In this document: positions 1 through 33,681 of the stretch, in pieces
Numbering within the stretch: the stretch's first letter is position 1
Layout of the letters: every line of letters starts with the position of its first letter
Source of the DNA: Candidatus Zhuqueibacterota bacterium
Lineage (GTDB): Bacteria > Zhuqueibacterota > Zhuqueibacteria > Residuimicrobiales > Krinioviventaceae
Assembly: GCA_016929295.1 (NCBI GenBank)
Contig: JAFGJB010000064.1
Coordinates: forward strand, 1 to 33,681
Direction of reading: 5' to 3'
Length of the DNA stretch: 33,681 nucleotides
The notes under the pieces: model-generated
Told to the model about the DNA's origin: nothing
Databases searched by the model: none
Seen by the model: the letters and a program-made list of their open reading frames with translations, nothing else
Translations under genes and position numbers: made by a program

Positions 1-2972
1 AGATAGGCCTCACAGCGCGTCAGAATGCCGGCATCATTGCTATGATCGTCAAACTGCAGCGTCAGATAGGGTGCGCCGATGGTGTCGCGGATAAAGTGCT
101 TGATATAGGAATCCGGTCCACATTTGAAATTGGTGAAATAAATGATGTGCAAGTTGCCGGTCTTGCCGACGAATTTTGCCGCCTGCATAATTTGACGACC
201 GTAATTCCAGAACATATTCTCGTGATCTTCGTTAATTTTGATGCCTTGCAAAGGCAAAAAGTCCATGGGTATGACATTGATGCCATAATATTGACGCAAT
301 TTATCCGGCACATGCAGATTGATCCCGCCATCGTAGATGTTATAGGGGCGTCCGACAATGACGATGGCCTGCTGATGCCATTCGTTCAGCCATTGCAGCA
401 CCTGCAGACCTGTATCCCGAATCATCTGGCGGAACTGTCCCTGCATCGCGTAGGCTGACTCGATAGCGCGATCGCTGCTTTTTTTGGATACCCCGAGAAT
501 TTTTGCCACACCGTGCATCTCCCTTTTCACATACTCGATGCCGTCGCGAAAATGAATGACAGGTTTGAGGAGCTGCTCGATTCGCGTTTCATCGTCGATG
601 CTGTTTCGTATGACGAGCGACAGAGTCTGGCCCCAGGGGCACACCCATGATTCCTTTTCAGGTGTATCTGTTTCCGAATTAATGATTTGTGGCATAAAAA
701 CATAATCAACGTTTTTGCTGAGCAAATCGACGTAATGACCATGTCCGACGATGATCGGGAAACAGGGTTCAGCAATGCAGAGTTCGCGGCCGTCTGCGGC
801 CAATTTATTCGTCGTATCGGCGGATATGACGACCTGGGCGCCAATGTTTCTGAAATAGGCTCGCCAAAACGGAAAGCGATCGTAATAATACATGGCTTTG
901 GGAATGCCGATGCGAATGCCCAGTCCATCCGGACCAGGAATGTCTTGCCCCAGCCACTCGTCATGCAGCTTGAATAAATCCGCTATCGTCGCCTTTTGTG
1001 CGACCTTGCTTTTCTTTCGATAACGATCCGAACATTTGTCGCCCCAATAGCTCTTTTCACCGTCGATTGTGCACTCTTGAATATCGCAGTTGTTTGAACA
1101 GCCCTTGCAGGTGAACTGTCGAATCTTAAAATCGACATTCAGGTCAAAGCCGCGAAAGCGCGTCCGGCCCTTTTGCCGCTCCATCTTTGTCTGTGCCAGA
1201 AGAGCCGCGCCGATAGCGCCGATGACGCCGTTGTGCGGCGGCACGACGATCTCTTTGCCAAGCACTTTCGCAAAGGCAGCCGCAACAGCCTGGTTATAGG
1301 CGGTTCCGCCCTGAAAATAGATGAGATTGCCGATGTGTCGTCCGCGCACGACGCGATTGAGATAATTGTGCACGACCGCATAAGCAAGACCGGCGGCAAT
1401 ATCTTTCACCTCTCTGCCCTGCTGCATGTAAGCGGTCACGTCTTTTTCCATAAAAACAGTGCAACGTTCTCCGAGTCTGATCGGCTCGTCAGAGCTGAAA
1501 GCGAGGGCGGCAAAATCATCCACGATCGAAATACCGAGCTTGACGGCTTGTTCTTCGAGAAAGGAGCCGGTGCCGGCCGCACAGGCTTCGTTCATACTAA
1601 AATCCACGACAACGCCGTCGTCGATGGAGATGAATTTTGAATCTTGTCCGCCAATCTCAAAAATAGTCTCTACGGACTCCTTGAACAACATGCTGGCGAT
1701 GGCGGAGGCGCCTGTTTTATGGGCAGTAATTTCATCATGCACGGCGTCAGCACCAACGAGCTCGCCGATGAGATCGCGTCCGGAGCCTGTCGCACCAACG
1801 CTGAGGATTTGCACCTTGTCGCCCCACTTTTTCTGCCAGCGCGCCATTTCGCGCTGCACCACCTGGATGGGTTTGCCTGCAGTGCTTGTATAAATCTCAT
1901 CCATGACACGGTTCCGCTCATCCAGCAGAACAAGATTTGTGCTCACAGAGCCAATATCAAAGCCGAGATGGGCGCGAATGGGATAATCCATATCGGTATA
2001 GTCGATCTGTTGTCGACGCTGATTTTCGAAACGGACATTGGCGATATCGAGCTTGAGAGAGACGCTGTCTTTCGCAGGTGCACTTTTTGGCGCGATGGTC
2101 AATTTTGCCAACAATTGCGGCGTCAAGAGCGCTCCTTCTTGTAAAACGGCGCAACCGATGGCGCCCACATGATTGTGCAATGCGGGAACGATCAATTCCT
2201 CTGCCGTCAGATTAAAAAGGCTGCGCACGGCAGCGACGACGCCGCTGTTCGCGGCAACTCCCCCGACAAACACGACCGGAGGTTCGAGATGCTTGCCGCG
2301 CAGCACCGTGCCCTTGAAATTCCGCACAACCGCTTCGCACAAGCCTTTCAGGATCGCTCCAGGCGAATAACCGCGCTGTTGTGCATGAATCATATCCGTT
2401 TTGGCAAAGACAGAACACCGTCCGGCGATCGTCGCGCAACCCTCGGCCTGCAAGACGAGTGAGCCGATGTCATTGACGCGATAATTCATCCGCACTGCCT
2501 GTTGATCGATGAATGATCCCGTACCGGCGGCGCATTCGCCGTTTCGCTCATAGTCGAGAATTAACAGTTCGCCGTTTTCACTCAACTCCACTTTGAGATA
2601 GCGTGAAACGTCGCCGCCTATCTCGATGATCGTCCTGGCCGGCGCCAGCTCGATCGTGCCGCGAGCAATCGCTTTGAATTCGTTCACATAGGGGACATTC
2701 AGGAGTGTGGCGACGAGTTTGCCCTGCGAGCCAGTGACATTTAAAGAAACAGTCACATCCGTTGAGTATGCGTCGAAAAAGTCGCTCAAGAGCCGCTGCG
2801 CCGCCTTGACGGGTTGCCCATGAACGCTGACAGACTTGCTCAGACAACGTTTTTTGGCAACCACAGTCGTAAAGCCATCATGCGGCGTCTGCACATCAGC
2901 GGGCAGAATTGCGGCGAGTTTGGCGCTGACAGAACCCATATCCAGTCCAAGATGTATCACTGCGCTGCTCAA
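1..2972 (-). CDS. Fused acyl-CoA dehydratase activase-like protein (two BcrA/BadF/HgdC ATPase domains + DUF2229), partial
   Basis: The frame is open for about 990 codons and runs off the left edge, so the C-terminus is missing. Two ASKHA-type activator domains lie in tandem. The first begins LGLDMGSVSAK near residue 8, with Cys motifs ECAAGTGSF (~145) and GRCSVFAKTD (~182). The second begins LGFDIGSVSTN (~335), with ACAAGTGSF (~458) and ERCTVFMEKD (~499). A Cys cluster, CKGCSNNCDIQEC, follows at ~618, then a DUF2229-like segment from ~686 (IGIPKAMYYYDRFPFW, EPCFP, GHGHYVDLL). In HgdC-type activators the two Cys motifs bind a [4Fe-4S] cluster at the dimer interface and ATP hydrolysis drives electron transfer to a 2-hydroxyacyl-CoA dehydratase or related double-cubane partner; here both halves keep them. 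The start is TTG, preceded by GGA about 6 nt upstream; an in-frame TAA lies 21 nt upstream of it and no ATG lies between. Family membership is firm; the physiological substrate is unknown. Confidence 0.9.
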   Translation of the reverse strand, partial: MSSAVIHLGLDMGSVSAKLAAILPADVQTPHDGFTTVVAKKRCLSKSVSVHGQPVKAAQRLLSDFFDAYSTDVTVSLNVTGSQGKLVATLLNVPYVNEFKAIARGTIELAPARTIIEIGGDVSRYLKVELSENGELLILDYERNGECAAGTGSFIDQQAVRMNYRVNDIGSLVLQAEGCATIAGRCSVFAKTDMIHAQQRGYSPGAILKGLCEAVVRNFKGTVLRGKHLEPPVVFVGGVAANSGVVAAVRSLFNLTAEELIVPALHNHVGAIGCAVLQEGALLTPQLLAKLTIAPKSAPAKDSVSLKLDIANVRFENQRRQQIDYTDMDYPIRAHLGFDIGSVSTNLVLLDERNRVMDEIYTSTAGKPIQVVQREMARWQKKWGDKVQILSVGATGSGRDLIGELVGADAVHDEITAHKTGASAIASMLFKESVETIFEIGGQDSKFISIDDGVVVDFSMNEACAAGTGSFLEEQAVKLGISIVDDFAALAFSSDEPIRLGERCTVFMEKDVTAYMQQGREVKDIAAGLAYAVVHNYLNRVVRGRHIGNLIYFQGGTAYNQAVAAAFAKVLGKEIVVPPHNGVIGAIGAALLAQTKMERQKGRTRFRGFDLNVDFKIRQFTCKGCSNNCDIQECTIDGEKSYWGDKCSDRYRKKSKVAQKATIADLFKLHDEWLGQDIPGPDGLGIRIGIPKAMYYYDRFPFWRAYFRNIGAQVVISADTTNKLAADGRELCIAEPCFPIIVGHGHYVDLLSKNVDYVFMPQIINSETDTPEKESWVCPWGQTLSLVIRNSIDDETRIEQLLKPVIHFRDGIEYVKREMHGVAKILGVSKKSSDRAIESAYAMQGQFRQMIRDTGLQVLQWLNEWHQQAIVIVGRPYNIYDGGINLHVPDKLRQYYGINVIPMDFLPLQGIKINEDHENMFWNYGRQIMQAAKFVGKTGNLHIIYFTNFKCGPDSYIKHFIRDTIGAPYLTLQFDDHSNDAGILTRCEAY

Positions 2973-3007
2973 ATTTTTTCCATATTTACTTTACCATATC
3001 GAGTGAG

Positions 3008-3036
3008 AAGATAAGAATCGTAAGAATTGGATTCAA
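3008..3036 (-). promoter_or_regulatory. Candidate sigma-70-like promoter for the activase gene
   Basis: On the minus strand, TTGAAT (3036-3031) and TATCTT (3013-3008) are separated by exactly 17 bp. Each matches four of six consensus positions. The site lies about 35 bp upstream of the TTG start at 2972 and just downstream of the terminator at 3080-3119, where a new transcription unit would be expected. This rests on sequence match and position only. Confidence 0.4.
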
Positions 3037-3079
3037 GCCTATTTACATCGATTGCCATCGCACAAATCAATCTCGCGAT

Positions 3080-3119
3080 AAAAAAAATCCCGATGTCATC
3101 AATATGCTGACATCGGGAT
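3080..3119 (-). terminator. Intrinsic terminator after the subtilase gene
   Basis: A perfect 12-bp inverted repeat (ATCCCGATGTCA at 3087-3098 against TGACATCGGGAT at 3108-3119) has a 9-nt loop. On the minus strand it is followed by a run of eight T (3087-3080, the first overlapping the stem base). It starts 23 bp past the stop of the subtilase gene and separates it from the activase gene. Confidence 0.92.
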
Positions 3120-3142
3120 GTGAATTGTGCAGCAAATACACA

Positions 3143-4525
3143 CTATGGTGTGGGCAGCACACTTTCGACAGCGGTGCGAAGGTTCAGTCGCCCACCAGTG
3201 ACGATCTTGTTGGTGAAATCGTCGAGCGGATCCACAGTGCTGAACAACGCAGTTTTCAGTCCGTCGATAGTGAGATCAGGTTTGACCGATAGCAGCAAGG
3301 CGGCCGCGCCGGCGATATGGGGCGCCGCCATGGAGGTGCCGGACAGCGACGCATAGCTGTTTCCCGGCACGGTGCTGAGAATGTTTTTACCGGGCGCCGC
3401 GATGTCAACCGTCGTCTTGCCATAGTTGGAACCCGGCACGGCGGCAACGGCATTTGAACAGACGAAACCACAACCATCGTCCCCGCCGCTGCTGCCCCAC
3501 AGCGCCCGTTTGTCACCATGATCCGATGCGGCGACCGCGACAACATTCGCCACCTCATAATTGGACGGATAATGTGGGATGGCATCGTTGTCGGTGCCAT
3601 CATTGCCGGCCGCAGCAACAAAAAGAATGCCGCGGTCGCTCGCTTTTTGGATGGCGTCTTCCATGGCCTGCGAGAATCCACCGCCGCCCCAGCTATTGCT
3701 CATAACATGAACGCCCAGAGCGGTGGCGTATTCGATCGCCTTGATCGCATCTGCTGACGATCCACTGCCATTGCTGTCAAGAAATTTGAGCGGCACCATT
3801 TTGACATTCCAGTTGACGCCGACAACACCGACGCCATTATTGCCAACAGCGCCTATTGATCCGGCGCAATGGGTGCCGTGCATATTGTCATCATAGGCAT
3901 CGTTGCTGTTATCGACGAAATTCCAGCCCTTCCAGTCGTCCACTTTTCCGTTACCGTCATTATCGACATGGTCGCCAGTGGATGGATCATTCGGATTGGA
4001 CCAGGCATCTTCGGCGGGATTGGTATAGATATTTGAAGCCAAGTCCGCATGCGTATAGTCGATGCCGGTATCGATCACCCCGACGAGAACCTCAGTACTG
4101 CCGGTCGCAAGATCCCAGGCGGTCGTGGCGCTGATATCCGCACCGGCCAGACCGCCCGTCTGACCGCTGTTCAGCATGGCCCATAAATCATTGAACTTGG
4201 GATCATTGGGAATCACCATCGTCGTGTAAATGTAGTTGGGCTCAGCATAGATGACATTGGGAAGCGCGGAAAATTCTTCAACTGCTTTTTTCACGGATTT
4301 CGCTGTTGTGATTTTTAGATGATAAACATCGACGAAAGGCAACCGCTCAACAGCCTCAGCGCCGATCTGAACCATTGCACTATTTACATCCTGAGCAGTT
4401 ATGGCGGTGGAAAATTTGACGAGCAGCTCGCCTTCGACATATTCCGGCGCTTTCGGCTGGTTTACAGCTGCGCTGATAATGATCGTGAGAACAGCGAGAC
4501 CGATAAAATAGAGACCCTTTCTCAT
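3143..4525 (-). CDS. Secreted subtilisin-like serine protease (peptidase S8)
   Basis: This is a 460-residue subtilase with an intact catalytic set: Asp in VIDTGID (~152), His in HGTHCAG (~216), oxyanion Asn in AAAGN (~308) and Ser in SGTSMAAPH (~398). Residues 1-22 form a signal peptide (MRKGLYFIGLAVLTIIISAA). Residues ~29-100 look like an N-terminal inhibitory propeptide ending in NVIYAEPNYIY. Before the catalytic His there is an acidic DNDGNGKVDDWKGWNF loop, probably Ca-binding, as in many bacterial subtilases. An unusual ~20-residue Gly/Cys-rich insertion (WGSSGGDDGCGFVC) precedes SNYG..VDIAAPG. No C-terminal sorting domain is visible. The start at 4525 is chosen because AGGAGG lies 7 nt upstream; an ATG nine codons earlier lacks this. 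The gene lies 39 bp downstream of the FNR gene, probably cotranscribed, and ends at a strong terminator. Confidence 0.93.
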   Translation of the reverse strand: MRKGLYFIGLAVLTIIISAAVNQPKAPEYVEGELLVKFSTAITAQDVNSAMVQIGAEAVERLPFVDVYHLKITTAKSVKKAVEEFSALPNVIYAEPNYIYTTMVIPNDPKFNDLWAMLNSGQTGGLAGADISATTAWDLATGSTEVLVGVIDTGIDYTHADLASNIYTNPAEDAWSNPNDPSTGDHVDNDGNGKVDDWKGWNFVDNSNDAYDDNMHGTHCAGSIGAVGNNGVGVVGVNWNVKMVPLKFLDSNGSGSSADAIKAIEYATALGVHVMSNSWGGGGFSQAMEDAIQKASDRGILFVAAAGNDGTDNDAIPHYPSNYEVANVVAVAASDHGDKRALWGSSGGDDGCGFVCSNAVAAVPGSNYGKTTVDIAAPGKNILSTVPGNSYASLSGTSMAAPHIAGAAALLLSVKPDLTIDGLKTALFSTVDPLDDFTNKIVTGGRLNLRTAVESVLPTP

Positions 4526-4564
4526 GGTGGAACCTCCTTGTTCGTTCGACACTCTGATGATGAA

Positions 4565-5284
4565 TTAGTATCCCCAAAATGATTCCGCGAGGATATGGCC
4601 CTGATCGACATTTTTCTTCTTGAGAATCTCGCTCACAGCCGTGACCATGGCCTGCGGTCCGCAGACGTAAAAAGTGACGACGGTCAGATCCGGCACATAG
4701 TCCGAGATGAAAGCGGCATCAATTTGTCGACGTTCGCCCGACCAGGTGACATCAGGCTTTTTATCACCCGTTATCGTCTGCACATAAGTGAATTTATCCG
4801 GATGTTGTCGCTCAACATCGAGGAAAAAATCGTGATAGGCAATTTCGGCAACGGAATTATTTGAGAACAGCAAAATGATCGGCTGCTGCAGCTGTCGATT
4901 CACCGCGTCCATGATCATGCTGCGGAACGGCGTTATGCCAATGCCGCCCGCAATCAACACCGCCGGCCGCGATTCGTCGCGAATCAACTCTCCGCTCGGT
5001 TCGGTGATCTCAACGGCCTGTTGGTTTTTCGCCGCGATCGTTCTCTTGAAACCGCTGCCCGTCTTTCGGGTTGCCATATGCAGATTTTCTTCACCTGGCG
5101 CAGAAGCGATGGTGAAGGTCCGGCGACCGCCTCTTTTGTCGTCAAAGAGCAGTTCGATCAATCGCACGCTTGTATGCTGACCGGCTTTAAAATCAAAGCC
5201 GGCCGGCCGCCGTAAGACAAATTCCATAGTGTTTTCGGCTATATCGCGCCTGTCAATCAAGGACGTAACAAATTTTTTAAGCAT
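4565..5284 (-). CDS. FNR-family FAD/NAD(P)-binding oxidoreductase
   Basis: This 239-residue flavin reductase has the ferredoxin-NADP reductase fold. An FAD-binding beta-barrel covers residues ~1-100, with RRTFTIASAP as the flavin motif. An NAD(P)-binding half follows, with AGGIGITPFRSMI (~112-124) and FYVCGPQAMV (~208). The protein ends in an aromatic tail, ESFWGY, typical of residues that stack on the flavin. There is no ferredoxin or globin domain, so its electron partner is separate and unknown. AAGGAG lies only 2 nt before the ATG, closer than usual. The gene follows rnr after 54 bp without an evident terminator and precedes the subtilase by 39 bp. A link between the reductase and the protease is not obvious and may be just shared transcription. 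Confidence 0.87.
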   Translation of the reverse strand: MLKKFVTSLIDRRDIAENTMEFVLRRPAGFDFKAGQHTSVRLIELLFDDKRGGRRTFTIASAPGEENLHMATRKTGSGFKRTIAAKNQQAVEITEPSGELIRDESRPAVLIAGGIGITPFRSMIMDAVNRQLQQPIILLFSNNSVAEIAYHDFFLDVERQHPDKFTYVQTITGDKKPDVTWSGERRQIDAAFISDYVPDLTVVTFYVCGPQAMVTAVSEILKKKNVDQGHILAESFWGY

Positions 5285-5338
5285 TTCTCCTTCTGCGTGT
5301 AAAGGATCTTATTGAAGATACCCGGGCAAAAAGATATT

Positions 5339-7444
5339 CTATTCCGACATAACAAAATCGATCAGATTTTCATTCCGATCAACCCGCACGACCCTGACTT
5401 TAATTTTTTCCGAAAGTTTGTATTCGACACCTGACTTTTGCCCATAGATACGATAATGCTGATCATCCACAATATAATAGTCATCATCCAGTGAGGTGAT
5501 GTGCACAAGGCCGTCGAGCTGGAATTCCGGCAGCAACACAAAAAAACCAAAATTGACAATTCTGATGATGATCCCTTCGAATACGTCCTGCATATGTCGC
5601 TCAAGGAATTGCAGCTGCTTGAGCTTGATGCTGTCGCGTTCAGCATTTTGGGCACGAATCTCGTTGCTCGTCGATTTTTGGCAAATTTGTTCAATCTCCT
5701 GATAGAATGCCGGCGATTCGTCAAAATCTCTATTTGCATATTTTTTCAGTAAACGATGTACGATCAAGTCGGGATAACGTCGGATCGGTGAGGTGAAATG
5801 CGTATAATAGCGATAGGCCAGACCGAAATGTCCGACATTCTCCGGGCTGTACTTTGCTTTCATCATGGTTCGCAGCAGCTGATCCTGCAAGACGGTCGAC
5901 GCCGGGTGTTCCTGAAACTGGGCGGCAACGTTCTGAAAGAATCGCGGCGATATTTTCGCTGGCGGCGAAAAATCCATGCCAAAGGCGTGCGCCACTTGCA
6001 GCAACTCCATGACGCTCTGTTTATCCGGACTCTCATGAATTCGATAGATGAACGGCAATTCCTTCTGCAACTTTTCTTTCAGAACGATGCCGACGTGTTT
6101 GGCCACCGTTTCATTTGCGAGCAGCATGAATTCTTCAATCAGCCGATGTGAATCGAGTCGCAGTCGCTTTTTAATCTCGATGGGTTCGCCTTTTTCGTTG
6201 AGCGGGATCTCAACCTCGACGGTGTCAAAATCAATGCTGCCGCGATTCCTGCGGTTGCGAATGAGCAACTGCGATAACTTGTGCATCTCGCGCAGCTTTG
6301 TGACAAACGGGCTATCCAGCTCCCCATCGATTATTTTTTGCACCTGATGATAATTGAACCGCTTTTTGCTGCTAATGACGGATTCTTTAATATCATAGGA
6401 TGTAACCTTGCCCTCTTTTGACAGCATCATGAACACACTGAAAGTGAGCTTTGCAGCCCCCTCTTTGAGGCTGCACAAATCATTTGAGAGTTGTTCGGGC
6501 AGCATCGGTATGACTCGATCGACAAGATACACCGACGTCCCCCGCTCCAGGGCTTCTCGATCCAATGCGGAATTTTGCGTCACATAATGACTCACGTCGG
6601 CAATGTGCACTCCGAGCCGCCACTGGCCGTCGTCCGTTTGGTCAAGAGAAACCGCATCATCAAAATCCTTGGCATCTTCAGGATCAATGGTGAATATAGT
6701 ATCCTGGCGCAAATCAACGCGGCGATTCAATTCATTCTGAGCGAGATCATCGGCAATTTGTTCCACTTGCTGCAGCACGGAATCGGCAAAGCGCGTTGAA
6801 ATCTCGTGCTGATGAACGATCGACAGGACATCGACACCGACATCTTCTGGAAAGCCGAGGACCTGGATGACTCGCCCGGACGGATTGAGGCCGCGATGTT
6901 CCCACTGTTCAATTTGACAGACAACTTTTTGTCCCTCCCGGGCGCCAAGCTCCTCCCCCGGGGCAATGATGACATCGCGCTGCAATTTTAAATCATCTGG
7001 CACGATATAGCCATATTTTCGTCCCCGGCGAAATGTGCCGACGATTGTTTGGCGGGAGCGTTCGAGCACCTCGACTATCTGGCCTTCGGCATTTTTACCG
7101 GACGTTTTGGCGAACAGGCGGACGCGCACTTTGTCTTTGTGCAATGCCTGTCCCATGTTTTTCATGCTGATGAAAACGTCATCGCCTGCATCCTGTGATA
7201 CAAAGCCATATCCCTGAGAGTTGACGCGCAATTCACCGACAATCTCGTTCGATTTCCGGATCGAAAAACGATTCTTTTTCACCTTGACAAGTTCGCCATC
7301 GCTCACGAGTTCATCCAGGACTGCACGAAGCCCCTGGTATCTGCCGGGCGGCACCTTCAGTCGTCGTTGAATTTCCTTCGCCCGATAGGAACGCAAAGGT
7401 TCGTACCTGCAAAGCTCAATGACTTTTTTCGATAATTCATTCAT
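5339..7444 (-). CDS. rnr: Ribonuclease R (RNase II/VacB family exoribonuclease)
   Basis: This 701-residue 3'-to-5' exoribonuclease has the domain order of RNase R: an N-terminal winged-helix segment (~1-65), cold-shock-type OB domains (~70-210), the RNB catalytic domain from ~240, and a C-terminal S1 domain (~620-700, FEGIIIRIVNFGFFVLLPE). The RNB signature TIDPEDAKDFDDAV (~250-263) carries the metal-binding Asp cluster, and SNDLCSL and HFTSPIRRYPDL are also typical. It degrades structured RNA and takes part in mRNA and rRNA turnover. It lacks the basic Lys-rich tail of the 813-residue E. coli enzyme; the last residues are VDRNENLIDFVMSE. The gene lies 52 bp downstream of prmC in a translation-related run. 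Confidence 0.96.
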   Translation of the reverse strand: MNELSKKVIELCRYEPLRSYRAKEIQRRLKVPPGRYQGLRAVLDELVSDGELVKVKKNRFSIRKSNEIVGELRVNSQGYGFVSQDAGDDVFISMKNMGQALHKDKVRVRLFAKTSGKNAEGQIVEVLERSRQTIVGTFRRGRKYGYIVPDDLKLQRDVIIAPGEELGAREGQKVVCQIEQWEHRGLNPSGRVIQVLGFPEDVGVDVLSIVHQHEISTRFADSVLQQVEQIADDLAQNELNRRVDLRQDTIFTIDPEDAKDFDDAVSLDQTDDGQWRLGVHIADVSHYVTQNSALDREALERGTSVYLVDRVIPMLPEQLSNDLCSLKEGAAKLTFSVFMMLSKEGKVTSYDIKESVISSKKRFNYHQVQKIIDGELDSPFVTKLREMHKLSQLLIRNRRNRGSIDFDTVEVEIPLNEKGEPIEIKKRLRLDSHRLIEEFMLLANETVAKHVGIVLKEKLQKELPFIYRIHESPDKQSVMELLQVAHAFGMDFSPPAKISPRFFQNVAAQFQEHPASTVLQDQLLRTMMKAKYSPENVGHFGLAYRYYTHFTSPIRRYPDLIVHRLLKKYANRDFDESPAFYQEIEQICQKSTSNEIRAQNAERDSIKLKQLQFLERHMQDVFEGIIIRIVNFGFFVLLPEFQLDGLVHITSLDDDYYIVDDQHYRIYGQKSGVEYKLSEKIKVRVVRVDRNENLIDFVMSE

Positions 7445-7496
7445 CCGTCACCCACTTGATTGTCGACATGATCGTTTGAATTGCGATAGAGCATGA

Positions 7497-8396
7497 TCAA
7501 TTCCGTGCCCACTGCATTTTTATGACTCTATTTTTTCCCGCCAAATCATTATAGATGCTGATCCCGGAAAAACCGCAATCCGCATAGATATTTTTCACGC
7601 TCGCCGCTTGGCGCTCGCCGATTTCGAAAAATACGTAACCCCCTTGTTTCAGCAGCGTCGGCGCTATGTTGGCAAACTTGCGATAAAAGTCAAGTCCATC
7701 GTTGCCACTCAGCAGGCTGATTTTGGGCTCATAATTTTTAATCTCGGGCTGCAGACTCTCATATTCTGAAAATCCGATGTAGGGAGGATTGCAGACGACA
7801 AAATCAAAAGCCCGCGAGTATTCTGCAGGCCATGGTTTGAGGGCATCCAGTTCCTTGAGCTTGACATCCACTTCATGAGCCTGCGCATTGCCATAGGCTA
7901 TCTTGAGAGCATCGCGTGAGATATCCACAGCCGTGAGGATCGTGTTTTCGATATTTTTGGCGATTGAAATAGCAATGTTGCCAGAGCCGGCGCCGACATC
8001 CACTATCTGAATGTCAGTCTGATCCGCATATTGCGCCGAACAATGTTCGATGACTTTTTCGACCAGCAGCTCCGTTTCCGGTCGTGGGATGAAGACATCT
8101 TGCGTGACTTTGAATGGCAGGGAATAAAATTCTGTCTCCCCCAAAATATACTGCAACGGCTCATGCGCCATCCGTCGTTTGAGCAGCGCTCGGCACACGT
8201 TCAGCTCGTCCGCTGTGAGCGGTTTATCAAAATTGGTATAGAGTTCAACTCGAGACAAACCGAGTGCATGGCTTAACAACCGTTCGGCATTGAGTCGAGC
8301 ATCTTCAAATTCTCTTTCAGACAAATAGTCAGTCGTGGTATTGAGCAACTCGATGAGTCGCCATTTTTTATTTTTCTCGACTGACACCTGACTCAT
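7497..8396 (-). CDS. prmC: Peptide chain release factor N5-glutamine methyltransferase
   Basis: This 299-residue SAM-dependent methyltransferase (HemK/PrmC) modifies the Gln of the GGQ motif in release factors RF1 and RF2. The N-terminal helical domain covers ~1-100, followed by [10 protein letters not shown] (~122), the SAM-binding [15 protein letters not shown] (~155) and the catalytic/Gln-binding NPPY (~200). The length is typical. Its ATG overlaps the prfA stop codon by 4 bp (ATGA), so the enzyme is translationally coupled to its own substrate, a widespread bacterial arrangement. Confidence 0.97.
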
Positions 8397-9460
8397 TCCA
8401 TATATTTCAGTTTTTCTGTACGGTCGGCCAGCTTTAGTTGTGCAGTGAATTCGCGCAAATCCCCTTGCAACGTTTCTTCAAGGCGGTAGAGCGTCAGTCC
8501 GATGCGATGATCAGTGACGCGCCCTTGCGGGAAATTATAGGTTCTTATCTTGGCGCTCCGGTCGCCGGTGCTCACCATGGAACGGCGCTCGGCGGTCAAT
8601 TTGGCCTGCTCGGCCTCGAGCGCTCTATCATACAGACGGGCGCGCAAAACTTTTAATGCTTTGGCGCGATTTTTATGCTGAGATTTTTCATCCTGGCAGG
8701 TGACGACCAATCCGGTTGGAATATGCGTGATGCGCACGGCGGAATCAGTCGTATTGACGCTCTGCCCGCCGGGGCCAGAGGATCGATAAACATCAATGCG
8801 CAGATCATTCGCATCGATATCAACATCAATCTCCTCGGCTTCCGGAAGGACCGCGACCGAAGCGGCGGAGGTATGAATTCGACCGCTGGCTTCGGTGCTG
8901 GGAACGCGTTGAACGCGATGCACGCCGGCCTCATATTTCATCATGCCATAGACATCATCACCCGTCACACTAAAGATGATCTCCCGAAATCCGCCGATAC
9001 CCTGAGGATTTGAAGAGATGATCTCTGTTTTCCAGCCGTTGTGTTCAGCGTAATATTCATACATTCGAAAAAGATCACCTGCGAACAGGCCGGCTTCTTC
9101 GCCACCAGTGCCGGCGCGAATCTCGACGATCGCATTCCGAGCATCACGAGGATCTTTGGGAAGGAGAAGAGTTTTGAGCTCCTCCTCCATGTATTCCTTT
9201 TTCTCCTTCAGTTCTGCAAGCTCGCTTTCCGCCAACTCTCTCAGTTCGGCGTCATTTTCTTCAGTGAGCAGTTGTTGCGTGCTGCCCGCATCCGCGACTA
9301 TCTTTTTGTAGGCGCGAATTGCCTCGACAACTTTTGACAACTCGGCCTCCTGGCGAGCCAATTCACGATACATTTTTTGCTTTTGAATGACGGCGGGATC
9401 ACTCAGCTTCCTCTCGATCTCGAGGTATCGTTTTTCCACATTTTCAAGCTTTTCTAACAC
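8393..9460 (-). CDS. prfA: Peptide chain release factor 1
   Basis: RF1 recognises UAA and UAG and triggers peptidyl-tRNA hydrolysis. The 355-residue length is typical. The codon-recognition tripeptide follows the RF1 PxT pattern ([13 protein letters not shown]), not the SPF of RF2. The hydrolysis motif is [10 protein letters not shown], with GGQ near residue 230. The start is GTG with AAGGA 5 nt upstream. The gene sits between DUF1385 and prmC and overlaps prmC by 4 bp. Ten residues of basic/acidic coiled segment near 90-110 ([15 protein letters not shown]) belong to the usual N-terminal helical domain. Confidence 0.97.
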
Positions 9461-9487
9461 AGAGTCCTTCGATTTAGCAGATCAGAA

Positions 9488-10417
9488 TCATTCGGTTAAA
9501 ATTTCAATTTGAGAATCCCCGGCGCGCGGATCCATATCCAGAGCGCAGCGCAAGGCGACCAGAGCGACTTCGATCTGCGAGTCATCCGGCTCCCTTGTAG
9601 TTATTTTCTGCAGCCACAGCCCGGGCAACATGAACAGGCGCACGATTGGATTTTTGGCGGCTTTATCGGACAGGCGGATGAACTCGTATGAAATACCGCC
9701 GATGACCGGGACGAACGCCAATCGCAACAGCCGTTCGCCGATCGTATCCGGTTTGCCGAGGAACATGAAAACGACAATGCTGGTGAGCATGACAACGAAT
9801 AAAAAGCTGGTCCCGCAACGCGGATGGAGGGTGGTGAAGGGACGAGTCTCGTCGATAGTCAAACCTTTTTTTTCTTCAAAGGCATATACACTTTTATGCT
9901 CGGCACCGTGGTATTCAAATACACGGCGAATCTCCTTCCACCGGGAGATGAGATAAATATATGCCAAAAAGAAAAACAGACGAAGGAGACCATCCACGAT
10001 GTTAAAGACAATCGCGGACGAAAAATTGAAAAGATCGGCGATCAGCAACGGGACGTAGAAAAAGAGCGCCAAACCAACGGCAAATGAAAAAAGCAGCGTC
10101 AGAGCCAGCCAGATGTGCTCCCAGATGCTTTTCTTCGCCGGCGCTGTGCCATTCTTCTCTCTCTCTTCTTCCATGGCGATATTGCCCGAGAAGGTCAGAG
10201 CTTTGATGCCGAGGAGCAGCGCTTCAATTAAAATAACACCGCCGCGAAGCAGCGGCAAGCCGGCAAGTTTGAACTTTTTTGTTCTAGTCTGCCACGGCGC
10301 TTTCTTGACAACGATATCGCCATTGGGACGGCGCACCGCCACTGCATAGCTCTCCTGACTGCGCATGAGAACGCCTTCCATCACCGCCTGGCCGCCAACC
10401 ATTATCTTCTTTTCCAC
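9488..10417 (-). CDS. DUF1385 (YqhQ-like) multi-pass membrane protein
   Basis: This 309-residue protein belongs to the DUF1385 family by its opening VGGQAVMEGVLMRS, the AVRRPNGDIVV strand, and the intramembrane motif EYHGAEHKSVYAFEE followed by PRCGTSFL. About four hydrophobic segments are visible (~100-130, 137-160, 202-220, 230-245). The conserved His/Glu residues hint at metal binding or catalysis, but no biochemical role is established. The start is taken as GTG at 10417, with AGAGG 5 nt upstream; an ATG at codon 6 is possible but has a poorer ribosome-binding site. The gene comes directly after the rpmE terminator and heads a DUF1385-prfA-prmC(-rnr) run, a common neighbourhood for this family. 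Confidence 0.9.
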   Translation of the reverse strand: MEKKIMVGGQAVMEGVLMRSQESYAVAVRRPNGDIVVKKAPWQTRTKKFKLAGLPLLRGGVILIEALLLGIKALTFSGNIAMEEEREKNGTAPAKKSIWEHIWLALTLLFSFAVGLALFFYVPLLIADLFNFSSAIVFNIVDGLLRLFFFLAYIYLISRWKEIRRVFEYHGAEHKSVYAFEEKKGLTIDETRPFTTLHPRCGTSFLFVVMLTSIVVFMFLGKPDTIGERLLRLAFVPVIGGISYEFIRLSDKAAKNPIVRLFMLPGLWLQKITTREPDDSQIEVALVALRCALDMDPRAGDSQIEILTE

Positions 10418-10444
10418 GTCGCCTCTACATTTCTGCGCGGATAT

Positions 10445-10482
10445 AAAAAAACGGAATGATCGTGCAATCGCATATCATTCCG
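10445..10482 (-). terminator. Intrinsic terminator after rpmE
   Basis: A perfect 9-bp inverted repeat (CGGAATGAT at 10452-10460, ATCATTCCG at 10474-10482) has a 13-nt loop and is followed on the minus strand by seven T (10451-10445). It starts 24 bp past the rpmE stop and separates the rho-rpmE unit from DUF1385-prfA. Confidence 0.9.
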
Positions 10483-10506
10483 CTCGCACCCCGTGATGAA
10501 GGTCAG

Positions 10507-10722
10507 CTATTTCGCTGATGATGAATACTGAGCGTATTTTTTGCGGAACTTGTCAACTCGCCCGGCCGTGTCCACCAATTTTTGCTTGCCGGTGAAAAAC
10601 GGATGGCATTGTGAACAAATTTCGACGGTGATATCACCGATGGTCGTATGGGTCTGAAATTCATTCCCGCACGCACAGTGAACAGTGCCGAGTTTATATT
10701 CCGGGTGAATCCCTTGTTTCAC
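10507..10722 (-). CDS. rpmE: 50S ribosomal protein L31, zinc-binding (C+) type
   Basis: This 71-residue L31 carries the full set of zinc ligands of the C+ paralogue: Cys16 and Cys18 (HCACGNEF), then Cys36 and Cys39 (ICSQCHPF). The signature [20 protein letters not shown] confirms the family. It binds the central protuberance of the large ribosomal subunit. The start is GTG with a strong AGGAGG 5 nt upstream. It lies 82 bp downstream of rho and ends at its own terminator. No zinc-independent paralogue is visible in this window. Confidence 0.97.
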
Positions 10723-10804
10723 TTTTTCCTCCTAAAAAAGCACCATGAGAATATTTTTTCAACAGCATTTAAAATATAAATTTACACCTTGAAATGCAAG
10801 CTAT

Positions 10805-12052
10805 TTATACACTCATTGAATCGAGAAAAGACTTGTTGGAACGAGTGCCCTGCATCTTGCTCAGCAAGAATTCCATCGCTTCCACTGTATTGAGCTCGGA
10901 CAATAATTTGCGCAGGACCCAGATACGGTTGAGCTCTTTCTCGTCGAGGAGCAGCTCTTCTTTTCTGGTGCCGGAGCGGTTGACATCGATCGACGGAAAG
11001 ACGCGGCGGTCGGAGAGACGACGATCGAGTACGAGCTCCATGTTGCCGGTGCCCTTGAATTCTTCAAAGATGACTTCGTCCATGCGCGATCCGGTATCGA
11101 TGAGCGCCGTGGCGATGATCGTCAAGCTGCCGCCCTCTTCAATATTGCGCGCAGCGCCGAAGAAACGTTTGGGACGATGCAACGCGTTCGCATCCACACC
11201 GCCGGAGAGGATTTTACCGGAATGCGGCACCACCGCATTATGGGCGCGCGCCAATCGCGTGATAGAATCCAAAAGGATGACGACATCCTGACCATATTCG
11301 ACGAGTCGTTTGCTCTTTTCCAGCACCATCTCAGCGACCTGCACATGGCGCTCGGCCGGTTCGTCAAAGGTCGAGCTGATCACCTCTGCCTTGACGGATC
11401 GCTGCATATCGGTGACTTCTTCGGGTCGTTCATCGATGAGCAGGACGATCATTTTGATTTCCGGATGATTTTCCGAAATGCTGTTGGCGATTTGTTGCAG
11501 CAAAATGGTCTTGCCTGTCTTTGGCTGTGCCACGATCAGACCGCGCTGTCCCTTGCCAATCGGCGTAAGCATGTTCATCGTGCGCATCGAATAGCCGCCC
11601 TTCTTGGTCTCCAGGTTAATGCGCTCATCCGGATAAAGTGGCGTCAAATTATCAAACAAGATTTTCGTCTTGGCTTCTTCGGGATTTTCAAAGTTGATCG
11701 CTTCCACTTTGAGCAAGGCAAAAAAGCGCTCATTGTCTTTCGGGGGACGAATCTGACCCGATACCGTATCGCCGGTGCGCATGCCAAAGCGCTTTATCTG
11801 CGAGGGGGATACGTAAATATCATCAGGGCCGGGCAAATAGTTGTAATCAGACGAGCGAAGAAAACCATATCCATCCGGCAAGACCTCAAGCACGCCCTCT
11901 GCGAATATCAATCCCTCTTTTTCCGTCTGTTTTTCTATGATGCGGAAAATCAATTCGGCTTTTTTGATGCCCGTGACGCCGCTCACGCCAATTTCTTGCG
12001 CCAATTTTGCCAGTTCGGCGATCTTTTTCGTTTTTAATTCTGCAATATCCAT
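10805..12052 (-). CDS. rho: Transcription termination factor Rho
   Basis: This 415-residue hexameric RNA helicase has a Rho N-terminal helical domain (~1-45), a cold-shock-like RNA-binding domain (~50-125, [23 protein letters not shown] pattern) and a RecA-like ATPase domain. The ATPase shows a Walker A, AQPKTGKT (~174-181), [13 protein letters not shown], and a Walker B-like [14 protein letters not shown]. The Q-loop/R-loop region with SGGVDANAL is also present. There is no large insertion between the first two domains, unlike many Actinomycete and Bacteroidota Rhos. AGAGGAAAG precedes the ATG. The leader upstream is about 200 bp and contains a candidate promoter and a palindrome. Confidence 0.98.
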
Positions 12053-12262
12053 TGCTTTCCTCTTTGATGATTATTTGTTTTTTCATATTGGACACATACA
12101 AGAGACCTGCGAGTCTCGCACAAATTGCTCTTTTCAATCTCTATATTTATAAAGCTATTATATGGCAGGTGATCAAATTTGCTCATGGTCGCCTAAAAAC
12201 GCATGGGACATCCCTGGTGACTCATATTAATGTCCAAAATGAATGGAATATTCCTTCTGTGC
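12053..12262 (-). promoter_or_regulatory. rho leader region with candidate -10 box and palindrome
   Basis: This 210-bp gap between the ABC ATPase stop and the rho start has no gene. On the minus strand it holds a perfect TATAAT (12162-12157) about 105 bp upstream of rho, with only a poor -35 match. Further downstream is the palindrome TGCGAG-T-CTCGCA (12108-12120), whose 1-nt centre suits a dimeric DNA-binding protein better than an RNA hairpin. No intrinsic terminator for the ABC ATPase gene could be identified here. Confidence 0.35.
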
Positions 12263-13345
12263 TTAATGAATGATGTTATCTGCGCGATCAAAAAAGTATG
12301 CTTTGGCAAAATCAAATCCCAGTCGACATTCGGCGCCAACCTTGAGGTCTGGTCGCGGACTCACTCTGGCCGTCAGCACATCTTTGCCGATGCGAAGATA
12401 GAGGACGGTCTCATTTCCCATCGGTTCGATCACCTCAATGGAGGCCATTGCTGGAGCATCAATCTCACTCTCATATTGAATATGCTCCGGTCGAATGCCC
12501 AAGGTAATATCTTCATCAACAAATGAGCCGAGCTTCTCGGCAATCGTCGCCGGCAGCGGCAGGGACAAACCGTCCGTCCGAAATTCCAGTTGCGCCTTTC
12601 TTTCAATTCGACCATGTAAAAAATTCATCGCCGGACTGCCGATGAAACCGGCGACGAATTTGTTCACCGGCTTGTTGTAGAGATTTAAAGGCGTGTCTAT
12701 CTGCTGGATGACGCCGTCTTTGAGCACGACGATGCGGTCGCCCATGGTCATGGCTTCGATCTGATCGTGCGTCACATAGATCATCGTTGACTCCAAGCGC
12801 GAGTGCAATTTCGATATTTCGGTACGCATCTGGACGCGTAATTTGGCATCCAGATTGGACAGCGGTTCGTCGAAAAGGAAAACCTTGGGTTTTCGCACAA
12901 TGGCGCGTCCAACAGCAACTCTTTGTCGCTGGCCTCCTGACAATGCTTTTGGCTTGCGATCGAGAAGATGCGAAATATCGAGGATGTCGGCCGCCTCGCG
13001 CACCCGTTGATCAATTTCCTCTTTGGAGAATTTTCGCAACTTGAGGCCAAACGCCATGTTTTCATAGACAGTCATGTGCGGATACAAGGCATAATTCTGA
13101 AAGACCATCGCAATATCTCGATCCTTTGGCGGCACCTGATTGACAACTCTGTCATCAATGCGCAGCTCCCCGGACGATATGTCTTCCAAACCGGCGATCA
13201 TCCGCAAAAGAGTTGATTTCCCGCATCCCGAAGGGCCGACGAGCACGATGAATTCTTTGTCCTGAATGTCAAGATCGGCGGCGTTGACCGCGACGAGATT
13301 GTTGTCGTAAATTTTGGTAACCTGTCGAAGACTGACCTGTGCCAC
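12263..13345 (-). CDS. ugpC: Sugar ABC transporter ATP-binding protein (MalK/UgpC/MsmX type)
   Basis: This 360-residue ATPase has all nucleotide-binding motifs: Walker A GPSGCGKST (~37-45), Q-loop VFQNYALYPHM, signature LSGGQRQRVAVGRA (~134), Walker B VFLFDEPLSNLDA and the switch His in VTHDQ. The C-terminal ~120 residues form the MOP/TOBE-like regulatory domain of carbohydrate importers (GIRPEHI). No permease or binding protein gene lies nearby, so it may serve several importers as MsmX does. The symbol is given by family resemblance; the transported sugar is unknown. The start is GTG with GGGTGAG upstream. An operator-like palindrome lies 19 bp upstream of the start. Confidence 0.9.
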   Translation of the reverse strand: MAQVSLRQVTKIYDNNLVAVNAADLDIQDKEFIVLVGPSGCGKSTLLRMIAGLEDISSGELRIDDRVVNQVPPKDRDIAMVFQNYALYPHMTVYENMAFGLKLRKFSKEEIDQRVREAADILDISHLLDRKPKALSGGQRQRVAVGRAIVRKPKVFLFDEPLSNLDAKLRVQMRTEISKLHSRLESTMIYVTHDQIEAMTMGDRIVVLKDGVIQQIDTPLNLYNKPVNKFVAGFIGSPAMNFLHGRIERKAQLEFRTDGLSLPLPATIAEKLGSFVDEDITLGIRPEHIQYESEIDAPAMASIEVIEPMGNETVLYLRIGKDVLTARVSPRPDLKVGAECRLGFDFAKAYFFDRADNIIH

Positions 13346-13363
13346 TAACTCACCCGATATTAT

Positions 13364-13376
13364 TGAAAGCGTTTCA
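13364..13376. promoter_or_regulatory. LacI-family-like operator upstream of the sugar ABC ATPase
   Basis: The 13-bp sequence TGAAAGCGTTTCA has perfect 5-bp arms around GCG. It resembles LacI/GalR/CcpA-family operators, which share TGAAA/TTTCA arms and a central CpG. It differs from the classical 14-bp form by one missing base. The location, 19 bp before the GTG of a sugar-importer ATPase, fits repression, but no regulator gene is present in the window. Confidence 0.4.
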
Positions 13377-13473
13377 TTTTACAGAGTCTTGCCATTTTAA
13401 TACTAGTCGGAGAATGAAACGGGATGCCACAACTTTGAGGTCATGAAGGCTGTATTAAATTAACCAAAATAAC

Positions 13474-14748
13474 CTACTTTGTCAAGCCTTTTATTGCCGT
13501 CAAAGCTTCTCCAACGACATAGTGCGAACCCGTCACACATATGACCCAGTCATCGCGCGCGTGAGTGCGAACGTTTTGCAGTCCTTCGGCAACTTTACAG
13601 GGCGGAAATAAATTGACTCCGATGTCCGCCAAAGTTGTATGCAATTCGTATGCCGAAATTGCTCTGGCCGAATCAGGCTCAACCGGCTGCACCAGATAGG
13701 CAATCTCCGCTATCAGCTGGGTTATTTGACCAACGTCCTTGTCTTTCAAAAGACCGAACACAAAGACGATCTTTTTCCCTGCGCACAGTTGGCGCAGGCT
13801 ACGGACAAGCTGTCCGATCGAGGCCACATTGTGCGCGACGTCGCAGATGATTAACGGTTGCTGGTGAATGACCTGAAATCGTCCGGGCCAGCCGACGCCT
13901 TTGAGACCCGCCGCGACCTCCTCATCTTTGATGAGCCAGCGGCTCGACAGAACATCGCATGCGGCAATAGCAAGACAGGCGTTCGAAACCTGAAAATCTC
14001 CGTTCATGCCCACGATATAGCGACCATTTCGTTTCCCACCTTGAATGGTAAAGCTGGTTGTGCCAATCTCTTGCTTTTCAATTGTATAGTGATAAAGTTC
14101 ATTCATCCGGTAAAACGGTGCGTTCTCTCGGGCAGCTCGATCGACGAAAACAGCCATAACATCAGGCGGCATCTCACCGAGCAAGCAGGGACGTCCATTT
14201 TTAATGATCCCGGCTTTCTCACCGGCAATCTGCACAAGCGTGGCGCCGAGATGCTCGGTATGATCGAACGAAATCGTGGTGATAATCGACAATTCCGGAA
14301 CAACGACATTCGTTGCATCAAGGCGGCCGCCAAGACCGACCTCAAGAAACACAATATCCGCCATCAATTCAGCAAAGTAGACAAACGCCAGCAGCGTGAG
14401 CGTCTCGAAATAGGTGGCATTGTACTTTTCGATGACCGGACGCAGGCGATCCACAAGATCACCAAAGTCAGATTCGCTGATCTGTTCGCCGTTCAAGCTG
14501 ATTCTCTCGCGCACATCGATGAGATGCGGAGAGGTGTATAGACCTGTTCTGTAACCGGCGCTCCTGAAAATCGACTCCAGCATCGCGGCAACCGAACCTT
14601 TGCCATTGGTGCCGGCAATGTGCACAAAGCTGGTCTTACAATGGGGACTATCCAGCTCGGCCAACATCCTGTTCATGCTGGCCAATCCCAATTTCCAGCC
14701 GAAAACAATTCGACTGTTCAGGAACAAAAGCGCACGATCATATGTCAT
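13474..14748 (-). CDS. folC: Bifunctional folylpolyglutamate synthase / dihydrofolate synthase
   Basis: This 424-residue Mur-ligase-family enzyme adds glutamate to dihydropteroate and to folates. The ATP-binding P-loop is IAGTNGKGS (~46-52), followed by YTSPHLIDVRERISLNG (~75-91) and the FLEVGLGGRLDATN signature (~135-148). SFDHTEHLGATL and GEKAGIIK are also present. The usual DGAHN of the C-terminal domain reads DVAHN here, a mild deviation. The length is normal. The gene follows the propeller gene by 12 bp and ends the long run that begins at alaS; no strong Shine-Dalgarno is seen before the ATG, which suggests translational coupling. Confidence 0.95.
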   Translation of the reverse strand: MTYDRALLFLNSRIVFGWKLGLASMNRMLAELDSPHCKTSFVHIAGTNGKGSVAAMLESIFRSAGYRTGLYTSPHLIDVRERISLNGEQISESDFGDLVDRLRPVIEKYNATYFETLTLLAFVYFAELMADIVFLEVGLGGRLDATNVVVPELSIITTISFDHTEHLGATLVQIAGEKAGIIKNGRPCLLGEMPPDVMAVFVDRAARENAPFYRMNELYHYTIEKQEIGTTSFTIQGGKRNGRYIVGMNGDFQVSNACLAIAACDVLSSRWLIKDEEVAAGLKGVGWPGRFQVIHQQPLIICDVAHNVASIGQLVRSLRQLCAGKKIVFVFGLLKDKDVGQITQLIAEIAYLVQPVEPDSARAISAYELHTTLADIGVNLFPPCKVAEGLQNVRTHARDDWVICVTGSHYVVGEALTAIKGLTK

Positions 14749-14760
14749 ATCAACAGATAA

Positions 14761-16437
14761 TTAATCATTACGAAAGGGATTGTTCCAGTAAAAGCGCGTC
14801 AAGCCGCGAGCGGTGCCAAAATAGATGTGATCATCATCCAGTTCGATGGCATAGACGCGATCATCAGCCAGTCCATCTTGCATGGTGAACTGGCGCCAAC
14901 GCTGCATTCTCCTGTCAAATTTGAGCGCTCCCTCGTTTGTCGCGACCCAGACCGCCTGGCGAGAGGCTAAAATTCGATTGATGCCGGCGTCAGTCCGGTA
15001 CTCTTTGGCCGGTGGATCGAGCCATTCATTTGTCGCGGCGTTGAATCCGTATACTCCCCAGTCCGAGCCAAACCAGATTTCCTCTCCCCACGCAGAAATG
15101 GCAAAAATCGGTCGCGAGACAAGATTTTCGTCCAGGCCACTGTAATAGCCGCCGCTGTGCGAGTGTTTGTCATAAACATAGAGGCCAAATTCCGTTGCCA
15201 ACCACAGAAAATTATCTTGCTGCGCGATGTCGTAGACTCGGACAATTCGATGCGTGGGAAATCTCAGCTCTTCAATCCTCATGGAATCTGTCCCGACCGT
15301 GCCGAGATCCAGTCTGTCGACGCCAAAGTCGGTGCCGATCCACAAAAACCGTTCATCCAGCGCGACTTTATGGATCAGGTCGTTGCGCAGACCATGAGAT
15401 GTATTGTAGGTGCGCCACATATTTTTCTGTTTATCGAAACGAACCAGGCCGTTTCGCGTGCCGAACCACACCGTGCGTGCATCCGCCGCAATAGAGGTGA
15501 TCTCTTCGCTGGCAAACCCGGTGATCAATCGAGGCTCATAATAGACGGGTTTTGCGAATAAACCGCGCCATTCTGTGACGCCGGTGGGCTCATTGTGCTC
15601 CTGCATGCCGGCAAGCCAATAGGCATCATGATCTTTCTCGATGTCATCCACAACCTCATCCCACAGACCAAAATCGAGCAGTTCCAACCTCATCGTATTC
15701 AGATCACCGCGAGCGGCGCCGAGCCCCCAGGTGCCGAGCCAGAGATTGTTCCAATCATCTCGTATCCAGGTCGTAATTTGCCAGTGCCGAAACTGCAAAT
15801 CATCAATATAGTGCTGGCGCGCATCAAACAAAAAGCCGCCGTCCATAAAAAAGCTGGGCAGAGAGCGACTTTTTTGCTCTCGGGCGCCATGCCATATGAT
15901 GAACTCGTCGGACAGGGGTGGGATGATTTCCTGGAATTGTGTCGAGACGTTATCCGACGCATACCAGAGGTTATCCGACGTGACGACGTAAATCTGTCGA
16001 TCTTGACCAAATCCGACGGAGGTGATGTACTGGTTGATCATTCCCATCTCATCATAAAAAGCGCTGCGCCACAGTTGCGAAGCGGGCTCCAGATAGCTGA
16101 TGCCCTCTTTTGTCACAGCCCACAAAAAACCCGTATTTAAATCCATCGCCGCCAGAAAAACATCGTTATCAGGCAACCCATTGCTCGTCGTCCACGGGAA
16201 ATCCCATTTGTAACTGAACTTGTTCAGTCGGGCAATGCCGCCCGTTGTGCAAAAGTAAATAAAAGTATGTCCGATCGAGATAGAACGGACAAAGCGAGTT
16301 GTGCCGATGGTCATCCAATCGCCTTGCTCGTACGCTCTGTTGGTCTCGCGAATTCTGTAGCGCACATCCGCAGTGGAGAGTGAGGAAAAAAAACTGCTGA
16401 CAAGCAGGCAGAGTATAAAATGATTTTTCACCGGCAT
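14761..16437 (-). CDS. Secreted 'two-component regulator propeller' beta-propeller protein
   Basis: This 558-residue protein starts with a signal peptide (hydrophobic ~6-20, cleavage likely after LSTA). The rest is built of repeated propeller strands of the Reg_prop type: a run such as VWFGTRNGLVRFD, LWIGTDFGVDRLD, LWLATEFGLYVYD, IWFGSDWGVYGFN, VWVATNEGALKFD and IYFGTARGLTRFY recurs about every 45-60 residues in the second half, with SNGLPDNDV and DGLADDRVYAI turns. Such repeats usually form the periplasmic sensor half of hybrid two-component systems; here no membrane anchor, kinase or DNA-binding domain follows. The ATG is only 3 bp after the stop of the sigma-54 response regulator gene, suggesting tight coupling. 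The ligand is unknown. No sorting domain is visible at the C-terminus. Confidence 0.85.
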   Translation of the reverse strand: MPVKNHFILCLLVSSFFSSLSTADVRYRIRETNRAYEQGDWMTIGTTRFVRSISIGHTFIYFCTTGGIARLNKFSYKWDFPWTTSNGLPDNDVFLAAMDLNTGFLWAVTKEGISYLEPASQLWRSAFYDEMGMINQYITSVGFGQDRQIYVVTSDNLWYASDNVSTQFQEIIPPLSDEFIIWHGAREQKSRSLPSFFMDGGFLFDARQHYIDDLQFRHWQITTWIRDDWNNLWLGTWGLGAARGDLNTMRLELLDFGLWDEVVDDIEKDHDAYWLAGMQEHNEPTGVTEWRGLFAKPVYYEPRLITGFASEEITSIAADARTVWFGTRNGLVRFDKQKNMWRTYNTSHGLRNDLIHKVALDERFLWIGTDFGVDRLDLGTVGTDSMRIEELRFPTHRIVRVYDIAQQDNFLWLATEFGLYVYDKHSHSGGYYSGLDENLVSRPIFAISAWGEEIWFGSDWGVYGFNAATNEWLDPPAKEYRTDAGINRILASRQAVWVATNEGALKFDRRMQRWRQFTMQDGLADDRVYAIELDDDHIYFGTARGLTRFYWNNPFRND

Positions 16438-16440
16438 TGG

Positions 16441-17793
16441 CTATTTAATTCCATATTTTTGTAATTTCTTGTGCAAGTTGGCACGGTCCGTCTGCAATGT
16501 AGCTGCCATGCGACTGACATTTCCTTGATGTCTGGCAAATGCCCTTTGCAGCACCTGACTTTCAAAATGCTTCAACAGCTCTTTCAGCGGCATTTTTTCT
16601 GTATTCTCGACATCATTGCCGGAATCAACTGGCAGAGGCTTGATTGCGAGCACGTTTTGAACATCCGATTCAGCGATTTCATCACCCCGAATCATGATGC
16701 TTAGACGCTCCATGATATTTTTGAGTTCCCGGATATTACCCGGCCAATGATAATTCAGCAAAAGTCCAAGGCCGGCGGATGTCAGTTTCTTTGCGCGCTT
16801 GCCGTTTTTAGCTGCGTAAACGTCCAAAAAGTGGTCGACCAGAGCCGGGATGTCCTGCTTGTGTTGGCGCAACGGCGGCACTTGGATCGGGATGACATTG
16901 AGACGAAAATACAAGTCCTCACGAAACCTGCCGGCGGCGATCTCTTGCAGCAGATCTTTATTAGTGGCGGAGAGAATTCTCACGTTAAATTTTTGTGATT
17001 TTGTGCTGCCGACGCGGGTGAACTCGTTTTCCTGCAGCACGCGCAAAAGTTTTGCCTGCGTCTCCGGAGCCATGTCGCCAACTTCATCCAGCAGCAGCGT
17101 GCCACCCTCGGCTTCTTCGATCAGACCGCTCTTTCGTCTGTTTGCCCCGGTGAATGCGCCTTTTTCATATCCGAACAACTCGCTTTCAATGAGCTCGCGC
17201 GGCAATGCCGCGCAGTTGAGCTGGACAATTTGTCCGCTGCGGCCACTTTGTTGATGAATTTCTCTGGCGACAAGTTCTTTGCCCGTGCCATTTTCACCAT
17301 AGATGAGAATTCGCCCCTCACTGGGAGCAGCACGTCTGATCGTCTCGCTCAATGCCTGCATTTGGGGTGATTGGCCGATCATGCGGTAGTCGAGATCGAC
17401 GATATTTCTGAGCTCTTTCACCTGCGCTTCGACGTACAGCTGTTTCTCAAGCTTTTTGACCTCCAATAACACTTTGTCAGGATGGAGCGGTTTCTCCATA
17501 AAATCATAGGCGCCCAGCTTCGTTGCTTTGACCGCTGTCGCAATATCGGACTGACCGGAAATCATGATAATTTTAAGCGCCGGCTGGTGAGATATCATCG
17601 ACTCCAGGGCCGCGAGGCCGCCAATTCCGGGCATCATCACATCGCAAAAGGCCAGGTCAAACTGTTCAACCTGGGTGATATCGCGGGCTTGTTCGCCATT
17701 TTCGCACACTGTCAGCTGGTGACCATCTTTTTCCAACAGCCACATCAAAGAGCTGCGAATATTTTTATCATCATCAACGACCAGTATTCGCAT
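16441..17793 (-). CDS. NtrC/NtrX-family sigma-54-dependent response regulator
   Basis: This 450-residue regulator has three domains. The receiver (~1-120) carries the acidic pocket VVDDD, phosphoacceptor Asp51 (LAFCDVMMPG) and Lys101 (MEKPLHP). The AAA+ domain has Walker A YGENGTGKE (~165-173), the sigma-54 contact loop GAFTGA (~212-217) and LLLDEVGDM. The C-terminal Fis-type helix-turn-helix ends the protein (GNVSRMAATLQTDRANLHKKL). The arrangement and tail resemble NtrX. It should activate transcription at -24/-12 promoters when phosphorylated. No histidine kinase lies in the window. Its ATG comes 3 bp after the hflX stop, with AGGAG upstream, and the propeller gene follows after 3 bp. Confidence 0.94.
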   Translation of the reverse strand: MRILVVDDDKNIRSSLMWLLEKDGHQLTVCENGEQARDITQVEQFDLAFCDVMMPGIGGLAALESMISHQPALKIIMISGQSDIATAVKATKLGAYDFMEKPLHPDKVLLEVKKLEKQLYVEAQVKELRNIVDLDYRMIGQSPQMQALSETIRRAAPSEGRILIYGENGTGKELVAREIHQQSGRSGQIVQLNCAALPRELIESELFGYEKGAFTGANRRKSGLIEEAEGGTLLLDEVGDMAPETQAKLLRVLQENEFTRVGSTKSQKFNVRILSATNKDLLQEIAAGRFREDLYFRLNVIPIQVPPLRQHKQDIPALVDHFLDVYAAKNGKRAKKLTSAGLGLLLNYHWPGNIRELKNIMERLSIMIRGDEIAESDVQNVLAIKPLPVDSGNDVENTEKMPLKELLKHFESQVLQRAFARHQGNVSRMAATLQTDRANLHKKLQKYGIK

Positions 17794-17796
17794 AGA

Positions 17797-19074
17797 TCAC
17801 TCCTGTGCCTTGACGGCGATGAGTCGCTCGATGCGTCGCAGATTGTCGACATTGGCCTTTAATTTGACGATCGCCGTGCTGCCGTGGTACTCTATATTCA
17901 GAATATCAGCCAGCTCGTGTATCTGCGACAGCACTTTTGACGCATGGATGGGCAGCGTCACGGTCATATCCCGAACCTGGTCTTCGACAAGATCGCGAAT
18001 TTTATCGCGCAACTCATTCATAAAAATGCCGCGTTTGGCCGATATAAAAACGCACGGCTGCTCCGATGCTTTCAGTTCATTCAGCACTGCTCTATCCTCA
18101 AGCGCATCGATTTTATTAAAAACCTTGAGAACCGGCTTGTCATTTATGTTCAACTCTTTGAGAACCATCTCGACTGTATTCATCTGCTCTCTGAAAGCAG
18201 GGGTAGTGATATCGATGACGTGCAACAGCAGATCAGCATTAACCGCCTCCTCCAGGGTGCTTTTGAATGAAGCGACGAGATGGTGCGGCAATTTGCGAAT
18301 AAAGCCGACGGTATCGATGAGCAGAATACGTCGGTGATCCGACAGTTCGAGAGCGCGGATCGTTGAATCGAGCGTTGCGAATAAGCGATCTTCCACCAGG
18401 ACCTGCGCATCGGTCAAGGTGTTCAGAATTGTGGATTTGCCGACATTCGTATAGCCAACGAGCGCTGCCTTGAAAATAGCCGAACGATTCTTGCGGCGAT
18501 TGGCTCGCTGTGTGCTAATCTTTTCCAGTTCTCTTTCGAGAACGCCGATGCGTTTGCGGATGAACCTTCTATCGACCTCCAGCTGCGTCTCGCCCGGCCC
18601 GCGCACGCCAATGCCGCCGACCTGGCGGGACAGGTGTGTCCATTGTCGTGTCAGGCGCGGCAGCAGATACTTGAGCTGGGCGAGCTCGACCTGCGTGCGC
18701 GCCTCGCGCGTTCGCGCGTTTCTGGCAAAAATATCGAGTATGAGTCCGCTGCGATCCAGCACCTTGTTTCTGCAGATGGACTCTATATTTTTCACTTGCA
18801 CCGGTGAAAGATCATCATCAAAAATGATGAGATCGGCATCGAGGTATTTTGTCATATTGGCCAGCTCTTCAATCTTGCCCCGGCCAAGCATGAAAGCCGG
18901 ATCCAATCGGTGGCGGTCCTGAATGACTCTTTCGACGACGATGGCGCCCGCCGTATCCGCGAGCAGCTCCAGTTCGTCCAGATTGTCGTTTATCGCATCG
19001 CGCTCCTGACCGGGACCGACAATGCCAACGACAATGGCGATTTCTCTCTTTTCACCCGGTTCGATCGTTTGCAC
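17797..19074 (-). CDS. hflX: Ribosome-associated GTPase HflX
   Basis: This 425-residue protein has an N-terminal HflX domain (~1-165, with MLGRGKIEEL and the DDDLSPVQVKNIE pattern), a coiled linker (GPGETQLEVDRR, ~159-170) and a G domain with G1 GYTNVGKS (~207-214), switch I FATLDST, G3 DTVGFIRKLP and G4 NKID. HflX splits stalled or heat-damaged ribosomes. The start is GTG at 19074, overlapping the TAG of the upstream gene as TAGTG, with GGAG 5 nt before it. The frame extends 36 codons further upstream, but that would overlap the BatA-like gene by 109 bp and exceed the family length. Confidence 0.94.
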   Translation of the reverse strand: MQTIEPGEKREIAIVVGIVGPGQERDAINDNLDELELLADTAGAIVVERVIQDRHRLDPAFMLGRGKIEELANMTKYLDADLIIFDDDLSPVQVKNIESICRNKVLDRSGLILDIFARNARTREARTQVELAQLKYLLPRLTRQWTHLSRQVGGIGVRGPGETQLEVDRRFIRKRIGVLERELEKISTQRANRRKNRSAIFKAALVGYTNVGKSTILNTLTDAQVLVEDRLFATLDSTIRALELSDHRRILLIDTVGFIRKLPHHLVASFKSTLEEAVNADLLLHVIDITTPAFREQMNTVEMVLKELNINDKPVLKVFNKIDALEDRAVLNELKASEQPCVFISAKRGIFMNELRDKIRDLVEDQVRDMTVTLPIHASKVLSQIHELADILNIEYHGSTAIVKLKANVDNLRRIERLIAVKAQE

Positions 19075-21167
19075 TACAACTCCGCCTGGTCGACGTTTTC
19101 CACTAATAGCCGGCCCTTTTCGCGAAAGATGAACATTTCCACCAACAACAGCAAAAACGCCGCAATGGCAAGATATTTCCACAACTCGTGACCGTGGCGG
19201 CGTGAGACGATATAGTCTCCCAACGGGGTGCTCTCATCGACAAGTTCAATTTTGAATTCCTCTGCAAGTTTTTTCGCCTCGATTGGTTGCGCATGGGACT
19301 CTCGCGCATCCAGATGAACCGTCCACAAGTTCAAGATGCTCGCATCCGCTAAAAGTTCATAGATGCCGGGCGTCTCTGTTTGTGAATACCTGATCCAGGC
19401 GTCATTTGCGACCATCGTCGGTCGCAGCCGGTCATACTTTGCGCCCGGATGCACCATTTCCAATGTCTTGTGCACATTCTGCGGTGAAATTTTCCAGCGA
19501 ATTTCATCCCCGATCGCGAGCGTATTTTGCCGTTGCATCCCGACGTTGGCAGCATAGCCGACCATGCGAGTGACGAGCGGCGCAAATATAGTACGATGAG
19601 TAATATCTGAGAGTTGCACATCAAAACCGGTCGTCATGACGAGAATCGTGCCGTGTCCCAACTTTTTTTCAAATAGCAACGGGTCACCCGTGCTGTATTT
19701 CATGATGACATCGATGTCCGCGCTGCCCGCGATCTTGATGGCAAAATGAAATCTCGGAGGTGCGATCAGCGCATCCTGATTTTCGAAAACGCCCGTAAAG
19801 ATGGGGTGGGTTAAATCGTACTGTCCCAAAGTAAAATCAGATTTACCTTCTTCCGGAGAGCCGATCACATCGAGGAATTGTGGCAAGGCCAAAGTCCCCA
19901 CAAGCGCAGAGTTATAGCTGCGGAGATCAATGCTTTTCCCCAATAACAACAACAGCCCCCCTCCATCCTCGATAAACTCCCGCAGTTCACTCGCAAAGTA
20001 CTCATCAATGGTCGGGATATTGGATAGCACCAGCACATTGAGATCACTCGACGCCACCTGGCGCAGATTTTCCAAAGCAATGTTTTGCAGGGAAAAATAA
20101 TCGGCGCCCGCACCCGTTGCCTCCAACACCAGCGACACATAAAAAGTGTCGCGCGGTTGAAATCCCGCCAGGCCGACAGTGACTTTTTCCGGCACATAGA
20201 AAGAAAAGGCCTTTTCATTGTCGTACGGGAGGTCGTCATCCTCCAGGACAACGCGCGCCATTGAAAAGCCGGGCTTTTCCGGGGTAAATCGAAAGAGTTG
20301 CGTTTTGGCCGCACCTGCATCCACTTGCACGACAAGCTGCGCGACGGGCTTTTCGTTAACAAAAAGCTGGACAAGTGAATTTGCCATATCCCGATCACCT
20401 GTATTGGCGATGGTCACGGCGACCTGAGCCACCTTCCCCTGCTGTAATAGAGTGGATACAAATTCGACACCCTCAACGGAAAGGTTCGCAGTCGGTTCAG
20501 CGTTGAGCGATATGCCGAACAGGCGGACATCATCCGACACATAGGTCAAAGAATCCGGAAAACCGCTGGCCTGCATATCTGAAATGAGATATATTTCTTT
20601 ATTGATGTTGGAGCTTGTCGCCAACTGTCGAGAAGCGAATTCGACAGCGGACGATATGTCAGTCATACGATAGCTGAGCTTGATATCCGCAATAGCCCGA
20701 TTCAACATATCGCGGTCGTGATATGGCCGCGACGCCCTTGCCGTCGTGTCAGTGGTTGTCAGGAGATAAGCCTCGTCACCGGCATGCAAAAGAGAGGTGA
20801 TTTCCTCAGCTTTGATTTTGGCGAGAGCAAAGAGCGTTTGGCGATCGCGCGGCAGTGCCATACTCACCGAGTTGTCGAGGATAATGGCCATACTGGTCTT
20901 GGCATTTGCCGCAGCGACATCCAGCCTTCCCTTCACCGTCGGCCGCGCAAAGGCCATGATCAGGAGAATGATGATGAGCGTGCGCAATATGAGCAAGAGG
21001 ATTTGTCGCAATCGGATGCGTCTTATCTGCTGATGTTGCATCTCTTTGAGAAAATCAATTGTGCTGAAAGGTATTATTCTTGATTTGCTCCTGGTGAACA
21101 AATGGATCAGGATGGGAAAAGAAGCGGCAAAAAGACCAAAAAGAATGACTGGATTTAAAAAGCTCAA
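19074..21167 (-). CDS. BatA-like membrane protein with VWA domain
   Basis: This ~697-residue protein opens with the BatA N-terminal pattern (SFLNPVILFGLFAASFPILIHLF, TM ~4-25) and a second membrane segment (~54-75). A von Willebrand A domain with an intact MIDAS, DNSVS (~98-102), follows. A beta-sandwich region (~220-330), a class-I amidotransferase-like segment (LVLSNIPTIDEYFASELREFIEDGGG) and a C-terminal membrane helix (LWKYLAIAAFLLLLVEMFIF) complete it. Homologues often lie with moxR and DUF58 genes and are linked to envelope stress or 'aerotolerance'; no MoxR is present here. The start is set at TTG 21167, where alignment to BatA begins, 17 bp after gmhA; an ATG at 21281 would overlap gmhA by 98 bp. 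The start is the least certain part. Confidence 0.82.
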   Translation of the reverse strand: MSFLNPVILFGLFAASFPILIHLFTRSKSRIIPFSTIDFLKEMQHQQIRRIRLRQILLLILRTLIIILLIMAFARPTVKGRLDVAAANAKTSMAIILDNSVSMALPRDRQTLFALAKIKAEEITSLLHAGDEAYLLTTTDTTARASRPYHDRDMLNRAIADIKLSYRMTDISSAVEFASRQLATSSNINKEIYLISDMQASGFPDSLTYVSDDVRLFGISLNAEPTANLSVEGVEFVSTLLQQGKVAQVAVTIANTGDRDMANSLVQLFVNEKPVAQLVVQVDAGAAKTQLFRFTPEKPGFSMARVVLEDDDLPYDNEKAFSFYVPEKVTVGLAGFQPRDTFYVSLVLEATGAGADYFSLQNIALENLRQVASSDLNVLVLSNIPTIDEYFASELREFIEDGGGLLLLLGKSIDLRSYNSALVGTLALPQFLDVIGSPEEGKSDFTLGQYDLTHPIFTGVFENQDALIAPPRFHFAIKIAGSADIDVIMKYSTGDPLLFEKKLGHGTILVMTTGFDVQLSDITHRTIFAPLVTRMVGYAANVGMQRQNTLAIGDEIRWKISPQNVHKTLEMVHPGAKYDRLRPTMVANDAWIRYSQTETPGIYELLADASILNLWTVHLDARESHAQPIEAKKLAEEFKIELVDESTPLGDYIVSRRHGHELWKYLAIAAFLLLLVEMFIFREKGRLLVENVDQAEL

Positions 21168-21183
21168 CGTTCGTCTGTACCGA

Positions 21184-21762
21184 TTAAATTGGATGCAGGA
21201 TATCTTCGATAATTTCACACCAGGTATGAATGATCGTGATGTGAATTTCCTGGATGCGTTGCGAACTGGGTGAGGGCACAATCAACGATCGATCGACGAG
21301 CGGCGCCAGGCTGCCGCCGTCACGTCCCAACAAGCCAATTGTCACCAGTCCTCTGGACCTGGCATGCTGCACAGCGTTGATCAAATTTTCGGATCTGCCG
21401 CTCGTGCTCAAGACCACGAGCACATCGAGCGCTGAACCAAGCGCCTCTACCTGCCGGGAAAATATGTCTTTCATCGCATAATCATTGCCGAGGGCCGTCA
21501 AAATAGATGTATCCGTGGTCAAGGCGAGGGCCGCGATGGGCGGACGATTCCGTTTCAGTCGCCCGACCATTTCGGCCGCAAAATGCTGTGCATCAGCAGC
21601 GCTGCCGCCGTTTCCGCAGATCAGCAGTTTGCCGCCCCGCTGCAGCTTTTCAGCAATGAGCGATGCGGTTGTGAAAATTTCACTGGCATGGGACTCGGCG
21701 AACCGCATTTTCAAATGCGCACTCTCTGTAAAATGCGCTTTGATATCGTTCAATGACATCAT
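21184..21762 (-). CDS. gmhA: Phosphoheptose isomerase (SIS domain)
   Basis: This 192-residue SIS protein matches GmhA, which converts sedoheptulose 7-phosphate to D-glycero-D-manno-heptose 7-phosphate for LPS inner core or S-layer glycan synthesis. The motifs are CGNGGSAADAQHFAAEMVGR (~49-68), LSTSGRSENLINA (~118) and the C-terminal IQEIHITIIHTWCEIIE (~169-185), which supplies the catalytic His and Glu region. The length equals the E. coli enzyme. Its ATG overlaps the stop of the PHP phosphatase gene by 4 bp (ATGA). No other heptose genes (hldE, gmhB) are visible here. Confidence 0.9.
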   Translation of the reverse strand: MMSLNDIKAHFTESAHLKMRFAESHASEIFTTASLIAEKLQRGGKLLICGNGGSAADAQHFAAEMVGRLKRNRPPIAALALTTDTSILTALGNDYAMKDIFSRQVEALGSALDVLVVLSTSGRSENLINAVQHARSRGLVTIGLLGRDGGSLAPLVDRSLIVPSPSSQRIQEIHITIIHTWCEIIEDILHPI

Positions 21763-22574
21763 GGTGACTTTTGCCTGAACATTGAACGGACTCTGTCCAT
21801 GATGCTGTGAGAGTGCATGCGCAGAGAATCGTCGATGAACTCGAACGGCTCACCGATATCAATTGACTCGCCCTTGATCACTTTATCAGGATTTATCGAA
21901 AATAGCAGCTCCGCTTTTTCAGCGCCCCATTTTTTGCTCACATAGTCATAGGCTTTTCTCAGCGTCAGCGTTCGTCTCGTCAGATCGTGCGCATCTGAGG
22001 CGATGATGTGTACAGCGTTGCTGTTCATGAGCTGCTCTGCGACCGCTTTCACCTGGCTGCCAAATACTCCCAGCAAGCTCCCGGCCGTCACTTGCAGCAT
22101 CGCACCATTCTTGACAAGTTCGAGTGCTTTTCGCGGCTTGCTCAGGATGGTGCCATTGCGTTCGGGATGCGCAATGATTGGCGTATACTTTGGCGGGAAA
22201 AGAGTGAAAAATCTTGCCTCAATGGAGCCCGGAATCATGCTCATCGGAAACTCGATGAGAAAATAGCGCCCATTATTTGCCAGCGTCGCCATAGGTCGTC
22301 TATAATCAAAATAGGGTTGAACATAGAGCTCTGATCCCAGATGCAGCTTTATATTGATGCCGGCGTCTGCGGCGCGTTTTTTCAGTTCAGTGAAACGAGA
22401 GACATATTTCTCATCATTCAGCAAATCGCTTTCAGAGAGCACATGCGGTGTGGCGACGACCTCGCAGATTCCATCAGCCGCCGCTGCGTTGAGCATGCCC
22501 ATCGACATGTCCCAATCTTTGGCGCCGTCATCGACATAGGGAATGATATGACTATGTGTATCAATTAACTTCAT
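21759..22574 (-). CDS. CpsB/YwqE-like PHP-family tyrosine-protein phosphatase
   Basis: This 271-residue metal-dependent PHP enzyme resembles the CpsB/CapC/YwqE tyrosine phosphatases that control polysaccharide export. Metal ligands appear in order: DTHSHIIPYVDDGA (~5-18), ATPHV (~41), GSELY (~80), AHPERN (~135) and SDAHD (~194). There is no BY-kinase (Wzc/CpsD) in the window, so its target is unknown. The gene is coupled to gmhA, which suggests an envelope or surface glycan context. The GGGP-synthase-like gene ends 56 bp upstream. The Shine-Dalgarno before the ATG is weak. Confidence 0.88.
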   Translation of the reverse strand: MKLIDTHSHIIPYVDDGAKDWDMSMGMLNAAAADGICEVVATPHVLSESDLLNDEKYVSRFTELKKRAADAGINIKLHLGSELYVQPYFDYRRPMATLANNGRYFLIEFPMSMIPGSIEARFFTLFPPKYTPIIAHPERNGTILSKPRKALELVKNGAMLQVTAGSLLGVFGSQVKAVAEQLMNSNAVHIIASDAHDLTRRTLTLRKAYDYVSKKWGAEKAELLFSINPDKVIKGESIDIGEPFEFIDDSLRMHSHSIMDRVRSMFRQKSP

Positions 22575-22630
22575 ATTCTTTGTCGCATTGTATCCTTTTT
22601 ATAACCACCAAGGGTGCACAGATGTTCCCC

Positions 22631-23401
22631 TCATCCATTCACGTGCACCGCATCGGCAAATGCTCTGATCAAGGCCGGATTGGAATCTCTCTCGATGATG
22701 GTGCCGGTGACGATAAAACTCGCGCCGGCCGACACTTTTGCCCGCGCTTCATCGGGCGTCCGGATGCCGCCGCCGCAGATGATCGGCATTTCCGTGTAAC
22801 GGACAACCGCCTCAATAATCACATTGGGGACAGAATACCTGGCGCCGCTGCCGCCTTCGAGATAAACACATTGCATGCCGATATATTGAGCGGCCAGGGC
22901 GTGCGCAACGACAATATCGGGTTTTTCGCGCGGAATCGCGCGCGTATCGCTCATAAAGAGCGCTGATGTCACAGTACCGGAATCAATGAACATATAGCCC
23001 GTTGATATTGTTTCGAGATTGACCGACCTTATGAGGGGCGCCGCCACGACATGACCGCCGATGAGGGATTCGGGATTTCGACCGCTGATCACTGACAAAA
23101 ACAGGATGGCATCAGCATATTTCGACACCTGCCTGGTGCTGCCAGGAAAAATGATGAGCGGCAAACCGCAATTTTCTTTGATGCTTTTGATCGTCTCGTC
23201 AAAAACATTGGCAAGCAATAAACTACCGCCAACTAACAATGCATCAACACCTGCGCTTTCGCAGGTTTGCGCAAGTTTGATGGCGTGATTTACATCCTGC
23301 TTGTCGGGATCGATCAACACCAAATAGGCAGCCCCCTTTGTTTTTTTAATCGAAAGCAGCTGGTCAAATACTTTCACGCCGGGAAAATCCTTTCGGGTCA
23401 T
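22631..23401 (-). CDS. Geranylgeranylglyceryl/heptaprenylglyceryl phosphate synthase-like protein (GGGPS group II)
   Basis: This 256-residue TIM-barrel prenyltransferase matches the bacterial/archaeal GGGP synthase family, which joins a polyprenyl diphosphate to glycerol 1-phosphate by an ether bond. The motifs are LVLIDPDK (~27-34), ALLVGGSLL (~55), IIFPGSTRQVS (~83), FLSVISGRNP (~101), VYLEGGSGA (~178-186), ICGGGIRTPDEA (~207) and GASFIVTGTIIE (~227). YLEGGSGA is close to the YLEAGSGA of the family. In archaea the product starts membrane lipids; in bacteria its use is mostly unclear. The ATG is 11 bp after the alaS stop; a GTG at codon 9 with AAGGA upstream is an alternative start. Confidence 0.9.
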   Translation of the reverse strand: MTRKDFPGVKVFDQLLSIKKTKGAAYLVLIDPDKQDVNHAIKLAQTCESAGVDALLVGGSLLLANVFDETIKSIKENCGLPLIIFPGSTRQVSKYADAILFLSVISGRNPESLIGGHVVAAPLIRSVNLETISTGYMFIDSGTVTSALFMSDTRAIPREKPDIVVAHALAAQYIGMQCVYLEGGSGARYSVPNVIIEAVVRYTEMPIICGGGIRTPDEARAKVSAGASFIVTGTIIERDSNPALIRAFADAVHVNG

Positions 23402-23412
23402 AGCCAGTTGGG

Positions 23413-26049
23413 TCAGACTGATTTGCTATCAGCCAGGAGTTCATTAATCACATCCGCAACTTGAGACAACGCCAGTGGAAGTTTTTCAACATTTTTAGCG
23501 CCTGCCAACGCCAAATGCGGCGCACCGCCGCCGCCACCATCGGCAAACGCAGCCACTTTTCTGACGATATCACCGGCCTTCAAGCCTCTCTTGCGAATGA
23601 TATCGTGTGTGACAACGCAGGCAATGGACACTTTATCATCAATGACCGCGCCGAGAACAGCCACCCCTGAGCCGAGCCGATCACGAATGAGGTCGCCATA
23701 TTGGCGAAGATCATCGACGCCACTCGCAGGCACCTGTGCTGCGATGTAGGTGATATCACCTGCTTTTTTCGGATTCTTTAAAAGCTCGTCGACCGCACTT
23801 TTAGACAGGCCCTGCCGAAGCCGCTTCATTTCCTGTTCCAAACGCTTGCGTTCTTCGAGCACGCTGACCAGGCGTTCGCCCGTCTCATCCGGAGCACAAT
23901 TCAGCTGTGCGGCAATCCCCTCTAAATTGCGGTTACGCCTGCGAAAATAGCTGCATGTATTCATACCGGTCAAACATTCAATTCGGCGAATTCCGGCAGC
24001 GACGGATGTCTCGTTGATGATGGCAAATCCACCAATTTCGCCTGTGGAGCGAACATGTGTTCCGCCGCACAATTCTTTCGAATAGCTATCAATCTCGACC
24101 ATGCGGACGGTATCGCCGTACTTTTCGCCAAACAGAGCCGTTGCACCCCGTCTCTTCGCTTCCTGAATCGGCAACGTCACCCAGGAAGTGCGTCGATTTT
24201 CAAGGATCGTCTCATTGACAATGTTTTCGATGCGCTCGATCTCATCAGCGCGGAGGCGTTCGAAATGGGTGAAATCAAATCTCATGTGGTCAGGACGCAC
24301 CAGAGAGCCTGCCTGACTGATATGGTCGCCGAGAACGGTGCGCAGCGCTTTATGCACCAGATGTGTCACGGTATGGTTTCGCTCGGTAGCGCGACGTCTT
24401 TTGACATCGATGGTTGCGGTCACCACATCCCCGGGTTTGGGAGCATCTCCGCGGACGATCTCGCCAAAATGAACGATATGTTCGCCAATATTCTTCGTAT
24501 CCTTTACAGCGAACTGGAAAGCGTCATTTTTTATCTCTCCCGCATCGCCAACCTGACCACCGGACTCGGCGTAAAATGGTGTACGATTCAGGACGAGTCT
24601 GCCATCTGCATACTGGATAACCTGAGCTTCTGTCGAATCCATGGCATAGCCGACAAACTCACTGCCGCCGCGCGAGTCAGCAATTTGAATGGTCTGATAG
24701 GTGGCGTCCTTCAGTTTCGAAGAACGCTGGCGCTGCCGCTCCATCTCTGAATTGAATTCGGCGCTATCGACGGTCAGATTTTTTTCTGCAGCCATCAGTT
24801 GGGTGAGGTCGAGTGGAAATCCGTATGTATCATGCAGAATGAAGGCGTCTTTGCCCGGAAAGACGGCATGGCCGGTTTTACGCGCGGCCGCTGCTTTCTG
24901 TTCAAAAATCTCAATGCCGCGATCGAGGGTGCGGCCAAAACTTTCCTCCTCCGCCTTGATGACGCGAGCGATGTAATCCCGGCGTTCAACCAATTCAGGA
25001 TAAGCCTGGCCCATTTCAGCAGAGAGCGAGTCCACAAGTTTATAGATGAAAGGTTCATGCATTTCGAGAACCCGGCCAAAACGTGCTGCGCGCCGCAAGA
25101 GTCGACGCAGTACATAGCCGCGACCTTCGTTGCCGGGGATAGCGCCGTCGGCAATGGCAAACGACAAAGCGCGAATATGGTCGGCGATAACCCTGAAAGC
25201 AACTCCCTCTTCGCCGTCGGTATAGCCTTTGCCTGTCAGAGCGGCAATCTGTTCGAGCAGCGGCGTAAAAATGTCGCTGTCATAGTTTGATTTGACACCT
25301 TGCAGCACCGCGACGAGGCGTTCAAAACCCGCGCCGGTATCCACATGTTTCGCCGGCAGTGGCTGCAATGTGCCGGATGCATCGCGATTATATTGAATGA
25401 AGACCAAATTCCACAGCTCGATAAAGCGGGCGCAGCCCGAATTGACGCGACAAACATGATCGTCATCTGATGAATCACAAAAACCTTCACCGCGATCAAT
25501 GTGAATCTCCGAGCACGGACCGCACGGACCGGTGTCGCCCATTTCCCAAAAGTTGTCTTTTTTATCAAAAGCCAAAATGTGCGACGGATCGATATCCGTT
25601 TGATTTTTCCAATGATTCGCCGCTTCGTCATCGCGCGGCACACCCTCGGCCTCATCACCCTCGTAAACTGTGACGTACAGCCTGTCTTTGGGAAGTTTCC
25701 ACACCTCTGTCAACAATTCCCAGGCCCACGCGATGGCCTCTTTTTTAAAGTAATCGCCGAACGACCAGTTGCCGAGCATCTCGAAAAATGTATGATGATA
25801 GGTGTCTCGGCCAACCTGTTCGAGATCGTTATGCTTGCCAGATACGCGAATGCACTTTTGCGAATCCGCCACTCGCGGATGAGACGCCTGTCTGGTAGCA
25901 AGGAAAATATCCTTGAATTGATTCATGCCCGCATTTGTGAACAGCAGCGTCGGATCGTCCTGCGGCACAACGGGTGCGCTGGGCACAACATGATGTCCTT
26001 TGCTACGGAAGAAATTTAAAAACGACTGTCTCAATTCACTGGATGTCAT
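23413..26049 (-). CDS. alaS: Alanyl-tRNA synthetase
   Basis: This full-length 878-residue class II synthetase opens with the aminoacylation domain (SFLNFFRSKGHHVVPSAPVV; motif 2 region DTYHHTFFEMLGNWSFGDYF). The tRNA-recognition domain follows. The editing domain carries the zinc/editing set HTVTHLVHKAL (HxxxH) and CGGTHVRSTGEIG (CxxxH). A C-Ala domain with the Gly-rich DGGGGGAPHLALAGAKN ends the protein. It starts after a 148-bp gap and heads the long run down to folC. No T-box or other tRNA-sensing leader was seen in that gap. Confidence 0.98.
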   Translation of the reverse strand: MTSSELRQSFLNFFRSKGHHVVPSAPVVPQDDPTLLFTNAGMNQFKDIFLATRQASHPRVADSQKCIRVSGKHNDLEQVGRDTYHHTFFEMLGNWSFGDYFKKEAIAWAWELLTEVWKLPKDRLYVTVYEGDEAEGVPRDDEAANHWKNQTDIDPSHILAFDKKDNFWEMGDTGPCGPCSEIHIDRGEGFCDSSDDDHVCRVNSGCARFIELWNLVFIQYNRDASGTLQPLPAKHVDTGAGFERLVAVLQGVKSNYDSDIFTPLLEQIAALTGKGYTDGEEGVAFRVIADHIRALSFAIADGAIPGNEGRGYVLRRLLRRAARFGRVLEMHEPFIYKLVDSLSAEMGQAYPELVERRDYIARVIKAEEESFGRTLDRGIEIFEQKAAAARKTGHAVFPGKDAFILHDTYGFPLDLTQLMAAEKNLTVDSAEFNSEMERQRQRSSKLKDATYQTIQIADSRGGSEFVGYAMDSTEAQVIQYADGRLVLNRTPFYAESGGQVGDAGEIKNDAFQFAVKDTKNIGEHIVHFGEIVRGDAPKPGDVVTATIDVKRRRATERNHTVTHLVHKALRTVLGDHISQAGSLVRPDHMRFDFTHFERLRADEIERIENIVNETILENRRTSWVTLPIQEAKRRGATALFGEKYGDTVRMVEIDSYSKELCGGTHVRSTGEIGGFAIINETSVAAGIRRIECLTGMNTCSYFRRRNRNLEGIAAQLNCAPDETGERLVSVLEERKRLEQEMKRLRQGLSKSAVDELLKNPKKAGDITYIAAQVPASGVDDLRQYGDLIRDRLGSGVAVLGAVIDDKVSIACVVTHDIIRKRGLKAGDIVRKVAAFADGGGGGAPHLALAGAKNVEKLPLALSQVADVINELLADSKSV

Positions 26050-26197
26050 GAGCTGTTCTGCATCCTATCATTGCTTTAATATTATGGATATTCGCAAAGA
26101 GACTGAATTGCGGGAAACGATGAGTGAAAAAGACCGTATCAGCTTTTGCCGTCTATCATCACTTTCCTTTAAAAGTCAATGTACAAAAAAATTAAAT
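26050..26197. other. recX-alaS intergenic region
   Basis: This 148-bp AT-rich gap is the longest between the recA and alaS units and probably contains the alaS promoter. On the minus strand a good -35 (TTGACT) lies near the upstream end, but no convincing -10 sits 16-18 bp from it. Neither an intrinsic terminator for recX nor a T-box antiterminator sequence could be identified. Confidence 0.4.
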
Positions 26198-26896
26198 TTA
26201 ATCCAACGTCTGATCCGATTCGTCGGTCAAATCATCCCAATGTTCTGCGATGTCGTTGACGATATCCCAGCCAAAACCTCGCCGCATTAAAAAATCACCG
26301 ACGCGCTTGCGCGCTTTGTCTTCGTCAAGACGCATCTGCTTTTTTTTATTTTGGGCGGCAATCTGCCAGGCGACGTGATATTCATCCCGCTCTTTATAGG
26401 CTTCGGCGATTGCTCTGTCTATAGACGAGTCATCGATGCCTTTTTGCTGCAATTCCTGACGCAGCATATATCGGCCGCATGGCCTGCCGATCATCCGGTT
26501 GCGCGCGAATGCAATGGCAAATTCAACATCGTTGATGAGCTTGAGACGCAGCAACTCTTCGATCACCCAGGCTAAATCTTTGGCAGTATATCCGGATCGC
26601 GCGAGCCGGTCACGCATTTCCTTTTCGCTGCGCGGTCGGACAGCCAGCAGTCTGTAGGCTTTCTCTTTGGCGCTGCGTCGTCGTTCCAGTTCAAGGATAT
26701 GCTCTATTTTTTCTTGTGAGAGAGCATCGCCCTTGGCGATGCCCGACTGCAGCAGAACATCCTGATGGATGCCAAAGGCGAACTCTCCATTCAAAAAAAT
26801 GGAGAAACGATATTTTCGTTTCTCCTGTGGTTCAATATCTGTTATACGCCGAGTCTCGTCCTGGCGGATATTCAACGTCCTGTGGTGGGAATTCAT
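26198..26896 (-). CDS. recX: Recombination regulator RecX
   Basis: This 232-residue protein is rich in charged helices arranged as three-helix RecX repeats: [29 protein letters not shown] (shown in full over ~90-118), [40 protein letters not shown] and [17 protein letters not shown]. RecX binds RecA filaments and modulates their activity. About 60 N-terminal residues with a beta-rich segment ([22 protein letters not shown]) precede the repeats, as in several longer RecX proteins. Its ATG overlaps the recA stop by 4 bp, so the regulator is translationally coupled to its target. Confidence 0.93.
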
Positions 26897-27939
26897 TCTT
26901 TTGCTTTTGCCGACTCGGCGTCCTTTTTTGTCTCCTCGGTCTTGATGAGACCGAGCTGCTGTCGCACGCGACGCTCTATTTCATCCATCATTTGCGGATT
27001 TTGTTCGAGATATTTTTTGACATTTTCTCGTCCCTGGCCCAGTCGTTCTTCCCCGAAAGAAAACCAGGTCCCCGCTTTGTCGATGATATTGGCGTTGACC
27101 GCAAGGTCGAGCAAATCACCGCTCTTGGAAATTCCTTTGCCATAGACAATATCGAACTGGACCTCACGAAATGGCGGCGCCACCTTATTTTTGACCACCT
27201 TGACCTTGGTGCGATTGCCGATGACCTCTTCTCCCTCTTTGATCGAGGCGATCCGCCGGATGTCCATTCGAACAGAAGCGTAAAATTTGAGGGCGCGTCC
27301 GCCGGTGGTTGTCTCCGGGCTGCCAAACATGACGCCGATTTTTTCGCGCATCTGGTTGATGAAAATGACGGAACATTTTGATTTGCTGATAGCGCCCGTC
27401 AGTTTTCTCATGGCTTGTGACATCAAGCGCGCCTGCAATCCCATTTGCGCATCGCCCATTTCTCCCTCGATCTCGGCGCGCGGGACGAGAGCTGCGACAG
27501 AGTCAACGACAACAGCGTCGATTGCGCCACTGCGGACAAGTGTTTCGGTAATTTCGAGCGCCTGTTCGCCGGTGTCGGGTTGTGAGATCAGCAGGTTATC
27601 CGTATCGACCCCCAGCTTTTTTGCATAGACGGCATCCAGAGCATGCTCGGCGTCCACGAACGCCGCCAGTCCGCCGAGTTTTTGTGCCTCGGCGACGATA
27701 TGCAGTGCGAGGGTTGTTTTGCCGGATGATTCGGGGCCGAAAATTTCGATTATTCGACCGCGTGGAATTCCGCCGATGCCGAGCGCCGCATCGAGCGAGA
27801 CGGAACCTGTCGGTATAGCGGCAATATCGAGCGCACGATTATCACCCAGATACATGATCGAGCCTTTGCCGTACTGGCGATCGATCTGCGCCATTGCCAG
27901 CTCGAGTGCTTTTTTTCGTTCATTGACTTGGTCTGCCAT
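26893..27939 (-). CDS. recA: Recombinase RecA
   Basis: This 348-residue RecA has all core motifs: [19 protein letters not shown] at the start, Walker [38 protein letters not shown], and L2 region [23 protein letters not shown]. The C-terminal tail is short and charged ([10 protein letters not shown]). It forms the filament for homologous recombination and SOS signalling. The start at 27939 is chosen by alignment ([13 protein letters not shown]) with AGGAAAAG upstream; the frame stays open 47 codons further into thpR. The gene lies inside a run with thpR 32 bp upstream, and no LexA box (CTGT-N8-ACAG or GAAC-N4-GTTC type) is visible ahead of it. Confidence 0.97.
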
Positions 27940-27971
27940 TTTCTTTTCCTGAATTATGGTCAATATATGAT

Positions 27972-28538
27972 TTACATTTTCAACGGCACAATCGCCAGCG
28001 GCGTATAGAGAGCGCCCTGTGGCGCAAGCTCGCTTTGCATGACGATGAGCTCGCGGGCGACAAAACTCAACGCCGGGCACTTTTCCTGCTGCAGCGCCGT
28101 GCTCACCTCCTCTAGTCCGTCGTCAGATTTGCTGCGACCGAGGGTGAGATGAGGGGAAAATCGGCGATCTTCTCTGGCAAAATGGAGCCGCTGGAGTTCG
28201 TCCTCCATTTTTTGATAAAGGCTCAAGAGTGCACCGCTTTCTTCCCGGATGCCCACCCAAAATATTCGCGGACGATGAAAATTTGGAAAAGCGCCCGTAT
28301 GTGACAGGCTGACGGAGAATGGCGGCGTTTCGTGACACGCCCGACTCACGGCTTGCGCGATGTCATCAATGGCATCGGACCTCACATCACCGAGAAATTT
28401 GATCGTCAAGTGAATGTTCTGCGGCGCCACCCAGCGCACCCCTCGGCCAACTCTCTGCAGCTTGTTCTGCACAGTCGACAGATAATCCACGATCTCATCA
28501 GGAAGATCGATGCAGATGAATGTCCGTATTTTTTCCAT
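27972..28538 (-). CDS. thpR: RNA 2',3'-cyclic phosphodiesterase (LigT-like)
   Basis: This 188-residue 2H phosphoesterase has both catalytic HxTx motifs: HLTIKFLGD (~43) and HLTLGRSK (~131). The N-terminal [10 protein letters not shown] and the middle RPRIFWVGI strand fit ThpR/LigT. The enzyme opens 2',3'-cyclic phosphates on RNA. The ATG lies 9 bp after the cinA stop and recA follows after 32 bp. The three genes cinA-thpR-recA are often clustered in bacteria. Confidence 0.94.
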
Positions 28539-28547
28539 TCTTGCCTG

Positions 28548-29792
28548 TCACAGCTTTCTTGTCATGATCTTTTTGCGCAACAGATTGAGCGCCGCTTGCG
28601 TCGCGCGTTGCTTGTTGCCGATTCGATCATCGGCAAACGTCCATTTCTCCGACACTGTTTCGTTTTCATCTGCATAGCCGATGAAAACGAGGCCGACGGG
28701 CTTGGCGGCTGTGCCGCCGCCAGGGCCGGCGATGCCGGTGACCGACAGGCCGTAATCGGTCTGCGCCATTGTCCGCGCGCCTGCGGCCATAGCTTGCGCC
28801 ACCTGAAAACTGACCGCGCCGTAGGCGTCGATCAGCCCTGCCGGAACCTGCAGCAATTGCATCTTGGCGCTGTTGCTATAGGCGACGATGCTTCTGTCGA
28901 AAAATCGTGAGCTGCCGGGAATATTGGTCAATCGATTTGCGATCATCCCGCCAGTGCATGACTCGGCCACAGCGATTGTCTCTCCTCGTTCAACCAGCAG
29001 GGCAGCGACGGTCTCTTCTAAAGAGATGTCATGATCGGTGAAAATCTCTCCGCCAATTTTATCGCGCAGCAGCATTTCCGCCCGGCGGAGATTTTCTGTC
29101 GCATCAGCATCATCATTGCCTTTGGCGAGGATACGTATTTTCACGCCCAGGAGATTTGGTAGAAAAGCCACTTTGGCATACTTTTGTATCTCGTCGAGAT
29201 TATCGAGTCGCTCGAATAGCGCGCTCTCCGGCACCCCGGTGGTCATCAAGTTTTTGACGCGAACAGCGCTGCCCGACAGCCGAGTTTTCAACTGAGGCAG
29301 CACCGCATCCATCATCATGGCCTTCATTTCGCCGGGAACGCCCGGCATCACATAAAACAGCTTCTCCGTCGTCCGAAATACCATCCCCGGCGCCGTGCCC
29401 AATTCATTGACGATTATCTCCGCGTTTTCAGGAACCAGCGCCTGCCCCTCATTCACTTTTGCCATTTGCAGTCCGCGCTTGCGAAATCGTTCTCTGACCC
29501 GCTCGAGGACCTCCTCATTTACGACGAAGCGCGCGCCAAAATAGTCCGCAACGACGGCTTTGGTGATATCATCATGCGTTGGTCCAAGGCCGCCGGTGAT
29601 GATCACGACATCCGCCCGTGACGCCGCCGTTGTCATGGCCAACTTGAGCCGTTCGTGCGAATCTCCGACAATCGTCACCCAATCCACCACAACACCCATA
29701 TTCAGCAGCTGCTGCCCCATCCAGCTGGCATTGGTGTTGACCGTCTGCCCGATGAGCAGCTCATCACCGACAGATATGATTTCAACGCGCAT
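28548..29792 (-). CDS. cinA: CinA: nicotinamide-nucleotide amidohydrolase / competence-damage protein
   Basis: This 414-residue protein has both CinA parts. The N-terminal MoCF-biosynthesis-like domain (~1-170) reads VEIISVGDELLIGQTVNTNASW, with TGGLGPTHDDIT at ~70. The C-terminal NMN deamidase domain (~255-414) reads AVAESCTGGMIANRLTNIPGSS and SVTGIAGPGGGT. It recycles nicotinamide nucleotide in NAD metabolism. The start MRVEIISVGDE at 29792 is set by alignment and lies 10 bp after the pgpA stop; an upstream ATG would add 28 unrelated residues overlapping pgpA. Confidence 0.95.
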   Translation of the reverse strand: MRVEIISVGDELLIGQTVNTNASWMGQQLLNMGVVVDWVTIVGDSHERLKLAMTTAASRADVVIITGGLGPTHDDITKAVVADYFGARFVVNEEVLERVRERFRKRGLQMAKVNEGQALVPENAEIIVNELGTAPGMVFRTTEKLFYVMPGVPGEMKAMMMDAVLPQLKTRLSGSAVRVKNLMTTGVPESALFERLDNLDEIQKYAKVAFLPNLLGVKIRILAKGNDDADATENLRRAEMLLRDKIGGEIFTDHDISLEETVAALLVERGETIAVAESCTGGMIANRLTNIPGSSRFFDRSIVAYSNSAKMQLLQVPAGLIDAYGAVSFQVAQAMAAGARTMAQTDYGLSVTGIAGPGGGTAAKPVGLVFIGYADENETVSEKWTFADDRIGNKQRATQAALNLLRKKIMTRKL

Positions 29793-29802
29793 AAGCGACC
29801 TG

Positions 29803-30255
29803 TCAAAACTCGAAAAAGCATTTAAAAACAATTTGCAATACGATATTGGTATACAGCGCAGCGATGACATCGTCAACCATCACACCCCACCCTTTAGGCA
29901 AGCGTTGCGAGACGTTTGCGGGAAACGGCTTGACGATATCAAAGAGACGAAACAGAAAAAACGCCGCGACATAAATCACCCACTTTTTGGGCAACGCGGC
30001 GATGCTGATCATCATTCCGAGGACCTCATCCCACACGATTCGTCCGGCATCATGACCCCACTCTCTTTCACAGATCGTCGATGCCCATACACCTGCGCCG
30101 AAAAACAGGAAACCGGTCACTGTCAAAGTAAAAAGGCTCACTGGCGGCAGCAGCCAGAGCGCGACGATGGCGACAAGAGAGCCGGCCGTTCCCGGGGCGA
30201 TCGGGAAATAGCCGCAGCCACAGGCGGAGCCAATGATTTTCGCTAATCGTTTCAT
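29803..30255 (-). CDS. pgpA: Phosphatidylglycerophosphatase A
   Basis: This 150-residue membrane phosphatase dephosphorylates phosphatidylglycerophosphate to phosphatidylglycerol. The family signature is clear: GCGYFPIAPGTAGSLVA near the start, then IVWDEVLGMMI (~73), LFRLFDIVKPFPA (~106) and GWGVMVDDVIAALY (~127). Three to four hydrophobic segments are visible (~23-58 as two, ~85-105, ~130-148). It lies 2 bp after recR and 10 bp before cinA, the common position in bacteria. Confidence 0.94.
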   Translation of the reverse strand: MKRLAKIIGSACGCGYFPIAPGTAGSLVAIVALWLLPPVSLFTLTVTGFLFFGAGVWASTICEREWGHDAGRIVWDEVLGMMISIAALPKKWVIYVAAFFLFRLFDIVKPFPANVSQRLPKGWGVMVDDVIAALYTNIVLQIVFKCFFEF

Positions 30256-30257
30256 GT

Positions 30258-30851
30258 CTAGTATTCCAATCGACCCTGCAGCGCGCGCGCCAAAGTCGTT
30301 TCATCCGCATATTCCAAATCGGCGCCGACCGGGATGCCGCGAGCGATGCGTGACACCTTGACGTCCAGCGGCTTGACAAGCTTGGAAATATACAGCGCTG
30401 TCGCCTCGCCTTCCGTATTTGGATTGGTCGCGATGATGATCTCTTTTACGCCGGTCAGCCGGCGAAGCAGCTCTTTCAGGCGCAAATCATCGGGCCCGAT
30501 CCCGTCAAGTGGCGACAGCGCTCCGCCCAGGACATGGTAAAGGCCATTGTACTCGCCGGTTTTTTCAAGCGCCAATATGTCGCTCGCTTCTTCGACGACA
30601 CAAATGATCGATCGATCTCTCTTATCGCTCGCACAGATTCGACAGGGATCATCTTCTGTAATATTGTAGCAGACGCTGCAATGAATGACTTTGGATTTTA
30701 ATTCAAGAAGTGACTCGGCAAGCTGACGAACATTTTCTTCAGACTGTTTCAGCAAAAAAAAGACATGCCTCTGCGCTGTCTTTCGTCCAATTCCGGGCAG
30801 CTTGCTCAGTTCATGAATGGCTCTTTCAACCGTTTCAGAAGCGTACTTCAC
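30258..30851 (-). CDS. recR: Recombination mediator RecR
   Basis: This 197-residue RecR has the N-terminal helix-hairpin-helix ([17 protein letters not shown]), a Cys4 zinc finger ([16 protein letters not shown], ~57-72) and a Toprim domain ([21 protein letters not shown]), ending in [21 protein letters not shown]. It helps load RecA on gapped DNA. The start is GTG with CGGAG 5 nt upstream, 11 bp after the ybaB stop. The order dnaX-ybaB-recR is conserved across bacteria. Confidence 0.97.
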
Positions 30852-30862
30852 ATCGACTCCGA

Positions 30863-31198
30863 TCAGAGGCCGGGAATCTTTAGACCGCCGCCCATATTGG
30901 GCATCAATCCGCCGGTGGCCTTGGTCATCTCCTCTTCAGCCTTTGCTTTGGCATTCTCCAGGGCTTGATTGACGGCGGCCAGCACCAAATCTTCCAGCAT
31001 CTCGACGTCTTGCGGATCGACGACCTCGGGATCGATTTTCACTTCGAGCAGTTCCTGTTGCCCGCTGGCCACGGCTGTCACCATGCCGCCGCCGGCGCTG
31101 CCCTCAATTCTTGCATCGGCGAGTTCGTGTTGAATGCGTTCTATCTCTCTCTGCATCTTTTGTGCCTGCTTGAGCAAGCCGCCCATTCCGCCTTTCAT
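30863..31198 (-). CDS. ybaB: YbaB/EbfC nucleoid-associated protein
   Basis: This 111-residue DNA-binding protein has the typical layout: a first helix [19 protein letters not shown], a central strand region ([26 protein letters not shown]) and a C-terminal helix ([24 protein letters not shown]). YbaB forms dimers that bind DNA without strong specificity. It sits between dnaX and recR. A good AGAGGAGG lies about 6 nt before the ATG. Confidence 0.95.
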
Positions 31199-31246
31199 TG
31201 CGAACCTCCTCTATTGATAACTCACAATATCGTCTATAACAGCGGA

Positions 31247-32989
31247 TCACTTTATAAATTCCGCGTCAAATTTATCAACAATCTCTTTAAAAAGCTCACT
31301 TTCCCGCTGCAATTTGTCAAATTCTCTCTTCTTGTCAACGGGCGCGTCTGTTTTGCGCAACTGCGCCAATCTCTCTTTGTCGGCTCGCACACAGCATAAG
31401 TTAAGGCGTGCGCCCATCACCTCTTCGATCACCTCCTCAATGACGTTGGCCTGGCGCTCGACCGAGGCGATATGAAATCCATTCCTGCTGTCAAATGACA
31501 ATTCCAGCGCGACGCCCTGAATGCGCGTCGGCCATCCCTCGGTCAGTAGTGAGCCGAGGGCAATTTTCCTGCTTTTCACGCGCTCAATGACCAATGGCCA
31601 CTTTTTCTCCACCTCCGCAAGCGGCAGCTTGCCGGATCCTGAGGCGCCATCGTCATCAGTGACGCACGCATCAAAGCCGTCCTCTGCGCGATTGCCTGGC
31701 ACGTCCGAAGTGGCGCCAGGTGGCGAGGCATCTCTCTGCACTGGTTCTGGAGAAAAGAGGGGTGGGACGGAGCGATGATTGTCCGGTGACGCAGCCGTTT
31801 TTTGCGGCGTCGGGCGAGGTGGTGGTGATGCTTCTCCACTCCCTAGGTCACTTTTTTTTTTAGCCTCTTGCAGCTGAGCCAACAAATCGGAGAGTTGCAC
31901 ACTTTTCGTGAGTTTGATCATTTTAATCAACGCGACTTCCAGATGGAGACGAGCGTTCGAGCTGCGCCGCAGCAGATTTTCCGCATCTGAAGCAATCTTG
32001 ACAAGCCGCAGCAAATCTTCCATCTGGAAATCATCGATCTCGGCGAGATATTTTTTCGCACTTTCCTCCGACGCGTTCAGCTCTTTGGCGTTGCCGGTCG
32101 ATTTCACCACCATGAAATTGCGAAAATGTTCGGCCAGCCCCAGAAGGAATTCGTTAAAGTCATAACCTTCGGAAAATATCTGCTGGACGAGTTCGATGCC
32201 GCCTTGAACGTCACTCTTTTTGATGAGATCGGTCACTTTGAAGAACAGTTCCTGGCCGATGATGCCGAGTAAAGACGCAGTATCATCTGAGCGAATGGTT
32301 TTTCCGCAAAAGGCGATGATTTGATCGAGAATGCTCTCTGCATCTCTCATGCTGCCATCGCCCTTGTTGGCAATCAATCTCAGAGATTCATCATCGATCG
32401 TAATGTCCTCTTTTTTACATATTTCAACCAACTGCTCCATGATGGATCTGGTGGTGATGCGCTTAAAATCAAAGCGCTGGCAGCGGGACAGAATTGTCGC
32501 CGGGACTTTATGGGGTTCGGTGGTGGCAAAGATAAAGAGCACGCGCGACGGCGGCTCTTCCAGTGTTTTCAACAAAGCGTTGAACGCTTCATTGGTGAGC
32601 ATATGGACTTCATCGATGATATGAACGCGGTACTTGCCAGGATGGGGCGAATAGCGCAGGCTCTCGCGCAAATTACGAACTTCGTCGATGCCGCGATTAG
32701 AGGCGCCGTCAATTTCCAGCACATCGAGGCTGCGACTTTCATTCACCTCTACGCAGGATGAACACTGATTGCAGGGATTGATCGACGGCCCATGATCGCA
32801 GTTGAGGGCTTTGGCGAGTATGCGAGCGACGGTCGTTTTACCGACACCGCGTGGGCCGGTGAACAGGTAGGCGTTGGCAATACGATCCTGCTCGATGGCG
32901 TTTTGCAGCGTTCGTGTGACATGCTCCTGCCCCACCACATCCTGGAAAAACATGGGGCGATACTTTCGTGCCAGAACCAAATAAGACAT
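31247..32989 (-). CDS. dnaX: DNA polymerase III subunits gamma/tau
   Basis: This 580-residue clamp-loader ATPase has Walker A TGPRGVGKTT (~44-53), a four-Cys zinc module (Cys64, 73, 76, 79), LEIDGASNRGIDEVRNLRE, HIIDEVHML and the sensor region TTEPHKVPATILSRCQRFDF. Domains I-III end near residue 365. A Pro/Ser-rich linker (~385-450) and a C-terminal tau-type domain follow. Between them, at codons 377-380, lies a run of ten A that could produce a shorter gamma form (separate entry). The start MSYLVLARKYRP at 32989 is set by alignment with AGGAGCGAG upstream; a longer start at 33046 would run into the SRP RNA. It leads the dnaX-ybaB-recR-pgpA-cinA-thpR-recA-recX run. Confidence 0.97.
   Translation of the reverse strand: MSYLVLARKYRPMFFQDVVGQEHVTRTLQNAIEQDRIANAYLFTGPRGVGKTTVARILAKALNCDHGPSINPCNQCSSCVEVNESRSLDVLEIDGASNRGIDEVRNLRESLRYSPHPGKYRVHIIDEVHMLTNEAFNALLKTLEEPPSRVLFIFATTEPHKVPATILSRCQRFDFKRITTRSIMEQLVEICKKEDITIDDESLRLIANKGDGSMRDAESILDQIIAFCGKTIRSDDTASLLGIIGQELFFKVTDLIKKSDVQGGIELVQQIFSEGYDFNEFLLGLAEHFRNFMVVKSTGNAKELNASEESAKKYLAEIDDFQMEDLLRLVKIASDAENLLRRSSNARLHLEVALIKMIKLTKSVQLSDLLAQLQEAKKKSDLGSGEASPPPRPTPQKTAASPDNHRSVPPLFSPEPVQRDASPPGATSDVPGNRAEDGFDACVTDDDGASGSGKLPLAEVEKKWPLVIERVKSRKIALGSLLTEGWPTRIQGVALELSFDSRNGFHIASVERQANVIEEVIEEVMGARLNLCCVRADKERLAQLRKTDAPVDKKREFDKLQRESELFKEIVDKFDAEFIK
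31848..31861 (-). other. Candidate programmed slippage/frameshift site in dnaX
   Basis: The coding strand has ten consecutive A (31861-31852) followed by GTGA. In the normal frame this reads AAA AAA AAA AGT GAC. A -1 slip, or one extra A in the mRNA, gives AAA AAA AAA AAG TGA, stopping at 31850-31848 after about 380 residues. An AAGAGG lies 3 nt before the A run. This matches in kind the A-rich sites that give gamma in E. coli (ribosomal frameshift) and Thermus thermophilus (transcript slippage). Use in this organism is inferred. Confidence 0.72.
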
Positions 32990-33036
32990 GCAGAAACTCG
33001 CTCCTGGTTTCGAGTGCCACAGCAGAAATTTATAAA

Positions 33037-33306
33037 GGCTGTGCACCCATCCTCGATCCCTCTATTAGAGCACTGCATGAACAGCCAACTCCAGCCAAGA
33101 TTTCCTGCGGCACACGGATTCTGTACTTACCGCTGCTACCTTCCGGTCCTGACGGGGTTGGGTACGCTTCCATTGCGTAGGGCTTGAACTATCAACATCG
33201 CTTTTTCAGGCGAGCGCAAAAACGAGCAAACCTCATGATGGGCATCGACCCTGCTATAGCGGATTTCAGGTTACAGGGCACCGCTAGCTCCCCATCTAGC
33301 ACAGCC
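33037..33306 (-). ncRNA. ffs: Signal recognition particle RNA, large (Alu-domain) bacterial type
   Basis: The 5' end (GGCTGTGC, 33306-33299) pairs exactly with the 3' end (GCACAGCC, 33044-33037), giving a molecule of about 270 nt, like the B. subtilis scRNA. The 5' part has the Alu-domain sequence GGGGAGCTAGCGGTGCCCTG followed by TAACC, which contains the UGUNR motif. The distal domain IV reads GTCAGGACCGGAAGGTAGCA, the SRP54 (Ffh) binding site, flanked by CCCTACGCAATGG and GTGTGCCGCAGG, which pair. It begins 5 bp after tRNA-Ala and ends 47 bp before dnaX. End positions are set by the terminal pairing and could be off by a few bases. Confidence 0.92.
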
Positions 33307-33311
33307 ATCAT

Positions 33312-33387
33312 TGGTGGAGCCGAGGAGATTCGAACTCCCGACCTGTACGTTGCGAACGTACCGCTCTCCCAGCTGAGCTACGGCCCC
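33312..33387 (-). tRNA. tRNA-Ala (anticodon CGC)
   Basis: A 76-nt cloverleaf: acceptor GGGGCCG pairs with CGGCTCC, D arm GCTCAGCTGGGAGAGC, anticodon stem GTACG/CGTAC with loop TTCGCAA, T arm GGGAG-TTCGAAT-CTCCT. The CCA tail is encoded. It reads GCG codons. The gene is 5 bp upstream of the SRP RNA and probably cotranscribed. Confidence 0.96.
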
Positions 33388-33394
33388 GGAAAAT

Positions 33395-33433
33395 AATGAT
33401 GAATTGTTCATTCAGCATTCATAATTCATCATT
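33395..33433. repeat. Palindromic repeat, imperfect copy, between tRNA-Ala and tRNA-Ser(GGA)
   Basis: 11-bp arms AATGATGAATT (33395-33405) and AATTCATCATT (33423-33433) are inverted around an unpaired middle. Bases 33410-33433 are identical over 24 bp to 33558-33581 in the next spacer. ATTCAGCATT recurs immediately downstream. This could be a small dispersed repeat or an RNA-processing hairpin. Confidence 0.75.
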
Positions 33434-33448
33434 CAGCATTATCCTTTG

Positions 33449-33534
33449 CGGAGAGAGCGGGATTCGAACCCGCGGTAGCGTAGAGCTACACACGCTTTCC
33501 AAGCGTGCTCCTTCGGCCTCTCGGACACCTCTCC
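33449..33534 (-). tRNA. tRNA-Ser (anticodon GGA)
   Basis: An 86-nt class II tRNA with a long variable arm. Acceptor GGAGAGG pairs with TCTCTCC; anticodon loop TTGGAAA between GCACGC and GCGTGT gives GGA, reading TCC/TCT. T arm contains GGTTCGAATCC. The genome sequence after G73 is CAA, so CCA is added afterwards, unlike tRNA-Ala here. Confidence 0.96.
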
Positions 33535-33540
33535 CTAAAT

Positions 33541-33583
33541 GTAATGATGAATTATGAATTCAGCATTCATAATTCATCATTAC
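33541..33583. repeat. Perfect 19-bp palindrome between the two tRNA-Ser genes
   Basis: GTAATGATGAATTATGAAT (33541-33559) is exactly complementary to 33565-33583, with a 5-nt loop TCAGC. No T run follows on either strand, so it is not a standard terminator. It shares 24 identical bases with the neighbouring spacer repeat, which points to a repeat family and not to chance. Confidence 0.88.
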
Positions 33584-33595
33584 TAATTGCTGTCG

Positions 33596-33681
33596 CGGAG
33601 AGGAAGGGATTCGAACCCTTGGTACCCATGGGGCACAACGGTTTTCGAGACCGCCCGATTCAACCGCTCTCGCACCTCTCC
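33596..33681 (-). tRNA. tRNA-Ser (anticodon CGA)
   Basis: An 86-nt class II tRNA whose first base coincides with the right edge of the window. Acceptor GGAGAGG pairs with CCTCTCC; the anticodon loop CTCGAAA between GCGGT and ACCGT gives CGA, reading TCG. The variable arm is long and the T arm is AGGGTTCGAATCCCT. CCA is not encoded after G73 (CGA follows). Confidence 0.94.

Follow-up and report, generated by a model that had tools for sequence, protein, structure and literature searches.

The window analysed here, a stretch of 33,681 nucleotides taken at its full length, is contig C169 of a Candidatus Zhuqueibacterota MAG of 4.34 Mb, 96% complete and divided into 367 contigs. The reading frame at its centre of interest (Table 1) is confirmed to encode a real, apparently intact group II geranylgeranylglyceryl phosphate synthase (GGGPS), whose activity is predicted. 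A first-pass annotation made from the letters alone had placed a group II GGGPS at this position; its coordinates were exact, and the family is borne out by several models that the protein passes: Pfam PcrB (149.5 bits, E 1.3e-43, cut-off 23.9), NCBIfam NF003198 (281.5 bits, cut-off 247), the GGGP equivalog TIGR01769 (201.2, cut-off 161.55) and TIGR01768 (170.6, cut-off 113.25). It scores below the cut-offs of NF003201 and NF003202, two other phosphoglycerol geranylgeranyltransferase equivalogs, and the plus-strand frame over the same interval contains five stops. The best solved relatives are the GGGPS chains 5nf1 and 4mm1 (E 2e-53 to 3e-53, 184-185 bits), and 4jej scores 168.7 bits. In part after a review (PMC9385802), we take these three structures to be group II enzymes from Methanothermobacter and Flavobacterium. 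By its NCBIfam scores, and in the tree described below, the gene falls inside GGGPS.

Table 1. Location of the GGGPS gene and its neighbours in the window
Feature	Coordinates	Strand	Description and basis
Group II GGGPS (PcrB family)	22631..23401	minus	256 aa, ATG start; ORF, Pfam, NCBIfam equivalog, PDB relatives, active-site residues
alaS, alanyl-tRNA synthetase	23413..26049	minus	directly upstream of GGGPS, 11-bp gap; Pfam
CpsB/CapC-type PHP-domain protein	21759..22574	minus	directly downstream of GGGPS; Pfam, 190.7 bits
GmhA-like SIS-domain phosphosugar isomerase	21184..21762	minus	Pfam; NCBIfam gmhA 204.9 bits, just under cut-off 209.45
recX	26198..26896	minus	upstream of alaS; Pfam

Gene neighbourhood and active site

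The short gap behind alaS had been read correctly in the first pass, the alaS frame ending at 23413, and the envelope-glycan genes announced downstream are the CpsB/CapC-type and GmhA-like genes of Table 1, on the same strand. This arrangement recurs widely. Among the 30 best-scoring GGGPS loci of the phylum (L056-L085), on which the neighbour counts rest, a cpsB match lies downstream of GGGPS in all 30 and an alaS match upstream in 29, L070 being the only exception. The upstream position of recX relative to alaS is found also in L008, L010 and L015, and the GGGPS contig further carries rho, prfA and prmC. A GmhA-like SIS gene lies close to GGGPS in MAGs of Ignavibacterium (L013), Kryptonia (L014) and Zixibacteria (L015) as well, and its presence near GGGPS across groups is an unusually deep gene-order link.

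According to the review (PMC9385802), GGGPS function involves an Asp that binds the metal, a Tyr/Tyr/Glu triad considered to determine activity and stereospecificity, and the phosphate site of a TIM barrel. These positions were followed in an alignment of 66 GGGPS sequences (the window protein, 30 phylum loci and 35 named loci) plus the chain from M. thermautotrophicus (Mt); since the review's Mt numbering of the triad disagrees with the 4mm1 chain, the triad columns were matched by motif. The window protein carries D31, S60, Y136, Y180, E182, S185, G186, G211, G212, G233 and T234, so that the Mg-binding Asp, the triad and the phosphate-binding Ser-Gly, Gly-Gly and Gly are all kept. The initial impression that all recognisable GGGPS motifs are present thus holds over this whole list, and the residues that bind glycerol-1-phosphate (G1P), whose loss would have spoken against the assignment, are retained. 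Apart from T234, none of the listed residues varies among the 32 phylum rows (the 30 loci, L008 and the window protein). T234 matches the Thr that group II has as the final residue of the phosphate loop; 27 of the 32 rows have Asn instead, and hence this position does not separate groups here. Residue F149 aligns with Mt W141, and Phe or Tyr occupies that column in 31 of the 32 rows; Mt W141 is, we assume, the aromatic anchor at the ring interface of the hexamer.

Residence in the phylum

The nearest named GGGPS belongs to a MAG of candidate division KSB1 (L008), with 91% identity and a shared gene order. The GGGPS of a second MAG named KSB1 (L010) is identical to that of G050, from the same order, and the GGGPS of a MAG named Calditrichaeota (L011) to that of G067, from the same class; the phylum as drawn here therefore holds MAGs bearing both names. 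It was sampled through 82 genomes, 49 of them of high quality (at least 90% complete and at most 5% contaminated). GGGPS is found in 71 of the 82 and in 48 of the 49, the remaining high-quality genome (G030) being counted as lacking it for a 20-bit match only; the automatic tally of 72/82 and 49/49 includes it.

The GGGPS tree unites all 15 archaeal rows in a single clade (100/99), separate from the bacterial rows near the window protein. The 33 rows labelled as members of the phylum do not form a single clade: five changes are required, and Zixibacteria and some unlabelled MAGs are nested inside. Hence, it is clustering together with gene order, and not strict monophyly, that makes the case for residence. 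With near-universal presence in high-quality genomes, conserved neighbours and a separate archaeal clade, the proposal that this is a resident gene in a stable position, not recently transferred, is supported.

Likely genes for the later steps

Four UbiA proteins are encoded in the genome. Two look ordinary by their family scores, namely MenA (over the cut-offs of TIGR00751 and NF004751) and a protein of the decaprenyl-phosphate phosphoribosyltransferase type (over that of NF008977). The third, on contig C2, is of the DGGGP synthase (DGGGPS) type, and the fourth, on contig C143, is here called UbiA-B. The best PDB match of the C2 protein is the DGGGP synthase 6m31 (153.6 bits), a chlorophyll synthase coming next at 55.9; 6m31 is presumably the enzyme of M. 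jannaschii (Mj), which also fits the numbering used in the review. In the UbiA tree, the C2 protein is placed with archaeal DGGGPS, among them that of Lokiarchaeota (97/97), and it scores 223.6 against the strict NCBIfam equivalog cut-off of 269. The MenA and decaprenyl-phosphate transferase of the same genome sit on very long branches in this tree, with MenA falling on the DGGGPS side, and because of this long-branch warning only the split between DGGGPS and UbiA-B is used. The review (PMC9385802) names six motif residues (N62, D66, D70, D180, D183 and D187 in Mj numbering), and all of the 30 best-scoring phylum sequences keep them. On C2 the gene lies between nif3 and dtd-maf (L052:4805-7624), names that come from reading the sequence and not from model searches; dtd accompanies DGGGPS in 27 of the 30 loci fetched. 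GGGPS and DGGGPS thus reside on different contigs, each with its own conserved neighbours.

The geranylgeranyl-reductase-family protein (GGR) encoded on C143 scores 233.7 bits with TIGR02032 (cut-off 158.8), and its best PDB match is 3oz2, annotated as digeranylgeranylglycerophospholipid reductase (241 bits), followed by chains at 94-99 bits. We take 3oz2 to be the DGGGPL reductase of Thermoplasma, and the next chains to be GGR of Sulfolobus. Its best NCBIfam model is a Thermoplasmatales one, which it matches far under the cut-off (258.5 vs 780). After this gene comes a PgsA-like CDP-alcohol transferase (105.8 bits, cut-off 109.1). The bacterial acyltransferase PlsY is present in the genome, and a search of it with PF01864 returned no match to CDP-archaeol synthase (CarS). 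A second, shorter GGR-family protein, below the TIGR02032 cut-off, is encoded on contig C105 of the same genome, directly after a cyclopropane-fatty-acid-synthase-type methyltransferase (CMAS, 276.6 bits; L055:14-2119).

Across the 49 high-quality genomes, GGGPS is present in 48, a DGGGPS-type protein in 47, both in 46, GGR above 190 bits in 41 and UbiA-B in 49; GGGPS, DGGGPS-type protein and close GGR occur together in 39, and the eight genomes without GGR above 190 bits all retain GGGPS. For all 82 genomes the figures are 71 for GGGPS, 71 for the DGGGPS type, 68 for GGR and 79 for UbiA-B. The DGGGPS count drops best hits below 60 bits (G009, G023, G050, G067 and G071; tally at E 0.001: 76/82 and 49/49), the GGR count drops ten genomes with distant hits only (tally at E 1e-20: 78/82), and the UbiA-B count drops a 33-bit fragment in G078 (tally 80/82) and includes G035 on the strength of 61 residues at the end of a contig.

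No recognisable glycerol-1-phosphate dehydrogenase

The question raised in the first-pass annotation, whether a full pathway exists, receives a divided answer: a DGGGPS-type UbiA and a GGR are found on other contigs, and no recognisable G1P dehydrogenase (G1PDH; EgsA/AraM) is found in the genome, whose MAG is 96% complete and yielded only AroB and an iron-dependent alcohol dehydrogenase (Fe-ADH). The two candidates from the Fe-ADH_2 search were both rejected, one being AroB (TIGR01357, 387.9, cut-off 305) and the other a generic Fe-ADH over no specific equivalog cut-off. Proteins of the G1PDH family above 90 bits occur in five of the 82 phylum genomes (L116-L120, from G048, G055, G049, G043 and G044, one of them in the genus of the window), two of these being among the 49 of high quality, and 77 genomes lack them. 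They score far too low with NF002022 (134-151 bits, cut-off 413). A Pfam scan, which covered L116, L117, L119 and L120, gave a full Fe-ADH_2 match only in L116 (G048; 109.5 bits), the other three matching partially at 40-60 bits. The gap at the G1P source that has been described in Cloacimonetes (PMC7852524) and in most FCB phyla (PMC6431249) thus extends over almost the entire phylum here.

A UbiA-type prenyltransferase beside the reductase

The UbiA-B gene (L051:9294-10328, minus strand) adjoins purF and the digeranylgeranyl-reductase-type GGR on C143, and appears to be a UbiA-type prenyltransferase not described before. Relative to the copy of this genome, its two closest relatives in the alignment are 62% and 51% identical and the others 29-36%. 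In 19 aligned sequences N101, D105, D109, D227 and D231, which make up the NxxxDxxxD and DxxxD motifs, are invariant, as is a C-terminal YYxxRFxxxYP tail. UbiA-B stands apart from DGGGPS in the UbiA tree. Its AlphaFold model (pLDDT 86) finds structural matches in the UbiA homologues of A. fulgidus (Z 25.8) and A. pernix (23.9) and in the DGGGPS 6m31 (21.6); the predicted structure shows a UbiA fold and says nothing on substrate.

UbiA-B lies beside GGR in 61 of the 68 genomes with GGR above 190 bits, 55 of the 61 gaps being below 350 bp, and three of the seven unpaired genomes (G035, G046 and G020) have pieces of UbiA-B and GGR near contig ends. The pairing is not obligatory, since eight high-quality genomes keep UbiA-B without a close GGR. 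In 28 of the 30 fetched loci purF is next to it. Strong matches, above 260 bits, were obtained in seven of the 26 genomes of named loci, and among these 26 no strong match came from Ignavibacterium, Kryptonia, Flavobacteriales/Flavobacteriaceae or archaea. In a Zixibacteria MAG (L159) the gene lies beside a cytidylyltransferase-family (CdsA-type) gene (210.6 bits), and in two unclassified MAGs (L161 and L162) it is near GGR. This position beside lipid genes suggests a lipid role. A weak match in the MAG bacterium TMED6 (L163:1480-2505, minus strand) also adjoins purF and keeps a YYxxRF-type tail; judged by eye its first Asp-rich motif is seemingly lost, and its function may have changed.

A proposed archaeol-type route and its alternatives

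The genes, their family membership, the conserved catalytic residues, the conservation across the phylum and the co-occurrence are direct observations. For GGGPS activity, the order of steps, the head-group step and the membrane product we infer the following scheme. GGGPS would attach a C20 prenyl chain to sn-glycerol-1-phosphate at its C3 hydroxyl (G3P being a poorer acceptor); its product would pass to the DGGGP synthase encoded on C2, which would add the second chain; the digeranylgeranyl reductase of C143 would then saturate both chains, and ordinary bacterial CDP-alcohol enzymes would supply the head groups. The outcome would be archaeol-type phospholipids alongside normal ester lipids, for which PlsY is present. 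We regard it as likely that a working GGGPS feeds an archaeol-type route of this kind, parallel to the bacterial lipids. The route is favoured by the GGGPS residues, the DGGGPS-type motifs, the 3oz2-like GGR, the co-occurrence of these genes, PlsY and the Cloacimonetes precedent; it is weakened by the lack of a recognisable G1PDH and of CarS, the separate contigs, the DGGGPS and GGR scores under strict cut-offs and the absence of GGR above 190 bits in eight of the 49 high-quality genomes.

A different use of the same enzyme, which we consider unlikely, would have GGGPS produce a minor mono-prenyl glycerol anchor or carrier, for instance for envelope-glycan work with the CpsB and GmhA-like proteins, and not a membrane phospholipid. 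The phylum-wide recurrence of alaS-GGGPS-cpsB and the GmhA-like gene near GGGPS in three other groups speak for it, as do two high-quality genomes (G009 and G071) that keep GGGPS without a DGGGPS-type match above 60 bits, and B. subtilis contains an archaeal-type ether lipid, a minor component with no assigned role (PMC6431249, PMC13400652). Gene order at such distance may simply be inherited, however, and the great majority of the high-quality genomes (47/49) have a DGGGPS-type protein, whose motif residues are complete in the 30 sequences aligned; this genome has a DGGGPL-reductase-type GGR as well. It is very improbable that GGGPS and DGGGPS work backwards or help to degrade scavenged archaeal lipids, as Coleman et al. 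2019 (PMC6431249) suggest for FCB genomes without G1PDH. Most genomes of the phylum do lack that enzyme, but the Cloacimonetes homologues run forward in E. coli (PMC7852524), and a catabolic trait would not be expected to be near-universal (48/49) beside housekeeping genes.

The remaining explanations concern the identity and origin of the gene. A PcrB-type heptaprenylglyceryl phosphate synthase (group I, C35) shares the Pfam family, yet the protein reaches only 30 bits with NF003197 (cut-off 260) against its scores with NF003198 and TIGR01769, and heptaprenyl chains in the PDB give at most 39 bits as compared to 184 for the best GGGPS chains; this identity is exceedingly improbable and is ruled out by the model scores. 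There is practically no likelihood of a binning artefact or a recent transfer from an archaeon: the MAG is fragmented into 367 contigs, but that of GGGPS also bears alaS, recX, rho, prfA and prmC, the same gene order appears in other genomes and the archaeal rows form a separate clade (100/99). Gene order and tree thus rule out both at this level. The archaeol-type route stands as our preferred reading.

Relation to known systems

The gene set found here is the "mixed membrane" set with a missing G1P source, known from Cloacimonetes (PMC7852524) and from an FCB survey (PMC6431249). In view of these published cases, the KSB1 gene set joins a known kind and is ordinary for its group. According to Villanueva et al. 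(PMC7852524), Cloacimonetes carry GGGPS and DGGGPS side by side, with no EgsA/AraM and no CarS; their GGGPS is active with G1P and shows some activity with G3P, and both enzymes together yield PG-archaeol in E. coli. The first-pass statement that FCB homologues are mostly of unproven use therefore understates the literature. For the natural host itself, unlike engineered E. coli, production of such lipids is so far putative. Coleman et al. (PMC6431249) detected GGGPS and DGGGPS in each of the 12 FCB phyla of their survey and G1PDH in two, with KSB1 as a surveyed phylum outside the FCB block. That survey was the only match to a literature search for KSB1 and geranylgeranylglyceryl phosphate; the names KSB1, Calditrich- and Zixibacteria are absent from the main text of PMC7852524, and a text search of the Caldithrix abyssi genome paper, where "lipid" occurs twice, gave no discussion of ether lipids. 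A literature search, mostly short of full text, returned no earlier report of phylum-wide counts or of the UbiA-B/GGR pair.

Family and catalytic residues are held in common with the FCB group II GGGPS of F. johnsoniae (4jej) and Cloacimonetes. As in the latter (PMC7852524), the DGGGPS gene is present and G1PDH absent, whereas here the two genes are apart, GGGPS following alaS and DGGGPS being flanked by nif3 and dtd, and activity is predicted. The archaeal group II enzyme of M. thermautotrophicus (4mm1) aligns at 184 bits over residues 24-242 and shares the metal, Tyr/Tyr/Glu and phosphate-site residues; the window protein differs in having Phe for Trp at the presumed ring-interface position, and is bacterial, outside the archaeal clade. 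The C2 UbiA and the C143 GGR find their best PDB relatives in 6m31 and 3oz2, but both proteins fall under the strict NCBIfam equivalog cut-offs. With the PcrB/AraM route of B. subtilis, the bacterial use of G1P ether-lipid chemistry is shared, but PcrB belongs to group I, with a C35 product, and AraM is present there, in contrast to the lack of a recognised G1PDH here.

Implications

Two aspects are new. One is the near-universal pathway set as against G1PDH-family genes in 5/82 genomes (2/49 of high quality), which makes this case a clean example of the open question of the G1P source. The other is an apparently undescribed UbiA-type prenyltransferase, present in 79/82 genomes and beside the reductase in 61/68. 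A bolder combination of both, which we hold to be rather doubtful, is that nearly all members of the phylum build a mixed membrane whose archaeol-like lipids arise without a known G1PDH and that UbiA-B has an additional, dedicated part in making these lipids, such as that of a second ether-forming prenyltransferase or of a head-modifying one.

The "lipid divide" that sets archaea apart from bacteria has long posed a question, and this phylum looks to carry both lipid pathways as stable resident genes, without the enzyme thought to set archaeal stereochemistry. The joint residence of both pathways and the absence of G1PDH make it a good place to ask about natural mixed membranes, the enantiomer used and the enzyme that supplies G1P, and the conserved pairing of UbiA-B with the reductase offers a concrete new gene for testing.
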